From Acidobacteriota bacterium (GTDB lineage Bacteria > Acidobacteriota > Terriglobia > Terriglobales > Acidobacteriaceae): DNA of 62,817 nt. Below, piece after piece: positions 1 to 62,817 of the stretch. Positions within the stretch are counted from its first letter, which is position 1; every line of letters starts with the position of its first letter. The notes beneath the pieces are model-generated. The model saw only the letters and a list, made by a program, of their open reading frames with translations. It did not search any database and was not told the origin of the DNA. The DNA lies in the NCBI GenBank assembly GCA_003224755.1, contig QHZR01000079.1:1-62817 (forward strand), written 5' to 3'. The position numbers and the translations under genes are program-made.

Positions 1-1
1 C

Positions 2-175
2 TCGGCCTCCCGGCTCGTTGGGGAGTTCGAACCGGGAATCATGATCGTCGCCCGCGGGGGATCGCATAAATGGGTGACGGAGCTGAGTTTCCATCGAGAG
101 ATTCAGATGAGCACGAGCCTTGGTCAGCCGGCACGATCTGAATTCTTCCACGAGAGCGAAATGGCGCTCCTATAA
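2..175 (+). CDS. Possible 3' end of an unidentified gene (partial)
   Basis: One frame is open from the window edge to a TAA at 173-175 and would encode the last 57 residues of a protein, containing FEPGIMIVARGG and ending EFFHESEMALL. The third codon positions are GC-rich, as in the neighbouring genes. I do not recognise the family. It lies upstream of fmt on the same strand. It could also be a chance open frame, because only 174 bases are visible. Confidence 0.3.
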   Translation, partial: SASRLVGEFEPGIMIVARGGSHKWVTELSFHREIQMSTSLGQPARSEFFHESEMALL

Positions 176-240
176 CACCCGAGCCGCCCACACCACCCGT
201 ATCTCTTGACAGAGCCGTCGTTGTTACAGAAGGGATGACA

Positions 241-269
241 ACGTAGATAGCGTAGATAATGTTAGTTAT
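241..269 (+). promoter_or_regulatory. Phased repeat upstream of fmt
   Basis: Three similar units with a step of about 10 bases (ACGTAGATAG, CGTAGATAAT, GTTAGTTATC) lie just upstream of fmt. The nonamer GTTAGTTAT (261-269) recurs exactly at 1914-1922 in the promoter of the small gene at 1953. A TTGACA lies upstream at about 207-212, but no well-spaced -10 was seen. A protein-binding site is an inference. Confidence 0.35.
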
Positions 270-296
270 CCAATGACCAGATCACCCGATGATCCG

Positions 297-1220
297 ATGG
301 AGCTCATTTTTTGCGGTACTCCACAATTCGCGGTTCCCACGTTGGAGAAGCTGGTCGAGTCGTTCAATGTACGACTGGTCGTCACCCAGCCTGATCGCCC
401 TAAGGGCCGCAGACTTGAACTAGTCGCCTCTCCAGTCAAGCAGAGCGCCTTGGAGTTGAGCCTACCGATTTACCAGCCGGAAAAAATCAAGACTAACGAA
501 GAGCTGCAGACAAAACTGGAGGAGATTAGTCCCAACGCGATCATCGTGGTCGGTTATGGCCGCATCGTTCCGTCCTGGATGCTACAGCTTCCGGAATTCG
601 GCAACATCAATCTGCATGCCTCACTTCTGCCTAAATATCGCGGCGCGGCGCCGATCCAGTGGGCAATTGCGAATGGCGAGAGCGTTACCGGCGTGACGAC
701 CATGAGGATTGATGAAGGTCTCGATACCGGCGATATCCTTCTGCAGCGTGAGCTCTCGATTTCGGAAGATGCCACCGCCGAAGCTCTCGCGGCAAAGCTG
801 GCGACGATTGGCGCGGACCTGATGATCGAAACGCTGATGGGGCTTCAAACCGGCACTATACATCCGCAGAGACAAGACAATGCACAGGCCACGTTGGCCC
901 CGATTTTAAAGAAAGAAGATGGCCGGATTGACTTCAGCCGCCGCGCACCGGAAATTTACAATCGCTTTCGCGGCTTCCAGCCGTGGCCAGGAGCATTCAC
1001 CAGTTTTCGCGGACGGGGCCTGAACATCACCGCAATGAAACCTGCCTCGGAACAGACTCCTCCCACACAGCTTCTCCTAAAAGGCGACCAGCTATTTGTA
1101 GGATGCGGGAACGATAGCGCGATCGAACTGCTCGAACTTCAGCCCGAGGGCAAGAAACGAATGTCCGCCCGCGACTTCGTTCACGGATACAGACCGCAGA
1201 CGATGGAGAACCTTGGCTAG
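297..1220 (+). CDS. fmt: Methionyl-tRNA formyltransferase
   Basis: Transfers a formyl group from 10-formyl-tetrahydrofolate to Met-tRNAfMet in the cytosol for translation initiation. The 307-residue product starts MELIFCGTPQFAVPTL, the usual N-terminus of the family. It carries the catalytic region HASLLPKYRG (near residue 105) followed by an IDEGLDTGDIL segment, then the C-terminal OB-like domain. I chose the ATG at 297 because family members begin there; an in-frame ATG at 273 would add eight residues (MTRSPDDP). Neither start has a clear Shine-Dalgarno. rsmB follows about 1.1 kb downstream on the same strand, separated by small genes; in many bacteria the two are adjacent. Confidence 0.95.
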   Translation: MELIFCGTPQFAVPTLEKLVESFNVRLVVTQPDRPKGRRLELVASPVKQSALELSLPIYQPEKIKTNEELQTKLEEISPNAIIVVGYGRIVPSWMLQLPEFGNINLHASLLPKYRGAAPIQWAIANGESVTGVTTMRIDEGLDTGDILLQRELSISEDATAEALAAKLATIGADLMIETLMGLQTGTIHPQRQDNAQATLAPILKKEDGRIDFSRRAPEIYNRFRGFQPWPGAFTSFRGRGLNITAMKPASEQTPPTQLLLKGDQLFVGCGNDSAIELLELQPEGKKRMSARDFVHGYRPQTMENLG

Positions 1221-1372
1221 CACAGCGCATGGTCGTTGGTGAAGGAACGCTCTCGATGCGGAGTGCGCTACGAGAAAATCCGCACCGTCATAATTGACCT
1301 GGGCGTCCGCGGTTCTCTTCCGACAAAGAGCTTTTATGCAGTCAAATTTCGGTCGCAAACTTCAACTAAACT

Positions 1373-1537
1373 TCAGGCAACAGTGCGTGCCTGTGGCGCT
1401 TGCTGGTTAAGCCGCTCTTGTTTCTCGCGCAGTAATTGGTCTATTTCCCGAATCAACGCCATCAGTCGCTGCGGGTCTTGTTCGACCGCAGCCTGCTCAC
1501 AAAGAACCTGCCATCGTTCCCTAGTTTGATCTTTCAT
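1373..1537 (-). CDS. Microprotein, 54 aa, second gene of a small two-gene operon
   Basis: A 54-residue frame on the minus strand runs from ATG (1537) to TGA (1373-1375): it starts MKDQTRERWQVLCEQAAVEQ and ends QAPQARTVA. It is rich in Gln, Glu and Arg and is predicted to be a helical, coiled-coil-like protein with a single Cys. GGGAG lies about eight bases before the ATG as a ribosome-binding site, and the start is only three bases after the stop of the gene at 1541-1714, which suggests translational coupling. I recall similar short proteins with EQAAVEQDP and RLMxLxxEI patterns from Acidobacteriota genomes, function unknown. The composition and ribosome-binding site support a real gene. Confidence 0.65.
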   Translation of the reverse strand: MKDQTRERWQVLCEQAAVEQDPQRLMALIREIDQLLREKQERLNQQAPQARTVA

Positions 1538-1540
1538 CTG

Positions 1541-1714
1541 TCAGCTCCCGCTTGCCACGCTGGCAAACTTTTTCTTTCCGGGTGCAGCCACTCCGTTTTT
1601 CGCTGGTCGCTGATTCGGAGTTTCATCAAGGTGCAAAACCTTCTTTACCGCCCGCACTGGAACCTGTTCGAAATATGTTTTTGGCTTGCGAAGTGTGATT
1701 GGCTTCTTCAACAC
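1541..1714 (-). CDS. Small basic protein, about 57 aa, first gene of a small two-gene operon
   Basis: This minus-strand frame reads LKKPITLRKPKTYFEQVPV followed by RAVKKVLHLDE and a Lys/Ala-rich tail, ending at TGA 1541-1543. Possible starts are GTG at 1714 or TTG at 1711; a TGA lies in frame further upstream, so it cannot extend far. No strong Shine-Dalgarno is visible. The FEQVPxxxVKK pattern resembles short proteins of unknown function found ahead of genes like the downstream one. It is strongly basic; nucleic-acid or regulator binding is only a guess. An inverted repeat at 1774-1795 lies in its upstream region. Confidence 0.5.
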   Translation of the reverse strand: MLKKPITLRKPKTYFEQVPVRAVKKVLHLDETPNQRPAKNGVAAPGKKKFASVASGS

Positions 1715-1773
1715 ACTTTGACAGTAGCAAACAAGAACTGATACGGGTCACATCTTTACGGAATCTTTTAATA

Positions 1774-1795
1774 GCCCTAAAGGCCGGTTTAGGGC
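1774..1795. repeat. Perfect inverted repeat in the divergent intergenic region
   Basis: GCCCTAAA (1774-1781) and TTTAGGGC (1788-1795) form an 8-bp stem around GGCCGG. It sits about 60 bases upstream of the minus-strand microprotein pair and about 90 bases before the promoter of the gene at 1953. It has no T-run on either side, so an operator or leader hairpin is more likely than a terminator. Confidence 0.6.
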
Positions 1796-1880
1796 GCGGG
1801 TTTGTGCCCATTGTGGGTTTAATCTGCGCCCCGCCATAATCCTTTAGAAATCTAATAGTTTAGGAGCCCGATAATTTATC

Positions 1881-1922
1881 TTGACAGATACGTTAGTATT
1901 ACGTTAGGATAACGTTAGTTAT
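1881..1922 (+). promoter_or_regulatory. Promoter with three 11-bp-phased ACGTTAG repeats
   Basis: TTGACA (1881-1886) and TAGGAT (1905-1910), 18 bases apart, form a good sigma-70-type promoter for the small gene at 1953. ACGTTAG occurs at 1890-1896, 1901-1907 and 1912-1918, exactly 11 bases apart, so the copies lie on one face of the helix and cover the spacer, the -10 and the likely start of transcription. This is the arrangement expected of a repressor or activator site; the factor is unknown. Confidence 0.6.
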
Positions 1923-1952
1923 AGAAAACTGCCATCGCCACGTGGAGGTCCA

Positions 1953-2231
1953 ATGAGCCCGCGTTTCGATAAAACTCCAATGAACTTCAAGACCATGGCG
2001 CAACTGGATGTGCCGCAGGGCCGCAACGGCAAACACAAGACGATTGTCACTAAAATTCTTTCCGACCTCGGTCAGGTTGACCAAGGGGTCGCGCTGAAGG
2101 TACCGTTGGCAGGTTTGGACGGAGGCAAGGAAAAAGTGCGCTCGGCGTTGAACCGCGCCACTCACAAGGCCGGACGCAAGGTCGCAACGGCCACCGACGC
2201 CAACTTCCTTTACATCTGGAATGAAGGCTGA
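1953..2231 (+). CDS. Conserved-looking small hypothetical protein, 92 aa
   Basis: Function not recognised. The protein starts MSPRFDKTPMNFKTMAQLDV, has a basic middle (GRNGKHKTIVTKILSDL, RATHKAGRKVATATDAN) and ends FLYIWNEG. It has no membrane segment or signal peptide, so it should be cytosolic. GGAGGT a few bases before the ATG fixes the start, and a good promoter with phased repeats stands upstream (1881-1922), so it is probably expressed and regulated as a single gene. The basic Lys/Arg/Thr composition would suit binding to nucleic acid, but that is inference only. rsmB begins 107 bases downstream. Confidence 0.75.
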   Translation: MSPRFDKTPMNFKTMAQLDVPQGRNGKHKTIVTKILSDLGQVDQGVALKVPLAGLDGGKEKVRSALNRATHKAGRKVATATDANFLYIWNEG

Positions 2232-2338
2232 GTTTCGGCGCATTGCCGGTGCGGGTTGAAGATTGCCTGTCATCCCTACCTGCAACTTTTTAGCGGTCCG
2301 ACGTTCTCGACGGCTCAAGCCTTCTAAAATAGCTGCTC

Positions 2339-3757
2339 ATGCCGGTTTCCCCTGCGCGCGCGGCGGCGTTTGAAATCCTGCTGCGGGTCGAGACGACCGA
2401 TTCCTACGCTTCGGAGCTGCTCCACTCCAGCCGCTTCGCGAAGCTTTCTGGTGCAGACCACGGCTTGCTGACCGAGTTTGTCATGGGTGTGCTGCGCTGG
2501 CGCGGCGTACTGGATGACAAAATCGCAGAGCACACAAGTCAACCGCTAATCAAACTGGATCGCGAAGTGCTAATCGCACTGCGCCTGGGTGCGTATCAAC
2601 TCCTGTTCCTTGATCGTGTTCCGAAGCACGCCGCCATCAACGAGAGTGTGGAACTGGTCAAGCGGGCGCGCAAGAAGTCAGCAGCTGGAATGGTGAATGC
2701 GGTGTTACGGAAGATTTCTAATTCCCATTTCTCCCAAAAGAGGCAAGAAGTTGGGCCCTCATTCGATGATCGTTCCGCACATCCTGCATGGCTAGTTGAG
2801 CGATGGCAGCGAATCTATGGCCCAGAGGCCGCAAACAAGATCTGCGAGTACGACCAATCGATGCCGCAGACTGCGGTTCGCATGACCACTACTCTTTCAA
2901 TTAGTGATGCGAGTCGAGCTTCGCTTGATGGACAGCCGAGGGCGGCTGTCCCCACATTGGAATGCATCTCCTCACCGCCGGCACCGCCTTTCCACACGGC
3001 ATTCGAGCAGGTTCGGGCTCAAGGAATTCAGTTCAAAGGAGGAAGACTACTGGGCCAAGCCGCCGTTCTCAAAGCTGGCGACATCTCTCAAACTGCATTT
3101 CGCGAACGCCGGTTGGTAATTCAGGACGAAGCCTCGCAACTGGTCGCGCTGCTAGTTGGGCGGGGGAACTCCATTCTCGATTGCTGCGCTGCGCCGGGCG
3201 GCAAGACACGCATTATGGCAGAAAAGAATCCCAACGCAACGGTCGTAGCGATGGATCTGCACCCGCACCGCGCGAACCTGCTCCGCAGACTTGCGCCTGA
3301 GTCAAATATTCAAGTGATCGCAGCCGACGCCCGCCACATGCCATTCGCCACAACCTTCGATCGCATTCTGGTGGATGCTCCGTGCTCGGGAACCGGGACG
3401 CTGGCCCGAAATCCCGAGATCAAATGGCGGCTTACACCGGAGGACATCTTGCGCTTGCAGGCATATCAAATCGAAATTCTGACCGCGGCGATGAAGCACG
3501 TGGCGAAACGCGGCCGCATTATTTATTCGACCTGCTCGCTGGAACCTGAGGAAAACGAAGCGGTCATCGAAAAGGCGATGGCTTCCGAGAGGTCATTTAA
3601 AGTGGTTGATTGCGGGGGCGAACTGCGGCGGCTCGCTACACAGGGTGAGCTTGTCTGGGAAGGCATCGAATCGCTCTTGAGTGGGCCGCATCTGCGGACG
3701 ATTCCTGGCGTGCATCCTTGCGATGGGTTCTTCGCGGCTGTCCTTGAGCAAGGATGA
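2339..3757 (+). CDS. rsmB: 16S rRNA (cytosine-5)-methyltransferase RsmB
   Basis: Methylates C5 of cytosine 967 (E. coli numbering) in 16S rRNA using S-adenosylmethionine. An N-terminal NusB-like domain (residues 1-140, with RVPKHAAINESVELVK) precedes a Rossmann methyltransferase domain: SAM motif ILDCCAAPGGKT near 279, VDAPCSGTGTLARNPEIKW near 344, and YSTCSLEPEEN near 397. The Cys residues of the last two are the release and nucleophile cysteines of this family. At 472 residues it is longer than usual (about 430), partly because of an inserted palindromic repeat (2914-2955) that adds a GQPRAAVPT stretch near residues 192-206, between the two domains. The frame remains open throughout. Confidence 0.95.
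   Translation: MPVSPARAAAFEILLRVETTDSYASELLHSSRFAKLSGADHGLLTEFVMGVLRWRGVLDDKIAEHTSQPLIKLDREVLIALRLGAYQLLFLDRVPKHAAINESVELVKRARKKSAAGMVNAVLRKISNSHFSQKRQEVGPSFDDRSAHPAWLVERWQRIYGPEAANKICEYDQSMPQTAVRMTTTLSISDASRASLDGQPRAAVPTLECISSPPAPPFHTAFEQVRAQGIQFKGGRLLGQAAVLKAGDISQTAFRERRLVIQDEASQLVALLVGRGNSILDCCAAPGGKTRIMAEKNPNATVVAMDLHPHRANLLRRLAPESNIQVIAADARHMPFATTFDRILVDAPCSGTGTLARNPEIKWRLTPEDILRLQAYQIEILTAAMKHVAKRGRIIYSTCSLEPEENEAVIEKAMASERSFKVVDCGGELRRLATQGELVWEGIESLLSGPHLRTIPGVHPCDGFFAAVLEQG
2914..2955 (+). repeat. Double-hairpin palindromic repeat inside rsmB
   Basis: TCGAGC-TTC-GCTTGA (2914-2928, one G-T pair) is followed by GGACAGCCG (2930-2938), AGGG, and CGGCTGTCC (2943-2951), then CCAC. The second module is identical to the two copies at 42482-42611. 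It is read in frame as part of the rsmB protein. Confidence 0.85.
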
Positions 3758-3862
3758 AGTCTTCGTCGATTTCAACCAGACTCGTTTATCTCGACGATCG
3801 AAGGGTCTAGGCGAGCGCGTGTTGCTGTCGTCCCTACAGGACTCTCGTTGTCTTTGAATCTA

Positions 3863-3909
3863 CCCAGGACTCACGTCCTGGGCTAACTATATCCCGCCCC
3901 TGTCGGGGC
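3863..3909. repeat. Intergenic hairpin repeats downstream of rsmB
   Basis: CCCAGGAC-TCAC-GTCCTGGG (3863-3882) and GCCCC-TGTC-GGGGC (3896-3909) lie in the 274-base gap between rsmB and the convergent PASTA gene. They belong to the same hairpin family as the cluster at 34570-34924. They may also stop transcription from either side, but no T-run follows. I see no gene in this gap. Confidence 0.75.
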
Positions 3910-4031
3910 TTGTTAGTTGCCAATTCAATCCTCTTGCCTCATGCGCGCATGGTGTTCTCACACACTAATGTGTGTCGCAGAGGAGGATCTGTTAGGTGTA
4001 TCGAGGCCTTCACCGCAGGCGGCCCTAATTT

Positions 4032-4802
4032 TCATTTCACCACAAAATTGATTGCCGATCCGGCCAGCACCTTCGCTCCTGGCGAAGGATCCTGTCCCAC
4101 GACGATAGAAGCAGGAGATGAAGTAATCGGGATTAGCGGCCCTGGGCCGTTCGTCTCTGATTGAGTGCCGGAGTTCTCTGGCGTCGGCGTTACCGCCATC
4201 GTGACTCTTCCAACTGAGAACCCAGCATCTCGCAACGTGTTCGTTACCGTGCCCAAGGGCTGTCCAACGAAACTCGGCATCACAAATGCGGCAGGTGAAT
4301 CTGCCTGTGTAATCAGAAGGCTAACTCTGGGCGCTGACACATTCGGTGAGTTCGCCGGCGGATTTTGTCCAGCAACTTGATCTGAAGTTGAGCCGGGAAG
4401 CACGGCGCGGGCAATGGATTCGATTTCGATTCTCCGCTGAGCCAGCGTCAGACTCGCAGCCCGTTCACTGTCGCCCACAACTTGGGGAACCGTGACCCGC
4501 TGCGGACCAAGACTTAGGGCCAGCCGCACCTCCCAACCGCGGCGAACCACAGTCCCGGGCGAGGGCACTTGCGATAGCACCTTCCCCTCAGGAACTGCGG
4601 CGCTGTAATAGCTGCGCTCGACTGAGGCAGCGAGGCCGGCATCATCGGCAACGCGGCGCGCTTCGACCGGACTCTTGCCGCGTAGATCGGGAACGTTGAC
4701 TTCTTGCCCGTGGATCGCCAGACGCATCGCGGTAAGCGCAGAGAGCAAGGCGACTGCGATCAGCACCAGCGCCAGCAAAAAGTACCGCAGCACGTTCCGC
4801 AT
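4032..4802 (-). CDS. Membrane-anchored protein with three PASTA domains
   Basis: A 256-residue protein with a short cytosolic N-terminus, one membrane helix (residues 5-27, YFLLALVLIAVALLSALTAM) and then three PASTA repeats outside the membrane: about 34-100 (VNVPDLRGKSPVEARR), 102-168 (VTVPQVVGDSERAAS) and 172-256 (VMPSFVGQPLGTVTN). PASTA domains bind peptidoglycan fragments in serine/threonine kinases and penicillin-binding proteins, but no kinase or transpeptidase domain is present here. A role as a cell-wall sensor or scaffold is inferred. The ATG lies only seven bases from a TATAAT on the minus strand (4809-4814), so its mRNA could be leaderless. Confidence 0.85.
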   Translation of the reverse strand: MRNVLRYFLLALVLIAVALLSALTAMRLAIHGQEVNVPDLRGKSPVEARRVADDAGLAASVERSYYSAAVPEGKVLSQVPSPGTVVRRGWEVRLALSLGPQRVTVPQVVGDSERAASLTLAQRRIEIESIARAVLPGSTSDQVAGQNPPANSPNVSAPRVSLLITQADSPAAFVMPSFVGQPLGTVTNTLRDAGFSVGRVTMAVTPTPENSGTQSETNGPGPLIPITSSPASIVVGQDPSPGAKVLAGSAINFVVK

Positions 4803-4803
4803 G

Positions 4804-4821
4804 CGCCGATTATAATCGGCG
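4804..4821. promoter_or_regulatory. 18-bp perfect palindrome with TATAAT on both strands
   Basis: CGCCGATTATAATCGGCG is a perfect palindrome between the divergent PASTA and cytochrome c genes. It contains a consensus -10 on each strand (plus 4811-4816, minus 4809-4814). No convincing -35 lies at the expected spacing on either side. A repressor bound to the palindrome would block both directions. Promoter function is inferred. Confidence 0.5.
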
Positions 4822-4865
4822 ATTTCAGGAATGCCGCGCGGGCGAATCCCACTCAGAGAACCATC

Positions 4866-5440
4866 TTGAGATTTCTTGCGGGACTAATTGTCGGAGTCTT
4901 GCTGGTAATAGGAGCTGCCTTTGGATATTTCCTTTCGGGCAGAGCGCCGGTTGCAACTACTGACAAGACGCTGCCGTTTGAAAAAATGCTTGCCAACGGA
5001 GCGCTGCATGCGCGAATCAAAAAAGAGATGCCGAAGTCGGTGCCGGTTACTGCCGATGAGGCGACGTTTCTCGCCGGCGCCCACGTTTATCAGCACCATT
5101 GCGGGTTGTGCCACGGATTCCCCAACATGGATCAGGGCCCAATCAGAAAGGGAATGTTTCCAAGCCACCGCACCTCTTTCGCGGCAAAGGAGTCACAGAT
5201 GATGAGCCGGGCGAGCTTATTGGAAGGTGGCGAATGGAATCCGGCTTACCGGAATGCCGTCATTCAATGGTAGTCTGAGCGAGACCGAGATGTGGCAGGT
5301 CAGCGTGCTACTGGCGAATTGCCAACAAGATTTCCGATGCCGTGAAACAAGAATTGAAGCCGCCGAATTTTGGTGGACCGCTGCCGCCGGGTACGCCGGT
5401 CCGTCAGGGTACGGCCCCACCTGCAGGGAAGACCCATTAG
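4866..5440 (+). pseudogene. Membrane-anchored c-type cytochrome, broken by three frameshifts
   Basis: The first part, from a TTG at 4866 (MRFLAGLIVGVLLV..), has one membrane helix and the heme site CGLCH with the context HVYQHHCGLCHG. Homology to itself continues through three frames: KPPHLFRGKGVTDDEPGEL after a one-base loss near 5160, WKVANGIRLTGMPSF and ETEMWQVSVLLAN after another loss near 5215, and ANKISDAVKQELKPPNF to a TAG at 5438 after one extra T near 5325. The joined product is a typical single-heme cytochrome c of about 190 residues with the axial Met in GMPSF. All three changes alter homopolymer lengths, so sequencing error and true decay are both possible. Confidence 0.75.
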
Positions 5441-5447
5441 CTTCAGC

Positions 5448-6056
5448 TTAGGACTTCCACGCTGCCGGTACGGGATGCTGCGCTTCGTAGGCAGAGATCT
5501 CCGACTCGTGCTGGAGCGTAAGGCCGATGTCGTCCAGTCCTTCAAGCAGGCAATGACGCGTGAAGTCGTCAATCTGGAAACGCGCGCCGAAGCCGTGTTC
5601 ATCTTCTACTGTGCAGGTTTCGAGATTGATGTTGAGCTGATAATCCGGAATTTCAGACGCCCTGCGCGCGATCTCTGAAACTTCTTCTTCCTTCAGAACT
5701 ACCGTGAGCACCCCATTTTTTGAGCAGTTATTGGCGAAGATGTCTGCAAACGAGGGCGCGATTACAGCACGGAAACCGAAATTTGCGAGCGCCCAAACAG
5801 CGTGTTCGCGCGAGGAGCCACAGCCGAAATTCTTGCCGGCGACCAATATGCTTGCGCCCGAGTAGCGGGACTGATTTAGAACGAAATTTGGATTGGGCAG
5901 GCCCTCAGCCGATCTGCGCCAATCATTGAACAGGAATTCGCCGAATCCAGTGCGCTCAATCCGCTTTAGGAATTGCTTGGGGATAATTTGGTCGGTATCT
6001 ATGTTTGCCTGGTAGAGCGGAGCGACTTTGCCGGTATGCGCGCGAAATGGTTGCAT
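5448..6056 (-). CDS. leuD: 3-isopropylmalate dehydratase, small subunit
   Basis: Small swivel subunit of isopropylmalate isomerase, the second step of leucine biosynthesis, working with LeuC. The start at 6056 gives MQPFRAHTGKVAPLY, the usual N-terminus; upstream codons to 6116 are repeat-derived and were excluded. Conserved blocks NIDTDQIIPKQFLKR, NFGCGSSREHAVWAL and FANNCSKNGVLTV are all present. The 202-residue length is normal. leuC lies upstream on the same strand, but 160 bases containing hairpin repeats separate them instead of the usual few bases. Confidence 0.95.
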   Translation of the reverse strand: MQPFRAHTGKVAPLYQANIDTDQIIPKQFLKRIERTGFGEFLFNDWRRSAEGLPNPNFVLNQSRYSGASILVAGKNFGCGSSREHAVWALANFGFRAVIAPSFADIFANNCSKNGVLTVVLKEEEVSEIARRASEIPDYQLNINLETCTVEDEHGFGARFQIDDFTRHCLLEGLDDIGLTLQHESEISAYEAQHPVPAAWKS

Positions 6057-6087
6057 ATGAAGTTTTGCCTTTGGCCTGGATCCCACA

Positions 6088-6140
6088 GGGGCTAAAGCCC
6101 CACTCATTTCAAACAACTTACGCGGCGCTGAAAGCGCCGC
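6088..6140. repeat. Hairpin repeats between leuC and leuD
   Basis: GGGGC-TAAA-GCCCC (6088-6101) and GCGGCGC-TGAAA-GCGCCGC (6122-6140) sit in the leuC-leuD gap (6057-6216). They belong to the same loop-with-purines hairpin family as 34570-34924. They could modulate the ratio of the two subunits by mRNA processing or partial termination; this is inference. Confidence 0.75.
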
Positions 6141-6216
6141 TCTTCCACAAGTAGCACAAGCATACGCTTTGCGTGGCGCCAGTATTCGCCTACGAAGAGG
6201 CTGAAGTCCTCGCGTC

Positions 6217-7623
6217 TTAGTTGAACCGCCAGTTGCGAATATCCGTGAAGTGTCCGGTAATTGCTGCCGCAGCCGCCATCATCGGACTGACTAGATGCGT
6301 GCGGCCGCCCCGCCCCTGCCGGCCTTCGAAATTGCGGTTGCTGGTTGAAGCGCATCTTTCGCCGGGCTTCAGAATGTCGGGATTCATGCCTAGGCACATC
6401 GAGCATCCAGATTCGCGCCACTCGAAGCCTGCCTCTTGAAAAATCCTGTCCAACCCTTCCCGCTCGGCCGCGCGCTTCACTTGCTGCGACCCGGGTACCA
6501 CCATGGCACGGACACCAGCGGCGACGCTATAGCCTTTGGCTACGCGGGCTGCTGCGCGCAAATCTTCCAAGCGCGAGTTGGTGCAGGAGCCTATGAACAC
6601 GCGCTCCAGGCGAATCTGTTCGATTGGAGTGCCGGGCTGCAGGCCCATATAGTCGAGCATGCGCTGGGCATTGGCGCGGTCGTTCGCATTACCGTTTGCC
6701 GGAAGGGCGGGCACGCTCGCAGTGATCGGAACCACCATGCCGGGATTTGTTCCCCAAGTGACAAAAGGAGCAAGTTCAGCAGCATTGATTTCAACGACAG
6801 CGTCGTACTTTGCTCCGGCGTCTGATGCCAGAGATCGCCAATGAGAAGCCGCCGCATCCCAATCGGCGCCCTGTGGAGCGAACCGGCGCCCCTTGATGTA
6901 GGCAAACGTCGTCTCATCCGGCGCCACCATGCCGGCGCGAGCCCCGGCTTCAATGCTCATGTTGCACAGGGTCATTCTGCCTTCCATCGAAAGCGCGCGC
7001 ACTGCTTCGCCGGCGTACTCCATGACATGTCCGGTTGCCCCGTCAGTTCCGATTCTGCCGATGATTCCCAAGGCCAAATCTTTGGCGGAAACACCTTCGC
7101 CTAGCTTGCCTGTCACATGGATCAGCATCGTCTTCGGCGTGCGCTGCGGCAGCGTTTGCGTTGCCAGAACATGCTCGACCTCCGAAGTGCCAATACCGAA
7201 GGCCAGCGCGCCGAACGCGCCGTGAGTACTAGTGTGGCTATCGCCGCAGACGATAGTCATGCCCGGTTGCGTGAACCCCAACTCAGGGCCAATCACATGC
7301 ACAATGCCCTGCTCGGGCGCGTCCATGTCGAAGAGGCGAACCTCGAATTCGCGGCAATTTTTCTGCAACGCTTCGATTTGTTTTTTTGCGATCGGATCAA
7401 AAATTGGGGTGCCCCGTGGTTCGGTCGGGATATTGTGGTCAACTGTGGCGATCGTCCGAAGTGGTTCGCGGACCTGGCGACCAGCGACGCGCAGCCCATC
7501 AAATGCCTGCGGGGAAGTAACCTCGTGGACGAGGTGCAAATCCACGTAAAGCAGTGCGGGCTGGCCTGGCGGCGTCGCGACGATATGCTCGTCCCAAACC
7601 TTTTCGAAGAGGGTGCGTGACAT
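6217..7623 (-). CDS. leuC: 3-isopropylmalate dehydratase, large subunit
   Basis: Large subunit holding the [4Fe-4S] cluster that isomerises 2- to 3-isopropylmalate in leucine synthesis. It starts [15 protein letters not shown] and has [16 protein letters not shown], the substrate motif [14 protein letters not shown], and cluster cysteines in [13 protein letters not shown] (near 346) and [11 protein letters not shown] (near 406 and 409). It ends with the [18 protein letters not shown] block. Its 468 residues match the family. leuD follows downstream. A second dehydratase of the aconitase superfamily is at 31470-33602. Confidence 0.97.
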
Positions 7624-7674
7624 GTAGTTATAAGTTTATCAATAAACCATCCTCGCCAGAGCGCGGCACGCACC

Positions 7675-8880
7675 TCAGGAAGGGACGTCCGAAGTCGCGG
7701 CACTTGCCGTTTTTTGCCTGCCAGACGAGTTGGTTACGTAGAACGTCAACATCGCAGCCACACTGACCAATGGGACGAACAGCGCAAGACGCAGGCTGCC
7801 CGAGTGGGTTGATGTCACGCCAACAATCCAGGGCAGGACGGCCCCTCCCAAGTTGCCGCTGGCAAAAACTGGGCCACTTGCTCGCCGCGAGGACTCCGCG
7901 AACCAGTGTGGGAAAAGGGAAACGCTGATCGGAAAAATTGAGGCGAGACCTACACCGGCAAAAAAGGAGCCCATAATAATCAGAGCAATGCTGTGAGCGC
8001 TGACGAGGGCAAGGCCTCCCAGCAATGCTAGTGTGAGACCAATTTGAGCGACCGTCGTTTCTCGAAGTCGAGTAAGCGCCAGAGGTGCTAAGGCCCTGCC
8101 CGCGAGCATCGCCCCATAGAAAAAAGATGGCGCCATCGCCCAGAGCTTGCTGTCCGGCCCAATGCGGTGCGCATACGTGGCAACCCATCCTCCGAACGAA
8201 GTCTCCGCCCCGACGTAGATGAAGAACAGTGCACAGATGACCGGCAACAGGCCGGATCGCCGGGTCCCGGTCGCGACGTTGTTGAGTTGGTGCTCCTCAG
8301 AATGAGCATCAGGCACAAATCGCACCAGCAGGTGTATCGCCAGCAGAGTACTTAGTGCGGCTGCGGTTCCATACAAAAAGTAAGACGGATGATGCACCGT
8401 AGCTTTCAGCAACAGTGGAGAACTCATTGCGCCGAATCCCCAAACCGCATTGATTACGTTCAGGGCAGAGGCGCTCCCATGCGGATTGATGTCAGCGGTC
8501 CTGAGATTACCCGCAGGTGTCGTAATCCCGTGGCCAAATCCCAGAATGGCAACGGCGATGATCCCTTGCGCGAATGTACCGGAAGCGAGTAGTGCCATGC
8601 CCCCAGCCATCAAGATGAGGCCAATGATGAATGTGAAGCGGTATCCGCGCATTCGAACGACGGGCGCAGAAGATAGCATGCCGAACATGGAGCTGATGAA
8701 CTGGGTCAGGTATAGGCGTCCGGAAACGGCGTCGCTCATCGCCCAACGCGAGGCGAGAATTGGCAGCATCGGGCCCAGAAAAGTCATGACAATGCCGGTG
8801 AGGAGAAAATTTAAGTGAAGCAAGGCCGTGCCCCGAGTGGTGATGGGAAATGTGGCTGGCCGCGATGCAACGGAACTCAT
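7675..8880 (-). CDS. Major facilitator superfamily transporter
   Basis: A 401-residue inner-membrane carrier with about 12 hydrophobic segments in two six-helix halves, separated by a polar loop near residues 198-212 (DAHSEEHQLNNVATGTRRSG). Features include LNFLLTGIVMTFLGPMLPIL in helix 1 and GFGHGITTPAGNLRTADIN in the helix 4-5 region. Overall it is like sugar or multidrug MFS members of the FucP/Bcr type, but the substrate cannot be told from sequence. It starts at ATG 8880 and is a single gene, 51 bases upstream of leuC on the same strand, so co-transcription is possible. Confidence 0.85.
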   Translation of the reverse strand: MSSVASRPATFPITTRGTALLHLNFLLTGIVMTFLGPMLPILASRWAMSDAVSGRLYLTQFISSMFGMLSSAPVVRMRGYRFTFIIGLILMAGGMALLASGTFAQGIIAVAILGFGHGITTPAGNLRTADINPHGSASALNVINAVWGFGAMSSPLLLKATVHHPSYFLYGTAAALSTLLAIHLLVRFVPDAHSEEHQLNNVATGTRRSGLLPVICALFFIYVGAETSFGGWVATYAHRIGPDSKLWAMAPSFFYGAMLAGRALAPLALTRLRETTVAQIGLTLALLGGLALVSAHSIALIIMGSFFAGVGLASIFPISVSLFPHWFAESSRRASGPVFASGNLGGAVLPWIVGVTSTHSGSLRLALFVPLVSVAAMLTFYVTNSSGRQKTASAATSDVPS

Positions 8881-8973
8881 GATTTATGATGAGTGTAAAT
8901 CAGGAGAAACAGCGGCGAGCTACGAGTAATGAGCTACTGTGCTCGCTCAACGCTCATCCTCATCGCTTCGTTC

Positions 8974-9780
8974 ATGCTTAACGGAAAACGCATTGCCGTA
9001 GTAATGCCGGCCTATAACGCCGAAAGGACGCTCCAGGCGACCGTGGACGAGTTGCCCGAGATCGTTGACGTTCGAATTCTCGTGGACGATTCGAGCGCCG
9101 ACCGCACGGTGGAAGTTGCTCGCGAGTTAGGGCTGGTGCACTTTGTGCACGATCGGAATTACGGCTACGGGCGTAATCAGCAGACCTGCTACACCGAGGC
9201 GCTGGCCGAAGGTGCTGACGTCGTGATCATGGTGCATCCTGACTATCAGTACACGCCCAGGCTGGTGACGGCGATGGCCAGCATGGTTGCTTACGGAGTT
9301 TACGACGTTGTGCTGGGCTCAAGGATTATTGGCGGGCAAGCACTGCTCGGAGGGATGCCGCTCTACAAATACGTATTCAATCGTTTCCTGACAGCGTTTG
9401 AAAATCTTTTCTTGCGAATCAAGGTTTCTGAATACCACACCGGTTACCGTGCCTTCAGCCGAGACGTCCTGACCAAGCTGCCTTTGCTGGAAAATTCCGA
9501 CGACTTTGTTTTCGACAACCAGATGCTGGCGCAGTGTGCGTATTTCGGCTTCCGGATCGGCGAAGTTTCCTGTCCGACAAAGTATTTTCCTGAGGCGTCA
9601 TCCATCAATTTTCGACGAAGCGTGAAGTACGGGCTTGGTGTTCTGGCAACCACATTACAGTTTGCTTTTCAGAAATGGGGATGGGCGCGCTATCGTATAT
9701 TCGACGCCGAAGGCCGCAGATTGGAGCCTGGAGTTGCCAATTACTATGCACGCGGAACCGTCGGCAGCTCCCAGGCCTAA
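8974..9780 (+). CDS. Family 2 glycosyltransferase (DPM1/GtrB-like)
   Basis: Predicted to move a sugar from a nucleotide sugar to a lipid carrier at the inner face of the membrane. The GT-A fold begins at residue 5 ([20 protein letters not shown]), with [11 protein letters not shown] and the metal/sugar region [15 protein letters not shown] near residues 75-90, then [15 protein letters not shown] and [11 protein letters not shown]. No C-terminal membrane helices are present, so this is the soluble or peripheral type. I prefer the ATG at 8974 ([10 protein letters not shown]); an ATG at 8929 would add 15 residues. The next gene (9746) overlaps its end by 35 bases and encodes a membrane protein likely to use the same lipid-linked sugar. 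Confidence 0.88.
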
Positions 9781-10432
9781 AATCACACCTCCTTCAAAAT
9801 CTCCCGCACGCGCTGATCTCCAAACGATCATCGTTCTCTTTCTTGTCGCAGTGGCTGCGGTCCTGGTTCACGGCTACCATCCCTTCGTTGAGGACGCCGA
9901 GATTTATGTCCCTGGCATAAAAAAACTGTTGAACCCGGCGCTCTACCCCTACAACGATATTTTTTTTGCGTCCCATGCACGACTGACGTTCTTCCCCAAT
10001 CTGATCGCGGGTTTAGTGCGCTTAACGCATTTTCCTCTGGAATGGGTGCTGCTGACTTGCCATCTGGCCTGCATTTTTTCTCTGCTACTGGCGGGTTGGA
10101 ATTTGGGACGACTCTGCTTCGGTTCAGCACGCGCGGGATGGGGAAGCGCGTTGCTGGTTGCGTCTCTTCTTACCATTCCGGTGGCGGGGACCGCACTCTA
10201 CGTAATGGACCAATATCTGAATACGCGGTCTTTTTCGACCGCCGCGGTGGTTTGGATCGTGCTCGCAGCAGCGCGACGAAAATACCTGCACGCCCTACTT
10301 TGGGTCGTGATAACAGCACTCGTGCATCCACTGATGGCAGTCTTTGCCGGCGTTTATGGTGCGCTGTTAGTTTGGCAGCTCCCTCGTTCATTTGAACTTC
10401 CGCGGATGGCGCCGAGGCAAGTAAAATACTAG
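9746..10432 (+). pseudogene. N-terminal half of a polytopic membrane protein, probably interrupted
   Basis: This 228-residue frame has a polar N-terminus and then several hydrophobic helices (IIVLFLVAVAAVLVHGY near 30; HLACIFSLLLAGW; HALLWVVITALVHPLMAV). The HGYHPFVEDAEIYVPGIKKL block near 45 resembles the first extracytoplasmic loop of GT-C-type membrane glycosyltransferases, including an acidic pair (ED). It stops at TAG 10432 shortly after a helix and lacks the expected C-terminal part. The matching C-terminal part appears to be at 10590-11254, attached to a foreign N-terminus. I therefore read 9746-11254 as one gene broken by loss of its middle. Confidence 0.6.
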
Positions 10433-10489
10433 TTTGTGTGATCCGAGCAGTCCTATCGTTGCTTGAAATCGTTGCTTGAAAGGAAAGGG

Positions 10490-10591
10490 ATGAAGGTACT
10501 CCGGCCCGTCGCAATTGCGGCTCTGCTAGTTGGTTTCTTCTTTTACTACACGACCTACCGTTCCGGTACGTTTCACACCGTAAATTCTCCC
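10490..10591 (+). repeat. Duplicate of the 5' end of the HtrA gene
   Basis: These 102 bases match 11310-11411 at about 92 positions. From the 14th base on, only a few positions differ, and similarity ends sharply after the codons for VNSP. The upstream flanks do not match, so only the coding start was copied. Confidence 0.85.
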
Positions 10592-11254
10592 GTCAATTTT
10601 GGATTCTTGTTCTTCGCCGCCGCACTGATTACCAGCGTGCCTCCGTTTGCGAGATTTGCGGAACTGCAGCCCATGCGCAGTCTGCATTTGGTCTTCATCC
10701 TTCTATTTGTGATTTCTGGCGGGTGGCTCACCGAATGGGCAATGAGTTCCACTCGAAATCTGCGACTTTTATTGTTCGCAGCGCTGGCCCCACTCAACGG
10801 CGGAATGTTCTACGCGCAGCGGCAACTGTTTCCGGCAACGCATCACATCGAATGGCCGGGGCGAAATTCGGGAAATGCATGGGTGCAGGCCTTCACCTGG
10901 ATACGGGACGACACGCCGGTAGAGGCCTACTTCGCCCTTGACCCCGACCACATGCGACTGCCCGGAGAGGATCAACATGGATTTCGCGCGATCGCGGAAC
11001 GCTCCATGCTCGCCGACCGCGTCAAAGACAGTGGAGCAGTCAGCATGTTTCCAGCTCTTGCGGAAACCTGGTCTGAGCAAGTTCAGTCACAGGCGGGCTG
11101 GACTCGTTTTCGGCGCTCCGATTTTGAGCTTCTGAGATCCCGATATGGTGTGGATTGGGTCGTCCTACAGCAACCCGGTGCCGCGGGCTTGGAGTGCCCT
11201 TACAGTAATTCAACCGTGCTCGTGTGCCGAGTTCCCCCCGCCCCCGGAAAATAG
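10490..11254 (+). CDS. Chimeric protein: HtrA-type N-terminal anchor joined to the C-terminal half of a membrane protein
   Basis: A 254-residue frame. Residues 1-34 (MKVLRPVAIAALLVGFFFYY..) match residues 1-34 of the protease gene at 11310 at 31 of 34 positions. After NSP it switches to unrelated sequence: three hydrophobic stretches (FGFLFFAAALITSVPPF, SLHLVFILLFVISGGW, LRLLLFAALAPLNGG) and then a soluble tail with WIRDDTPVEAYFALDP and RYGVDWVVLQQP. This tail is like the C-terminal domain of large bacterial membrane glycosyltransferases and suits the N-terminal half at 9746-10432. A purine-rich AAAGGAAAGGG immediately precedes the ATG at 10490, so it may be translated. Function unclear. Confidence 0.6.
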   Translation: MKVLRPVAIAALLVGFFFYYTTYRSGTFHTVNSPVNFGFLFFAAALITSVPPFARFAELQPMRSLHLVFILLFVISGGWLTEWAMSSTRNLRLLLFAALAPLNGGMFYAQRQLFPATHHIEWPGRNSGNAWVQAFTWIRDDTPVEAYFALDPDHMRLPGEDQHGFRAIAERSMLADRVKDSGAVSMFPALAETWSEQVQSQAGWTRFRRSDFELLRSRYGVDWVVLQQPGAAGLECPYSNSTVLVCRVPPAPGK

Positions 11255-11309
11255 AATCACAGTAGAATGTTCTTCGAGCGGATATTTTCGACCGTAAGGT
11301 GCTCACTTC

Positions 11310-12449
11310 ATGAAGTTCGTTCGACCGATCGCAATTGCGGCTCTGCTAGTTGGCTTTTTCTTTTACTACACGACCTACCGTTCCGGTACGTTTCACACCG
11401 TAAATTCTCCGCCCGAAAAGATCGAGATCACCCAGGCCGCCAGCAACGAACCACTGGACGCCGACGAGCAGAACAATATTTCGGTTTATCGCAAGAACAT
11501 TGGTTCAGTCGTCAACGTCACGTCTAAGGTCGTCGCGTTCGATTTCTTCTACGGGCTGGTGCCGCAGGAGGGGCAAGGATCGGGATTCATAATTGATCGC
11601 GATGGTCATGTGCTTACGAATTACCACGTCATTGAAGACGCGCGCCAGGTTGAGGTGACGCTGCACAATCGTAAGAAGTACCGTGCCACTGTAGTTGGTA
11701 CGGACCGCTCGCACGATCTGGCTGTCATACAGATCAAAGCGCCGGACCTGGCATCCATGACGCTTGGAGATTCGAGAAATCTTCAGGTTGGGCAGAAAGT
11801 CTATGCCATCGGCAACCCATTTGGCCTTGCTGGAACTCTGACCAGCGGGATCGTGAGTTCGATCCGCTCGGTACAAGAGCCGGACGGTGTAACCATTGAT
11901 GAAGCCATTCAGACCGATGCCGCTATCAACCCGGGAAACTCGGGCGGTCCGCTGCTGAACTCGCGCGGCGAAGTGATCGGCATCAACACCATGATCGCCT
12001 CCACCCCCGGGGTGGGCCAGAGCGCCGGTATTGGTTTCGCGATTCCGATCAATACGGCTAAGGCTGTTCTAAATGACCTACTCACACTCGGCAGAGTACG
12101 GCGACCGGCGCTCGGAGTATTAACGCTCCCTATCAGTCCTGATATCGCGGATGAACTGGGGCTGCCTTCCGATTACGGCCTGCTAATTGTGCGAGTAACG
12201 CCGGGAGGGGCGGCCGAGCGGGCGGGATTACGTGGAGGCTCAGAACGCGCCTACCTTGGCAACACGCCAATCATGGTCGGAGGAGACCTGATTGTCGCTG
12301 TGGATGGGCAGCAAGTGCAAGACCAGCAAGAGCTCTCGCGAATCATGAATAGTCATCGCGCCGGCGAAGTTGTGAAAGTGACCATATATCGGGGAAAGCG
12401 AAAAATGGAAGTGGATGTGACGCTAGGTGAGGCGAGGGAGCAGGTCTAG
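11310..12449 (+). CDS. HtrA/DegQ-type serine protease with one PDZ domain
   Basis: Membrane-anchored periplasmic protease for misfolded proteins. One helix (residues 6-22, PIAIAALLVGFFFYYTT) anchors it. The trypsin-like domain (about 55-270) has the triad His106 (TNYHVIE), Asp136 (SHDLAVI) and Ser211 (GNSGGPL). One PDZ domain (about 275-375) contains GLLIVRVTPGGAAERAGLRG and GDLIVAVDGQQVQ. At 379 residues it has the size of DegS-like enzymes, which also have one helix and one PDZ domain. The ATG at 11310 is fixed by the family N-terminus. Its first 34 codons are duplicated in the upstream gene. The YjbR-like gene starts 12 bases after its stop. Confidence 0.93.
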   Translation: MKFVRPIAIAALLVGFFFYYTTYRSGTFHTVNSPPEKIEITQAASNEPLDADEQNNISVYRKNIGSVVNVTSKVVAFDFFYGLVPQEGQGSGFIIDRDGHVLTNYHVIEDARQVEVTLHNRKKYRATVVGTDRSHDLAVIQIKAPDLASMTLGDSRNLQVGQKVYAIGNPFGLAGTLTSGIVSSIRSVQEPDGVTIDEAIQTDAAINPGNSGGPLLNSRGEVIGINTMIASTPGVGQSAGIGFAIPINTAKAVLNDLLTLGRVRRPALGVLTLPISPDIADELGLPSDYGLLIVRVTPGGAAERAGLRGGSERAYLGNTPIMVGGDLIVAVDGQQVQDQQELSRIMNSHRAGEVVKVTIYRGKRKMEVDVTLGEAREQV

Positions 12450-12461
12450 GACGGTTGCGGT

Positions 12462-12848
12462 ATGGACTTGGATGCGATTCGCGCGTTCTGCCTGTCATTT
12501 CCTCGCGCAACCGAGAACCTGCGATGGGGTGAAGAACTCTGCTTCAAAGTGGGCGGAAAGTTGTTTGCGGTGGTCGGATTGGGCAGCGTCCCTCAGCGGA
12601 TCACCTTTAAGTGTAGTCCCGAGACTTTTGCAGAGCTTACGGAACGAGAAGGAATTGCGCCGGCAGCTTATGCAGGACGATATAAATGGGCGACGCTTGA
12701 GGACTTGGACGTGCTTTCCGACGCCAAGCTTCGCGAAGCGATTTCGAATTCGTACAGAATGGTCGCTGCGAAGGCGAAACCGGCTAACCGACGCGCAAAG
12801 AGCCGTAAGCAAAGACCCCGGACTGCAAAGTGGACCCCAGTGATTTGA
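12462..12848 (+). CDS. MmcQ/YjbR family protein
   Basis: A 128-residue protein with the family's pattern MDLDAIRAFCLSFPRATENL, then LRWGEELCFKVGGKLFAV and a CyaY-like alpha/beta fold ending near residue 110 (WATLEDLDVLSDAKLREAIS, NSYRMVAAK). A Lys/Arg-rich tail (RRAKSRKQRPRTAKW) follows. Members are small DNA-binding-like or unknown-function cytosolic proteins. It starts 12 bases after the protease gene and probably shares its transcript. Assignment rests on the N-terminal LSFPxxxE and W..E..FKVxGK patterns. Confidence 0.85.
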   Translation: MDLDAIRAFCLSFPRATENLRWGEELCFKVGGKLFAVVGLGSVPQRITFKCSPETFAELTEREGIAPAAYAGRYKWATLEDLDVLSDAKLREAISNSYRMVAAKAKPANRRAKSRKQRPRTAKWTPVI

Positions 12849-12903
12849 CGGGCGCGTGTACGCTAAGCTAGCCTCAAAAGTCCGCCGGCACTTCGAGTAA
12901 AAC

Positions 12904-13731
12904 ATGCTGAAGGCGATCTCCACATACATCTACGTCAAGGAACGGCTGCATCCGGGACTGCTCGACAAGCTGGTGAGCGGAGGCGCTCAAGCCATCGAAA
13001 TTTTTGGCGCCCGCCAGCATCTAGACTACGCAAATCGCAAGCAGCACGTGCGTGAAATCGCCGACTGGTTCCGCACCAGCGGTGTTCCACTGCATTCGGT
13101 GCATGCACCGCTCTACGCTGACTATGAATGGGGACGGGCCGGGGCGCCGCCGATCAATATTGCTTCCACTGATCGTGCCGCACGAATCGAAGCCATGGAT
13201 GAAATCAAGCGGGCCATCGAACTCGCGGAACAAATTCCCTTCCGCTTCCTGATTCAGCACATTGGCACGCCCAACGAGTCCTACAACGAGCGCAAATTTG
13301 AAGCGGCGATGACGTCGGTCGAGCACCTGCGCGCGTTTGCCAAACCTCTGGGGGTGCGGGTGCTGCTGGAGAATATTCCGAACGATCTCTCGGTCCCCGA
13401 CCGCCTCGTGGAATTCATCCGGACGGCGCACTTCGATGACGTGGGTGTCTGTTTCGATACCGGACACGCTCACATCATGAGCGATGTGCCATCGGCTTTT
13501 GAAAGCGTGAAGAAATACGTGCATTCCACGCATATCCATGACAACACTAAGGACCGCGATTCCCACCTTTGGCCCGGCGCCGGCAGCATTGACTGGAAGC
13601 AAACACTGGAATTGTTAAGCGGTGCGCCCCAAAAACCTCCGCTGCTGCTGGAAATTGAAGAGGACGCAAAGATCAATCCCATCGAGAAGATGGGAGAAGT
13701 TTTCAGGAAGGCTGAGGCGCAATTAGTTTAA
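12904..13731 (+). CDS. Sugar phosphate isomerase/epimerase (xylose isomerase-like TIM barrel)
   Basis: A 275-residue TIM barrel of the AP endonuclease 2 superfamily. It carries candidate metal ligands in LHSVHAPLYADYEWG (His near 65), LIQHIGTP, VLLENIPND (Glu near 160), VCFDTGHAHI (Asp and His), HIHDNTKDRDSHLWPG and LLLEIEED. These are the usual positions of the Glu/Asp/His metal site for aldose-ketose isomerases and epimerases. The substrate cannot be told. It starts with ATG at 12904 (MLKAISTYIYVKERLHPGLL). No partner gene nearby narrows the pathway. Confidence 0.85.
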   Translation: MLKAISTYIYVKERLHPGLLDKLVSGGAQAIEIFGARQHLDYANRKQHVREIADWFRTSGVPLHSVHAPLYADYEWGRAGAPPINIASTDRAARIEAMDEIKRAIELAEQIPFRFLIQHIGTPNESYNERKFEAAMTSVEHLRAFAKPLGVRVLLENIPNDLSVPDRLVEFIRTAHFDDVGVCFDTGHAHIMSDVPSAFESVKKYVHSTHIHDNTKDRDSHLWPGAGSIDWKQTLELLSGAPQKPPLLLEIEEDAKINPIEKMGEVFRKAEAQLV

Positions 13732-13754
13732 TTATTGAGTAATTGTGTAATTTT

Positions 13755-13811
13755 GTAATTGGGAAATTGTGCGGCGCTCGAAATTACCCGATTACCAAAT
13801 TTCCCAATTAC
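13755..13811. repeat. AT-rich inverted repeat upstream of asnS
   Basis: GTAATTGGGAAATT (13755-13768) and AATTTCCCAATTAC (13798-13811) form a perfect 14-bp stem with a 29-base loop. Outer TTGAGTAA/TTACTCAA-like segments extend the pairing. The element fills most of the gap between the isomerase gene and asnS and ends 13 bases before the asnS ATG, so it could stop upstream transcription or fold in the asnS leader. No T-box features were seen. Confidence 0.8.
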
Positions 13812-13824
13812 TCAATTTTTTGAA

Positions 13825-15150
13825 ATGACTTCACCCGTAACCACAATCTCCGAGATCGGCAAGCACGAGGGCCAATCGGTCACGATCCGTGGCTGGCTTT
13901 ACAACCTGCGCGAGAGCGGAAAGCTGCTGTTTCCCATCTTCCGTGACGGAAGCGGAACTATTCAGGGAGTGGTGCCGAAGAACGCGGTCGCTCCTGAGGT
14001 TTTCGAGGATGTGAAAGCCCTCACCCAGGAATCCAGCGTGATCGTTGAAGGCAAGGTGCGGGCCGACAAGCGTGCACCCGGCGGATACGAACTCGATGTA
14101 TCCAACCTACAAGTGTTACAGCGTGTGCCCGACGATCAGCCATTTCCAATTTCTCTGAAAGAGCATGGCGTGGACTTCCTGATGGACCATCGCCATCTAT
14201 GGATCCGAACTCCGCGTCAGGCGGCGATCCTGCGGGTGCGCGCGGAAATCATCAAGGCTTGTAGAGATTTCTTCGACGATCGTGGATTCACTCTCACCGA
14301 TCCACCGATACTTACACCCGCCGCCTGCGAAGGCACGTCTACGCTCTTCCCCGTCGATTATTTTGACGAGCAGGCTTACCTTACGCAGTCCGGACAGCTT
14401 TATATCGAAGCCACAGCGATGGCGCTCGGGAAAGTGTATTCATTTGGGCCGACGTTTCGCGCAGAGAAGTCCAAAACACGGCGGCACCTGACCGAATTCT
14501 GGATGGTTGAGCCCGAAGTCGCTTATGCCACGCTCGATGATCTGATGGATCTGGCCGAAGGACTGATCAGCTTCCTGGTGCAGCGGTGTCTCGAAAAGCG
14601 GCGTGCCGATTTACAAACAATCGGTCGCGATGCCGCAAAGCTCGAGAAAATCACCGCGCCGTTTCCACGGATTACGTATGACGAAGCGGTCAAGATGCTT
14701 CAGGAAGGGCATGCCAAAGGCGCGCTCGAAACGAAATTTGAGTGGGGCGGAGACCTGGGATCTCCCGATGAAACGTACCTGTCGGCGCAGTTCGAAAAGC
14801 CAGTGATGATTCATCGTTATCCGGCGCAGGTGAAGGCGTTCTATATGGAACCTGATCCACAACGGCCGGACTTGGCGCTTTGCGTGGATATATTGGCACC
14901 GGAAGGCTGCGGCGAAATCGTCGGCGGCTCACAGCGCATGGCGTCGTATGATTTACTGCTCAAACGCATTCGCGAGCACGGTTTGCCGGAAGAGTCATTC
15001 AAGTGGTATCTCGACCTGCGAAAGTACGGCGGCGTTCCGCACGGCGGCTTCGGCATGGGCGTGGAGCGGGCGGTGGCATGGGTGTGCGGTCTGGAGCACG
15101 TGAGGGAGACGATTCCGTTTGCGAGAACGTTGCACCGGTTGTATCCGTGA
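13825..15150 (+). CDS. asnS: Asparaginyl-tRNA synthetase
   Basis: Class IIb synthetase that charges tRNA-Asn with asparagine. The N-terminal OB anticodon-binding domain (about 1-110) has [19 protein letters not shown]. The catalytic core has motif 1 around [19 protein letters not shown], motif 2 [16 protein letters not shown] (with a following EFWMVEPE), and motif 3 [16 protein letters not shown] near the C-terminus. The GxF-R-ERS context and the EFWMVEPE block favour AsnS over AspS. Length 441 is normal. I chose the ATG at 13825 ([16 protein letters not shown]) because the codons before it come from the AT-rich inverted repeat. Confidence 0.95.
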
Positions 15151-15179
15151 GAAACGGTTGTAGCCGTGAGGAACCATTG

Positions 15180-15207
15180 AACCGCTGAGGTCGCAGAGTT
15201 CGCAGAG
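15180..15207 (+). repeat. Left arm of the inverted repeat flanking the GxxExxY gene
   Basis: AACCGCTGAGGTCGCAGAG followed by TTCGCAGAG. Its reverse complement matches 15619-15646 with only a few differences. The arm is built of CGCAGAG-type units. It sits between the asnS stop and the GxxExxY start. Confidence 0.8.
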
Positions 15208-15223
15208 AAAAATGGAATAAGGG

Positions 15224-15649
15224 ATGATGAACGAACGAGAGCGGCTCAACAAAATCACCGAAGAAATTATCGGTACGGCCATTGAGGTCCACCGCGTTGT
15301 TGGACTCGGCTTGCTGGAGTCAGCTTATGAGGCTTGTTTGGTCTTCGAGTTCCGCGAACGAGGCTTGAAAGTAGAGCAGCAAAAGCCATTGCCAGTTATC
15401 TACAAGACTGTGAGACTCGACTGTGGGTGCCGGCTCGACATTGTGGTCGAAAGCGCCATTATCGTCGAAATCAAAGCAGTCGAACGTCTGAATTCCATTC
15501 ACGAGGCACAGCTGCTTTCGTACTTGCGGCTGTATGGATGCAAACTGGGCCTGCTTGTCAATTTTCATGTTCCCATGTTGAAGAACGGAATTCGACGGGT
15601 CGTGAATGAGTTTCCTGACTCTGCGATCTCTGCGGACTCTGCGGTTTAA
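15224..15649 (+). CDS. GxxExxY family protein
   Basis: A 141-residue protein of the GxxExxY family, named for the motif seen here as GLLESAY in VVGLGLLESAYEACLVFEF (residues 26-44). The fold is PD-(D/E)XK nuclease-like, with a candidate active site in CRLDIVVESAIIVEIKAVE (Asp and Glu-x-Lys). Family members are widespread, often carried in repeat-flanked cassettes or inside rRNA genes, and their biochemical role is not established. The last nine residues (DSAISADSAV region) are encoded by the right inverted-repeat arm. The arginase ATG overlaps its TAA at 15649. Confidence 0.9.
   Translation: MMNERERLNKITEEIIGTAIEVHRVVGLGLLESAYEACLVFEFRERGLKVEQQKPLPVIYKTVRLDCGCRLDIVVESAIIVEIKAVERLNSIHEAQLLSYLRLYGCKLGLLVNFHVPMLKNGIRRVVNEFPDSAISADSAV
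15619..15646 (-). repeat. Right arm of the inverted repeat flanking the GxxExxY gene
   Basis: CTCTGCGATCTCTGCGGAC followed by TCTGCGGTT. It pairs with 15180-15207 and encodes the C-terminal residues of the GxxExxY protein, so gene and repeat form one unit. Confidence 0.8.
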
Positions 15650-16596
15650 TGATTTTAGTTATGACCCTGTCGTCACCGAGCATCGCGGCCAAGAAAATCC
15701 GCGTCATTGGCGTCCCTCTCGATCTTGGTCAGTCACGCCGCGGCGTCGACATGGGGCCTTCTGCCGTCCGCGTCGCTGGACTGGAAGCGCGGCTGGAAGA
15801 ATTAGGTCATGTCGTCGAGGATGCGGGCAATATTGCGGTGTCGATCCCCGAACAGAAAAAAGCGGGCGACCCCCATGCAAAATATTTGAAGGAAATCACC
15901 GCGACCTGCACCAAGCATGCGGAACTGGTGCTGAAGACTTTGGAGACTGGCAAGGTTCCTCTGGTTCTGGGCGGCGACCATTCCGTTGGGGCGGGCACTG
16001 TCTCCGGAGTTGCCGAGTTCCACCGGCGTCAGAACCAGAAGATTGGTCTGATCTGGATCGACGCGCACACCGACATCAACACACCGGACAGCTCTCCCAG
16101 CGGAAACGTGCACGGCATGCCGCTGGCCGCGATTATGGGGCTTGGGCCGGCAGATCTCACTAACATTTTCAATTTCTCGCCGAAAGTTGCGCCCGAAAAC
16201 TGTGTGTTAGTCGGCGTGCGCGATATTGACGCGATCGAAAAAGAAAATGTCCGCCGGGCCGGGATTGACGTTTTCACCATGCGCGACATTGACGAGCGCG
16301 GCATGCGAACGGTCATGGAAGAGGCATTGCGAATTGCAGGACGCGAAACGGCCGGCTATCACGTGTCGCTAGATATGGATTGGGTTGATCCTGAAGATGC
16401 GCCAGGCGTGGGCACTCCCGTCCGCGGCGGCGCCACTTACCGTGAGGCGCATCTCGCCATGGAAATCATTGCCGACCACGGGCGCATGTTGAGTTTTGAA
16501 ATCGTCGAAGTCAATCCTGTTATTGATGAGCACAATCGCACGGCCGACTTGGCGGTGGAGTTAGCGCTGTCGGCGTTTGGAAAGAAAATTCTGTAA
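15649..16596 (+). CDS. rocF: Arginase (ureohydrolase family)
   Basis: Hydrolyses arginine to ornithine and urea with a two-manganese site. All metal-binding blocks are present: LGGDHSVGAG (near 108), IDAHTDIN (near 141) and SLDMDWVDPEDAPGVGTPV (near 245), plus the HGMPLA loop and IVEVNPVIDE near the end. The HTDIN and VNP features fit arginase better than agmatinase. 315 residues is normal. The first ATG (15649) overlaps the GxxExxY stop; an ATG at 15661 (MTLSSPSIAAKKIRV) may be the older start, since the cassette appears to have inserted upstream. No urease or ornithine genes lie nearby. Confidence 0.9.
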   Translation: MILVMTLSSPSIAAKKIRVIGVPLDLGQSRRGVDMGPSAVRVAGLEARLEELGHVVEDAGNIAVSIPEQKKAGDPHAKYLKEITATCTKHAELVLKTLETGKVPLVLGGDHSVGAGTVSGVAEFHRRQNQKIGLIWIDAHTDINTPDSSPSGNVHGMPLAAIMGLGPADLTNIFNFSPKVAPENCVLVGVRDIDAIEKENVRRAGIDVFTMRDIDERGMRTVMEEALRIAGRETAGYHVSLDMDWVDPEDAPGVGTPVRGGATYREAHLAMEIIADHGRMLSFEIVEVNPVIDEHNRTADLAVELALSAFGKKIL

Positions 16597-16611
16597 TCTC
16601 CTTAATCCTGT

Positions 16612-16666
16612 CATTCCGAGCGAAGCAGGATGAGAATCATCCTGCGAAGTCGAGGAACCTGCTTTC
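16612..16666. repeat. CATTCCGAG-type intergenic repeat with a 9-bp hairpin
   Basis: CATTCCGAG (16612-16620) is followed by GCAGGATGA-GAA-TCATCCTGC (16625-16645) and GAGGAACCTGC. It is related to the cruciform element at 59422-59502. It lies between arginase and trpE and may act as a terminator. Confidence 0.75.
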
Positions 16667-16738
16667 CGCATAAGAGCGGCTGGTTCGTGGCCCGCGGTGA
16701 TCAATCCCCTATAATGTTTGCTCCGCTTCGCAAACAAG

Positions 16739-18223
16739 ATGCTTCGTCCCGATTACAAGGAATTTTCCCGCCTCGCCCGCGAGTCCACCCTCGTGCCGGT
16801 GGTGAAATCCGTGATGGCCGACTTGCTGACGCCGGTCTCGGCTTTCTTGGCAATTGCGCGCGGCGAAGAGAACGCATTCCTGCTCGAATCGGTTGAGCGC
16901 GGCGAGCAAATTGGGCGATACACGTTTCTTGGTGCGCGGCCTTACATGCACCTTCGGGCGCATGGCGCTGAGATCACTGTCGAGCGCGGCAAGAAACGCG
17001 AACGTCGGGATGGGAACGTCTTTCAAATTGCCAAAGAACTGCTGACACAACACAAGCCAGCGCTTGTGCCCGGCTTGCCGCCATTCACGGCCGGCGCAGT
17101 AGGGTACTGTTCCTACGATATCGTTCGCCAACTCGAAAACATCGGAGACGACACCCAAGACGATCTTCAGCTTCCCGACTGCGTGCTGATGTTTTTTGAT
17201 CGCCTGCTGGCCTTCGATCACCTGCGCCATCAGATACACATAATGGCCGCTGCGGATGTTTCGACCGAGAGTCCACGAAAGGCTTACAACCGCGCGGTTG
17301 CAGATATTGAAAGACTTGAAAAACGTTTGGCAGCGGGTCTTCGACCTAGTGAGCTGGGCAAAGTTGCTGGCAATAGACGCGGCAATCTTAATTTGCGTTC
17401 GGTAACTCCGCGCAAAAAATACGAACAGTCCGTTAGGACAGCGAAAGAGTACATTGCCGCGGGAGACATTTTTCAGGTTGTGCTATCACAACGTCTGGAC
17501 TTTACGCCCCAGATCCCACCATTTGATATTTACCGCGCACTGCGAGCCGTCAATCCTTCGCCCTACATGTATTTTCTAAAAATGGGCGGAACGCACGTTT
17601 TGGGCTCATCACCGGAGATGCTGGTGCGAGTGACGAGACGCAAGCTGGAATATCGTCCGATCGCAGGAACGCATCCGCGCGGCAAGGATGAGGCCGAAGA
17701 TTCGCGGCTTCAGGAAAAAATGCTCACTGACGAAAAGGAGCGCGCTGAGCATGTGATGTTGGTAGACCTCGGCCGCAACGATCTCGGCAGAGTGAGCGAG
17801 TATGGATCGGTCAGAGTGAAAGACCTGATGTATGTGGAACGTTACTCGCATGTCATGCACATTGTTTCCGCTCTCGAAGGAAAACTGCGACCAGAGCTAC
17901 ATGCGCTGGATGCGTTTGCGGCGTGTTTCCCGGCGGGTACGCTGAGTGGAGCGCCGAAGGTTCGTGCCATGCAGATTATCGAAGAACTGGAGCCAACACG
18001 GCGCGGGGTCTACGGCGGATCAGTGCTCTATGCGGATTTTGCCGGGAACCTTGACTCCTGTATCGCGATCCGCACCATGCTGATGAAGGGTAAGAAAGCA
18101 TATTTGCAAGCGGGCGCGGGCATCGTTGCTGACTCCGATCCTGCGGCGGAATATCGGGAGAGCATGAACAAAGCGCAGGCGGTGCTGCGGGCGGTGGACA
18201 CAGCAAGGGCAGGAATGCGTTGA
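16739..18223 (+). CDS. trpE: Anthranilate synthase component I
   Basis: Converts chorismate and ammonia (from a TrpG glutaminase) to anthranilate, the first committed step of tryptophan synthesis. The 494-residue product has the N-terminal domain with LLESVERGEQIGRYTFLG (the Trp-feedback LLES motif) and a C-terminal chorismate-binding domain with GDIFQVVLSQR, PIAGTHPRGKDEAED, DLGRNDLGRVSEYG, HIVSALEG and CFPAGTLSGAPKVRAM. I use the ATG at 16739 (MLRPDYKEFSRLA); an in-frame TTG at 16718 adds seven residues. A TATAAT at 16710-16715 could be its -10, without a clear -35. trpG is not in the window. Its TGA overlaps the start of the GH31 gene. Confidence 0.95.
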   Translation: MLRPDYKEFSRLARESTLVPVVKSVMADLLTPVSAFLAIARGEENAFLLESVERGEQIGRYTFLGARPYMHLRAHGAEITVERGKKRERRDGNVFQIAKELLTQHKPALVPGLPPFTAGAVGYCSYDIVRQLENIGDDTQDDLQLPDCVLMFFDRLLAFDHLRHQIHIMAAADVSTESPRKAYNRAVADIERLEKRLAAGLRPSELGKVAGNRRGNLNLRSVTPRKKYEQSVRTAKEYIAAGDIFQVVLSQRLDFTPQIPPFDIYRALRAVNPSPYMYFLKMGGTHVLGSSPEMLVRVTRRKLEYRPIAGTHPRGKDEAEDSRLQEKMLTDEKERAEHVMLVDLGRNDLGRVSEYGSVRVKDLMYVERYSHVMHIVSALEGKLRPELHALDAFAACFPAGTLSGAPKVRAMQIIEELEPTRRGVYGGSVLYADFAGNLDSCIAIRTMLMKGKKAYLQAGAGIVADSDPAAEYRESMNKAQAVLRAVDTARAGMR

Positions 18224-20595
18224 TGGATTTGAAACGAGTGTATCTGTCGTTAGGGTTCTTGATCTGCACGTTGACGGGATTACGCGCACACTCACAACAG
18301 ACTTCGCTGGTTCTTGCCCGCGACAACAGCACCATCGCGCTCGAACCTTATGCTCCCAATATCGTCCGCGTAACTCTGAGCCTCGCGAAAGACCAAGCCA
18401 CTGCGCCGCCCGGTTTCGGATTCGTCGCACGCTCTTCGTCAAAGGGATGGAGTCACCAGCACACCGATGCTGCCGACGTTTATCGTTCATCGAGAATGAT
18501 TGTTACCGTGGATGTAAATCGGCCTGGCCACCCTTCCCTCACTGAGCGTGACATCGGGAAGTTCTTCAATGGCTCAGCGCCGCCCGCGCACATCACGATC
18601 ACAACGCCCGAAGGAAAGAAGCTGCTGGAGATGACCGGCTGGTCCATGTCGGTTCCGAACTACAAAGATGGGAATGCGTATATCGAACACGATCGTCGGC
18701 CTTCGGATCAGCCGTTCTATCAAGTCGGAGCGACGTTCGTTTCCCCCGAGGATGAGCACTATTACGGGCTTGGCCAGAACCAGGAGGGCTTTCTCGACCA
18801 TCGTGGTCACACTGTCGAGTGCTGGCACAACTACACCGCCACCGGCGCGCCGAGCATCTGCGTGCCGTTTGTTGTGACCAACAAAGGCTATGGATTGATT
18901 GGGGACAATCCGTCAAAAACGACGATCCAGCCCGGCTTCAACGAGCAGACGAACTGGATTTCGCAGGTGGGCAATCGGGTTTCGTTCTTCGTGATCGCCG
19001 GCGACAACGTTGACGAAATTTACTCCGGCTATCGTCTGTTGACCGGTGCAACTCCAATGCTGCCTAAAGCTGCCTACGGGTTTGTGCAGTGCAAGCAGCG
19101 CTACATTACACAGGAAGAAATGCTGAACGTTGCCAAGGGATATCGTGAGCGGCATTTGCCCGCCGATGTGCTCGTGCTCGACTGGTTCTATTACGACACC
19201 ATGGGACAGTTGGACTTCGTTCCGGAAAGATTTCCCGATCCGGCGGCGATGAATAAGCATCTGCACGACATGGGATTTCAAACCATGATCAGTGTGTGGC
19301 CGCGGTTTACGAAGAAGTCGCGCTACTACGATTTCATTCTGAAGCAGGGCTGGTTCGAGCACCTCGCCGACGGGACACCAACAAGCGGGCTCCCCTACGA
19401 TCGGGCCGGCTCTGACGTTGATACGAGCAACCCTGACGCGGCGCGCTGGTATTGGGGCGCGATCCGCGACAATATCCTCAGCAAGGGATTTGATTCACTC
19501 TGGATGGACGAAACCGAACCCGACCTTCCGCCGAACGGCAGCTATTTTTCAGTCGGCCCGGGCACGCGGTACTTCAATATTTATCCATTAGTGCATACCA
19601 GCGCGATTTACGATGGCTTCCGCCGCGATGTGAAGAATCGTGCTCTGATACTTTCCCGCGACGCTTATCTCGGTTCGCAACGAAACGGCACGATGGTGTG
19701 GTCGTCGGACATTTATCCGACGTGGGATGCGTTCAAGCGGCAGGTTCCAACCGGACTCGACTTCACCGCTTCGGGGATGGCGTACTGGACGAATGACGTC
19801 GGCGGCTGGCAGTATTTGCCCGCCGAACATCATCCGGCACACCCGCCGCTGCTTGACCCATCCGATGCCCGCGAAAACGTTGGCGGCTACGACGATTATC
19901 CCGAACTCTACACGCGCTGGTTTGAGTACGGTACGTTTTTGCCCATCATGCGCACCCACGGTAGCCGTAAGTATAACGAAGTCTGGTCGTATGGAAAGCA
20001 AGCCGAACCGATCCTCGAAAAATATCTGAAGCTTCGATATCAGCTCATGCCGTACCTATATTCGCTGGGCTACAAGACTTACCAGACCGGAGCGCCGTTT
20101 ATGCGCGCACTATTCATGGATTTTCCGAATGATCCCAACATCGCCGACATTCGCGACGAATATATGTTCGGCCCCGCGTTTCTTGTCGCTCCGGTGACTG
20201 AGCAGGGTGCAACCAGCCGTGAGGTTTACCTTCCTGCGGGAACGGACTGGTACAACTATTGGACGAACGAGCGCGTACGTGGCGGTCAGGCAATCAAAGT
20301 TGATGCGCCGATTGAGGTTTTGCCCTTGTTTGTGCGAGCCGGTGCAATTGTTCCGTTGGGTTCCGCGATCGAGAACACCGGGCAGGAACAGAAAATCGAG
20401 AAGGTGCGGGTTTATCCCGGGGCTGACAGTGAGTTCACGCTCTATAACGATGACGGAAAGACGTATGCGTATGAGATGGGCGAGTTCAAAACAACGCATC
20501 TGCGGTGGGATGATGCGGCGCAGAAGTTAACCCGCCAAGGCACGCCAGCATGGACGGAGCCCGATGAGAGGATTCTTGAGATCGTGAAGCGCTAA
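18223..20595 (+). CDS. Glycoside hydrolase family 31 (alpha-glucosidase/alpha-xylosidase type)
   Basis: Secreted or periplasmic enzyme (signal peptide VYLSLGFLICTLTGLRAHSQ) that hydrolyses terminal alpha-linked sugars. The N-terminal beta-sandwich is followed by the GH31 barrel from about residue 270, with the nucleophile Asp429 in SLWMDETEPD. The WFYYD and RDAYLGSQRNGTMVWSSD segments supply substrate-binding and acid/base residues, and C-terminal beta domains with LFVRAGAIVPLG and YNDDGKTYAYEMG follow. 790 residues is usual. Its ATG overlaps the trpE stop (TGATG), so the two are translationally coupled although unrelated in function. Specificity between glucose and xylose cannot be settled by eye. 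Confidence 0.92.
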   Translation: MDLKRVYLSLGFLICTLTGLRAHSQQTSLVLARDNSTIALEPYAPNIVRVTLSLAKDQATAPPGFGFVARSSSKGWSHQHTDAADVYRSSRMIVTVDVNRPGHPSLTERDIGKFFNGSAPPAHITITTPEGKKLLEMTGWSMSVPNYKDGNAYIEHDRRPSDQPFYQVGATFVSPEDEHYYGLGQNQEGFLDHRGHTVECWHNYTATGAPSICVPFVVTNKGYGLIGDNPSKTTIQPGFNEQTNWISQVGNRVSFFVIAGDNVDEIYSGYRLLTGATPMLPKAAYGFVQCKQRYITQEEMLNVAKGYRERHLPADVLVLDWFYYDTMGQLDFVPERFPDPAAMNKHLHDMGFQTMISVWPRFTKKSRYYDFILKQGWFEHLADGTPTSGLPYDRAGSDVDTSNPDAARWYWGAIRDNILSKGFDSLWMDETEPDLPPNGSYFSVGPGTRYFNIYPLVHTSAIYDGFRRDVKNRALILSRDAYLGSQRNGTMVWSSDIYPTWDAFKRQVPTGLDFTASGMAYWTNDVGGWQYLPAEHHPAHPPLLDPSDARENVGGYDDYPELYTRWFEYGTFLPIMRTHGSRKYNEVWSYGKQAEPILEKYLKLRYQLMPYLYSLGYKTYQTGAPFMRALFMDFPNDPNIADIRDEYMFGPAFLVAPVTEQGATSREVYLPAGTDWYNYWTNERVRGGQAIKVDAPIEVLPLFVRAGAIVPLGSAIENTGQEQKIEKVRVYPGADSEFTLYNDDGKTYAYEMGEFKTTHLRWDDAAQKLTRQGTPAWTEPDERILEIVKR

Positions 20596-20640
20596 GCGAG
20601 GTGGAAATGGGCGCGAAGAGCTTTTGGGCAAGTCGAAATT

Positions 20641-20676
20641 CCCACCCTGTCGCACAGAACGCGACAAGGATGGGGC
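20641..20676. repeat. CCCACCCTGTCGC...GCGACAAGGATGGGG inverted repeat
   Basis: CCCACCCTGTCGC pairs imperfectly with GCGACAAGGATGGGG across a seven-base loop, in the gap between the GH31 and TMEM175-like genes. A diverged relative is at 26426-26465. It may work as a terminator of the GH31 transcript. Confidence 0.6.
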
Positions 20677-20716
20677 AACCCGCTATACTCCATCCGATCC
20701 ATACTCCCTCTCTCTC

Positions 20717-21340
20717 ATGTCCTCCGAAACCTCCCGCGTCGAGGCTTTCTCCGATGGCGTATTCGCCATAGCCATCACGCTTTTGATCCTCGACGTGCAC
20801 GTGCCCTCGGCAAGTCAGGGCAATCTGGGCGCGGCATTGATCCGGCAATGGCCCACCTATGTCGCATATCTAATCAGCTTTGCGTTCATCGGAATCATGT
20901 GGGTGAACCATCATCGGCTGTTTAACCATATTCGCCGGTCGGACAACGGTCTGATGTTCCTCAACCTGCTCCTTCTTCTGGGAGTGAGCGTGGTTCCCTT
21001 CCCCACTGCCCTCCTCGCCGCTCACTACTATTCCGGTGGCCGAACCATTGCAGCGGCGGTTTTTAACGGCACCTATGTGGTGATCGCGATCTTCTTCAAT
21101 ATGCTTTGGCTTCATGTAGTTAGAGGCGGATTGCTGGATGCGTCAACTCAGGAATCGGCGGCAGCAACGAGCCGTCAGTATTCGATTGGTCCGATCTCGT
21201 ACCTCATCTGTTTTGGACTCACCTGGATCAGTGTTCCGGCAAGCTTGATCCTGAACATTGCTCTGGCTGTATTCTTCGCCATCCCCCCGAAACTTCAGGA
21301 CGAAAAACACGCGGCGACGATGCGGAGTGCAACGAAATAG
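20717..21340 (+). CDS. TMEM175 family (DUF1211) potassium channel-like protein
   Basis: A 207-residue inner-membrane protein with about six helices. The first helix carries the family signature RVEAFSDGVFAIAITLLILD, whose FSD motif lines the pore in bacterial and lysosomal TMEM175 channels. Further helices are AYLISFAFIGIMWVNHHRLF, LLLLLGVSVVPFPTALL, AVFNGTYVVIAIFFNMLWL, GPISYLICFGLTWISV and SLILNIALAVFFAI. The ATG at 20717 (MSSETSRVEAF) was chosen because codons further upstream lie in the repeat. It stands alone between repeats and the GvpL/F gene. Confidence 0.9.
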   Translation: MSSETSRVEAFSDGVFAIAITLLILDVHVPSASQGNLGAALIRQWPTYVAYLISFAFIGIMWVNHHRLFNHIRRSDNGLMFLNLLLLLGVSVVPFPTALLAAHYYSGGRTIAAAVFNGTYVVIAIFFNMLWLHVVRGGLLDASTQESAAATSRQYSIGPISYLICFGLTWISVPASLILNIALAVFFAIPPKLQDEKHAATMRSATK

Positions 21341-21498
21341 TTGCATTTCTTGATTACCCAGAGGTAAGATGAAGCTCGGACACCGTAAGCGTCCGGTTCT
21401 GTGTTAAACCGCCCAATTCTTCCCGGGTTCGAAACTAACGAGTTGTCTCGCAATCGAGGTAAGCAGTTCCGCCTCTGACCAGCTATGGAGAGACTCTT

Positions 21499-22233
21499 AT
21501 GTCTTGGTATGCGTACTGCCTCACTGAGCAACGACATCTCAACAATGGAATACGGACGCGTAGGCCATTCGTTCTCGACGGAATTCAGGGCGTAAACAAC
21601 GCGACAGTACTCAGTTACCCGAGCGGCGATTTCGCGGTGATCGTTAGCGAGTTTGATCGCGCAACCACAACTGTGGACGAGAAGCACGTACTCGATCATG
21701 CCAGGGTCGTCAGCGTTTGTTTCCGCCAGGGAACAGTACTGCCTTTCCGTTTTGGAACGATTTTCGACAGCGATGACTGTTTGCGGCAAGCTGTGCGCAC
21801 CAATCGCCGTGCGTTCGGCGAGAGTGTTGCCCGCCTGAAGGGCAAGGCCGAGATGCATGTAAAGTTGTTAGTGCGGGATGGATCTTTACGCCAGCTACAA
21901 GACGTTTTGATTCCAGACACAGTCGGCGGCGAGTACCTCTCCAAATTAAGAGAAAAGGCCATGGCCGACCGGGAGCGCCAGACCAAGGCCAAGGCGATTT
22001 CCGTGCAGGTGCACAGGCTGTTTAATCCGCTGGAGGAAGAAATCAGTTGTAAGCGGGTCGATACCGACGGAATGATGATTGATATTGCCCATCTGATTGA
22101 TTCCAAATCGATTGAAAAATATCAAAATCGTTACGCCAGCGCCGCCAAGCAGCTGAAGAACTGTGAAATGTCGGTGAGCGGCCCTTGGCCGCCGTATCAC
22201 TTCATGCCGGGTAAGTTGAAAACGGTAGCGTAA
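21499..22233 (+). CDS. GvpL/GvpF family protein (orphan gas-vesicle-type protein)
   Basis: A 244-residue soluble protein with the GvpL/GvpF pattern: WYAYCLTEQR at the N-terminus, FAVIVSEFDRA, then VLPFRFGTIFDSDDCLR (the typical P-x-RFGT motif), the central GKAEMHVKLLV strand, a charged helical part (LREKAMADRERQTKAKAIS) and the closing GPWPPYHFMP. In gas-vesicle makers these proteins join vesicle assembly with GvpA. No gvpA, gvpN or other gvp gene is in the window, so its job here is unknown. GGAGAG nine bases before the ATG supports the start. Upstream 158 bases contain a GGAC-ACCGTAAGC-GTCC hairpin and no gene I can support. Confidence 0.88.
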   Translation: MSWYAYCLTEQRHLNNGIRTRRPFVLDGIQGVNNATVLSYPSGDFAVIVSEFDRATTTVDEKHVLDHARVVSVCFRQGTVLPFRFGTIFDSDDCLRQAVRTNRRAFGESVARLKGKAEMHVKLLVRDGSLRQLQDVLIPDTVGGEYLSKLREKAMADRERQTKAKAISVQVHRLFNPLEEEISCKRVDTDGMMIDIAHLIDSKSIEKYQNRYASAAKQLKNCEMSVSGPWPPYHFMPGKLKTVA

Positions 22234-22252
22234 GCCCATCTCCTGACCAGGT

Positions 22253-22597
22253 CTAAACCTTTGAATCTGCAGCGGGCGTTCTTGAATGTCCGCAGCGCGC
22301 CCGCATTCCTTGTCGGAACCGCTCCCGCTCCTCCGGCGCCATTGCCTCCCACCGCGCCCGCATCCGATGGCGCCAATGGCCGTGATGTCCCCCAAACCAG
22401 CCGCGCGGACCTCCAAAAAGAAGCCAGCTAAGTCCCAGCAATCCCAATGCCTGCCAATACGTTATGGGATGCAATCCAAAAGCCGCCGGCATGACCCAGT
22501 TCCACAGGTGCAAAACCGCCTGACCGAAGCCGAGCACTATGATCGTTCCGACGACCAACGCAATCACCAACATTTGAACCACTCTCTGGGTCCTCAT
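22253..22597 (-). CDS. Small membrane protein with His-rich linker, downstream of the ECF sigma gene
   Basis: A 114-residue protein with two hydrophobic helices (VVQMLVIALVVGTIIVLGF, and YWQALGLLGLSWLLFG), then a Gly/His/Trp-rich segment (WFGGHHGHWRHRMRARW) and an acidic-basic helix EAMAPEERERFRQGMRARCG. The sigma gene stop and this ATG are adjacent (TGAAATG) with GGAGG upstream, so it is translated with the sigma factor. This is the place where an anti-sigma factor normally sits, but no zinc-finger anti-sigma motif is visible. The His cluster could bind metal. An anti-sigma or metal-sensor role is inference. Confidence 0.75.
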   Translation of the reverse strand: MRTQRVVQMLVIALVVGTIIVLGFGQAVLHLWNWVMPAAFGLHPITYWQALGLLGLSWLLFGGPRGWFGGHHGHWRHRMRARWEAMAPEERERFRQGMRARCGHSRTPAADSKV

Positions 22598-22598
22598 T

Positions 22599-23192
22599 TC
22601 ATTCCTCCTTATCGAATTCCTGGTAAACCTCTCGCAAATGTCGCCTCAGATGCAGGACTGCATATCGCTTGCGTGAAAGAAGCGTGTTAATGCTGGTTCC
22701 AGTCTCTTGGGCGATTTCCGCGAATGTGTGGCCTTCGATCTCATTCGCGATGAACACTTCACGTTGTTCTGGAGGCAGTTCCGCCAGGGCCTCTCCGATC
22801 TCATCCATCAGCACATTTCGTACGAAGGCAGCTTCAGGGCTGGCGTCAGACGAGGGAAGCAGCTCTTCCAGCGAGAGCGCACCTTCCTCAGCTTTCGATT
22901 CTCCCAGCCTGACTGTTTCAGGTTTCCGCTTGCGGAAACGATCAATGATCCGGTTTCGCGCCACCCGAAAAAGCCATGCCCCAACCTGCTCAACGGGTTT
23001 CATCAGCCGATAAGCTGCAACCAGTTCGAAAAAAACATCCTGCAGGATGTCCTCGGCATCGCTGGGATCAGGCACGCGGCTGCGAATGAAATTGCGCAAG
23101 CGAGCGCGTTGCTGTTCGACCGCTTCCGAGATACGCCGGTCTTGGTCTCCGGTCATTCGCTCGATGGCCTCGAAGCTCAATTCCGTGTCCAT
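22599..23192 (-). CDS. ECF-type RNA polymerase sigma factor
   Basis: A 197-residue alternative sigma factor. Region 2 (about 28-95) has VPDPSDAEDILQDVFFELVA and AWLFRVARNRIIDRFRKRKPE. A 40-residue acidic linker (SKAEEGALSLEELLPSSD) precedes region 4 (about 130-190) with LAELPPEQREVFIANEIEG, HTFAEIAQETGTSINTLLSR and RKRYAVLHLRRHL. There is no C-terminal extension. It lies between a kinase-less sensor gene and a two-helix membrane protein, all on the minus strand after sucA. Control through one of these neighbours is likely but unproven. Confidence 0.93.
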   Translation of the reverse strand: MDTELSFEAIERMTGDQDRRISEAVEQQRARLRNFIRSRVPDPSDAEDILQDVFFELVAAYRLMKPVEQVGAWLFRVARNRIIDRFRKRKPETVRLGESKAEEGALSLEELLPSSDASPEAAFVRNVLMDEIGEALAELPPEQREVFIANEIEGHTFAEIAQETGTSINTLLSRKRYAVLHLRRHLREVYQEFDKEE

Positions 23193-23252
23193 CTACGGTT
23201 GAAGACGTTTGGAACGAAGAAATATTGTAGGGAAAATTGAGGTGAGGCCGAA

Positions 23253-23855
23253 CTATGCGCGGCGAGCGATTGTGGTTGCCGCAAGCCAGGAGATCGCTAA
23301 ACCAGCAAGTGCCGCAATCGCCGAGCCCAGGAGCAGAACACGCCGGGCATGCGCAGTCGCAATATCAATGTCGGCTAAGGGATAGGCAAGGCGAACCGCG
23401 CCGCCTGAAACCGGCACGGCCACATAAAGTACAGCCACGCCGAAATCATTTCTTTTGCGGGTCACGACGCTGGTTTCTCCCCGCAGGGCGGCCACAAATT
23501 CCGGGTGCCGGGCTTCGTTTTCGAGCGCTGAAAGCTGGACTTCGGAATCCGCGACTACTCTGCCGTTTGTGTCAACCACGGTAGCGCGTGCGCCGGCGAG
23601 CTGACCTTCCTGCGTAGCGAGGTCTCCAATCTTGTGCTCGTGATCGGTATTCACGCGGACGGCAAACATTTGCGCCTTCTGGGTGAGATTGCGAGTGATT
23701 TCTACTCGCAGGACATCTTCCCAATAACGATGAATGTTATAACCGATGCCGACCGCAGCGGCGGCGATCATCGCCAGAAATGCCCCAAACAGGATAAGGA
23801 AAGCCGTCAGCCGGCCTGCCTTCTTGCCCGTGGCTGCATCGAGCTTACTTTCCAT
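23253..23855 (-). CDS. Membrane sensor protein lacking a kinase domain (truncated sensor kinase?)
   Basis: A 200-residue protein with a cytosolic N-terminus, helix 1 (about 16-37, TAFLILFGAFLAMIAAAA), a periplasmic domain (38-172) resembling the PhoR/DcuS-like sensor fold with ATVVDTNGRVVADSEVQ and EFVAALRGETSV, helix 2 (about 173-193, LLLGSAIAALAGLAISWLAA), and then only TTIARRA before TAG. Sensor histidine kinases continue there with HAMP and kinase domains; none follows in any frame in the 60 bases before the sigma gene. Its ATG overlaps the sucA stop by 11 bases. It may be a truncated kinase or a stand-alone sensor acting on the ECF sigma factor. Confidence 0.75.
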   Translation of the reverse strand: MESKLDAATGKKAGRLTAFLILFGAFLAMIAAAAVGIGYNIHRYWEDVLRVEITRNLTQKAQMFAVRVNTDHEHKIGDLATQEGQLAGARATVVDTNGRVVADSEVQLSALENEARHPEFVAALRGETSVVTRKRNDFGVAVLYVAVPVSGGAVRLAYPLADIDIATAHARRVLLLGSAIAALAGLAISWLAATTIARRA

Positions 23856-26349
23856 TTGTGGTCAGGGCCAGCGAGAGTAATGCCTTCTGTTCAACATCGT
23901 GGGCTTTTGCAGAGCCTGTGGCAGGGCTGGGGCTTGCCGAACGCTTGACCGACAGCACCGGGCGATCGCCGGCAAGATGCCGCAAGCGCGGAAGCATGTA
24001 ATTGAGCGCACCCATATTGGCCGGCTCTTCCTGCACCCAAACAATTTCGGCGTTTGGGTAACGCGAGAGTTCAGCCGCGAGCTCCGCCTCCGGAAATGGA
24101 TACATCTGCTCGACGAAGGCAATAGCGACGTCAGAAATCTTCTTCTTCTTGCGTTCCATGCGGAGTTCATGGCCGATCTTTCCGGTACAGAGCAGAATTC
24201 GACGAGCTTCATGTATTTCTGCCTCGGGACGCACACGAAGAAAGTTTCCGCTTGAGAATTGTTCGATCGAAGACGACGCCTCGGGATGGCGAAGCATGCT
24301 CTTAGGCGTAAACACCACCAGCGGCTTGCGCCAGGGGCGCAGTGCCTGCCGACGCAAAAGATGGAAATACTGTGCCGCGGTCGAAGGCTGGCAAACCTGG
24401 AAGTTGTCCACGGCTGCAAGTTGCAAGAAGCGTTCGATGCGGGCACTGGAGTGCTCAGGGCCCTGGCCTTCATATCCGTGCGGAAGAAGCAATACCAAGC
24501 CGGAGAGCAGGTCCCACTTGGCTTCGCCGGCAACAATGAATTGATCAATGATGGCTTGCGCTACGTTCGCGAAGTCGCCGAACTGCGCTTCCCACAAAAC
24601 CAGAGTCTCCGGATAATCGCGGCTGTAGCCGTACTCGAAGCCAAGAACACCTGATTCAGACAACGTCGAGTTATAAATCTGGCACCGCGCCTGATTCTCT
24701 GAGATGTGCTCAAGCGGAACATATTCCTGTTCGTTCTCAATATCGAGAAGAACTGAGTGGCGCTGGTTGAATGTGCCCCGGCGGCTGTCCTGCCCAGTCA
24801 GGCGCACTGGAATTCCCGCCTTGACCAGACTCGCAAAGGCCAAGGCTTCTGCCATGCCGTAGTCAACCTCCCGTTTGCCCGCGCCCATCTCTGCGCGCTG
24901 CTCAAGCAGCTTGCCGACCTTTGGATGAATATGAAAACTCGCCGGAAAGGTGGTAAGCCGTTGGGTGAGCGGCGCTAATTCTTCCGACGGCACCGCGGTT
25001 TCCACTTCGTATTGCGATTTATGACGGCCGCCTTTGTACTTGTCCCAGTAGTTCGGAAGTTGTCGCAGGCTGGGCTTTTTTCTGATCGATCCCGCACGTT
25101 TCTGCGCCGCTTCTAATTCGGCTTTAATGGAGTCGGCTCGAGACTGCGCATTCTGCAGATCATTATCTTCAGCATAGATCTCCCACAGCGGCGGATGGTC
25201 TTTGATGGCCTTGTAGATCAGCGGCTGCGTGATCGTCGGATCGTCCACTTCGCTGTGACCATGCCGGCGATAGCCGATCAGATCCACGACCACGTCATTG
25301 GAAAACGTATAGCGATAATCCAGAGCTAGCCGGCCAACACGGATGACAGCATCAACGTCCTCCGCGTTCACGTGGAAGATTGGTACATCCTGTCGCCGAG
25401 CAAGCTGGGAGGCAAAACGGGAAGAATGTAGCTCGCGAGGTGTCGTGGTGAAGCCGATCAGGTTGTTGACGATCACGTGTACCGTGCCACCGACGGTGTA
25501 GGCCGGAATGTCCGCGAGGTTCAGGGTCTCGGCAAAGACGCCCTGGCCAGCGAATGCGCCATCGCCGTGCACGAGCAACGGAAGGAATTGTTTGCTCCCC
25601 CCTTCCCCGGCCCGATCTTGCTTGGCGCGAGTGCGGCCGACGGTCACGGGGTCGACAGCTTCCAGGTGACTGGGATTCGAAACCAGATGAATGTGGATTT
25701 TTGCGCCAGTGCGTGTGGTGTATTCGCCGGTTGCGCCCATGTGATATTTCACATCGCCGCCTCCCAGAACGCTGCGAGGATCCACGTCTTCAAATCCGGC
25801 AAAGACTTCCTCAGGAGCGCGCCGCGCGATGTTCATCACCACATTCAGGCGTCCGCGATGGCTCATTCCCATCACCAGTTCGACCGCTCCATACTGTCCG
25901 GCGGCGTCGAGAATTTCATCCACGAGCGGAATCAGCGCGGTGACACCCTCCAGTGAAAACCGCTTCGTACCTAGATAGCGTTGCTGCAATACAAGTTCGA
26001 ACAGGTCCGCACGAATGAGCTGATCGAGTACGAACTCGTGGTCAACCGGCGCAGGCCCTCCCTCGAGCCGTTCCTGAATCCAGCGACGGCGCTCCGGATC
26101 AGGAATGTGCATGAACTCGGCGCCGATGGTGCCGCAATAAACGTTGCGGGCCTCCTGGGCAAATTCGCTGTCAATTTGCAACTCGGGATGAGGCACGGGT
26201 GCCAGAAAGCCCAGCGGATCGAGATCGGCAGCCAGATACCCCCAATGGCGAAAGGCGTCGAACACGCGTTCGCGTTCCCCTTGGAGCGCAGGTGCTTCCA
26301 TGAGCGCGGTGTTACCGGAGTTGCCGGACTTGATTGGTCGGGAAGGCAT
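23845..26349 (-). CDS. sucA: 2-oxoglutarate dehydrogenase E1 component
   Basis: Thiamine-diphosphate-dependent decarboxylase of the 2-oxoglutarate dehydrogenase complex in the citric acid cycle. The 834-residue chain has FEKFLHRRF-type content diverged, but SHRGRLNVVMNIARR, KYHMGATGEY, HLVSNPSHLEAVDPVTVG, the ThDP motif VHGDGAFAGQGVFAETLNL with VIVNNLIGFTT, GYRRHGHSEVDDP, and C-terminal LSGLVLLLPHGYEGQGPEHSS are all clear. It is about 100 residues shorter than the E. coli enzyme, mainly at the N-terminus. E2 (sucB) and lpd are not adjacent; instead a sensor gene overlaps its stop. Confidence 0.95.
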   Translation of the reverse strand: MPSRPIKSGNSGNTALMEAPALQGERERVFDAFRHWGYLAADLDPLGFLAPVPHPELQIDSEFAQEARNVYCGTIGAEFMHIPDPERRRWIQERLEGGPAPVDHEFVLDQLIRADLFELVLQQRYLGTKRFSLEGVTALIPLVDEILDAAGQYGAVELVMGMSHRGRLNVVMNIARRAPEEVFAGFEDVDPRSVLGGGDVKYHMGATGEYTTRTGAKIHIHLVSNPSHLEAVDPVTVGRTRAKQDRAGEGGSKQFLPLLVHGDGAFAGQGVFAETLNLADIPAYTVGGTVHVIVNNLIGFTTTPRELHSSRFASQLARRQDVPIFHVNAEDVDAVIRVGRLALDYRYTFSNDVVVDLIGYRRHGHSEVDDPTITQPLIYKAIKDHPPLWEIYAEDNDLQNAQSRADSIKAELEAAQKRAGSIRKKPSLRQLPNYWDKYKGGRHKSQYEVETAVPSEELAPLTQRLTTFPASFHIHPKVGKLLEQRAEMGAGKREVDYGMAEALAFASLVKAGIPVRLTGQDSRRGTFNQRHSVLLDIENEQEYVPLEHISENQARCQIYNSTLSESGVLGFEYGYSRDYPETLVLWEAQFGDFANVAQAIIDQFIVAGEAKWDLLSGLVLLLPHGYEGQGPEHSSARIERFLQLAAVDNFQVCQPSTAAQYFHLLRRQALRPWRKPLVVFTPKSMLRHPEASSSIEQFSSGNFLRVRPEAEIHEARRILLCTGKIGHELRMERKKKKISDVAIAFVEQMYPFPEAELAAELSRYPNAEIVWVQEEPANMGALNYMLPRLRHLAGDRPVLSVKRSASPSPATGSAKAHDVEQKALLSLALTTNGK

Positions 26350-26425
26350 AGCTTAGGTATCTAGAATAAAGGATGCGGCGGACTGGGAGGGTGATTCGGA
26401 AGTAACTTTGGTACGAATATCAAAA

Positions 26426-26465
26426 TGCCCACCCTGACTCCAAAAACCAGAGACAAGGTGGGGCA
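26426..26465. repeat. TGCCCACC...GGTGGGGCA inverted repeat
   Basis: TGCCCACC (26426-26433) pairs with GGTGGGGCA (26457-26465) with one bulged G. It lies in the 136-base gap between sucA and the phospholipase remnant, and is related to 20641-20676. Confidence 0.6.
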
Positions 26466-26485
26466 CCCAAAGGTAGTGTCGGTGG

Positions 26486-26987
26486 TCAGTTAGGGCGGCT
26501 AAAGTGGAATGCGTCGAACAGATCGTCGATAGCTGGGCTGTTCAACGGCACATAAGGGCTCAATCAGTTTTGCTTGCGCCACAGTTGAGAAATACGGAGT
26601 CTTCGGGCCGCCGGCAACGACAGGAGGAATGTTGGCATAAAGTGCTTTGCTTCCGGGATTGAGAGAGTAGGTAGTGGTATTGGACGCGCTGTATTGGTTC
26701 GAGAGCCAGTAGTTGGGTCCGGGTTTGCCGTCAGTGGTGACGATACCCTTCGAAAGAAGATTCGATACCGTTCCGCCGTGTTTCGGCACGTAGGTTGCGA
26801 AGATGTGGTCGAAGCTACGATTCTCTCCGAGGATGATGATCACGTGCTGAATAGGTGAGCTGACAGTTTTCTTTGGACTCTCAGCATTCAGAGAGATAGG
26901 AAGTAGCGGGTTGAAGACCGTCGAAAAGAGTGCCGCTGCCAAGCCGGCGTTCTTCGTACCGGTTTTGAAAAGACTGCGAAGCTGCAT
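26486..26987 (-). pseudogene. Phospholipase C/phosphoesterase remnant with an internal deletion
   Basis: The N-terminus (signal peptide, then PIQHVIIILGENRSFDHIFA, KHGGTVSNLLSKGIVT, DGKPGPNYWLSNQYS) is that of the PF04185 phosphoesterase family, whose members are usually 450-700 residues. After VAQAKLIEP, about 143 residues in, the sequence jumps to a C-terminal end: in the +1 frame it reads YVPLNSPAIDDLFDAFHFS then RPN and TGA at 26486, the normal family ending. The open frame itself runs out of phase and stops at 26499. The catalytic middle is missing, so this is a dead gene created by an internal deletion. Confidence 0.75.
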
Positions 26988-27147
26988 TGGATCCTCCGAG
27001 CTGATTTATGGAGCGCCGCCGCGATGGGAACAGAAGTCCCTTGATGTTCTTCCCCGGATTGCAGCTTACTCAGCGGGTATGAAGGAAAGATGAAACGAAC
27101 TTTGAAGGATGGTTAAATTCCGGATGGTTAATTCTGTAAATACAAGA

Positions 27148-28362
27148 TCACTGTAGAAAGATCACCAACAAGCGTCCGTCAGAATGATAGCCACCACCGC
27201 TGGCATTCTTGGCGTCCTGCACGGGATTAGCCGGGAGATAGTAAGTCATGTTCTTGACTTTGCCTGATTTTTGCAGGCTCTGAGCGATGTTTTCGCGCTC
27301 CAGGTCCACTTCGGGATCAATTTTGTGTGTGAGGTGTCCGCTGCGCACGTCTCTTTCGAATCCTATATCGTGGGTTCCAGCTCCAGCGAAGACCGTTTCA
27401 CCATTCCACGTGAACGGAGTTTTCCACATGCGAAAGTGATGACGGCTCGCTACAACAGCGAATGCCTGCGCTTGCTCATAACCGAAGTCCTGCATGCGGT
27501 CAAAAAGGTAGAGATGGCTCATGGGCATCTCCAGATAATCTTTTTTCTGGTAGGTGTTCATGATTGCCTTGAGCCCGGCTTCTTTGCTGTCCACGTCGGC
27601 TAAGTGCCAGTTCGCTGCGTCAAGCGTTGCCTGAGCCCGGTCCTGGCTGCCGACTATCACAAAATTCACCATGTCTCCGGGATTGCCGAGGTGATCGTGC
27701 ACCCGGCGAGGAAGATCGTCTATGTACTTGCAAAGTTCGGCATCCAGGATGACGCCCGGAAGCTTCAACCCTGACGATGGCACGGGTGCGGTGCCGGTTG
27801 TCGCGCTTGACCTGACCGCATTCGAGGATTCAGTGCTGCTCGTTTGGGGCTTACCGAATTGTCCTTGCAGCCAGACTTTGGCAGCCGACGAAAGCTGATC
27901 CTTCATACCTGCCCGCGGGCCGCTTTGGTCAGCGGAAGGCTGAGCATGAGCGATCTTCACTTTCACAACCAACGAGCAGTCAGATTTCCCGGCCTCATTG
28001 ATGCCGAGAAACAAATGTCCGGAGCTATCCACGAGCAAGTCGCGGCTACCGCCCACGAGCATCGGGGCACCGTCTACGCTGGTGCGGGCGATGAGAGCGC
28101 CCAGGGGTGCTTCGCCCAAAGGAAGTTTGTCGGAAGAAGACGAATTTGTTGCGGCGCCGCCGCAAGTCCCAGAGTCAGGCTTTGCCCCCGCAGTTAAAGA
28201 GAGGCTGTCGCCTGCGCTCAAGTCGGTTCCAGTGTCAGTCCAAATCTGCGCACCAGAAACCGTGAATAAGAGTTCCGAAGGAGCCGGAGAGTTGTTCTGC
28301 CCGAGCGCGGGCAGGTTTAGTAGTACTAAAACTGGGGAGATCCAGCGAATGGAGTTTGGCAC
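27148..28362 (-). CDS. Secreted protein: PA-IL-like domain fused to an LssY C-terminal domain
   Basis: A 404-residue exported protein. After a signal peptide (SIRWISPVLVLLNLPALGQ) comes a domain (about 30-150) with GDSLSLTAGAKPDSGTCGG, APLGALIARTS and HLFLGINEAG, the pattern of PA-IL-like galactose-binding lectins. A Ser/Thr/Pro-rich linker follows, and then an LssY_C-like domain (about 215-400) with NFVIVGSQDRAQATLDAANW, MSHLYLFDRMQDFGYEQ, AGTHDIGFERD and HKIDPEVDLERENI. I chose GTG 28362 because GGAGG lies six bases before it and the signal peptide follows directly. The function of LssY_C is unknown; binding of surface sugars is inferred. Confidence 0.8.
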   Translation of the reverse strand: MPNSIRWISPVLVLLNLPALGQNNSPAPSELLFTVSGAQIWTDTGTDLSAGDSLSLTAGAKPDSGTCGGAATNSSSSDKLPLGEAPLGALIARTSVDGAPMLVGGSRDLLVDSSGHLFLGINEAGKSDCSLVVKVKIAHAQPSADQSGPRAGMKDQLSSAAKVWLQGQFGKPQTSSTESSNAVRSSATTGTAPVPSSGLKLPGVILDAELCKYIDDLPRRVHDHLGNPGDMVNFVIVGSQDRAQATLDAANWHLADVDSKEAGLKAIMNTYQKKDYLEMPMSHLYLFDRMQDFGYEQAQAFAVVASRHHFRMWKTPFTWNGETVFAGAGTHDIGFERDVRSGHLTHKIDPEVDLERENIAQSLQKSGKVKNMTYYLPANPVQDAKNASGGGYHSDGRLLVIFLQ

Positions 28363-28411
28363 GGCATCCTCCGAACGATTCTGGAAGCGCACCCATTATG
28401 CCAAAAAACAA

Positions 28412-28438
28412 TTCGCCCTGGAGATGAGCCAGGGCGAA
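28412..28438 (-). terminator. Rho-independent terminator for the minus strand
   Basis: TTCGCCCTGG (28412-28421) and CCAGGGCGAA (28429-28438) give a 10-bp stem with a seven-base loop. On the minus strand it is followed by TTGTTTTTTGG (28401-28411). It ends the coiled-coil gene (28469-28732) about 30 bases after its stop and separates it from the LssY_C gene. Confidence 0.85.
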
Positions 28439-28468
28439 CCGCCACCGTGAAATGATTCAGTTCGGCGT

Positions 28469-28732
28469 TTACGGCCAGCGTTTAGCGCTGTCTTCCCATC
28501 CCGCGGCGCGGGCGGTAGGTTGCACTGCGGCAACCTGCGGCTGCGGGATACGAATTGGTTGTTGCTGCGCGGTTGTGGCAGTGGCGAGCGTCGGCTTCGC
28601 GGTTGTGGCGTCAGAACCGGCCTCTTTGTCGTCTGAAAGCAGAGGTGCGGCGACACGCAAGGCCTCGACCTCTTTTTCCAGACGCGCAAGCTCCAGTTCT
28701 TTCTGCCTTAGGACCTCATAAACATTCTTCAT
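28469..28732 (-). CDS. Small coiled-coil protein, Acidobacteriota-type
   Basis: An 87-residue protein starting MKNVYEVLRQKELELARLEK, a clear coiled coil with heptad leucines (residues 1-35) that ends EALRVAAPLLSDDKEAG, followed by a Thr/Ala/Gln/Pro-rich tail. I know the MKNVYEVLRQKExE..LEKEVEALR start as recurring in Acidobacteriota; no function has been assigned that I know of. AGGTG before the ATG at 28732 fits a ribosome-binding site, and upstream in-frame codons were excluded. A strong terminator follows. A structural or scaffolding role is a guess. Confidence 0.8.
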   Translation of the reverse strand: MKNVYEVLRQKELELARLEKEVEALRVAAPLLSDDKEAGSDATTAKPTLATATTAQQQPIRIPQPQVAAVQPTARAAGWEDSAKRWP

Positions 28733-28894
28733 ACTTTGGCACCTGTAGGAGAACACGAATCGAGAAGCAATTGATCGAACTTTATGCAGCGCCAAAGATT
28801 TTGTCAAGAAAAAGAAGCGTGGAGGGGCGATAAATGGCCTTTGTTGGCAAGGACCTACGCCAAACGTGCGGGAAAATGGTGTACTCTCACCTTC

Positions 28895-29362
28895 ATGAGA
28901 TCCGCATTGCTGCTTCTGTTGTCTTGCGCTTTAGTCCGGCCTGTACTGCATGGCGCCCAGTCAGTCCCTGCCGCCGTGCCTGAGGACTACTCCGGAATGT
29001 ACTCATTTCTGCGTGACGGAGAGTTCGTCCAAATCACCGTTGAGGAGAAGGGACGGGTGACCGGCTTCATCTCGCGGTTTGGAGACTCCGAAAGCGATAA
29101 GGGCGTTTTCATGAATCAGTTCTTCAAGTCAGGCAAACTGGAGGACAACAAACTCAACTTCACAACGGATAACGTCCACGGAGTTTGGTTTGAGTTTGCC
29201 GGGGCAGCGACCCGTGGTCCGGGCAAGAAGCCTGATGAAGACGCATATTACTTGTTGCGCGGAACATTGACGCGCTTCAGCACGGATGCGGATAAGATAA
29301 CCACGTCGCAGGTAAGAATAGTTGAATTCAAATCTTTCCCCCGAGATGCCGCGACGAACTGA
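28895..29362 (+). CDS. Secreted hypothetical protein, 155 aa
   Basis: Function not recognised. A signal peptide (MRSALLLLLSCALVRPVLHG) precedes a small beta-rich domain with DYSGMYSFLRDGEFVQITVE, GRVTGFISRFGDSESDKG, FFKSGKLEDNKLNFTTDNVHGVWF-type strands and YYLLRGTLTRF near residue 120. The repeated G.(V/L).G pattern suggests an up-and-down beta barrel or lipocalin-like fold, which is inference. The ATG at 28895 is chosen because it starts the signal peptide. It is divergent from the coiled-coil gene and is followed by an inverted repeat. Confidence 0.75.
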   Translation: MRSALLLLLSCALVRPVLHGAQSVPAAVPEDYSGMYSFLRDGEFVQITVEEKGRVTGFISRFGDSESDKGVFMNQFFKSGKLEDNKLNFTTDNVHGVWFEFAGAATRGPGKKPDEDAYYLLRGTLTRFSTDADKITTSQVRIVEFKSFPRDAATN

Positions 29363-29399
29363 TCTCGCGGTGATGGCGTCAGCGTTCCACAAGAGCTTT

Positions 29400-29486
29400 A
29401 CCGCAAAGAACGCAAAGAAAAGCAGCAAAGATTGCGAAGCAATCACAAACGACCTAATTTTTTGCGATCTTTGCGTTCTTTGCGGT
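29400..29486. repeat. 19-bp perfect inverted repeat of CGCAAAG units, without a gene
   Basis: ACCGCAAAGAACGCAAAGA (29400-29418) and its exact reverse complement (29468-29486) flank 49 bases. The arms are like those around the GxxExxY gene at 15180-15646 but with CGCAAAG units. A partial copy (TTGCGATCTTTGCGTTAAA) lies at about 31364-31382. Confidence 0.85.
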
Positions 29487-29555
29487 TAAAGTCTTTTGCC
29501 TCGATGAGGCAAAGCGCTCTTTGCCTTTGAGTCGGACTATCTGCGAAACTGAATC

Positions 29556-30407
29556 TTGACCTCCGAAGCCCCTAACTTCTCTTTTCTTCCAGCAATGTCG
29601 GCCATTGCCCGCGAAGCCGGCGCTCTGCTGATGGAGTACTTCGACCAGAACATCAAGATCGAATACAAGGGCGAAGCCGATTTGGTTACAGCTGCCGATC
29701 GCAAATCGGAGACGCTGATTCGCGATCGCATCCGCGCGAAGTGGCCTGGTCACGACGTGCTGGGAGAAGAAGAAGGCTTACATGATACCGGCAGCGCATA
29801 CCGCTGGTATGTGGATCCGCTCGACGGCACCACGAATTTCGCGCATGGCTTCCCTGTGTTCTGCGTTTCTATGGCCCTGCAGCACAATAACGAAACCATC
29901 GCGGGCGTATGCTACGATCCCACCCGAAATGAAATGTTTGCTGCTGAACTGGGCAAGGGCGCGTACCTGAACGAGCGTCCGATCCATGTCTCGAAAACCG
30001 TGGGCCTGGCAGAGTCACTCGTGGCGACCGGCTTCCCCAGCCACAAGCGCCACAAGAATCCCAATATTCACTTTTATCATCAGATCACATTGCGAACTCA
30101 TGGCGTGCGGCGCGCTGGATCAGCCGCCTTGGATCTTTGTTACGTCGGCTGTGGACGACTCGACGGCTTCTGGGAATTCAACCTCAATCCCTGGGACACA
30201 GCCGCTGGCGTTCTCATTGTGCAAGAGGCTGGTGGTCAAGTGATGGACTTCCAGGGTGGACCGTTTCAATTGAACAGCCGCGAAACGCTTGCGTCGAATG
30301 GGCTAATTCACGGTGCGCTGCAGCACGAGTTCCAGGAGATTTTTGCCGGACGCGGACTGGACCCGTTGCCGGATCCGCGGGAATACGCAGCCAAGATCAA
30401 GGTCTGA
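29556..30407 (+). CDS. suhB: Inositol monophosphatase family protein
   Basis: Mg2+-dependent phosphatase of the IMPase/SuhB family (inositol-1-phosphate or a similar sugar phosphate). It has the N-terminal KGEADLVTAADRKSE, the metal loops LGEEEG (near 72) and WYVDPLDGTTNFAHGFPV (near 88), and the C-terminal GRLDGFWEFNLNPWDTAAG (near 210). 283 residues is slightly long. The start is either TTG at 29556 (MTSEAPNFSFLP) or ATG at 29595 (MSAIAREAG); neither has a clear ribosome-binding site. The DUF1684 gene begins ten bases after its stop. The symbol is by family; the true substrate is unknown. Confidence 0.9.
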   Translation: MTSEAPNFSFLPAMSAIAREAGALLMEYFDQNIKIEYKGEADLVTAADRKSETLIRDRIRAKWPGHDVLGEEEGLHDTGSAYRWYVDPLDGTTNFAHGFPVFCVSMALQHNNETIAGVCYDPTRNEMFAAELGKGAYLNERPIHVSKTVGLAESLVATGFPSHKRHKNPNIHFYHQITLRTHGVRRAGSAALDLCYVGCGRLDGFWEFNLNPWDTAAGVLIVQEAGGQVMDFQGGPFQLNSRETLASNGLIHGALQHEFQEIFAGRGLDPLPDPREYAAKIKV

Positions 30408-30417
30408 GGCATTTGTC

Positions 30418-31311
30418 ATGATGCTCCGCAAGATTGCGATTGCAATCCTTCTGATCACTGCCTCGCTAGTCGCAGCAGTCGAGCCGCCCGATTCGGCTTA
30501 CTTGACATCCTTCGAGAAATGGAAAGCCGAACTGGTGGATGGTCGCAAGCAGCATTGGCTTCCGCTTGCGGGTTTGTTCTGGCTCAAGCCCGGAGAAAAT
30601 GCCTTCGGCAGCGCGAACGATAATGCCATTCTGCTTCCATCGGGCCCTGCCCACGCGGGCGTCTTTGTGCGTCAGAACAAAGATGTTTCAGTAAAGCTGC
30701 AATCCGGAGTCGAAGCAAAGATTGGCGGAAAGATCGCCACAGAATCGAAGCTGGATGCGGACGTCACGAACCATCCCACTATCATCGAATTGGGCGCGCT
30801 CCGCATGTTCGTTATTGAGCGTGGGGACCGGCTCGGCATTCGAGTGAGAGACCTGAACAGTGCTGCGGTCCGCAATTATGCAGGACCAGTCTTTTTCCCG
30901 CTCGACATGAATTACAGAGTTACCGCAACCTTTGCGCCTTCCGATGGGAAGAAAACGGTTGCTGTTCCGAACGTGCTCGGTGACGTAACCCCGAGTCCAG
31001 TAGTTGGCGAAGTTCGCTTCAAACTGAATGGGCAGGATTTGACGCTTACGTCGTTTGAAGGCGATCAGAAAGAAGGTTTGAGCTTTGTGATCAGCGACCT
31101 CACCAGCAAAACCGACACCTACCCGGGCGGCAGGTTTCTAGATACAGATCCAGTGGCGGACGGGAAAGTTGTGCTCGATTTCAATCGTGCATACAGTCCG
31201 CCCTGCTCAGTTACTCCGTACGCGACCTGTCCGCTTGCTCCGAAGGACAACCATCTGCCGGTAGCGCTTCCGGTAGGAGAGAAATATGATCGCAAACACG
31301 GGCATCATTAA
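30418..31311 (+). CDS. DUF1684 domain protein, exported
   Basis: A 297-residue protein with a signal peptide (LRKIAIAILLITASLVAAVE) and one DUF1684 domain. It has FEKWKAELVDGRKQHWLPLAG at the start, the middle ERGDRLGIRVRDLNS, and the diagnostic end FNRAYSPPCSVTPYATCPL followed by LPVALPVGEKYD. The function of this family is unknown; the conserved Tyr, Pro and Cys residues near the C-terminus suggest a binding site. Either of two tandem ATGs (30418 or 30421) may be used. It is in tandem with the inositol phosphatase gene and probably co-transcribed. Confidence 0.9.
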   Translation: MMLRKIAIAILLITASLVAAVEPPDSAYLTSFEKWKAELVDGRKQHWLPLAGLFWLKPGENAFGSANDNAILLPSGPAHAGVFVRQNKDVSVKLQSGVEAKIGGKIATESKLDADVTNHPTIIELGALRMFVIERGDRLGIRVRDLNSAAVRNYAGPVFFPLDMNYRVTATFAPSDGKKTVAVPNVLGDVTPSPVVGEVRFKLNGQDLTLTSFEGDQKEGLSFVISDLTSKTDTYPGGRFLDTDPVADGKVVLDFNRAYSPPCSVTPYATCPLAPKDNHLPVALPVGEKYDRKHGHH

Positions 31312-31469
31312 AGCAGGTCGGGAGTCCTCAACTTTCTCTTCGCAGGGTGCGTGGTAGATTTTCTTGCGATCTTTGCGTTAAACGCTTGCCTTGCGAAGCC
31401 TCCCGGAATTCATCGGCGTAGAATAGATGTGGACGGGCGGCCCGCTTGTCCAGTCGGGCGAATTCAGTG

Positions 31470-33602
31470 ATGGATGCTCTCCTGCAAAGAAAGATTGAGA
31501 AGCGCTCGCAGACGGTGCGCCTCCAGGGCCGCATTCTTTTCCTGACAGAAGATCCAGCGCTGATCAAGAAGCAACTTGCCGGGGAAGATCTGCCCTGGGA
31601 CACGAAAAATCCCCAGAACAATCCCAAACTGCGCGATGATATTTCGACCGACGAGATCACTCCCGCCCACATCTGCTTCTTCTTCGATGAAACGCTTGGC
31701 GAATTCCCCTACACAGGCCTGAAGTGCGGAGCCGAGCTGCCCATCCAGCGCGGAGATGTCAAGCGCGGCGGCTTTGTCGCGGCGGTTAGCGGCAAACGCC
31801 GCGGCAAAGGATCGAGCCGCGAGCAATCTCCTTACGCCGAGCTTTGCGCCGGCATCGAGCTGGTGATTGCTGAAAATATCGAGCGCATTTACAAGCAGAA
31901 TTGCCAGAACCTTGGCGTTCTTACATCTACGGATTTTTCTCTGATTGAGAAGATTCTCTCGGGCGACGAAATTCCGCTGTCAGTTTTTACGGCCGGCGAA
32001 GATGAGATCACGCGGCAGATCATCGAGTACGGCGGTCTGTTTCAGTTCAATCTCGCGCGCATGCAGGGAAAAGTTTTTCTTCCGCCAATCGGGGCCAAAA
32101 TGGAGTATCACGGCCTTGGAAATGTGCGCCGTTACAGTACACCGCCAATGACCCTTGCCGAAAAGATCTTCGCGCGTCACATGGTGAGCACGAGCGAGGG
32201 GATCAGCAATGACCACGTGGGGACGGGTGCCCCCACCCGTCGGGGCGAGCAAGGCTCGCCGAGCCTTGGTGTGCCCGCAGTCAAATCCGGTGACTCCGGT
32301 TTCGCCCGCACTGACCTGCGCTTCAGTCACGAATACGTTAACCCGATGGCGGCGATTTTCTTCGATAAGCTGGTCGGACGCGACGCTCCAATCAACGATC
32401 CCGGTTCGGTGCTCTTCTTCCGCGACCACCTGACGTTTCTAGACGAAGTCCTCTCCGAGCAAAAACGCAAGATGGGCCTACTCGATCTCGCGACCCAGCT
32501 CAAGTTAAAACAAGGCGAGTTTGCCGCGCGAAAAGGGATCCGACTGCACGGCGAATTGACCGATCGCAAGGGCGCAGAAGGCATTTGTCATTCAGTTGTG
32601 CTCGAGAGTTACGCACTACCGGGCCAGTTGATTGTCGGCTCTGACTCCCACACCCCGCACTCCGGTGCCATTGGCTGCGTTGCGTTTGGCATTGGCACGA
32701 CTGATGTTTTCAATTCATGGATCACGAAGGATGTGCGCGTCCGCGTTCCCGAGTCGGTGAAAATCATTGTTCGTGGCAAGAAGAATGCAAATGTAACCGC
32801 AAAAGATTTCATTCTGAAGATACTGAGCCTCGATTACGTGCGCAGCGGAAAAGCGCTGGCCAAAGTGATTGAATATGCCGGCGAGTCGATTGAAGAACTC
32901 AGTGTGGACGAGCGCGCCACCATGACCAACATGGCGGCCGAGATAGGCGGCTTTACTGGCATCGTCGCGCCGGATCAAAAGGCTGTCGAGTTTCTGGTTG
33001 AACGCCGTGGCATGGACAGATGTGAAGCTGAGCGGATGATCCAAGGCCTGACCAGCGATCCCGATGCGCAATATGCCGAAGTCATTGAACTCGATGCGTC
33101 TGAAATTCATCCGATGGTCGCAACCCCTGGCGATCCCGGTAACGGCAAATACGTGCGCGATCTAAATACTCCGGTCCCCGTTGAGCTCGCATACGGCGGG
33201 ACCTGCACCGCAGGCAAGAACGAAGATATGGACATGTACGCCCGCGTGCTAGCCGACGCACTCCAGCAAGGCAAGCGCGTGGCAAGCGCGGTGCAATTTT
33301 ATATCCAGTTTGGTTCCCAGCAAACGCGCGAGTATTGCATTCGAAAAGGCTACCTCGAGGTCTTCCAAAAAGCGGGAGCTCATGTGATCGAGCCCAGCTG
33401 CGGCGCCTGCATCAATGCCGGACCGGGGGTTTCAACACGGCCAGATCAGGTTGTCATCAGTGCGCAGAATCGCAACTTCCCCGGCCGCAGCGGTCCCGGA
33501 CAAATGTATCTGGCGAGCCCGCTCACCGTGGCCGCCAGCGCCGTCGCAGGCTACATCACGGAATACAATCCCAGCGAAGCACGCGAACTCATGCCGGCAT
33601 GA
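31470..33602 (+). CDS. Aconitase-superfamily hydro-lyase, swivel domain first
   Basis: A 710-residue single-chain dehydratase. The N-terminal LeuD-like swivel domain (about 30-200) has SAVSGKRRGKGSSREQSPYAE-like content (GSSREQSPYAE). The three-part [4Fe-4S] catalytic domain follows with VGSDSHTPHSGAIGC, YGGTCTAGKNEDMDMY and CGACINAGPG for the cluster cysteines, and SAQNRNFPGRSGPG. Swivel-first order is that of AcnB, but the AcnB HEAT domain is absent. It may be the cell's aconitase or a related dehydratase; leuCD at 5448-7623 argues against a leucine role. I use the ATG at 31470; a TTG at 31446 is possible. A palindromic repeat inserts about 25 residues near residue 250. Confidence 0.85.
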   Translation: MDALLQRKIEKRSQTVRLQGRILFLTEDPALIKKQLAGEDLPWDTKNPQNNPKLRDDISTDEITPAHICFFFDETLGEFPYTGLKCGAELPIQRGDVKRGGFVAAVSGKRRGKGSSREQSPYAELCAGIELVIAENIERIYKQNCQNLGVLTSTDFSLIEKILSGDEIPLSVFTAGEDEITRQIIEYGGLFQFNLARMQGKVFLPPIGAKMEYHGLGNVRRYSTPPMTLAEKIFARHMVSTSEGISNDHVGTGAPTRRGEQGSPSLGVPAVKSGDSGFARTDLRFSHEYVNPMAAIFFDKLVGRDAPINDPGSVLFFRDHLTFLDEVLSEQKRKMGLLDLATQLKLKQGEFAARKGIRLHGELTDRKGAEGICHSVVLESYALPGQLIVGSDSHTPHSGAIGCVAFGIGTTDVFNSWITKDVRVRVPESVKIIVRGKKNANVTAKDFILKILSLDYVRSGKALAKVIEYAGESIEELSVDERATMTNMAAEIGGFTGIVAPDQKAVEFLVERRGMDRCEAERMIQGLTSDPDAQYAEVIELDASEIHPMVATPGDPGNGKYVRDLNTPVPVELAYGGTCTAGKNEDMDMYARVLADALQQGKRVASAVQFYIQFGSQQTREYCIRKGYLEVFQKAGAHVIEPSCGACINAGPGVSTRPDQVVISAQNRNFPGRSGPGQMYLASPLTVAASAVAGYITEYNPSEARELMPA
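32216..32260 (+). repeat. Double-hairpin palindromic repeat inside the aconitase gene
   Basis: GTGGG is followed by GACGGGTG-CCCC-CACCCGTC (32222-32241) and GGCGAGC-AAG-GCTCGCC (32244-32260). The GGCGAGC hairpin is nearly that of the copy at 42569-42584. The insertion is read in frame as HVGTGAPTRRGEQGSPSL and keeps the protein open. Confidence 0.8.
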
Positions 33603-33657
33603 GCCATCCAAGCTCTGTCATCCCCAACGACTAACGACCAACGACGAGTTTTCCGCA

Positions 33658-33685
33658 TTTGCCAAACCAGCCAAGCTGCTATAAT
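33658..33685 (+). promoter_or_regulatory. Candidate promoter of the act-cox operon
   Basis: A consensus TATAAT (33680-33685) is preceded 16 bases upstream by TTTGCC (33658-33663), a weak -35. It lies about 100 bases before actA in the only noncoding gap upstream of the cluster. The leader between them has no obvious hairpin. Confidence 0.4.
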
Positions 33686-33789
33686 TTCCAGTTTCAAAAA
33701 ACAAACAGCATTTCTTTCAACTTATTTTCGTCTTAGGTTGGACAATCGGGTCGAACAACGGTTTCCGCGGCAGAGAAAAATTCTCACTG

Positions 33790-34485
33790 ATGCAGATTTT
33801 CCATCGCAGCGCTAATGTAATTTCTCGTGCCTCGATTTACACGGGCATTTTTACAGCTGCGTTTGCGCTGTGGGCGTGCATTCAGATTCAGCGTTCGCCT
33901 TACGTGACCTATGCGGGAATTGCCCGGCCCCAACCCGCGCCGTTCAGCCATGAGCATCACGTGGCCGGGCTTGGAATTGACTGCCGCTATTGCCACACGT
34001 CAGTTGAGACGTCGAGCTTTGCCGGAATTCCTCCAACCAAGACCTGCATGAACTGCCATTCGCAAATCTGGACCAACGCTCCGATGCTGGAGCCCGTTCG
34101 CGAGAGCTTTCGGAGTGGCAAGTCTCTGGTGTGGAACCGCGTAAACGATCTGCCGGATTTTGTTTATTTCGATCACAGCATTCATATCAACAAGGGCGTG
34201 GGCTGCAATACATGCCATGGCCCGGTGGACCGCATGCCACTGATGTACAACTATGCATCGCTGCAAATGGAGTGGTGCATCGAGTGCCATCGCGCGCCCG
34301 AAAAGAATTTGCGCCCACGTGAGCAGGTGTTCAATATGCGGTATCAGCAACCCACGAAAGATTTGCCGGTTGCCGACGATGGAAACTCGTACACCGACCA
34401 GCTTTCTTTAGGCAAGCATTTGGTGGACAAGTACCATCTGCGCTCGGTGATGGATATTACAAGTTGTTCGACGTGCCATAGGTGA
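33790..34485 (+). CDS. actA: Alternative complex III subunit ActA, pentaheme cytochrome c
   Basis: Membrane-anchored multiheme cytochrome c of the quinol-oxidising alternative complex III. It has one N-terminal helix (about 13-33, ASIYTGIFTAAFALWACIQI) and five heme c sites in order: CRYCH (near 68), CMNCH, CNTCH, CIECH and CSTCH (at the end). 231 residues and the five-heme pattern match ActA. It heads the 13-kb act-cox cluster but is followed by a 451-base gap filled with hairpin repeats before actB. In the complex it takes electrons from the ActB iron-sulfur part and passes them on to ActE or the oxidase. Confidence 0.93.
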   Translation: MQIFHRSANVISRASIYTGIFTAAFALWACIQIQRSPYVTYAGIARPQPAPFSHEHHVAGLGIDCRYCHTSVETSSFAGIPPTKTCMNCHSQIWTNAPMLEPVRESFRSGKSLVWNRVNDLPDFVYFDHSIHINKGVGCNTCHGPVDRMPLMYNYASLQMEWCIECHRAPEKNLRPREQVFNMRYQQPTKDLPVADDGNSYTDQLSLGKHLVDKYHLRSVMDITSCSTCHR

Positions 34486-34569
34486 GGCAGCTGTTAGCTG
34501 TTAGCTCTTGGCCTTTAGCGTGAGGCCCTTGGGTTCCGAGTGTGTGACAGTTGTAATAGTTATGCTCCA

Positions 34570-34924
34570 GCCCCGTAGGGGCGGACGAACTTAGCCCAGC
34601 GCTTCAGCGCTGGTAACAAGGAATTCAAGTCCCAGAGGGACGGCCGAGTCTTTCGGCTTGCGTCGGCATCGTGGGAAGTTGGAAATGCGCTGGCGTACGG
34701 CGTGAATTACCAGCCGCGCAGCGCCGCAAGAATACAGCCCAGGGCGTAAGCCCTGGGTAGGATGAGAACAACCGAGAGCCCCGAAGGGGCGACAGAATCA
34801 AAGTGCACCTCCGCACCGAGATTCGAGGTGTGGCACAGGACCAGCCCCGAACCGGGCGATATGTGAAAGCCCGGCACGGAAGTGCCGGGGTAGCAGCAGA
34901 AATGGCGCGAGTCCCGTAAGGGAC
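34570..34924. repeat. Cluster of seven short hairpins between actA and actB
   Basis: This gap holds GCCCC-GTA-GGGGC (34570-34582), CCAGCGC-TTCA-GCGCTGG (34596-34613), GTCCC-AGA-GGGAC (34629-34641), CCCAGGGC-GTAA-GCCCTGGG (34738-34757), GCCCC-GAA-GGGGC (34778-34790), CCCGGCAC-GGAA-GTGCCGGG (34870-34889) and GTCCC-GTAA-GGGAC (34911-34924). The loops are three or four bases, mostly purine-rich. The last one ends 12 bases before the actB ATG. No gene is supported in 34486-34936; the minus-strand open frames are translations of the repeats. Confidence 0.9.
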
Positions 34925-34936
34925 GGCACAACATAA

Positions 34937-37900
34937 ATGAACGAAGAAAAACAAAACGGCAACATCGAGGCGGTTTGTCCCGGCAAGAAGGACAAACTTG
35001 ACCTCGTTCAGGTGCAGGCCGACATCGAGAAAAAAAATGGTCCGGAATTCTGGCGCAGCCTGGAAGAACTCGCGGGCAAACCCGAATTCCGCGAGATGAT
35101 GCACCGCGAATTCCCCAAGGGCGCCTCCGAATGGATTGACGCCGTTTCGCGTCGCGGCTTCCTCAAGCTGATGGGATCATCGCTGGCCCTCGCAGGCATG
35201 ACGGCCTGCACCAAACAGCCATTCGAGCCGATCGTTCCTTATGTTCGCCAGCCGGAAGATGTCATTCCCGGCCGGCCGATGTTCTACGCCACGGCTTTCA
35301 CACTCGGCGGATATGCCACGCCATTGCTGGTCGAGAGTCACCTGTATCGTCCGACCAAGATCGAGGGCAACGACAAGCATCCGGCGAGCCAGGGCGGTAC
35401 TGACGTCTATGCCCAGGCTTCCATCCTCGACATGTACGACCCTGACCGGTCGCAGAATGTCATTCATCTCGGCAACATCAGCAGTTGGGGTGCGCTGGTC
35501 GCCGAACTAAAAGGAGCGCTCAATTCGCAAAGTGCGGTCAAGGGCGCGGGCATCCGGGTTCTTTCGAAATCGTTTTCTTCTCCAACGCTCGCCGATCAAA
35601 TGCAGCAGTTTCAGAAGGCTTTCCCGGAAGCCAAGTGGCACTTCTACGAGCCGGTCAATCGCGACAATGTTTATGAAGGCGCGCGGATGGCGTTCGGTCA
35701 ACCGGTCGAGACGACTTACGATTTCTCAAAAGCGGACGTTATCGTTTCGCTGGACGCCGATTTTCTAACCGGCGGATTTCCGGGCATGACGCGTTATACG
35801 CGTGATTTCGCCAAGCGCCGCGATCCCGATTCCGAGAAGATGAGCCGGCTGTACGTGATCGAGAGCACTCCGAGCGCGACGGGAGCGAAGGCGGACCATC
35901 GGTTAGGGGTGAGGGCGGGCGAGATCGAGCCTTGTGCTCGTGCACTGGCGAACTTTCTTCATGCAGGCCCAACCGAGAACGTCGCCTCGACCGCATGGGC
36001 ATACTTTTTTGATCCACTTGTCAAAGATTTGGAATCGCATCATGGTGCCAGCGTAGTTATTGCGGGCGACCATCAGCCGCCGCACATTCATGCGATCGCT
36101 CATGCGCTAAATCAGGCGCTTGGCAACGTCGGCAAGACCGTTTTCTACTCTGATCCCGTCCTCGCCAGCACCGCCAGCCAGAACGACTCGCTGAAAGACC
36201 TGGTCAGCGACATGCGTGCGGGCAAAGTTGACATGCTGGTGATCCTCGGCGGGAATCCGGTTTACGATGCGCCTGCCGATCTCGGCTTCGGAGACGCGCT
36301 GAAGAACAGCAACATTCCCATTCGCGTTCACCTCAGCCTCTACAACGACGAAAGCGCCGAGCTTTGCCAGTGGCATGTGAATGAAGCCCACTATCTCGAA
36401 GCCTGGTGTGACACGCGTGCTTACGATGGAACCGTCAGCATCGTTCAGCCGCTCATTGCGCCTCTCTATGACGGAAAGACTGCGAGCGAACTGGTTGCGC
36501 TTCTAGCAGGACAATCCGCTGCTACCGCTCACGATCTTGTCCAGAATTACTGGAAGACAAAGCACACCGGCGCAGATTTCGATTCGTGGTGGCGCAAATC
36601 GCTCGAACAAGGCTGGATTGATGGGACAACATCGCAGCCGAAGCAGGTTTCAATCAAGAACACGAACTTCCCGGCGAGCAGCGCGCCTAATCAGCAGAGC
36701 GGCATCGAGCTCAACTTCCGCCGCGATCCTTCCATCTATGACGGTCAGTTTGCCAACAACGCCTGGCTGCAGGAACTTCCGAAGCCGCTCAGCAAAATGA
36801 CTTGGGACAATCCGCTGCTCATGTCGCCGACGATGGCTGATCGGCTGAAGATCCAAAGTAAAGACATGGTCAGGATCGAGTTGAACGGCAAATGGGCGGA
36901 GCTTCCAGTTTGGATCCAGGCCGGACACCCGGATAATTCTGTCACCGTTTCTCTTGGCTACGGAAGAAAGCGTGTCGGCCGCGTCGGCAATGACGTCGGA
37001 TTCGATACTTATCAATTGCGATACAGCGCGATGCCGTGGATCGCCACCGGGGTCAATGTCACAAAAGCCGCGGGTACGTACGTCCTCGCCAGCACACAGG
37101 GCTATCAAACGATGGATGTAGGCGACGAGCATCGCGATGTCGTCCGCACTGCGACGCTTGAGGAATATAAAAAAGAAGCGAATTTCAACGAAGAAAAGCT
37201 GCAGGAAAACGAGACCCTGTATCCACCGTACGACTACAAGTCCCCATCCGATAGCGGGGCGCCGCATTACGCATGGGGCATGGCGATTGATCTGAATTCC
37301 TGCGTTGGTTGCAACAACTGCATCATTGCCTGCCAGTCGGAAAATAACATCCCGGTGGTCGGCAAGTATCAGGTCAACAAGGGCCGTCACATGCACTGGC
37401 TGCGTGTTGACGCCTACTACCAGGGCGATCGCGACAATCCCAAAGCTTATTTCCAGCCGGTGCCGTGCATGCAGTGCGAGAACGCGCCTTGCGAACTGGT
37501 TTGCCCCGTCGGCGCGACCACGCACTCGACCGAAGGTTTGAACGACATGATTTACAACCGCTGCGTCGGCACGCGGTATTGCTCGAACAACTGTCCTTAC
37601 AAAGTGCGGCGGTTTAATTTCCTGCTGTTCCAGGATTGGGACACGCCACAATTCAAGATGATGCGCAATCCTGACGTGACCGTGCGCAGTCGCGGCGTGA
37701 TGGAAAAATGCACTTACTGCGTGCAGCGTATCAATCACAAGCGAATTGATTCTGAGCGCGAGAACCGGCCAATCGCCGACGGCGAGTTGCAGACTGCCTG
37801 CCAGCAATCTTGTCCGGCGAACGCGATCGTCTTCGGCAACATCAACGATCCGAACAGCCTGGTCTCGAAGTGGAAAGCAAAAAATCGCAATTACGGTTTG

Positions 37901-37987
37901 CTGGACGATCTAAACACGCGTCCCCGCACCACGTATTTGGCGGAGATTAGAAATCCGAATCCGGAGTTTGAGGAGAGTAGTTCGTAG
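34937..37987 (+). CDS. actB: Alternative complex III subunit ActB, molybdopterin-like and iron-sulfur fusion
   Basis: Large periplasmic subunit of ACIII. A Tat-type signal (SRRGFLKLMGSSLALAGM, near residues 70-87) leads to a molybdopterin-oxidoreductase-like domain (about 100-720) that in known ACIII lacks the cofactor. The C-terminal ferredoxin domain (about 770-1000) holds the [4Fe-4S]/[3Fe-4S] ligands DLNSCVGCNNCIIACQSEN, CMQCENAPCELVCPVGA, RCVGTRYCSNNCPYK and MEKCTYCVQRI with CQQSCPANA. At 1016 residues it has the size of the fused B subunit. actC follows after 120 bases. The N-terminal region ahead of the Tat motif is long, so translocation may involve cleavage well inside. Confidence 0.95.
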   Translation: MNEEKQNGNIEAVCPGKKDKLDLVQVQADIEKKNGPEFWRSLEELAGKPEFREMMHREFPKGASEWIDAVSRRGFLKLMGSSLALAGMTACTKQPFEPIVPYVRQPEDVIPGRPMFYATAFTLGGYATPLLVESHLYRPTKIEGNDKHPASQGGTDVYAQASILDMYDPDRSQNVIHLGNISSWGALVAELKGALNSQSAVKGAGIRVLSKSFSSPTLADQMQQFQKAFPEAKWHFYEPVNRDNVYEGARMAFGQPVETTYDFSKADVIVSLDADFLTGGFPGMTRYTRDFAKRRDPDSEKMSRLYVIESTPSATGAKADHRLGVRAGEIEPCARALANFLHAGPTENVASTAWAYFFDPLVKDLESHHGASVVIAGDHQPPHIHAIAHALNQALGNVGKTVFYSDPVLASTASQNDSLKDLVSDMRAGKVDMLVILGGNPVYDAPADLGFGDALKNSNIPIRVHLSLYNDESAELCQWHVNEAHYLEAWCDTRAYDGTVSIVQPLIAPLYDGKTASELVALLAGQSAATAHDLVQNYWKTKHTGADFDSWWRKSLEQGWIDGTTSQPKQVSIKNTNFPASSAPNQQSGIELNFRRDPSIYDGQFANNAWLQELPKPLSKMTWDNPLLMSPTMADRLKIQSKDMVRIELNGKWAELPVWIQAGHPDNSVTVSLGYGRKRVGRVGNDVGFDTYQLRYSAMPWIATGVNVTKAAGTYVLASTQGYQTMDVGDEHRDVVRTATLEEYKKEANFNEEKLQENETLYPPYDYKSPSDSGAPHYAWGMAIDLNSCVGCNNCIIACQSENNIPVVGKYQVNKGRHMHWLRVDAYYQGDRDNPKAYFQPVPCMQCENAPCELVCPVGATTHSTEGLNDMIYNRCVGTRYCSNNCPYKVRRFNFLLFQDWDTPQFKMMRNPDVTVRSRGVMEKCTYCVQRINHKRIDSERENRPIADGELQTACQQSCPANAIVFGNINDPNSLVSKWKAKNRNYGLLDDLNTRPRTTYLAEIRNPNPEFEESSS

Positions 37988-37994
37988 CTGTTTC

Positions 37995-38009
37995 GTTTCA
38001 CGTTGAAAC
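37995..38009. repeat. GTTTCA-CGT-TGAAAC hairpin between actB and actC
   Basis: A 6-bp stem with a three-base loop just after the actB stop. The rest of the 120-base gap (37988-38107) is made of short repeats of GAGCTTTGAGCA and GAGCTGATAGCTGAA type and holds no gene. Confidence 0.6.
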
Positions 38010-38107
38010 ACGAGCTTTGAGCAACGAGCTTCGAGCAAGCTCACGGCTCATAGTTCGCTGCTCACAAGCTAAGAGCTGATAGCTGAAAACTGATAGCTCA
38101 GTACAAC

Positions 38108-39498
38108 ATGGCTAAACCAACCGAAGTCGAAGTCGGCGAACAGAAAGCACCGGTCATCCGGCCGGGGCATACGTTTGCCTCGCTCACCGAGAAGATCGGC
38201 GGAATTGTGCTGAAGCGCCCGATCATGGGTTCGGCATGTTCATCTGCTTCGTCATCCTGCAGTGGTTCCTGCTTGCGGTGTGCTGGCTCTTCTACAAGGG
38301 CGTGGGCGTCTGGGGTGTGAACATTCCCGTCGGCTGGGGATTCGCCATCGTGAACTTCGTTTGGTGGATCGGTATCGGCCACGCTGGGACGCTGATCTCC
38401 GCCATCCTTCTTTTACTCCGACAACAGTGGCGCAATTCGATCAACCGCTTCGCCGAAGCCATGACCTTGTTCGCGGTCGCGTGCGCCGGCATGTTCCCGA
38501 TCTTCCACCTCGGCCGTCCATGGTTGTTCTATTGGCTCTTCCCGTACCCGAACACCATGACCTACTGGCCCAACTTCCGGAGCCCGCTGGTCTGGGATGT
38601 GTTCGCGGTCACGACCTATCTGACGATTTCGTTGGTGTTCTGGTTCGTCGGCTTGATTCCTGATCTCGCCAGTATGCGCGATCAGACTTCGAACAAAGCT
38701 CTGAAGTTCGTATTCGGAGCCATGGCCATGGGCTGGCGTAACTCGGTCCGACACTGGAACCGCTATGAAACTGCTTATCTGCTGTTAGGCGGATTAGCTA
38801 CGCCCCTGGTGCTGTCTGTCCACACCGTCGTGAGCTTCGACTTCTCGGTGGGTATCGTGCCTGGATGGCACACGACCATCTTCCCGCCATATTTTGTTGC
38901 GGGCGCAATCTATTCCGGATTTGCCATGGTGCTTGTGCTGGCGATTCCCATCCGCAAGTTTTACGGAATTGAAGACCTCATCACCATGCGCCACATTGAG
39001 AACTCCGCCATGGTGATGCTCGCCACGGGCTGGATCGTGTGTTACGGATACGCCTTCGAAGCCTTCATGAACTGGTACGGCGGCGATCCCTATGAAAGTT
39101 TTCTGCGCTGGAACCGATTGCACGGACCCTATGCCTGGTCGTATTACACTTTGCTTTTCACCAACCTGGTAGTGCCGCAGGTCCTGTGGTTTAAGACGGT
39201 CCGCACCAATCCGCTCCTTCTGTTCTTCGTTTCACTCGACGTGCTGGTTGGAATGTGGCTGGAACGCTTCGTAATCGTCATTGTCAGTCTGAGCCGCGAT
39301 TTCCTGAACTCATCGTTCGGTCAGTACTATCCGACACAATGGGACTGGGCTATTTTCATCGGTACGCTCGGCTTCTTCTCAGCCTGCATGTTCCTGTTCC
39401 TTCGCCTGCTGCCTGCGGTTTCGATCTCTGAGTTGAAAACGTTGCTGCCTGAGGCTGAGGTCAAAGTGGCGCACGCGGAGGAGGTCCACGATCTATGA
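38108..39498 (+). pseudogene. actC: Alternative complex III subunit ActC (NrfD-like), with a one-base frameshift
   Basis: Polytopic quinol-binding subunit of ACIII. The N-terminal 40 residues (MAKPTEVEVGEQKAPVIRPG.. to VLKRPIMG) are in one frame and the rest, from GMFICFVILQWFLLAVCW, is in another. Restoring one G at about 38227 (ATGGGTTC to ATGGGGTTC) gives a continuous KRPIMGFGMFICF and a normal subunit of about 460 residues with roughly ten helices. These include PVGWGFAIVNFVWWIGIGHA and the ISAILLLLRQQWRNSINR quinol-site region. Because the gene is central to respiration and the change is in a G-run, a sequencing error is a real possibility. No slippery heptamer is present. Confidence 0.85.
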
Positions 39499-40031
39499 AA
39501 GACACCGGGACCTACGGACTCATGGCCGAATTCGACGAGGTGAACGCCGCGATCGTGGCGGCGCAGAACGCCTATGGGGCAGGCTATCGCAAGATGGATG
39601 CGTACGCTCCATTTCCGGTCGAAGAGCTTTCCGAAGCGGTCGGGTTTCAGAAGAATGGCGTGGCTTTGGTCTGTCTGGTGGGTGGCCTTCTTGGCTGTAC
39701 CGGCGCATTCATTCTGCAATGGTGGATCAACACAATCAGCTATCCCGTCAACATTGGCGGTCGTCCCTTGAATTCCTGGCCATCGTTCATCATCGTGACT
39801 TTTGAGATGACCATTCTTTTTTCCGGGCTCTCGGCAGTCTTTGGCATGTTGGCGCTGAACGGTCTGCCCATGCCTTATCACCCGGTATTCAACGTGCCGC
39901 AATTTGACCGCGCTTCAAAAGACCGGTTCTTCCTAGTCATCTTCTCGTCAGACAAGAATTTTGATGCGTTGCGGACGCGCCAGTTCTTAGAGAGCCTGAA
40001 TCCGATTTCAGTCGCGGAGGTGCCAAGTTGA
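39495..40031 (+). CDS. actD: Alternative complex III subunit ActD (DUF3341)
   Basis: A 178-residue inner-membrane subunit with two central helices (GVALVCLVGGLLGCTGAFIL and FIIVTFEMTILFSGLSAVFG) between soluble ends. It has the DUF3341 features YGLMAEFDEVNAAIVAAQNA, MDAYAPFPVEEL and the C-terminal KDRFFLVIFSSDKNFD. In known structures it packs beside ActC and ActF. Its ATG overlaps the actC stop and its stop overlaps the actE start, so the genes are translationally coupled. Confidence 0.93.
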   Translation: MKDTGTYGLMAEFDEVNAAIVAAQNAYGAGYRKMDAYAPFPVEELSEAVGFQKNGVALVCLVGGLLGCTGAFILQWWINTISYPVNIGGRPLNSWPSFIIVTFEMTILFSGLSAVFGMLALNGLPMPYHPVFNVPQFDRASKDRFFLVIFSSDKNFDALRTRQFLESLNPISVAEVPS

Positions 40032-40678
40032 TGGCGAGCCTCCGCAGATTCACGTGGCTGGGATTGGTTTTGATCCTTGTCGGCTGCCGTCAGGACATGC
40101 ATGACCAGCCCCGCATGAAGACGTACGCTATGAGCGATTTCTACGCCGACCTACGCTCTGCTCGTCCGCCGGTCGAGGGCACAGTCGCACGCGGCCAGCT
40201 TCATGAAGACACATATTTCTACACCGGAAAGATCGGCGTGAATCCTGGCGACTACATGCCGTCCCAGGTTCCGGTGAATGCGGAAACTCTTGCCCGTGGC
40301 CGTGAGCGCTTCAATATTTACTGCGCCCCTTGCCACTCCCGCCTGGGTGATGGCAACGGAATGGTCCCCCAACGCGGCTACAAGCATCCGCCTACATATC
40401 ATCAGGACCGGTTGCGCAAAGCGCCGCTCGGATATTTCTTTGACGTGATGACCAACGGTTTCGGTGCAATGCCCGACTATGCCGCGCAAATTCCTCCGGA
40501 TGATCGCTGGCGCATTGTCGCTTATATTCGCGCACTGCAGTTGAGCCAGAATGCGGGCCAGGCCGATGCGGGCCAGGCGGTTCCATCGAATTCGCCGGAA
40601 TTTGAAGAGCCTGGATCGGGCGCAACCCCGCCAATTCCAGTTCCGCCATCGAGCCAAACAGGAGAAGAGCAGAAATGA
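40031..40678 (+). CDS. actE: Alternative complex III subunit ActE, monoheme cytochrome c lipoprotein
   Basis: A periplasmic lipoprotein cytochrome of 215 residues. The signal peptide ends in the lipobox LVGC (near residue 19). The mono-heme domain has CAPCHSRLGDGNG (near 100) and a likely axial Met in MTNGFGAMPDYAAQI. YMPSQVPVNAETLARGRERF precedes the heme. A Ser/Pro/Gln-rich tail follows (EEPGSGATPPIPVPP). The ATG at 40031 overlaps the actD stop, and its own stop overlaps the actF start by four bases. It passes electrons from ActA toward the oxidase. Confidence 0.92.
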   Translation: MASLRRFTWLGLVLILVGCRQDMHDQPRMKTYAMSDFYADLRSARPPVEGTVARGQLHEDTYFYTGKIGVNPGDYMPSQVPVNAETLARGRERFNIYCAPCHSRLGDGNGMVPQRGYKHPPTYHQDRLRKAPLGYFFDVMTNGFGAMPDYAAQIPPDDRWRIVAYIRALQLSQNAGQADAGQAVPSNSPEFEEPGSGATPPIPVPPSSQTGEEQK

Positions 40679-41919
40679 TCCCGGCGCGCACAAACGGTTC
40701 TGAATTCATGGTGCCTGAGATCACGCAGACGATCTATCAGCGCTCGCTCGGCGTTGGTCTGCTCTTTGGAGTCGTGTCGCTGATCGCTGCGATTTTCCCC
40801 GACACGCGTGTACAGTTCTTCCGTTCTTACCTGCTTGGATTCATGTTATGGCTGGGAATCACGCTGGGCAGCATGGCGATTCTGATGATTCAGCACATGA
40901 CTGGCGGCAAGTGGGGTATGGTGATTCGGCGCCAGCTTGAGGCGGCCGTTAAGTGCCTGCCGCTAATGGCTCTGTTGTTCATTCCCATCATCGCAGGAAT
41001 GCCATATCTCTATGGCACGTGGCTGCACCCTGACGCAAAAAACAAACATCTGGTGGATCTGAGCCATGTTTATCTGACCCACCACGGCACCGCGAATTTT
41101 CTGTTTCTCAACGGCTACATTGGCCGCGCGGTTGTTTACTTCGCGATTTGGATCATCATCGCATTCTTCCTGAACAAATGGTCGGAGGAACAGGATTCGC
41201 CTCCCGTTCAGAATCTCAGTCCGCGTTTCCGCCGGATTGCAGCGCCCGGCTTGATACTTTACGCATTCACGATTTCGTTCGCGGTAATGGACTGGATCAT
41301 GTCGCTTTCGCCGCCGTGGATTTCCACGATTTACGGGTTCATCTTCATCGTCGGCGAGCTGCTCTCAGCCATGTGCTTGATGGTCGTGATCGAGCGCATT
41401 CTTTCGAACTATGCGCCAACTGCCTCGTTGCTGAAAGCAAAAGAGGTGCACGATCACGGCAAGCTGATGCTCACATTCGTGATGCTGTGGGCGTACTTCA
41501 GCTTCTCGCAGTTGCTAATTATCTGGGCGGGAAATCTGCCGTCGGAAATCAATTTCTTCACCAGGCGGTTGTATTCCGGTTGGCAGGCCATTGCGCTCGC
41601 GCTGGTGGTCTTCCACTTTGGCGTGCCGTTCCTGTTGTTGCTCTCGCGGCAATTCAAACGCGATGCGAAGACGTTGGTCTGGCTGGCGAGTTGGCTTCTG
41701 TTTATGCGATTTGTGGATCTGTTCTGGTATATCGAGCCGAATTTTAACCAGACACTTGCCTTTCGCTGGGGATATTTGCTTGATCTGGCAGTACCCATCG
41801 CGATTGGCGGCTTCTGGTTTGCGTTCTTTTCCCGCAACCTGAGGTCGCGTCCGCTGCTGCCGGTGTACGACATGCACGCGCAGGAATTCCTTGAATACGT
41901 AGGTGCGGCACATGAATGA
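40675..41919 (+). CDS. actF: Alternative complex III subunit ActF (NrfD-like)
   Basis: A 414-residue polytopic subunit paralogous to ActC, with about ten helices. It has ITLGSMAILMIQHMTGGKWG and MVIRRQLEAAV near the N-terminus, and ISFAVMDWIMSLSPPWISTI, HDHGKLMLTFVMLWAYFSFS and AGNLPSEINFFTRRLY typical of ActF. In known ACIII it is proposed to form a proton path without binding quinol. It overlaps actE by four bases and ends eight bases after the next gene's ATG. Confidence 0.93.
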   Translation: MIPARTNGSEFMVPEITQTIYQRSLGVGLLFGVVSLIAAIFPDTRVQFFRSYLLGFMLWLGITLGSMAILMIQHMTGGKWGMVIRRQLEAAVKCLPLMALLFIPIIAGMPYLYGTWLHPDAKNKHLVDLSHVYLTHHGTANFLFLNGYIGRAVVYFAIWIIIAFFLNKWSEEQDSPPVQNLSPRFRRIAAPGLILYAFTISFAVMDWIMSLSPPWISTIYGFIFIVGELLSAMCLMVVIERILSNYAPTASLLKAKEVHDHGKLMLTFVMLWAYFSFSQLLIIWAGNLPSEINFFTRRLYSGWQAIALALVVFHFGVPFLLLLSRQFKRDAKTLVWLASWLLFMRFVDLFWYIEPNFNQTLAFRWGYLLDLAVPIAIGGFWFAFFSRNLRSRPLLPVYDMHAQEFLEYVGAAHE

Positions 41920-42442
41920 CCTGCAGAATCACGGCAACGGCGGCTTCGAGCGCGAAGACCTGGGCTCTAAGCCGATCATCGGCTTCATTGTTTCGGTGGT
42001 CGTGGGCGGAGTGCTGATCTATTACGTGCTGTGGGGGATGTTCCGTTTTCTCGACGCCTACGAACGAAAACAGCAGCAGAGTGTCAGCCCCCTGGTGAAC
42101 GCGGAGCAGGACACGCGTAACGCGGATCGCCAGACTACCGCCAGGAAAGTTCAGGAGCAGTTTCCGGAGCCGCGGCTGGAAGACAACGAACGCACCGAGC
42201 TGAATGACTTCCGCTACAGCGAAGAAGAGAAGCTCAACAGCTCCGGATGGGTGGACCAGAGCGCGGGAGTCGCGCACATTCCAATTACCCAGGCGATGCA
42301 GTTGATCGCACAACGAGGACTGCCGACAACGCCTCAGGCTGGAACCGCCCCACCGTCGATTGTGAATACGGGTCGAGAGGCAGCGGTCAAATCAGACACC
42401 AGCAGTTCGCCGAAAAATCCGGCAAAGAAGAAGGGAAAGTAA
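41912..42442 (+). CDS. One-helix protein of unknown role in the ACIII-oxidase cluster
   Basis: A 176-residue protein with one N-terminal helix (about 20-42, GFIVSVVVGGVLIYYVLWGM) and a long soluble tail. The tail contains VQEQFPEPRLEDNERTELND, EEEKLNSSGWVDQSAGVAHI and PITQAMQLIAQRGLP, ending in a Lys-rich stretch. The PITQAMQLIAQRGLP piece recurs in small proteins of such clusters as I remember them. Start is ATG 41912 or GTG 41903. Its place between actF and SCO1 suggests an accessory subunit or assembly factor of the supercomplex; it does not match ActG that I can recognise. Confidence 0.75.
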   Translation: MNDLQNHGNGGFEREDLGSKPIIGFIVSVVVGGVLIYYVLWGMFRFLDAYERKQQQSVSPLVNAEQDTRNADRQTTARKVQEQFPEPRLEDNERTELNDFRYSEEEKLNSSGWVDQSAGVAHIPITQAMQLIAQRGLPTTPQAGTAPPSIVNTGREAAVKSDTSSSPKNPAKKKGK

Positions 42443-42481
42443 GTAGTGAGAGGTAGGCACAACAATTCGGCTCTCAACAAA

Positions 42482-42611
42482 GTGGGGACAGCCGCCCTCG
42501 GCTGTCCGCCGAACGCAGTTCGGCTTAATTGTTTTCTGAAGCTGCGGAGCAATGCAGGCGAAAGAATTGGCGAGCAAGCTCGCCAGGACAGCCGAGGGCG
42601 GCTGTCCCCAC
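42482..42611. repeat. Inverted pair of palindromic repeats ahead of SCO1
   Basis: GTGGGGACAGCCG-CCCT-CGGCTGTCC (42482-42507) and its exact reverse complement (42586-42611) flank about 78 bases. The left copy has an added hairpin GCCGAAC-GCA-GTTCGGC (42508-42524); the right one has GGCGAGC-AA-GCTCGCC (42569-42584). They form a large hairpin just upstream of the SCO1 start. Confidence 0.9.
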
Positions 42612-42613
42612 GT

Positions 42614-43480
42614 TTGTCCAAATATGTAATTGCAATCTTAGCCATGCTCTTCACTACATCCTTCGCTTCTGCCCAGAGCATGACGGGCGGCATCTTGGGG
42701 CCATCTGCTTCTGTCAAGCCTCCTGGCCTGAAGAACGTAGGAATCGAGCAGCGGCTGAACGAGCAAATTCCGCTTGACCTCACATTTCGAGACGAAGCCG
42801 GCATGGCCGTCCGGCTCGGCGACTATCTTGGCAAAAAGCCTGTGATCTTAAGCCTGGTTTACTACCGCTGCCCCATGTTGTGCAGTGAATTGTTGGTCGG
42901 GCTCGAGAGTACGCTCAAGGTGCTGAAGTTCGATGTCGGCAAGGAATTCGACGTCCTCACCATCAGCTTCGATCCCAAAGACACTCCGGAGCTTGCTACC
43001 TCAAAGAAGGCCGAAATCCTCAAGCGCTACAAGCGAGCGGGCGCTGAGCAAGGCTGGCATTTCCTCACCGGCCCACAGGAATCAATTGACGCGCTGACCA
43101 AGGCTGCTGGGTTCCAATACCAATACGATCCCAAGACCGATCAGTTCGCGCACTCGACGGCAATCATGATCCTGACTCCGCAGGGCAAGATCGCACAGTA
43201 CTACTACGGCGTGGAGTTTCCGCCGAAAGACATGCGATTGGGATTGATTCAGGCTTCACAGAACAAGATTGGAACGCTAGCAGATCAGGTGATTCTATAT
43301 TGCTATCACTACGATCCGAATACGGGTAAGTACAGCGCCATTATCAGCCGGATTATTCAGCTCTCCGGCGGCTTGACCATTCTCGGCATTGGGACGGTGC
43401 TGTTGGTGCTGTTCCGGCGCGGCTCGGATTCTGACTACGGTTCCAGGAGGCGAAGCGGCTCTCATCAATATGTTCGATAA
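42614..43480 (+). CDS. SCO1/SenC copper chaperone for cytochrome oxidase
   Basis: Periplasmic thioredoxin-fold protein that delivers copper to the CuA site of subunit II. It has the copper motif YYRCPMLCSELL (CxxxC, near residues 90-94) and the conserved His in FAHSTAIMIL. A signal peptide (YVIAILAMLFTTSFASAQ) precedes it and a C-terminal helix (GGLTILGIGTVLLVLF) follows, an unusual anchor. I chose TTG at 42614; ATG at 42644 would leave a short signal. Longer in-frame starts from 42446 read through the palindromic repeats and are unlikely. coxB overlaps the end of the gene. Confidence 0.9.
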   Translation: MSKYVIAILAMLFTTSFASAQSMTGGILGPSASVKPPGLKNVGIEQRLNEQIPLDLTFRDEAGMAVRLGDYLGKKPVILSLVYYRCPMLCSELLVGLESTLKVLKFDVGKEFDVLTISFDPKDTPELATSKKAEILKRYKRAGAEQGWHFLTGPQESIDALTKAAGFQYQYDPKTDQFAHSTAIMILTPQGKIAQYYYGVEFPPKDMRLGLIQASQNKIGTLADQVILYCYHYDPNTGKYSAIISRIIQLSGGLTILGIGTVLLVLFRRGSDSDYGSRRRSGSHQYVR

Positions 43481-44462
43481 TTTTCCAATCTGGCCGGTCG
43501 CCGCGTCATCGCACGCGTTTTGGGAAGACCTGCTCTATTTGTTTTTGGTGGCGGTGTGCACCGCCATGACCTTGCTGATCTTCGCGGCGGTCGCCATCCT
43601 GGCCACGAAATATCGGCGCCGCCATGGCCGGGAAGCCACTCCCATTCATGGTTCGCTGCTACTAGAAATCACTTGGTCAGTGCTCCCGATGGGTGTCTTC
43701 CTGGTGATGTTCGTCGGGGGCGCGGTGCTCTTCTTCAAAATGCGCACACCACCACGCGATGCTGCGGAAGTCTATGTCGTGGCCAAGCAATGGATGTGGA
43801 AGCTGCAACACACCGAAGGCCAGCGCGAGATCAATGAACTCCACGTTCCCGTAGGACGCGACACTAAGTTGATCATGACCTCGCAGGATGTGATTCACAG
43901 CTTCTACGTGCCCGCATTCCGCGTCAAAATGGACGTGATCCCCGGCCGTTATACGACCATGTGGTTCCGCCCGACCAGAGCCGGCACATATCATCTGTTC
44001 TGTGCCCAATATTGCGGCACTATGCATTCAGGCATGATCGGGGAGGTTATCGTTATGGAACCCGCCGATTATCAGGCTTGGATGTCCGGCGGTCCGGTCG
44101 CTGGCTCACTCGCAGAGAACGGTCAGGCATTGTTCCAGCAGCTTGGATGTTCCACTTGCCACCGCTTTGACGTGCAGGGCCGCGGGCCGAATCTGATTGG
44201 CATCTACGGCAAGCCTGTGCAGCTTGAAGACGGACGCACTGTAGTTGCCGATGAAGACTACATTCGCGAATCAATCGTGAATTCCCAGGCCAAGATCGTT
44301 TCCGGATTCAAGCCAATCATGCCCATTTTCCAGGGTCAGATCAGCGACGAACAATTAAACGCGCTGGTGGCTTACGTGAAGTCATTGAGCCAGGCGCCGG
44401 CCGGGCAGGCTGGAACTCCGGAGCTGAAGAGTCCTGGCACTCAGCCGGAGAGCCCGAAGTAG
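43470..44462 (+). CDS. coxB: Cytochrome c oxidase subunit II with fused cytochrome c (caa3 type)
   Basis: A 330-residue subunit. Two N-terminal helices ([19 protein letters not shown] and [21 protein letters not shown]) are followed by the cupredoxin domain with CuA ligands in [13 protein letters not shown] and [12 protein letters not shown] (near 185-196). A fused monoheme domain has [14 protein letters not shown] and an axial Met in KPIMPIFQG. The ATG at 43470 overlaps the SCO1 end by 11 bases. The fused heme makes it the docking partner of ActE. Confidence 0.96.
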
Positions 44463-44484
44463 GAATCGAAGTGAAGGGACAGCA

Positions 44485-46119
44485 ATGGCAACCCTAGCAG
44501 TAAGCGGAGAACGAAAGAACTACTTAAATGCGGAGTACGGCATCCGCTCGTGGTTGTTCACCACAGACCACAAGCGCATTGCACTACTGTACTTGCTCTC
44601 TATTACCGCATTTTTCTTTATCGGCGGCTTTGCTGCATTGCTCATTCGCCTGGAACTGCTGACGCCGGCCGGCGATCTGCTCAGTGCCGATGCCTACAAC
44701 AAAGCCTTCACTATGCACGGTCAGGTGATGGTCTTCTTTTTCCTGATCCCCTCGATTCCGGCGGTGCTGGGAAACTTTCTGATTCCCATGATGGTCGGGG
44801 CAAAAGACCTCGCGTTTCCGCGCATTAACTTAATCAGCTGGTACATCTACATCATCGCTGGCATTCTGTATATTCATTGCCTCGTGACCGGCGGTGTGGA
44901 CACCGGCTGGACCTTCTATCCGACATTCTCGACGGAATTTAGCAACACCAAAGTAATTGAAGCTGGCCTGGCAATCTTCGTTTCAGGATTTTCTTCGATT
45001 CTCACCGGACTGAATTTCGTGGTCACCGTGCATCGCATGCGCGCGCCAGGGATGACGTGGTCGCGCCTGCCACTGTTTGTGTGGTCGCACTATGCCACCA
45101 GCATCATCATGCTGCTGGGCACACCGGTCATCGCCATCACGCTGGTGCTGGTGGTCCTGGAGCGGGCTTTGAACCTCGGGATCTTCGATCCCACCCGCGG
45201 CGGCGATCCCGTTTTGTTCCAGCATTTGTTCTGGTTCTATTCGCATCCGGCCGTTTACATTATGATTTTGCCTTCGATGGCAGTCATCAGCGAGATCGTA
45301 CCCTGCTTCTCGCGGAAGCGGGTATTCGGCTACAACTTCGTGGCCATGTCGAGCATTGCCATTGCCGCGATCGGCTTCCTAGTCTGGGCGCACCACATGT
45401 TTGTCGCCGGGATTTCTTTATATTCCGCGATCGTGTTCTCATTCTTGAGCTTCCTGGTCGCAGTGCCCTCGGCGGTCAAAGTCTTCAACTGGACCGCCAC
45501 CTTATACAAAGGTTCAATTTCATTCTCCACGCCAATGCTCTACGCGTTCGGCTTTATCGGATTGTTCACCATTGGCGGACTTACCGGCCTGTTCCTCGCC
45601 AGCCTCGGGACTGACGTTCATATTCATGACACCTATTTTGTGATTGCGCACTTCCACTACGTAATGGTCGGCGGTGCGGTCATGGGATACCTAGGCGGAA
45701 TGCACTTCTGGTGGCCAAAAATTTCCGGACGCATGTATCCCGAAGGGTGGGGACGCCTGGCGGCGCTAATTGTATTTATCGGATTCAATCTGACGTTCTT
45801 CCCGCAGTTCATTCTCGGCTATCTTGGAATGCCGCGCCGGTACTGGCAGTATCCGCCGGAATATCAGGTGCTGAATGTGCTTTCAACAGCAGGCGCGACG
45901 ATTCTCGCGGTCGGATATCTGCTGCCGATGGTTTATCTGCTGTGGTCGTTGCGCTACGGCAAGCCAGCACCCGACAATCCGTGGCAGGCTACAGGGCTAG
46001 AGTGGCAGACGTCATCGCCACCACCGACATTCAATTTCGATGAAACTCCGATCGTGACTCAAGAAGCCTACGAATACGAGAATATGCCGCTGCCCGAAGA
46101 GGTGACACTTGAGCGATAG
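44485..46119 (+). CDS. coxA: Cytochrome c oxidase subunit I
   Basis: The 544-residue catalytic subunit with heme a, heme a3 and CuB and about 12 helices. Key ligands are seen: the low-spin heme His in [13 protein letters not shown], the CuB His and cross-linked Tyr in [14 protein letters not shown] (HPAVY), WAHHMFVAG for the other CuB His pair, and [17 protein letters not shown] for the heme a3 and second heme a His residues. The HPEVY glutamate of the A1 type is replaced by alanine (HPAVY), so the proton-delivering acid must lie elsewhere. It is 22 bases after coxB and overlaps coxC. Confidence 0.97.
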
Positions 46120-46885
46120 TCCCATTGTCATGGAACACGCCGAGCACGAAGCGCGGCCGGAACTGCGGCACCACTTTGCCGACGTGGAGCAGCAGCGCAA
46201 TGCCGCCTCCCTCGGAATGTGGTGGTTTCTGGGCACCGAAATTATGTTCTTCGGCGGCATGTTCTGCGCCTACCTGATTTATCGCCGATGGTATTTCGAG
46301 GAGTTCGCCGCTGCCAGCCGAAGTCTCTCTCTTGGCATCGGCACATTCAACACCACCGTGCTGATTTGCAGCAGCTTGACCGTTGCAATGTCGGTCCGTG
46401 CGGCGCAGCTTGGCAATCGCAAACTTCAGGTAAAGATGTTGCTATTAACTCTTGTTTTTGGCTTGTCGTTCATTGGAATAAAGGGCATAGAGTGGCACAA
46501 GAAGTACACAGAGCACCACATCCCAACCTTCGACTACAACGTCATCAGCGGCGAAGGAAGTTTGGTTAAGGGCAACGAGCACCTACTGGGGATAGACAAA
46601 GTTGAGAACGATCCAGTCAAGCTGAGGGAAAGAAAGGTGGAAATCCAGCAGCATACGAAGATTTTCTATTCTCTCTATTTCGCCCTCACCGGAATGCACG
46701 CGATCCACATGATTGTCGGCGTCGGCATCTTCATCTGCATTACCTGGATGGCCCATAAGGGACGGTTTACGCCCGAGTACCACACGCCTTTAGAAATCGC
46801 CGGCTTGTACTGGCACTTTGTGGATATTGTCTGGATTTACCTATTCCCGTTGTTGTACTTGATTGATCGCAAACCCATATCTTGA
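46109..46885 (+). CDS. coxC: Cytochrome c oxidase subunit III
   Basis: A 258-residue membrane subunit with about five to seven helices: [78 protein letters not shown] and [20 protein letters not shown]. An inserted loop (about 130-170, [18 protein letters not shown]..) is longer than in mitochondrial forms. Start is either TTG at 46109, overlapping coxA, or ATG at 46130 ([12 protein letters not shown]). It stabilises subunit I and the proton path. Confidence 0.95.
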
Positions 46886-46891
46886 GCAGCT

Positions 46892-47245
46892 ATGTCTGAA
46901 CATTCTGAACACATCGTTTCCGCCAAGCTCTACTGGCTGATCTTTCTTTCCCTGATCGTCGGGACCGTGGTCACGGCCTGGGTCGCAACAGTCGATCTAG
47001 GGAAGTATCACGGCATTGACGCCAACACCGTGGTCGCCCTCTTCATTGCAACCTGCAAGGCTTCGCTAGTTGTCCTTATTTTCATGCACGTGAAATACAC
47101 CAGCGAGAAGATGACCAAGGCCATTCTGCTGGCAGCCATTTTCTGGTTGTTGCTCCTGCTGGTTCTGAGCCTTACGGATTATTCTTCACGCTACGACGGC
47201 AGCTTAAATCCGTTGCCCTCGGACTTCACCGCTTGGCTCGCATAA
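46892..47245 (+). CDS. coxD: Cytochrome c oxidase subunit IV (prokaryotic, CtaF/CoxD-like)
   Basis: A 117-residue protein with three helices (LYWLIFLSLIVGTVVTAWVA, TVVALFIATCKASLVVLIFM followed by HVKYTSEKMTK, and AILLAAIFWLLLLLVLSL). The KASLVxxIFMHVKY block is the signature of prokaryotic subunit IV. It starts six bases after coxC and ends the act-cox cluster. Confidence 0.93.
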   Translation: MSEHSEHIVSAKLYWLIFLSLIVGTVVTAWVATVDLGKYHGIDANTVVALFIATCKASLVVLIFMHVKYTSEKMTKAILLAAIFWLLLLLVLSLTDYSSRYDGSLNPLPSDFTAWLA

Positions 47246-47370
47246 GAACACCGTTCAGCACTCGACCAAAAAGCCAACTCACGCCGCGCCGGACAGCCGT
47301 CCCGCCCTGTGCTGTTCTCCTCCAGACCGTGCGTTGGGACAGCCTAGCCGCGAGGCGGCGCTAGAATGCA

Positions 47371-47424
47371 GCCCCGGGGTGCAAGCCTTGGGTAAGCGTA
47401 AGAGATGGCCAGCCCCGGCGGGGC
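47371..47424. repeat. Hairpin repeats after the cox cluster
   Basis: GCCCC-GGC-GGGGC (47412-47424) and a CCCCGGGG-bearing copy at 47371-47391 belong to the same family as 34570-34924. They fill the 285-base gap (47246-47530) before the FAD oxidase gene and give rise to a spurious N-terminal extension of that gene. No other gene is supported there. Confidence 0.7.
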
Positions 47425-47530
47425 GAAAGGTGCGTCACGCCTCTGTATAGCCGCAAGGAATGTCTTCACCTGTGTTAATCCTGGAAATCCGCGGCGAAGT
47501 TTTGAGGTTGCCGAATGCTATCTTTACTCC

Positions 47531-50458
47531 ATGCCTTCGGACCTCGATTCCGTGGCGCTCGAGTCGGCGCTGCGTCGCAATCTACGCGGTGACGTTCGTT
47601 TCGATAACGGCAGCCGCGCCCTCTACGCCACCGATGGTTCGAATTATCGCCAGGTTCCAATCGGAATTGTTCTGCCGCGCGATAATGACGACGTAGTTGC
47701 TACAGTTTCTATTTGCCGCGAGCATGGCGCGCCCTTGCTCTGTCGGGGTGGAGGGACGTCGCTCGCCGGACAGTGCTGCAATGTCGCCGTTGTGGTCGAT
47801 TTCTCGAAGTACATGGCTCGGATCCTCGAGATTGATCCGGTTCGCCGCAGAGCACGGGTCCAGCCTGGCGTCATCCTCGATCACCTGCGAGGCGCTGCCG
47901 AGAAACATAATCTGACCTTCGGGCCCGACCCTGCGTCTCACAGCCGCTGCACCATCGGCGGAATGGTCGGGAACAATGCTTGCGGTGTGCACTCGGTTAT
48001 GGCCGGCAAGACGGATGAAAATATCGAGGAACTGGCAGTCCTCACTTATGACGGTGTCCGCATGCGTGTCGGTCCAACGAGCGACAGCGAGCTCGAAAGC
48101 ATCATTCGGGAGGGGAACCGCCGCGGTGAGATCTACGCAGGGCTGAAAACAATTCGCGACCAGTACTCCGACCTCATTCGACAAAAATTCCCGAACATTC
48201 CACGCCGCGTCTCCGGCTACAACTTGAATTTCCTGCTTCCGGAGAACGGCTTTAACGTTGCGCGGGCCTTAGTTGGCTCAGAAGGCACATGCGTTACCGT
48301 TCTTGAAGCAACTTGCCGGCTGATCGAAAGCCCGCAAGCTCGAGTCCTGCTCGCAATCGGATGTCGGGACGTGTTCGAATGCGCCGATCTCGTCCCTGAG
48401 GTGCTCACTCATCGTCCAATTGGACTTGAGGGAATGGACAGCCAGCTGATCGAATACACGCAGCGCAGGGGAATGAATCCCGAAGGCTTGACTCTTCTTC
48501 CCAAAGGTGGAGGATGGTTGTTGGCCGAGTTTGGCGCCGATACTATCCCCGCCGCCGAATCCCGGGCGCGCCGATTAACGGAAGCACTCGGTCGCACCTC
48601 GTACGCTCCATCCTTTCGTCTTCTTACGGACATCCGGCAAACAAGAAAAGCTTGGGAGGTACGAGAATCCGCTCTGGGCGCGGTCTCTCGCGTACCGGGA
48701 GAGCCGGCAACCTGGGAAGGTTGGGAGGATGCCGCAGTTGCTCCGCACAAACTCGGAGGTTATTTGCGCGATTTGCGCAAGCTGACCGACGCGTACGGCT
48801 ATGGCTGTGTCGTGTACGGTCACTTCGGCGACGGCTGTGCGCACAATCGCATCAGCTTCGACCTTGAGTCCGGAGAAGGCATCAAGAAATTCCGCAACTT
48901 CATAAACGAGGCCGCAGATCTCGTCGTCTCCTACGGCGGCTCTCTTTCCGGTGAGCACGGCGACGGACAGGCGCGTGCCGAGTTGCTCCCCAAAATGTTC
49001 GGACCCGAACTTGTCCAGGCGTTTCAGAAATTCAAATCGCTATGGGACCCTGATTGGAAGATGAATCCGGGCAAGTTGGTTCGCCCGAATCGAATGGACG
49101 ATAACCTGCGCCTCGGTGCCAATTACAAGCCCTGGCAACCGGACACACATTTCAAATTTCCGCACGATCATGGCAGCCTGGCCGAAGCAACTCTTCGTTG
49201 CGTAGGCGTTGGCAAGTGCCGTCAGTATGAGGGCGGCGTCATGTGCCCGAGCTTCCGTGTGACTCGCGAGGAAGAGCATTCCACTCGCGGACGCGCGCAC
49301 TTGCTCTGGGAGATGACCAATGGCGAAGTCATACCCGACCAATGGCACGACACGCGCGTGAAGTCCGCTTTGGATTTGTGCCTTTCCTGCAAAGGCTGCA
49401 AAAGCGACTGTCCAGTCAACGTAGATGTCGCGACCTATAAAGCTGAATTTCTGTCCCATCATTATGACGGTCGCAGTCGCTCGCTCAACCACTACGCCTT
49501 CGGCCAGATCGACCGCTGGGCGCGGATTGCATCGGTCTTACCTGGAGCAGCAAATTTCTTTGCCCAAGCGCCAGTATTGCGAGATCTGGCTAAATCGCTT
49601 GCCGGAATTTCTCCCAAACGTACAATCCCGGCGTTTGCCAAGCAGAGCTTTCGGCGTTGGTTCGCAAAGAGGAAGCCGCGTGGGACAGGCGGCTCGCCTG
49701 TCCTGACCGACTTACGTACCGGCTCCAGACACGCCAGCCCCTCTTCAGTAGTTCTGTGGCCCGACACATTTAACAACTATTTCCATCCGGAAACAGCGAT
49801 CGCCGCCATAGAAGTATTAGAAGCCGCCGGTTGGCAAGTGCGACTGCCGAAAGGAAATGTCTGCTGCGGACGCCCACTCTACGATTTCGGCATGCTCGAT
49901 CGTGCGAAGAAACTGCTCCTTGCAACCCTCGACGTTTTGGAACCCGAAATTGCGAGTGCGACTCCGATCGTTGTCCTCGAGCCGAGCTGTGCTTCCGTAT
50001 TTCGCGATGAGATGCTTAACCTCTTTCCCGACGATGACCGCGCGAAAAAACTCTCGCAACAAGTGTTCCTATTAAGCGAGTTTCTCGAGAAAAATGCGCA
50101 GGCGTTCCAACTGCCCATACTCTGCCGCAAAGCGCTTGTCCACGGCCATTGTCATCACAAGTCCCTGATGAAGATGGCAGATGAAGAGTCGGTCCTTCAG
50201 CGCATGGGCATTGAGTATGAAATGCCGGCGCCAGGATGCTGCGGAATGGCGGGAGCCTTCGGATTCGAAAAAGAAAAGTACGATGTGTCAATTGCAATCG
50301 GTGAACTCGAACTGCTACCTGCAGTCCGCCAAGCGCCGGCGGACTATCTGATCATTGCCGACGGCTTCAGTTGCCGCGAACAGATTTCCCAGTGTACTGG
50401 ACGCCACGCCATTCACCTCGCCGAAGCGATTCAGATGAGCATGCGAACCGCAATGTAG
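47531..50458 (+). CDS. FAD-linked oxidase fused to an iron-sulfur and CCG domain protein (D-lactate dehydrogenase type)
   Basis: A 975-residue cytoplasmic or membrane-associated dehydrogenase, like fused GlcD-GlpC/DLD enzymes. The FAD domain (about 25-270) has CRGGGTSLAGQCCN and GGMVGNNACGVHSV, then a C-terminal FAD domain with YGHFGDGCAHNRI and SGEHGDGQARAELL. The iron-sulfur part has GVGKCRQYEGGVMCPSFR and CLSCKGCKSDCP, and two CCG-like domains (GNVCCGRPLYDFG, APGCCGMAGAFG) follow near 775 and 895. It probably oxidises D-lactate or a related 2-hydroxy acid to feed the quinone pool. A palindrome is inserted between the Fe-S and CCG parts. I start at ATG 47531. Confidence 0.9.
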   Translation: MPSDLDSVALESALRRNLRGDVRFDNGSRALYATDGSNYRQVPIGIVLPRDNDDVVATVSICREHGAPLLCRGGGTSLAGQCCNVAVVVDFSKYMARILEIDPVRRRARVQPGVILDHLRGAAEKHNLTFGPDPASHSRCTIGGMVGNNACGVHSVMAGKTDENIEELAVLTYDGVRMRVGPTSDSELESIIREGNRRGEIYAGLKTIRDQYSDLIRQKFPNIPRRVSGYNLNFLLPENGFNVARALVGSEGTCVTVLEATCRLIESPQARVLLAIGCRDVFECADLVPEVLTHRPIGLEGMDSQLIEYTQRRGMNPEGLTLLPKGGGWLLAEFGADTIPAAESRARRLTEALGRTSYAPSFRLLTDIRQTRKAWEVRESALGAVSRVPGEPATWEGWEDAAVAPHKLGGYLRDLRKLTDAYGYGCVVYGHFGDGCAHNRISFDLESGEGIKKFRNFINEAADLVVSYGGSLSGEHGDGQARAELLPKMFGPELVQAFQKFKSLWDPDWKMNPGKLVRPNRMDDNLRLGANYKPWQPDTHFKFPHDHGSLAEATLRCVGVGKCRQYEGGVMCPSFRVTREEEHSTRGRAHLLWEMTNGEVIPDQWHDTRVKSALDLCLSCKGCKSDCPVNVDVATYKAEFLSHHYDGRSRSLNHYAFGQIDRWARIASVLPGAANFFAQAPVLRDLAKSLAGISPKRTIPAFAKQSFRRWFAKRKPRGTGGSPVLTDLRTGSRHASPSSVVLWPDTFNNYFHPETAIAAIEVLEAAGWQVRLPKGNVCCGRPLYDFGMLDRAKKLLLATLDVLEPEIASATPIVVLEPSCASVFRDEMLNLFPDDDRAKKLSQQVFLLSEFLEKNAQAFQLPILCRKALVHGHCHHKSLMKMADEESVLQRMGIEYEMPAPGCCGMAGAFGFEKEKYDVSIAIGELELLPAVRQAPADYLIIADGFSCREQISQCTGRHAIHLAEAIQMSMRTAM
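49683..49703 (+). repeat. Palindrome inside the FAD oxidase gene
   Basis: GGACAGGCG-GCT-CGCCTGTCC is a 9-bp stem with a three-base loop. It is read in frame as GTGGSPVLTD in the linker between the Fe-S and CCG domains, near residues 717-726. Confidence 0.8.
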
Positions 50459-50504
50459 AGACGTCGCTTGCTACCTCTGAGGTGTTGCGAAGCAACGTCT
50501 CTAC
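50455..50504. repeat. Inverted repeat covering both stops of convergent genes
   Basis: GTAGAGACGT (50455-50464) and ACGTCTCTAC (50495-50504) pair, with an inner CGCTTGC/GCGAAGC match. The TAG of the FAD oxidase gene (50456-50458) and the stop of the minus-strand gene (50501-50503) both lie in the arms, so the stem may serve as a two-way terminator. Confidence 0.75.
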
Positions 50505-51685
50505 ACCATTGCCATAGCGATTGCCCGCTTCAGCAGCCTTCCCATTCTTACGGCGCGATACAACGGAAAGAGCGAGTCCGGTATTCGCATACTTTCCCAT
50601 TCGCTGAGGCTTGGCGTCAGCGCCAGCCGCGTTGCAAACCGAATACGGTCCTGCCAACGTTCCCGCGCGGCGGCGAACTCACGAAAATACCGCAATGACC
50701 ATGTGTCTGGTTCTTCAGCTGCATCGAATCGCAGCTGGATAGCGTCAGCCAATTTCCCTGCATCTTCAATCTGACCTAGGCCGGGCATGTTTCCAGGAAG
50801 CGGACAGCGTAGGAGATCGCGCGCTAGCAACAATGAAACGTGCAGAATCTTGCGAATGCTCAGCCGCCCTGCCCCGGCCCATACCCACTCCCAATCCAGT
50901 TCGAAATCCGCAAGCGTAGCGATGTCTCGCAGCATTCCCAGATGCGCCCAGCCGTGCTTCGCGGCGTGAACGCAGAGCACCAGCATTAAGTCCTCGCGAC
51001 ACAAGCTTCGCACACGAAGACCTTCTATCTTGATTTCGATGGACTGCTTAAACATCGGCTCGATGTCGAACTCGACGGCATAGAACCGAGGCAGGATTTG
51101 CCACTGCAATTCCAACAAATTACGGTCGTCATTCAGCCCGAATACGTACTCATATCCTGAATGAAGATAGGCCTTCTCCTGACGCGGCGAAAGCTGCAGT
51201 TGCGGCTCATATCCAAGTTGCTGCAATACCGCTTTCGTCTGCACGACGTTCCTTGGCCGGACTAGCAAATCCAAGTCACCGAATTGCCTCATCGCCGGAT
51301 CGCCATACAGGACTTGCGCCAGAGCCGGCCCCTTGTGCGCCAGCACTTTAATTCCGCTATCGTGAAACACACGCGTGATTCTGGCCAGCTCTGCCGTGAA
51401 GCGCAGCCCCGTTAGCGCGTTGCTTTGAAATCGTGACCGCAGGGCAGACTGGATACTAGCGGGGACATCCACCCGGCCGTAAAGCGCTGAATGCAGCGCT
51501 GGCAGAATACGGTGATGCTCCGAAAGGCGCAAAACGGAATCCCAATGAATGGGTGATCGGAGCGCCTGCGTTAGGCGATCGCCATGACGGCCAGATTGAC
51601 AGCAGGCAAGAAGCAATTCGAATTCCGGTGAGAACTGTCCGCTCTCCTGACCAACAGCCATTTCGACTTGCGCCGCGATCGCCAT
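50501..51685 (-). CDS. Nucleotidyltransferase family protein (PF14907-like)
   Basis: A 394-residue protein of the bacterial nucleotidyltransferase_5 type. The core has VLAHKGPALAQVLYGDPAMR and the metal motif QFGDLDLLVRPRNVVQTK (Asp-x-Asp, near residues 136-138), then SGYEYVFGLNDDRNLLELQW, typical for this group. Helical regions follow (LCREDLMLVLCVHAAKHGW). These proteins often accompany capsule or exopolysaccharide genes; the true substrate is unknown. It is convergent with the FAD oxidase and divergent from an ABC exporter pair at 51808-53381, with which it may share a job in cell-surface export. Confidence 0.87.
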   Translation of the reverse strand: MAIAAQVEMAVGQESGQFSPEFELLLACCQSGRHGDRLTQALRSPIHWDSVLRLSEHHRILPALHSALYGRVDVPASIQSALRSRFQSNALTGLRFTAELARITRVFHDSGIKVLAHKGPALAQVLYGDPAMRQFGDLDLLVRPRNVVQTKAVLQQLGYEPQLQLSPRQEKAYLHSGYEYVFGLNDDRNLLELQWQILPRFYAVEFDIEPMFKQSIEIKIEGLRVRSLCREDLMLVLCVHAAKHGWAHLGMLRDIATLADFELDWEWVWAGAGRLSIRKILHVSLLLARDLLRCPLPGNMPGLGQIEDAGKLADAIQLRFDAAEEPDTWSLRYFREFAAARERWQDRIRFATRLALTPSLSEWESMRIPDSLFPLYRAVRMGRLLKRAIAMAMV

Positions 51686-51807
51686 GGTGAATGTGAACTA
51701 ACTATGTCCGCCCATTATTCTTAGGCTCGCAATTCCGCCTGACGTCCATAGAATCTTCTTACAGCAGAAAGCCGCTTCATAAGTATCTCTCATTGCACCG
51801 ACGACAA

Positions 51808-52590
51808 ATGAATACCGTCGCACTCGAATCCGTCAGTAAGATCTTCCAGCAAAGGGCTTTCTTTTCCAGAACCGTCAGGGAAGAAACTCATGCCCTAAAG
51901 GATGTCTCACTGGAGTTGGCTCAAGGTGAGGTCGTGGGACTGCTCGGTCCGAACGGAAGCGGCAAGAGCACCACGCTGAAGCTCGTTTCCACCGTGCTGC
52001 TGCCGGACAGGGGACGGGTGACTATAGAAAAATTCGATACACGCCTCCACGGCCCAGCAGTGCGCAAGCGAGTGGGATTCGCACTTGCCTCAGAGAGATC
52101 TTTTTTTCCGCGCCTCACTGCACGGGAAAACCTCGAATTCTTCGCTGCTCTTGATGACGTCCACCGCAGCGACTGCCATGATCGAGTCGAGTCAGCCCTG
52201 AACCATGTTGGGCTCTGCGATGCGGCTGAAAAGCAGGTGATGAAGCTATCGTCCGGCATGCACCAGCGGCTTGGGATCGCCCGCGCGTTGCTCAAGAAGC
52301 CATCAGTCTTGTTGTTGGATGAACCTTCCCGAAGTCTTGACCTCGCCGCGGCCGCGCAGCTATGGGATCTGATCCGAGACCTCGCGACGATCGGAATGAG
52401 CATCCTGATCGCGACCCACAACTTTGCCGAAGCCGCAGAGGTCTGCGACCGTGTCGCAGTCTTGCAGAAAGGTTCGCTAATTGCGACATCCAGAACGCGC
52501 CACCTGAGCGACCGCCAACTCCGCGAGGTCTACCTGACTTTGATAGGAGAGCAAGATTTGATCGCCTGGAACGAAGAGGTCCCGGCATGA
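51808..52590 (+). CDS. ABC transporter ATP-binding protein
   Basis: A 260-residue ATPase with Walker A GPNGSGKSTTLK (near 46), a Q-loop region around VGFALASERSFFPRLTARE, the signature LSSGMHQRLGIARALL (near 148), Walker B VLLLDEPSRSLD and the H-loop ATHNFAEAAEV. It is like the ATPases of ABC-2 export systems. The signature is SSGM rather than SGGQ. I start at ATG 51808 (MNTVALESV), as the TTG at 51793 adds five unlikely residues. The permease gene overlaps its stop (ATGA). Confidence 0.93.
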   Translation: MNTVALESVSKIFQQRAFFSRTVREETHALKDVSLELAQGEVVGLLGPNGSGKSTTLKLVSTVLLPDRGRVTIEKFDTRLHGPAVRKRVGFALASERSFFPRLTARENLEFFAALDDVHRSDCHDRVESALNHVGLCDAAEKQVMKLSSGMHQRLGIARALLKKPSVLLLDEPSRSLDLAAAAQLWDLIRDLATIGMSILIATHNFAEAAEVCDRVAVLQKGSLIATSRTRHLSDRQLREVYLTLIGEQDLIAWNEEVPA

Positions 52591-53381
52591 TCTTCGCCAA
52601 GGCCGCCGCGGTCTTAAAAAAAGACATTCTCACGAGCGTGCGATACCGCAGCGGCTTCTTCCTTAAACTGGTTTCACCGGCCCTGCAACTCGCCACCTTC
52701 TATTACCTGGCGCGCGCCGTGGGCCCACAGTTCCGTCCAGACGGAATGCCGTATGTCGTATTCCTGATTGTCGGAACCGGGTTCTACACGTTCTTGGTTG
52801 CGGGTATTCACAGCTTCCTGCAGACCATTCAAGATTCGCAGCAAACCGGAACGCTCGAAGTCCTGATGACTACGTCCACGCCGACGACGACGCTTCTGTT
52901 ACTGAGCGCGCTATCATCGTTCGCCGGCAACTTGCTGCAATTTGTCGTTTACGTGGGCAGCGGCATCTTGCTGTTTGCACCTGCGGTAAACATCAGCGTG
53001 TCTGCGGCAGCCGCAGTCCTCGTGCTGTCGCTGCTCGTTGCGATTGCCTTCGGTCTTTTCGCGGCTGGCTTGCAGGTTTCCATCCACAAGGGTTCTGCTG
53101 TACTGTGGCTGCTCGGTTCCTGTGCCTGGCTCATGGCTGGAACACTTTTTCCTGTGGCCGCTTTGCCAAGACCAGTACGTTTTCTGTCGGCACTACTGCC
53201 GTTCACACACTCTTTGGCCGGATTGAGAATAGCCATATTTCAGGCCGATAATTCAGCTGCACTGTTGCGTGAACTCGAATCGCTATTTCTTTTCTCTTCA
53301 GTGCTCCTGCCTCTCGCTATCTTCTTCTTCAGTTGGACAGTGCGCCGAGCGAGACAATGCGGATCGCTCTCTTTCTATTGA
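52587..53381 (+). CDS. ABC-2 type transporter permease
   Basis: A 264-residue inner-membrane protein with six helices: ALQLATFYYLARAV, MPYVVFLIVGTGFYTFLVAG, NLLQFVVYVGSGILLFAPAV, AAVLVLSLLVAIAFGLFAAG, VLWLLGSCAWLMAGTLFPVA and LFLFSSVLLPLAIFFFSWTV. The motif QDSQQTGTLEVLMTTSTP, between helices 2 and 3, is the ABC-2 coupling helix. Its ATG overlaps the ATPase stop by four bases, so the two make one exporter. Substrate unknown; polysaccharide or lipid is plausible from the neighbouring nucleotidyltransferase. Confidence 0.92.
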   Translation: MIFAKAAAVLKKDILTSVRYRSGFFLKLVSPALQLATFYYLARAVGPQFRPDGMPYVVFLIVGTGFYTFLVAGIHSFLQTIQDSQQTGTLEVLMTTSTPTTTLLLLSALSSFAGNLLQFVVYVGSGILLFAPAVNISVSAAAAVLVLSLLVAIAFGLFAAGLQVSIHKGSAVLWLLGSCAWLMAGTLFPVAALPRPVRFLSALLPFTHSLAGLRIAIFQADNSAALLRELESLFLFSSVLLPLAIFFFSWTVRRARQCGSLSFY

Positions 53382-53463
53382 TTTCGAGAGAGTTACTTCG
53401 GTTTTTCTTGCCTCCGAATTACACCTCGAGCCCGCCAGCAGCCGCCTAGAATGAGATTTAGAT

Positions 53464-53892
53464 ATGCGGAACTGCCAGAGAACCCCGCAACGTCGGCGTG
53501 GCACAAGAGTTCGAGCGCAGATTCCTGTCCGCCTCACCAGCCTCGATCCTGCCACTAAGTTTTCTGAAAACTGCCATACATTAGTAGTGAACCCCCAAGG
53601 CTGTGGTGTGCGTTTCAGTCATCCGCTGGAACCAGGAATGCAAGTCCGAGTTGACGATTTACCAGGGGGAGGAAGCGCCACCGCGCATGTTGCCAGCAGC
53701 ATTCCTTTGCAGCCTTTAAGCAAATATTGGCTTATCGGCATATGCCTTGAGCAACCGGCTAACTGGTGGTATCTCGCTCCTACTCCGCAAGATTGGGATC
53801 AGTATTCCCCGGTTTCCCGATTCCTTCCTGCCTCGGTCAGGAACCCAGGCGAGGAAATCTTCACCGCGCGCTCATCCGTCCGCTCTAAGTAA
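53464..53892 (+). CDS. PilZ-like domain protein
   Basis: A 142-residue protein. The N-terminus RRRGTRVRAQIPVRLTSLDP resembles the RxxxR motif of PilZ domains, and LVVNPQGCGVRFSHPLEPGM with WLIGICLEQPANWW corresponds to the barrel strands. The second c-di-GMP motif (D/NxSxxG) appears altered to NPQGCG, so ligand binding is uncertain. Such degenerate PilZ proteins are common in Acidobacteriota. It starts 82 bases after the ABC permease and may be in that operon. Confidence 0.7.
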   Translation: MRNCQRTPQRRRGTRVRAQIPVRLTSLDPATKFSENCHTLVVNPQGCGVRFSHPLEPGMQVRVDDLPGGGSATAHVASSIPLQPLSKYWLIGICLEQPANWWYLAPTPQDWDQYSPVSRFLPASVRNPGEEIFTARSSVRSK

Positions 53893-53922
53893 AACGCCGT
53901 TCACCTTCGCCTAATTCTTTCG

Positions 53923-54630
53923 CTAACCGGCTTTTCGTCGCTCGCCAAAAATTGCCGCACCAATCCGCACGCAACTCGATCCTTCTTCGATAGCAACTTC
54001 GAAATCATGCGACATGCCCATAGAGAGAACGTCCATTCGGATGGAGGCAAGGTTTCGCCGTGCAATCTGATTGAACAGCTCACGCATCTCGCGGAAATGC
54101 TGGCGAGATTGCTCGGGATCGTCGTTATACGGCGGAACCGTCATAAGCCCACGAAATTCCAGTGATGAGAATTCAGGCGCGCCAGTCAATAGATGTTCCA
54201 GTTCCGCTGAATCAGGCGCGACGCCGTTCTTGACCTGTTCTCCGCCGATGTTGATTTCAATCAACACGGAAAGTTTCTTGCCCAGCTGTGACGCTGCTGT
54301 GTTGAGTTTTTGTGCCAGGCGAAGCGAATCCACAGAATCTACACGAGCGAACAACTCCGCCGCTTTCACAGCCTTGTTGCTCTGCAAGTGGCCGATCATG
54401 TGCCACTCTGCTCCTACCAAATCCCGCAACCCATCAGCTTTCGCGGCAAACTCCTGCACGCGATTCTCGCCAAAAAGACGCAGCCCGGCATCGTAAGCTT
54501 CGCGGATCCGTTCGGGCGGGACAGTCTTTGTGACCGCCATCAGGTGGATGTTCCTTGGATCTCGGCCAGCGCGGTGTGCGGCCGACGCAATCGCCTCGTG
54601 CAGGCGCGCAATGTTGACAGCTATGGACAC
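53923..54630 (-). CDS. yggS: YggS/PROSC family PLP-binding protein
   Basis: A 235-residue pyridoxal-phosphate homeostasis protein. It has the single alanine-racemase-like barrel, with the PLP lysine in LMAVTKTVPPERIREAY (near 34), FGENRVQEFAAKADGL, WHMIGHLQSNKAVKAAELF, LIEINIGGEQVKNGV, GLMTVPPYNDDPEQSR and the C-terminal SMGMSHDFEVAIEEGSSCVR followed by RIGAAIFGER. It ends close to the PilZ-like gene, convergent. It is a normal length and intact. Confidence 0.95.
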   Translation of the reverse strand: MSIAVNIARLHEAIASAAHRAGRDPRNIHLMAVTKTVPPERIREAYDAGLRLFGENRVQEFAAKADGLRDLVGAEWHMIGHLQSNKAVKAAELFARVDSVDSLRLAQKLNTAASQLGKKLSVLIEINIGGEQVKNGVAPDSAELEHLLTGAPEFSSLEFRGLMTVPPYNDDPEQSRQHFREMRELFNQIARRNLASIRMDVLSMGMSHDFEVAIEEGSSCVRIGAAIFGERRKAG

Positions 54631-54687
54631 TCAAAAACAGTAAACCACAGAAACTCGCTCGCTCTGCCAACGAGAATCTGATCTCAA

Positions 54688-55095
54688 CTACACACCGGCT
54701 GGTTCAATAGAGGAGTCTTTCTGAAAAATCGAAAATGTCAACTCTGCCGCACTGGCAGCGCCGACGATTAGATAAGGGCTCCATCCGAGAAGTGCGGTTA
54801 GCAGGTAATACAAACCCCAACTTCTAAATATCCAGCCGCCCCATTCTCCCAAGCGAATGATTTCAAGAATCAAAACCAGCAGATTGGCTACGATCGCGAA
54901 TGTGCGGAGTCCGTCGAGCGCGCGGTATCCATTTCGAATTCGGAGGAAGTTGATCATTGCGACTGGAATCCAAAATAGAGGGGTGTCAAAACCAGCCCCG
55001 CGCGGACGCCATAACTCAATCACCGCGAGAAATATGACGGCCGTTAAGAACATAGTCCACGCGCATGCGTAATCAAGATATTTCATCGAAAGCAA
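54688..55095 (-). CDS. Small membrane protein with about four helices, unknown
   Basis: Not recognised. 135 residues with four hydrophobic stretches (WTMFLTAVIFLAVIELW, PLFWIPVAMINFLRI, TFAIVANLLVLILEIIRL, YYLLTALLGWSPYLIVGAAS) and an amphipathic end (FSIFQKDSSIEPAGV). Start is ATG 55095 (MLSMKYLDYACAW) or ATG 55086. It lies 39 bases from the end of the OPT gene on the same strand, with yggS further downstream, so the three could share a transcript. Confidence 0.7.
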   Translation of the reverse strand: MLSMKYLDYACAWTMFLTAVIFLAVIELWRPRGAGFDTPLFWIPVAMINFLRIRNGYRALDGLRTFAIVANLLVLILEIIRLGEWGGWIFRSWGLYYLLTALLGWSPYLIVGAASAAELTFSIFQKDSSIEPAGV

Positions 55096-55134
55096 ACTCG
55101 AATCCTTTGAATGACCAACGACGAACGACCGCCC

Positions 55135-57210
55135 CTACATCATGGCCGTCGGTGGTGCCGGTTCCTTCGGATCGCCCGCTGCGGTTAGCGGAAGGGCGAT
55201 CATAAGAAGTGCCAGCAACGCCATGACCACAATTCCGACCAGATATAAGGGATGTGTAAAAAATTGCCACGATGTAAGTCGCTTTGCCCAAACTGCCGCT
55301 ACCCGCAACCAAGGTTGCTGCGCCAGCGCTAGCGCTACTAAACCGGCCCAGAGCAATCCAAGCAACGATTCCCCGGCGATTAGTCCGGAGGCCGTCAACA
55401 CTCCAGCGTTCTCCACTCGCGCATGCTGTGCTTCGTTGAAGCCGCGTTTCTTGGCCAGCCAATCGCCGAGGGTACGAAACACTCCGCCCACAAAAATGGC
55501 AAACGTGGTTTCAAACGGCAAGTACATGCCGACCGCTACCAGCATGGGACTGCGTACCTGCATCATGATCATCGCGATGCCAAAGAAAATGCCGACTCCT
55601 ACCAGCGGCCACGGCATTTCCCCGCCGACGATTCCCTGCGCAAGCGCGGCCATCAGTCCGGCTTGGGGTGCAGCCAATTGACGGCTGCCAAAACCGAACG
55701 CGGTATTGAGGAGCGCCAACGGGAAATACATTACCAGGCTCGCAACAACCACCGCGATGAGCTCTGCCTTCTGAATCTTCGCGGGCGTGCCGCCCAGAAT
55801 ATAGCCAACTTTGAAGTCCTGTAACAACTCTCCGGCAACCGACGATGAAACACACACAACGGCAGCGACCCCCAAGACGGTTGCTACACCCGATGGTCCG
55901 GAGACCCCAAGAAAGACCATGAGGAGCGCGGCAATCAGCAATGTAGAAAGAGTCAGCCCGGAAACCGGGTTGTTAGAAGAGCCGATGAACCCACACAGGC
56001 TTCCGGAAATAGTTGCGAAGAAGAAGCCAACAATCAGCATCACCACTGCGGCCAGAATCGCCGGTAGCGTAAGCCCGGTGATGTGAATGTAGAGAAAGCA
56101 CATCAACACAAACATCAGTGCGATCAGGCCAAAGACTACTTTCGAACTCATATAGCGTTCGGTGCGTGACAACTGGTTCTGGTCCGCGGCCGTTTTGCGC
56201 AGGTCAGCAAATGCCCTACCCAAGCCAATAGTCAGGCTCTTCCGCATATTGATAAGCGTATAAGCTGCGCCCACCAGCATCCCGCCCACCGCGATTGGCC
56301 GTACGATGAACCTCCAGATCGCCACTGCCATGCCGGCCCAATCATCCGGTGTGCCAGCAGGAAGATATTGCTGAAGTCGAGGCCCCATCAGAAAAATGAG
56401 CAGTGGCACGATGAGCCCCCAAGCCAGAACACTACCGGCGAACTGTATGGAAGCGAGCCGCACTCCAATGATGTAACCAACGCCTAGGTATGCCGGGCTT
56501 ACGCTCGGTGCGGCAAACGTGCTGGCGCCTCCCGCGACCACGATGTTGGAATCTGCCGCTGTGCCCAACCGCACCTGGCTGCGCCCGAGCGTTCCAACAT
56601 TCAGGTGAATGTCCTGGTCAGCTGCGAACAGTCCGAAGCGTCCCAGGATGTACACCAGGCCACCCACTCCAATGTTCCAGAAGAGATATTTTGCGGCTTG
56701 CGCGCCGCGTCTTCACGCTTTGTGTATTTCGCCGGCAGCCACGGACTCTGGAAATGGCAACTCCGGATCCTCCACCATGCCCCTGCGCACGAGAGAAATA
56801 AAGAGCACCCCGAGTACGCTACCGACCATGATTAAGGCGGTCGTCTTCAAATAAGCATCGGCGAAGCTGAATGAAGGCCAGGCCTTGGCCATCAGGAACG
56901 CTGGTATCGTGAAGATCGCTCCTGCGGCGATCCCTTCTCCGATCGTGCCGGATGTTCGCGCAATATTTTCTTCGAGCACCGAACCGTTCCAAATACGCAG
57001 CACCGCCATTCCGATCACGGCTGCTGGATAAGTCGCCGCAATCGTAATTCCCGCACGCAGCCCAAGGTAGGCATTCGCCGCTCCCAAGACTACCGTCATG
57101 CCCAGCCCGAGCAAGACCGCCCGCAACGTGAACTCCTTCATTTCCATCGTTTCAGGGACGAAAGGTTGGTGCTTCTTGCCACCTGTTACCGGATTTACGG
57201 GTGCGCTCAT
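55135..57210 (-). pseudogene. OPT family oligopeptide/metal transporter, split by an in-frame TGA
   Basis: A polytopic transporter of about 690 residues. From ATG 57210 (MSAPVNPVTGGKKHQ; AAGGAA upstream) it reads TMEMKEFTLRAVLLGLGM, LGLRAGITIAATYPAAVIG, VLEENIARTSGTIGEG and LPFPESVAAGEIHKA, then TGA at 56713-56715, and goes on in the same frame with RRGAQAAKYLFWNIGVGG. Later parts include DFKVGYILGGTPAKIQ and GVMSPMLVAVGMYLPFE-type sequence (SPMLVAVGMYLPFETTFAIF). One G to T change (GGA to TGA) explains the stop. The downstream part might restart at GTG 56667. OPT carriers move oligopeptides or siderophore-metal complexes. Confidence 0.88.
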
Positions 57211-57240
57211 GAGGTTCCTTTCGGGCTTAGCCTTCAGCAA

Positions 57241-57335
57241 TCAGCGGTGAGCAATGAGTCGTGAGCGGCGAGCCCTTGGTTGCGGGCACCTCCGCTGTTG
57301 CTCACCGTTCATTGCTCGCTGCTCACAGGCTGAAA
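57241..57335. repeat. GAGCAATGAG-type imperfect inverted repeat upstream of OPT
   Basis: GCGGTGAGCAATGAGTCGTG and the later CACCGTTCATTGCTCGCTGC pair imperfectly. The element sits in the 340-base gap between the divergent OPT and zinc-ribbon genes (57211-57550). The rest of the gap holds a TATAAT at about 57491 as a possible -10 for the zinc-ribbon gene; I see no gene in it. Confidence 0.55.
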
Positions 57336-57550
57336 GCAATGTTGATTTCCAATGCCTCTACAGCAACTTTTGTACGGTCCATAGGTTCATACAGCTTGAA
57401 TAGGCCGCGCCGCAACTTAGCACGGGCATGGCCGATTTACAAGTTCGGTCCCTGTACTGATTCCTAGGACGGATTCGGTCTCCGTCGCCCTATAATGAAC
57501 TACGCCACCTGTCTGATTCGCCTTCTTGGCAGGTTTTGAGGGTATCAGTC

Positions 57551-57760
57551 ATGTTTCGAAGCAGTTTTCATTGCCCGGACTGCGGCGGTTCGGATGCGTA
57601 TCGCTCCCGGCGCCGCACTTTCTTCGAGAAATACGTTCTGCCGTTCTTCCTTCTAAAGCCGGTTCGCTGCGCAAATTGTTACTTACGGATCAACGTTTCC
57701 GCGCTGATTCCGGTGCGCGAGCGGGAGCATCGGCAAGTACATACCCAGGCAGCGGCCTGA
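57551..57760 (+). CDS. Small zinc-ribbon protein, 69 aa
   Basis: MFRSSFHCPDCGGSDAYRSR carries a CPDC knuckle, and PVRCANCYLRINVSAL carries a second CANC knuckle, together a zinc ribbon. A hydrophobic stretch (FFEKYVLPFFLLKPVR) lies between. I recall similar CPxC...FLLxPxRCxxC proteins of about 70-100 residues in Acidobacteriota; no function known. ATG 57551 is preferred to an upstream in-frame start. Nothing shows its partners; it lies before comF. Confidence 0.7.
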   Translation: MFRSSFHCPDCGGSDAYRSRRRTFFEKYVLPFFLLKPVRCANCYLRINVSALIPVREREHRQVHTQAAA

Positions 57761-57912
57761 GCAATTGCCTGTGCGAGCAGTCCTAGCTATACTGGATGCA
57801 ATTCGTGCGGCTGGAGCCTAACCAGGCGCCGTACGAGGGAGGCTAGGTCTTCAGCAGTACCGGAGACACAACTCGCCAGGCCGTTCCCGCCGGGCAGACT
57901 CGGCTGAATTCT

Positions 57913-58728
57913 GTGGTTTCGGGAGCGGTGGTTGTCGCCCCGGGCCTTTTCGCTGCGCTGTTCCCTTCCGATTGCCGTCTTTGCGGCGCTCCTCTGCGAG
58001 AAATTTCTCGCCTGCCAGTATGCCCAAACTGCTTGCTGGCAATGACGCCTATTACGGGCGAAACCTGCGAAATCTGCAGTGACGGCGTATTAGGGAGCAC
58101 CCATAATTGGGGTGCCGCGACACGTAGGATGGAGTGCGCCGCCTGTCAGAAGGAGAAGCCATCCTTCACCAAAGCAACCGCTTATGGCGCGTACGACGGA
58201 GGTTTGCGGGAACTGATTCATCTGCTGAAGTACGAGCGAGTTGAGCCAGCTGCGGGTGTTTTGGGAACGATGCTGGCCGAGGCCATCGGGAAGCTGCAAG
58301 TCTCCTCAAAGTCTTTGGTGGTTGTTCCTGTGCCGCTCTATGCGGGCAAGCGGCGTGAGCGAGGATTCAACCAGGCAGAGTTAATCGCTCGCAAGGCACT
58401 CAAGGAGCTTACCTTCGATAATGCGCAGCTCATGATAGATGCTCTTGAGCGCACTCGCCCGACCGCGTCGCAAATCGGCTGGACGCGGCCGCAGCCGCGC
58501 GAAAACATTCGCGGCGCGTTTCGCGTAGCGCATCCAAATAAGATAGACGGTCGAGACGTTCTGCTCGTGGACGATGTTTTCACTACGGGAACGACCGCAT
58601 CCGAGTGCGCGCGCATTCTTCTGAAGGCAGGCGCGCAGAACGTTTGGGTAGCGACCGTGGCGCGCACTCTGAAGCATCAGGAAGCTCTAGAAATTGGGCC
58701 GCAGTTTGAAACTGCGCAGGCATCATGA
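57913..58728 (+). CDS. comF: ComF family phosphoribosyltransferase-like protein
   Basis: A 271-residue protein related to the competence factor ComF. The N-terminal zinc-binding part has [12 protein letters not shown] and CEICSDGV with CAACQ. The type I phosphoribosyltransferase domain has [39 protein letters not shown] and the PRPP loop [17 protein letters not shown] (near 215). The start is a GTG at 57913 ([17 protein letters not shown]). It supports DNA uptake in competent species; here the HNH gene overlaps its stop by four bases, which points to DNA handling. Confidence 0.92.
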
Positions 58729-59360
58729 AAATGTCCGGACACAGGCACAATTCGGGGACCGACAGGGGTACTCCACATCTCGCCGATTTTGCGAGGACCG
58801 GGAATACTGTGACTGTTTTTGGCTTCCATCAGGAGAGCGACGCACAGGCCTTGCACGCGCCGGTGCTGGTTCTCAACGCCTCCTATGAACCAATCAATGT
58901 CTGTGCCGCGCGCCGTGCAATCGTGCTGGTGTTGAAGGGCGTCGCGATGGCGGAAGAGGAAAACGGACACTTTCTCCATGCTGCGCGGTTTGCCTTGCGC
59001 GTGCCCTCAGTTATTCGCCTGCTCGAGTACCGCCGAATTCCGCATCAGACCCGGGCTCTTTCGCGCAAGAATATTCTCCTGCGCGATCGCAACACCTGTC
59101 AGTACTGCGGCGAGGTTCTTTCTTCGGGTGACCTGACCCTTGATCACGTGATGCCACGCTCCCGCGGAGGCGCATCGAGTTGGGAGAATCTGGTTGCTTG
59201 CTGCCATCTCTGCAATCGTCGCAAGGGAAATCAACTGCCTGTTGAAGCCAGTATGAAGCTGCTGCGGGAGCCGCACGCCTTCAATCTGCATACCAGTCGT
59301 CATATCATGCGGCTGATGGGCCGCTCGGACGATAAGTGGCGGAAATATTTGTTCTATTAG
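58725..59360 (+). CDS. HNH endonuclease-type protein
   Basis: A 211-residue protein. The N-terminal part (about 45-110: [36 protein letters not shown]) matches the common HNH protein of Acidobacteriota and other phyla. The HNH core is [20 protein letters not shown] and [20 protein letters not shown] followed by [11 protein letters not shown], with two CxxC zinc pairs and the catalytic DH. It overlaps comF by four bases. It is likely a host protein of unknown DNA role, not part of a restriction system, as no methylase is near. Confidence 0.92.
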
Positions 59361-59421
59361 GTTGTGAGCAGTGAGTGACCCAGGGATTTTCGCTGATCAG
59401 CTCAGATAAAACATACTCCGC

Positions 59422-59502
59422 CATTCCGAAGACCTTTAGGTCTGAGGAATCTGCATTTGCTTCTAACTGCAGATTCCTCACCCCTGAAGCGGTTTCGGAA
59501 TG
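59422..59502. repeat. Cruciform intergenic repeat (CATTCCGAA family)
   Basis: Outer arms CATTCCGAA (59422-59430) and TTCGGAATG (59494-59502), inner arms TGAGGAATCTGCA (59443-59455) and TGCAGATTCCTCA (59468-59480), and a small GACC-TTTA-GGTC stem (59431-59442) make a three-stem structure. It lies in the 231-base gap between convergent genes and may terminate both. A half element is at 16612-16666. Confidence 0.85.
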
Positions 59503-59591
59503 ACAATTTCGTTTTTGCTTTGGAAGAGAGAGGGTTTAATGCATTTATCTGCCTTTATCTGTGAAAAGCCGCGGCCAAGCCTTGAACTGGC

Positions 59592-60443
59592 TTACTGCTG
59601 ATCGCTGATTATCCGCTCCAGCTTCTGTTCGTCCGGCTTCTGCTCGCCTTTTGGAATTTCCTTGCCTTCGTACGTGACCGTCACCTTCGAACCAAAGCGC
59701 TTGTAGTCGGTGTATTTAATAATCTCTCGGATGTGAACGTCCTGATACGCGCCCGTGCGGAAGTGCAGGGTGTCATCTGCTTTGGTGTAGGCGGGGAACC
59801 AATAGAGGCCATCCACTTGCTCGCGCCATGTGGTGAACTTCGGGAACAGATTTTCGTTGCTTTTCTTGCGAATGTCAGGAACCGTTTTGCCTGAAGTCTT
59901 CACGATCTGCAGATCCTTATCATCAACCCAGATCCGGCCCTGGAAGTATCGCTTTTTAGCCTCGATCTTTTTGGGGGCAACGTCGAAAACATAGCAATGC
60001 AACTCGTCTTCCTGCTGTTGGCCGATGTAGAGGATGTCATATTCCGGAATTTCATCAGAGGTCAGCACGAATGGCAGCAGGTGGCGAATGTCCTGCAGAT
60101 CCTCGGGCGACATCATAATTTCCGTTAGAGTGTCCTGTGGAGCGTACGTGACATTCTCCAAATGCCTGCCCTGGTTGTCGTAAGTCACGTCGAACACTTC
60201 CCGGTATTCTCCGTTGACGGTGTCCCCGTCGAGCGTTTGCACCCTCACGTCCTGGCGAAACGTGTAATGATCGCGCGCCTCTTTAAATTCTTTTTCCTTT
60301 GCCGCGAACTTCTCAATGATCTGCTGAGACGTGATGCTTTTAGGCTGAGCGGTGCTTAACTGACCTTCCTGCGAATAGGCACCGAACGCAAGAATCAATA
60401 TGGCTGCAAACAAAGGAGAGATAGCGCGAATGAGTTTCATCAT
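59592..60443 (-). CDS. LolA-like exported protein, copy 2
   Basis: A 283-residue exported protein with a signal peptide (LIRAISPLFAAILILAFGAYS). The mature part (about 30-260) is LolA-like, with SQQIIEKFAAKEKEFKEARD, EYREVFDVTYDNQGRH, YVFDVAPKKIEAKKRYFQGR and IWVDDKDLQIVKTSGKTVP, then FTTWREQVDGLYWFPAYTK. It is paralogous to the protein at 60555-61355, with the same order of motifs. Such proteins are abundant in Acidobacteriota, probably periplasmic carriers of hydrophobic ligands; the ligand is unknown. A tail KGEQKPDEQKLERIISDQQ follows. Either tandem ATG may start it. Confidence 0.85.
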   Translation of the reverse strand: MMKLIRAISPLFAAILILAFGAYSQEGQLSTAQPKSITSQQIIEKFAAKEKEFKEARDHYTFRQDVRVQTLDGDTVNGEYREVFDVTYDNQGRHLENVTYAPQDTLTEIMMSPEDLQDIRHLLPFVLTSDEIPEYDILYIGQQQEDELHCYVFDVAPKKIEAKKRYFQGRIWVDDKDLQIVKTSGKTVPDIRKKSNENLFPKFTTWREQVDGLYWFPAYTKADDTLHFRTGAYQDVHIREIIKYTDYKRFGSKVTVTYEGKEIPKGEQKPDEQKLERIISDQQ

Positions 60444-60554
60444 GTCCTGGGGAAATATATCGAAGTTGTAGTTGTCTGTTTTATTAGATGCGGCGAAGGC
60501 AGCCGAAGTCGCCCTTTGGCGTAGGGCGTTACGCGACGAATCTTGGTCCCGCCA

Positions 60555-61355
60555 TCACTGCTGCTTCTTCGGTACGGGAGCGGCCGACTCCCCGTCGCTG
60601 GCCACCTCTGATCCCGCGCACTTGTAGTCTGTGGCTTTGATCGTTCCCTTAATGCGGGCATCGCCGCCGAAAAAGTGCAGCGTATCGTCGGTCGCCGAAT
60701 AGGTCGGGAACCAATATTTACCGTCCACCTGCTCGCGATAGGTCGTAAATTTGGGAAAGAGGTTCTCGTCTCCTTTGCCTCGTTTTTTCGGATGTATGTC
60801 AGGCACCGATTTGCCGGTCATTTTTACGATCTGAAAATCGTGGTCGTCCAACCAGATTCGCCCTTGGAAATATCGCTTGCCCTTCTGAAACTGTTTTGGT
60901 GCAACGTCAAACACATAGGTGTGCAGGTCATCTTCCTGCTGTTTTCCCTGATACAGCACGTTGTATTCAGGCAATTCATCCGTGCTCAATGTGAAATGCA
61001 AGCGGCTCTCGATGTCGTACTGATCTTCTGGGCTGATGGAAATCGAAGGTTGCGGCGCAAACACTACGTTCTTAACTTTCTTTCCGCTCTGATCAAGGGT
61101 TACGTCGGCAACTTGCTGGTATTCGCCGACCGGTTTGTCCCCATCGAGCTGCTGGATCTTGATAACCTGCCGGTAGGTACAACGCTTGCGAACGCTCTTG
61201 AATTCTTTTTCTTTGGCAGTGAATTTCTTGATGATTTCCTGAGCGGTGATTTCTTTAGGAGGCTCAGTAGCGAGGAGTCCTTCTTCTGCGGCGGCAAGGG
61301 AAACCAGAACCATGCTGGCCAGGACTAGAAACATGGCGATTCTTAGATTTTTCAT
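60555..61355 (-). CDS. LolA-like exported protein, copy 1
   Basis: A 266-residue exported protein with a signal peptide (MFLVLASMVLVSLAAAEE) and a LolA-like domain: AQEIIKKFTAKEKEFKSVRK, LDGDKPVGEYQQVADVT, YVFDVAPKQFQKGKRYFQGR, IWLDDHDFQIVKMTGKSVP and FTTYREQVDGKYWFPTYSA. It is the upstream copy of a tandem pair; the next gene starts 112 bases later on the same strand. Both copies keep the full fold, so duplication looks functional. No Lol partner genes are near. Confidence 0.85.
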   Translation of the reverse strand: MKNLRIAMFLVLASMVLVSLAAAEEGLLATEPPKEITAQEIIKKFTAKEKEFKSVRKRCTYRQVIKIQQLDGDKPVGEYQQVADVTLDQSGKKVKNVVFAPQPSISISPEDQYDIESRLHFTLSTDELPEYNVLYQGKQQEDDLHTYVFDVAPKQFQKGKRYFQGRIWLDDHDFQIVKMTGKSVPDIHPKKRGKGDENLFPKFTTYREQVDGKYWFPTYSATDDTLHFFGGDARIKGTIKATDYKCAGSEVASDGESAAPVPKKQQ

Positions 61356-61525
61356 GGTCGTGAATAGAGATGGCGTACAAGATACTTCAAAACTGGCGAT
61401 CGCGGAAGCGCATTCCTGCGCCGCGTCTCCTGAGGCGTCCGCAGCCTACTTGGCCTGACCTGGGCAAGCAGAGCAAGTCGGAGGGGCCGACGACTTGTCT
61501 TTGGTTGTAATATGACGCTTATCCC

Positions 61526-62791
61526 ATGACCCCGGTTCCGCGCACTTCCGCCGAGCCAGCTTCCGCCATCGCGCAGGAATTGGCCCGCTTGGCCACATCT
61601 ACAGAAGTCAAGGCTGCGTTCGAGTGGTTCCGCAACCAGGAGACGGAGTTCGCGCGCTGGCAGCTCGAATTGGCCCGCATTCCTGCCCCCCCTTTTGGTG
61701 AGACTGCCCGCGCAGACTGGCTGGCGGAGCGCTTTCGTACGCTCGGATTGCTTAAGGTCCACAAGGACGGCATCGGCAACGTTTTTGGCAGCAATCCAGG
61801 GCCGTCCACGCCGATGATTTCCATCAGTGCCCATCTGGATACCGTCTTTCCCGCAAACACCCCTCTCAACATCCGGCAGCAGGGCACCAAGCTCTCCGGC
61901 CCCGGCATTTCCGATAATGCGTCCGGAGTCACCGCCCTTCTTGCAATCGCTGGGGCATTTGAAAACTTCAATCTTCCGCACACTGCTTCGTTGCTGTTCA
62001 TCGGTAACGTTGGCGAGGAGGGCGAGGGCGATCTGCGTGGCATGCGCCACATTTTTTCGGATCCCAAATGGAAAGACTCGATCCAGGCCAGTGTGGTGCT
62101 CGACGGAGCGGGAACCGACACAATCGTTGCCGAGGCTCTTGGCAGCCGCCGCTTTGAAGTGACGGTCCGCGGCCCGGGCGGTCACTCTTGGAGCGACTTT
62201 GGTGCTCCTAATCCCATCGTGGTGCTTGGCCGCGCCATTCATCTTTTTTCCCAGACGCGCGTTTCTTCGTCTCCCAAGGCGACGTTTAACGTGGGCGTGA
62301 TTCGCGGGGGTACGTCGGTGAACTCGATTCCCGAATCGGCCAGCATGCGCGTGGATCTCCGGTCGAGTTCAGCATCGGAACTCGAGCGTCTGGCGTTCGA
62401 ATTACGTCGTGCCCTGGAACAGGGCCTTCAAGAGGAGGAAGCACGGAGCGCGAGCGGCCAGAATTCGCATCGCCGTCCACAGTTGAGCTCGGAAATGGTC
62501 GTGATCGGTGATCGGCCTGGCGGCGAGTTGGATTCCGATGCCCGAATTCTGCAAATCGCGCGCGTCGTGGATGCGCATTTAGGCAATAACGCGCACGTGC
62601 AGCGCGCTTCAACCGACGCGAACATTCCTATCTCCATGGGCCGCGAGGCCATCGCCATTGGTGCGGGCGGCAGTGGTGGGGGCGCGCATACACTTCAGGA
62701 GTGGTTCGATACAACCGGAAGGGAGCTTGCTCTGGAACGAATTCTGCTGATCGTTCTCTGCCTGGCGGGGATCGGCCGGCCTGGAGTGTAA
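61526..62791 (+). CDS. M20 family metallopeptidase
   Basis: A 421-residue zinc peptidase of the M20 group (tripeptidase or carboxypeptidase T-like). Zinc ligands are in ISISAHLDTVFPAN (His near 114), GPGISDNASGVTALL (bridging Asp near 138), GNVGEEGEGDLRGMRH (catalytic and metal Glu), and SGGGAHTLQEWFDTTGRE (last His). The dimerisation domain includes VRGPGGHSWSDFGAPNPI and GVIRGGTSVNSIPESA. There is no signal peptide, so it should act in the cytosol. ATG 61526 (MTPVPRTSAEPASA) fits. It is divergent from the LolA-like pair. Confidence 0.92.
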   Translation: MTPVPRTSAEPASAIAQELARLATSTEVKAAFEWFRNQETEFARWQLELARIPAPPFGETARADWLAERFRTLGLLKVHKDGIGNVFGSNPGPSTPMISISAHLDTVFPANTPLNIRQQGTKLSGPGISDNASGVTALLAIAGAFENFNLPHTASLLFIGNVGEEGEGDLRGMRHIFSDPKWKDSIQASVVLDGAGTDTIVAEALGSRRFEVTVRGPGGHSWSDFGAPNPIVVLGRAIHLFSQTRVSSSPKATFNVGVIRGGTSVNSIPESASMRVDLRSSSASELERLAFELRRALEQGLQEEEARSASGQNSHRRPQLSSEMVVIGDRPGGELDSDARILQIARVVDAHLGNNAHVQRASTDANIPISMGREAIAIGAGGSGGGAHTLQEWFDTTGRELALERILLIVLCLAGIGRPGV

Positions 62792-62793
62792 AC

Positions 62794-62817
62794 ATGAAGT
62801 CTGGCAGGTCTCTACAG
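62794..62817 (+). CDS. Possible start of a further gene (cut by the window edge)
   Basis: An ATG right after the M20 gene begins MKSGRSLQ and remains open to the edge. Only eight codons are seen and no ribosome-binding site is clear; too short to name. Confidence 0.2.

Follow-up and report, generated by a model that had tools for sequence, protein, structure and literature searches.

Small proteins acting on two-component systems have been described in bacteria, among them MgrB, SafA and PmrD. In plants, microProteins such as LITTLE ZIPPER are short single-domain proteins that are related to a segment of multi-domain regulators. The two short acidobacterial genes described here, A and B, share with MgrB, SafA and PmrD the size class and the proposed target pathway, whereas the libraries searched gave no sequence relation to those proteins. 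Few bacteria are as common in soil as the Acidobacteria, in one family of which B is present as a multi-copy component.

The stretch of DNA under analysis, referred to as the window, is an acidobacterial contig of 62,817 nucleotides. A first-pass annotation of its sequence had drawn attention to two short minus-strand frames of 57 and 54 residues, three bases apart, with a GGGAG site before the second, and to a facing promoter with phased repeats across an intergenic region that contains a perfect inverted repeat. Each of these features could be located. ORF A (1541..1714, minus strand, 57 aa, GTG start) is the first gene of the A-B unit and is separated by three bases (1538-1540) from ORF B (1373..1537, minus strand, 54 aa, ATG start). 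The ribosome-binding-like GGGAG (1545..1549, minus strand) lies seven bases 5' of the ATG of B. Gene C (1953..2231, plus strand, 92 aa), which encodes a small alpha-beta, putatively DNA-binding protein, is the divergent partner of A. The flanking genes, both recognised by Pfam, are fmt (273-1220) and rsmB (2339-3757), and no receiver gene adjoins the cassette in the window.

Two short genes under purifying selection

The two frames had been proposed as genuine microprotein genes, with loss of the frames outside this genome or stop codons in close relatives named as counter-evidence. Neither is seen, as the frames are conserved beyond this genome and are open there. The proposed comparison of synonymous and non-synonymous change likewise came out in favour of the genes, with an excess of synonymous change in the proposed frames only. 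For a 14-codon core of A (15 sequences, including the receiver tail of locus L179), mean pS is 0.80 and mean pN 0.36, giving a pN/pS of 0.45, and pN is lower than pS in 103 of 105 pairs. For a 34-codon core of B, taken from those 55 of 75 profile hits that scored at least 45 bits and had an anchorable core, the corresponding values are 0.82, 0.35 and 0.43, and pN is lower than pS in all 1485 pairs. Shifting the core DNA by one or two bases changes pN/pS to 0.84 and 1.99 for A and to 1.07 and 1.48 for B. Because the signal is gone in the shifted frames, the A and B frames are genuine genes, that is, real protein-coding genes under purifying selection.

A, B and C are represented by neither a Pfam nor an NCBIfam model, and searches of Pfam, NCBIfam, PADLOC and PHROGs, libraries that new families would not match, gave nothing convincing for any of them. 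The A and B proteins have no match of their own to the Pfam receiver domain (PF00072), and no membrane helix was noticed in them by eye. A literature search returned nothing on these proteins, which does not exclude work in print. Genes of 50-60 residues are easily overlooked; here two of them could be established by comparison alone, within a conserved three-gene locus.

A divergent cassette and its control regions

Conservation of A is concentrated in an N-terminal motif, K[T]xFEQ[IV]PxxxVKKI, and is poor past the first 25 residues. When 120 genomes were searched with a profile of A, 9 of them gave matches at E<=0.01, at 11 places in all. A separate B on the same strand lies directly downstream of A at 6 of these 11 loci, and at a seventh (L115, in G034) both are contained in one open frame, so that the order of the pair, the conservation of which had been suggested as a check, is kept as neighbours or as a fusion at 7 of 11. 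At the remaining loci, A is joined in one frame to another segment that resembles a hairpin (G033), is followed by a Crp-like regulator (G058) or a receiver-like gene (G004:C5), both named by eye, or shows neither (G493). The G003 locus holds an additional A-B pair, the A of which is too diverged for the search threshold.

Of the 11 A loci, 9 have C in divergent orientation to A. No C was seen at G004:C5, and the contig of G493 stops before the position could be judged. A search with C yielded 25 matches in 18 of 100 genomes, and 15 upstream regions of C were examined closely; the other ten matches, which are distant, incomplete or truncated where a contig ends (G035) and whose neighbours differ, were excluded. 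An A or A-like short frame is found in 12 of the 15 regions, and in the other three (G022, G453 and G030) a receiver gene replaces A. The suggestion of a small regulated module facing a phased-repeat promoter is thereby supported, and C, of which the first-pass annotation had noted only the promoter, is a conserved part of it. Comparison among relatives shows A, B and C, at the level of sequence, to form a conserved compact cassette. Given that only three bases separate A from B and that one conserved element precedes A, we infer that A and B are co-transcribed.

C is broken in G021:C158, where a stop follows 55 aligned residues, and contains a stop in G030:C75; at both loci, the A-B pair or receiver gene beside C remains open. 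Crp-like regulators, again assigned by eye, point away from the distant C paralogues L168 (G465:C579) and L172 (G004:C16) and lie directly downstream of A or A-B at L174 and L115.

The promoter-like element upstream of A (1721..1757, minus strand) reads AAAGA-N5-CCCGTA-N15-TACTGT in the window and is conserved as AAAGA-N5-CCCGTA-N15-TA[CG] across loci, its AAAGA part being variable in G033, G449 and G018. It fronts A, or the receiver gene replacing A, at all 15 C loci examined. The alignment of the 15 loci has no inner gaps and keeps CCCG, the last A of CCCGTA and TA invariant, so that their spacing is fixed. In eight genomes of the genus there are five exact copies of AAAGANNTNACCCGTA, each of them upstream of A, versus two occurrences of its reversed control. 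Among the matches listed, a profile of the element, run with stricter filters and with at most 107 candidates scored in each genome, identified at least 13 places in 61 genomes at E<0.001, and the 13 listed all front A or its receiver substitute beside C and had all served to build the profile. Below them follow G004:C6 (0.003), G004:C5 (0.007, before an A-like frame) and G018:C9 (0.04). A role as a general promoter was rejected since the profile recovered, among the matches listed, only its own 13 source sequences; within that same set the element appears to be locus-specific and nearly unique per genome. With the inferred -10 box ending at 1721 and the GTG of A at 1714, the message from which A is translated may be leaderless. 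The perfect inverted repeat, GCCCTAAA-N6-TTTAGGGC (1774..1795, without strand), showed on reading no apparent conservation in the homologous upstream regions of relatives.

On the other side of the intergenic region, a putative sigma-70-like promoter of C (1881..1910, plus strand) was recognised by eye, with TTGACA at 1881-1886 and TTAGGAT at about 1904-1910. Three direct repeats of ACGTTAG (1890..1918, plus strand), which start at 1890, 1901 and 1912 with an 11-bp period, run across it as a putative operator. Over the 15 upstream regions of C, self-identity at lags 11 and 22 amounts to 0.352 and 0.320, and none of 2000 mononucleotide shuffles attained the former value at any of the lags 4 to 22. 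Lags 5 and 16 are also raised in these regions, as if there were a half-period of about 5.5 bp. In eight genomes, exact ACGWTAG-N4-ACGWTAG occurs only twice, both times in the C promoter of the window, which looks like self-control rather than a regulon. A C regulon is not claimed, as the double repeat with one mismatch is rarer than its reversed control.

The model of C (pLDDT 74) has the order H-E-H-E-E, and its structural neighbours, none of them decisive, include the winged helices of Stn1 (Z 7.7) and CtsR (7.1) as well as R3H domains (6.5) and Alba (near 5). The comparison with DNA-bound CtsR gave a Z of 7.1 and an rmsd of 3.1 across 66 residues. The likeness of C to CtsR and to autoregulated divergent small-regulator cassettes lies in this element order and alignment of the model and in the phased repeats over its promoter; it differs in that identity to CtsR is 11%, that binding by C is putative and that R3H and Alba score nearly as high. 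Among sequences of solved structures, the C profile found only a 20-residue stretch of beta-propeller chains. C may be a small DNA-binding regulator of its own locus.

The B family and the shifting place of the cassette

The B family has the consensus ExWxxLCEQAAxEQDPxxLxxLxxEINRLLxEKxxRL and is modelled as a helical hairpin with helices at residues 8-18 and 22-51 (block-mean pLDDT 95-98 for residues 11-40). The genome of the window contains 9 further B matches at E<=10, all but one of which also fall below 1e-3 (8 matches), and matches at E<=1 were found in 23 of 61 relatives, the own genome counted. The B profile yielded 75 domain hits in 60 fetched loci and the window. Of 300 genomes of the GTDB family searched with a 37-row alignment, 68 contain B, distributed over 25 of 79 genera and with 1 to 19 copies per genome, and B is frequently present without A. 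In an even sample of the phylum, 7 of 396 genomes match B at E<=0.001. Four of the seven, outside the GTDB family, are weak (E 1.7e-4 to 9.8e-4) and were taken as chance; the convincing matches in this sample are confined to the GTDB family. The named relatives in the genome collection are MAGs of Acidobacteriota, Terriglobia and Terriglobales, to which one short match in a 'bacterium' record is added.

In G002:C137 (L088), two divergent B genes (4970-5128 on the plus strand and 5207-5368 on the minus strand) lie less than 100 bp apart and 1 kb from an A-B-C cassette, so that some 3.4 kb hold four copies of B. Another small family of hairpin-like appearance, with the approximate pattern W..xYxAxLxExDxxxLxxRxxxAExAI, is perhaps distantly related to B. 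It is fused to A in G033 (L173, the A frame of G033:C81), is divergent from distant C paralogues (upstream of L164, L165 and L167) and in the window's own genome lies beside a receiver gene (L081:393-743).

When fmt, rsmB and C were searched by tblastn across 24 C loci, fmt and rsmB were found beside C only in the window, the sole exception being a weak fmt-like match in L176. The two flanking genes are nearly adjacent in the genus members G001 and G006, in which C was not found, and are separated by one other gene in G003 and G004, where the C loci are at other places. The G001 genome, 85% complete, has a B where a contig begins, and the gene next to it is the one that also adjoins the G004 cassette; A and C are therefore perhaps absent from the assembly only. 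G002 carries two cassettes. Taken together, the positions compared in relatives show that the cassette occupies different chromosomal places and thus appears to relocate. A functional link to fmt or rsmB was ruled out because relatives carry the cassette elsewhere. Viral and plasmid origins were likewise rejected, as the B and C profiles gave nothing confirmed in viral contigs and the C profile nothing in plasmids, and so was a defence system, since PADLOC gave no match to any of the three proteins. One B-receiver fusion (L245) does match PADLOC, largely over its receiver part. The first-pass annotation had rightly suggested a small module as possible; the paralogous family of B, the relocation and the occurrence of both segments in receiver proteins were not visible to it.

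Receiver proteins and the proposed role of A and B

B is also found fused to a receiver domain in seven proteins, six of which are confirmed by Pfam PF00072 (E 2e-17 to 7e-22); in the seventh (L105) the receiver was judged by eye. The six come from 18 further B loci, 14 of them picked for long frames, and do not give a rate. The partner is a receiver in all fusions that pass Pfam, and some of the other long-frame loci have no known partner. In L254 and L078, B is joined to degenerate-looking receiver-like sequence, without a Pfam match in L254, and in L243 and L252 it lies behind receiver-like sequence, with a Pfam E of 0.007 and no match, respectively. In the latter two proteins (L243:992-1606 and L252:843-1316) B is at the C-terminus, not the N-terminus. 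Comparison of the proteins shows B as the stand-alone form of a segment that is fused to receiver domains as well. As for A, a receiver protein of G030 starts with an A-like tail, MESRTYFEQVEV, and a receiver or Crp-type regulator lies downstream of A where B is absent; the receiver in G004:C5 resembles, by eye, those of the B fusions. Among genes near B copies, 9 of 136 match Response_reg versus 3 of 136 in a random, farther set, a small excess that is suggestive only and includes the receiver of L105, and most B copies have no receiver gene alongside.

The B-receiver fusions, the A-like receiver tail and the receiver neighbours lead us to read A and B as detached segments that act on receivers. 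In the proposed mechanism, A and B would be co-transcribed as one arm of the cassette, with C as the divergent other arm. C, as a small DNA-binding protein, would bind the phased repeats and so control both promoters of the divergent pair. A and B, being free-standing counterparts of segments found within one chain in relatives, would bind, or compete at, the receivers of response regulators or their kinases and thereby tune a two-component pathway. That the A-B pair tunes bacterial signalling is probable. The reading as a whole, in which the cassette regulates itself and its microproteins act on signalling through response regulators, we consider about as likely to be right as wrong. The fuller picture is put forward tentatively, as rather doubtful in its entirety: a relocating Terriglobia cassette in which C, as a small DNA-binding protein, runs its own pair of promoters and releases two microproteins that are detached pieces of receiver proteins, with B (up to 19 copies per genome) expanded as a lineage-specific layer of response-regulator control.

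The fusions would say little about the A-B pair if B were merely a generic dimerisation or coiled-coil hairpin, attached to many proteins and serving unrelated processes in its stand-alone copies. The simple hairpin of the B model, the majority of copies without a neighbouring receiver and the choice of loci by long frames, some without a known partner, are consistent with this; however, every Pfam-passing fusion is to a receiver, in three more long frames (L254, L252 and L243) the partner of B is receiver-like and a receiver elsewhere begins with an A-like tail, and we regard a generic hairpin as unlikely. Relocation and the high copy number of B also recall a selfish toxin-antitoxin cassette, in which small co-transcribed proteins and an autoregulator are kept by addiction and spread by relocation, a picture to which the small size, the 3-base spacing, the autoregulation-like repeats and the two copies in G002 would conform. 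Such a cassette is distinctly improbable, given the single A-B chain in G034, the fusions of B to receivers, the many B copies without A, the lack of PADLOC, PHROGs or Pfam matches and the empty searches of plasmids and viral contigs.

Two further explanations turn on the products themselves. A could be a leader peptide whose translation, rather than its product, controls the downstream gene, and indeed the gene that comes first behind the element is invariably A, with a varying gene downstream of it (B, a receiver or a Crp-type regulator). Its conserved part is the N-terminus and not the end, though, and A-like sequence stands in frame with B and with a receiver, which makes this a slim prospect. 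Slimmer still, and barely credible, is the view that A and B are functionless, decayed remnants of a former receiver gene: both segments do occur in receiver proteins, but the purifying selection seen in pN/pS contradicts decay, and the conserved element upstream of A and the open frames of the multi-copy B speak against it.

If the link of A and B to receivers is right, detached pieces of response regulators would serve as separate control proteins, and the fused forms would provide ready-made controls. From PF00072 response regulators, A and B of the window differ in being much shorter and devoid of a receiver domain; the likeness lies in the seven proteins in which B is fused to a receiver and in the one led by an A-like tail. 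With regard to plant microProteins such as LITTLE ZIPPER, any interaction of A or B with a larger relative, or with a DNA-binding or dimerisation partner, is putative, whereas the likeness is that B, the profile of which matches the seven B-receiver proteins, consists of one segment and is homologous to a portion of a regulator with several domains.

Follow-up and report, generated by a model that had tools for sequence, protein, structure and literature searches.

In-frame REP and REPIN elements in genes of a Terriglobales bacterium and a candidate RAYT subfamily for their mobility

The 62,817-nucleotide stretch of DNA analysed here (the window) carries a family of short tagged palindromes, some of which are inserted in frame in protein-coding genes. 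Based on their anatomy, their copy number, their positions relative to orthologues and the transposase genes that they flank in related genomes, these palindromes are most likely REP/REPIN elements moved as single-stranded hairpins by a RAYT subfamily of Terriglobales, frame-keeping insertions in loops being tolerated (probability roughly 0.88). As contig C309, the window belongs to a 5.68-Mb assembly, an 87%-complete bin of 628 contigs; its features are collected in Table 1.

Table 1 Features of the window that bear on the repeat family
Feature	Position	Strand	Remarks
rsmB, 16S rRNA m5C methyltransferase (host gene)	2339-3757	+	open, 472 aa; insert at about residues 187-213
Degenerate tail hairpin GTCGAGC-TTC-GCTTGAT beside the rsmB REP	2913-2929 (about)	-	pairing read directly: five Watson-Crick pairs, two wobble pairs
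REP GTGG-GGACAGCCG-CCCT-CGGCTGTCC (read on -) in rsmB	2930-2955	-	encodes GQPRAAVPT
Aconitase-family gene (host of an insert)	31446-33602	+	Pfam check
REP GTGGGGACGGGTG-CCCC-CACCCGTC in the aconitase linker	32217-32241	+	in frame
Tail hairpin GGCGAGC-AAG-GCTCGCC	32244-32260	+	sequence; tail-hairpin statistics
Left REP of the intergenic REPIN	42482-42507	+	
Tail hairpin GCCGAAC-GCA-GTTCGGC of the REPIN	42508-42524	+	
Tail hairpin TGGCGAGC-AA-GCTCGCCA of the REPIN	42568-42585	-	
Right REP (inverted) of the intergenic REPIN	42586-42611	-	
FAD-oxidase/Fe-S (GlcD-like) gene (host of an insert)	47405-50458	+	Pfam check
REP variant GTGG-GACAGGCG-GCT-CGCCTGTC(C) in the FAD/Fe-S oxidase	49680-49703	+	encodes GTGGSPV

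Structure and copy number of the repeat unit

Read on its own strand, the unit consisted of GTGG, an unpaired tag, and the stem-loop GGACAGCCG-CCCT-CGGCTGTCC. The general plan was a GTGG or GTAG tag, a 9-bp stem and a loop of 3-5 nt, in agreement with the definition of a REP as a 20-40-nt palindrome with a tag. In the stem variants AGCCG, GGGCG and GGGTG, the complementarity of both arms was preserved: when units were picked by the left arm alone, blind to the right arm, 42/47 AGCCG stems, 11/13 GGGCG stems and 6/8 GGGTG stems were fully paired. The stem variation was compensated, as is expected of REPs. A second small hairpin (tail hairpin) often stood directly after the REP, with forms such as GTCGAGC-nnn-GCTCGAC, GCCGAGC-nnn-GCTCGGC, GGCGAGC-nnn-GCTCGCC and GCGGAGC-nnn-GCTCCGC, among others. 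Perfect tail hairpins of at least 6 bp were present in 61% of 71 copies compared with 0.8% of shuffled tails, and their outer bases covaried.

Many units formed inverted pairs at short distance with the tags outward, which is the plan of a REPIN; the middle sequence differed from copy to copy. The intergenic REPIN at 42482-42611, just upstream of a SCO1-like gene, has perfect tail hairpins between its REPs. A weakly conserved 5' shoulder, R[AC][CT][CA]A[CT], preceded the GTGG tag, with C or T at position -1 in 62/64 copies and A at position -2 in 51/64; this shoulder is either part of the target or part of the element. Since host loops also vary outside the REP and the shoulder is conserved, the exact insertion borders were blurred. 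The element contained no stop codons in any reading frame, and no Rfam family was found for the unit itself.

The pattern GTGGGGACN{10,18}GTC matched the genome 88 times as compared to 12 times for the reversed control, so the unit occurs far beyond chance; a wider pattern gave 136 matches against 38, and the copies above background numbered ca. 75. Copies were sampled from contig stretches of ca. 467 kb in total, most of the contigs having been chosen because they hold copies, and a search of these for GTRG plus a stem yielded 98 units in 76 elements, including ca. 16 inverted or grouped sets. A GTAG-tagged repeat of the form GTAGAGACGTTGC-TT-GCAACGTCTC was also observed in the same genome (L138 2025-2048, L147 896-919, L166 3749-3772 and L171 7106-7129).

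Copies within genes and their orthologues

The original prediction held that the palindromic unit and a neighbouring hairpin lie in frame inside rsmB, adding GQPRAAVPT at a domain boundary, that the unit occurs twice more at 42482-42611, and that variants lie in the aconitase and FAD oxidase genes, each copy keeping the frame open; it proposed a count across the genome and a comparison with orthologues. The genome count given above and the inverted intergenic copies agreed with it, all three genes were open, and alignments with orthologues of the aconitase, rsmB, the FAD oxidase and further genes demonstrated that the palindromes are in-frame insertions. The rsmB and aconitase copies were found as predicted, each with its hairpin. 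The FAD oxidase variant was real and in frame, but it comprised the main stem only and the adjacent GGCGAGC hairpin was missing. The FAD oxidase linker was short in most orthologues, with the insert absent or different there. Most rsmB orthologues had no REP stretch, and one same-genus genome carried a variant REP, GGACAGCCGAGGGCGCCTGTCCCC, at the site.

An AlphaFold model of the window RsmB, built from 21 sequences, had a mean pLDDT of 88.5. The pLDDT fell below 50 only at residues 134-142 and 187-213, and the latter segment, which is the insert, was the longer of these two very-low-confidence segments in a model that was otherwise confident. This predicted model places the insert within the ferredoxin-like domain, in the loop that joins strand 179-182 to helix 221-227, and not at a domain boundary. 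The model thus supports a position in a tolerated loop.

The aconitase linker was surveyed in 97 distinct sequences, with a tree built without the linker. REP-derived inserts were found in 18 of the 97, all in one 15-residue linker; the other 79 had no insert, and nearly all of these had a linker of 14-15 residues, a few having 8 or 17-21. By aconitase, the closest named relatives were soil and peat Acidobacteria MAGs labelled Acidobacteriales, Terriglobales or Sulfotelmatobacter. The insert states required at least 14 changes on the tree, at least six of which were forced by well-supported branches, under a parsimony that counts changes and does not distinguish gains from losses, and the insert label was close to randomly scattered. 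The inserts differed in stem type and occurred in both orientations (AELRSAGRAGSPVPT vs VGTGAPARPAERSSA), while a similar peptide, V-G-T-G-A-x-x-R-P-A-E-x-S-S-A, was found in the same orientation in several Terriglobales genera. The original prediction had taken the same peptide at the same place in distant orthologues as a sign of ancestral protein sequence. REP peptides did occur at this linker in some other genera; however, since 79 of the 97 aconitases lacked the peptide and the carriers were scattered on the tree with different stems and orientations, the insertion appears to be recurrent. In same-orientation subsets, though not in the whole set, one old insertion may have been followed by many losses.

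Besides the three genes of the window, 15/76 elements lay inside open genes according to a coding-frame score; at least 18 of ca. 77 sampled elements were in frame within genes. The 15 further calls were based on the coding-potential score and alignment to same-genus orthologues, and the names of these genes were read from translations, the three genes of the window being Pfam-checked. The further hosts encoded MurC, SelA, IspE, a thioredoxin-domain protein, UvrC, ValS, a hydantoinase, a UvrC-like protein, a xanthine-dehydrogenase-like protein, MetH, AlaS, an RDD protein, DnaE2, an AMP-binding ligase and a zinc alcohol dehydrogenase. AlaS contained three REP units, and single, double and nested unit arrangements were found in alaS and adh. 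Whole REPINs lay within DnaE2 and the UvrC-like protein and were missing from several same-genus orthologues. The hosts include essential genes of core enzymes, in which the inserts encoded variable stretches of 10-55 residues, with peptides derived from all frames of the unit (VGTGALARP, GRARAPVPT, TGEGARPH, GDSRPRLS, WGQPPSAVLS and DSRGRLSP). For the 15 further genes, same-genus genomes had either no peptide or another REP-like peptide in the same loop; in ValS and SelA, these genomes shared frame, position and orientation, whereas the stem type differed between species. In murC and ispE of same-genus genomes (L304, L305, L318 and L319), other recurrent loop peptides, EGHDFSRAE, EGTASSRAE and SAGRPFDKLRAGSRP, were observed; these look like translations of further repeat families, in which case several kinds of repeat use these loops.

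RAYT genes associated with the repeats

Y1_Tnp genes were common in these genomes and fell into groups with different REPs. A REP-associated tyrosine transposase, which the original prediction had suggested seeking elsewhere, was found in relatives. One RAYT, in genome G029, matched Pfam Y1_Tnp with 30.8 bits (cut-off 23) and was located 222 bp from a copy of the window's exact REP. The loci of this RAYT and its close homologues from 16 other genomes (n=17) were compared with those of 13 distant RAYTs. GTRG palindromes were found within 400 bp of 15/17 close homologues as compared to 1/13 distant RAYTs (Fisher p = 1.7e-5), and on both sides in 11/17 of the close homologues. The flanking stems followed the same grammar (AGCCG-CCCT-CGGCT, GGGCG-CCCC-CGCCC, GGGTG-CCCT-CACCC and TCGGACA-CTCC-TGTCCGA). 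In the window's own genome, an 87%-complete bin, the search for a complete RAYT of the G029 subfamily yielded only a partial copy, which lies at C219 and has a REPIN on one side.

Other RAYTs cleave single-stranded REPs guided by the GTAG tag, and GTGG variants are cut at CA or CC (PMC8266576). The 5' shoulder contains dinucleotides of the CA/CC kind. Were it the cleavage site, the guide model would pair GTGG tags with CC and GTAG tags with CT; no more than a weak trend in this direction was seen, with CC in 36% of GTGG shoulders against 24% of GTAG shoulders and CT in 44% of GTAG shoulders against 28% of GTGG shoulders.

The open frame of the G029 RAYT (L384 956-1690, G029:C50) extends upstream into the adjacent REPIN (MWGQPPSAVQSSEARQ...), and the gene may, judging from this reading frame, carry a REP-coded N-terminal extension. 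Other candidates from the window's own genome were rejected as the mobiliser. The RAYT at C204 contained a stop codon, and its GTGG REPs had another stem; at the best-scoring Y1_Tnp genes of the genome (L001 and L002), the flanking palindrome was a different one, Acido-Lenti-1. Yet other REPs (GTGCCCC..., GTGGAGCAGCGC...) accompanied many of the remaining RAYTs in relatives. One such group (L285, L286, L295 and L296, in the relatives G031 and G013) had flanking palindromes of the form GTGCCCC...GGGG, whose stems were longer (GTGCCCCAGGTCTCGCCGCTTTTGCGAGACCTGGG). These genomes hold several coexisting REP/RAYT families.

Origin of the insertions and relation to known systems

It was hypothesised that the origin and spread of the insertions are as described below. 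The RAYT (HUH tyrosine transposase) subfamily of these Terriglobales, of the G029 type, would move REPs as single-stranded hairpins. When translated, the element gives a hydrophilic stretch rich in Gly, Ala, Pro and Arg, and insertions in flexible surface loops would be tolerated because this product is hydrophilic and the element is free of stops in all frames. Frame-preserving insertions in such loops would survive as probably neutral passengers and others would be purged, which would account for the repeated use of the same loops in different species.

That the peptides are old protein sequence, with palindromes arising from codon choice or conserved mRNA structure, would account for the aconitase peptide shared in one orientation by several Terriglobales genera and for the agreement in frame and orientation of ValS and SelA in same-genus genomes. 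This is very improbable, however, given the short peptide-free linkers of the 79 aconitases, the scattered carriers with both orientations and different stems, and the occurrence of the same DNA unit both in intergenic positions and, within unrelated genes, in six different frames. A single old insertion in each gene, followed by many losses and by stem conversion from the genomic REP pool, would explain why same-genus SelA and ValS copies agree in position and orientation while the stem type varies by species, and the tree, which counts changes and not gains, is compatible with it. We consider it unlikely, since the aconitase linker holds opposite orientations, alaS and adh hold single, double and nested arrangements, and the full REPINs of dnaE2 and the uvrC-like gene are missing from several same-genus orthologues.

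The paired inverted ends, which lie 80-130 bp apart, look like those of a MITE, in this case from a double-strand (DDE) transposon of the conventional type with GTGGGGAC as its terminal inverted repeats. Such an origin is highly improbable: REPs commonly occur singly, conservation does not extend to the inner sequence, inspection by eye of the flanks of the listed pairs revealed no target duplications, and RAYT genes are bordered by these same palindromes. The inserts might instead be functional regulators, acting as mRNA hairpins or selected protein linkers, rather than tolerated passengers: stem complementarity is maintained even within genes, and the DNA-repair genes uvrC and dnaE2 are hit, as in other phyla. 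Nevertheless, retained complementarity is also expected of recent copies, the host genes are unrelated, either orientation occurs and most orthologues manage without an insert, and such a role is distinctly unlikely. Mobilisation by RAYTs, with tolerated insertion in loops, accordingly remains our preferred explanation. A tentative extension, which we hold to be doubtful, is that REP/RAYT insertions in Terriglobales are a standing source of loop variation. Identical loops of core enzymes would be decorated repeatedly, in-gene stems would be kept palindromic or replaced by conversion from the genomic pool, and the evolution of the peptides would then follow the mobile family and not the host protein.

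Di Nocera et al. 2013 (PMC3733652) described REPs with GTAG and CGTC tags, including the dimers that they form, their link to RAYTs and the copies that lie in frame within genes. Many of these genic copies were in DNA-repair genes, and Opitutus terrae and Rickettsia conorii had them most often. The present elements fit the GTAG-tagged superfamily of that study, which includes the largely GTGG-tagged GTAG-20 of Opitutus terrae, in their unpaired GTRG tag, 6-13-bp stem, short loop, compensated stem variants, head-head inverted dimers, RAYT linkage and partly in-frame genic copies, including those in excinuclease genes, dnaE2 and tRNA synthetase genes. They differ in belonging to Terriglobales, in the GGAC(AGCCG/GGGCG/GGGTG) stem family and in the tail hairpin beside the REP; in the main text of PMC3733652, Acidobacteria are mentioned only in connection with transposases that have other terminal repeats at their flanks. 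Reuse of a loop across species, recurrent here, was reported there in one case (recB of two Xanthomonas species). As in known REPIN/RAYT systems (Bertels and Rainey 2011, PMC3116915; Nunvar et al. 2010, PMC2817692; PMC8266576), REPs form inverted pairs and the RAYT, of the HUH Y1_Tnp family with a DHVH...WQ...Y-x3-NP motif, is flanked by its own REP. The present system differs in that relatives hold the complete RAYT and the window's genome yielded only a partial one, in that the tag is mostly GTGG instead of GTAG, and in that a large share of copies is intragenic. The likeness to Rickettsia palindromic elements that had been predicted held for behaviour: both are palindromic, repeated and in frame in unrelated genes whose products are presumably functional. 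The sequences are unrelated, and, unlike the short rickettsial elements, which have a CGTC tag and no linked transposase (PMC3733652), ours are GTGG/GTAG-tagged and RAYT-linked.

In-frame genic REPs, already known from other phyla, were catalogued in 2013 for a limited set of species (PMC3733652). We found no description of genic REPs in Acidobacteria in the literature searched, a search outside which subscription journals and preprints lay, and novelty seems to lie in the family from Acidobacteria, in its plan of two hairpins and in its repeated use of identical loops. In many genes and genomes of one order, the same loop can be seen empty, with one REP, with another REP or with a reversed one, and REP movement, the neutrality of inserted peptides and the share of mobile DNA in protein sequence become testable by plain comparison. 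Caution is also warranted, as variable loops of acidobacterial proteins can be translated mobile DNA.

Acido-Lenti-1 (RF01687), classed in Rfam as an sRNA, is a palindromic repeat of the same genomes that likewise flanks RAYT genes; it differs in its stem (CCCAGNGC...GCNCTGGG) and in its RAYT group, which is a different and higher-scoring one. Copies were located in the window at 3863-3910, 34569-34614 and 34712-34757, and beside the two best Y1_Tnp/RAYT genes (L001 1396-1441; L002 1318-1363 and 1897-1944), those at L002 lying inverted on both sides of the gene. An sRNA gene is a less likely reading of Acido-Lenti-1 than a mobile palindrome associated with RAYTs. The window contained two further kinds of repeat: TTTTTTGCGATCTTTGCGTT-type repeats at 29458-29526 and 31360-31379, near a perfect TTTGCCTC/GAGGCAAA hairpin, and GCTCACGGCTCATAGTTCGCTGCTCACAAGCTAAGAGC, present as two 38-nt copies (38039-38076 and 57300-57337) that were 82% alike.
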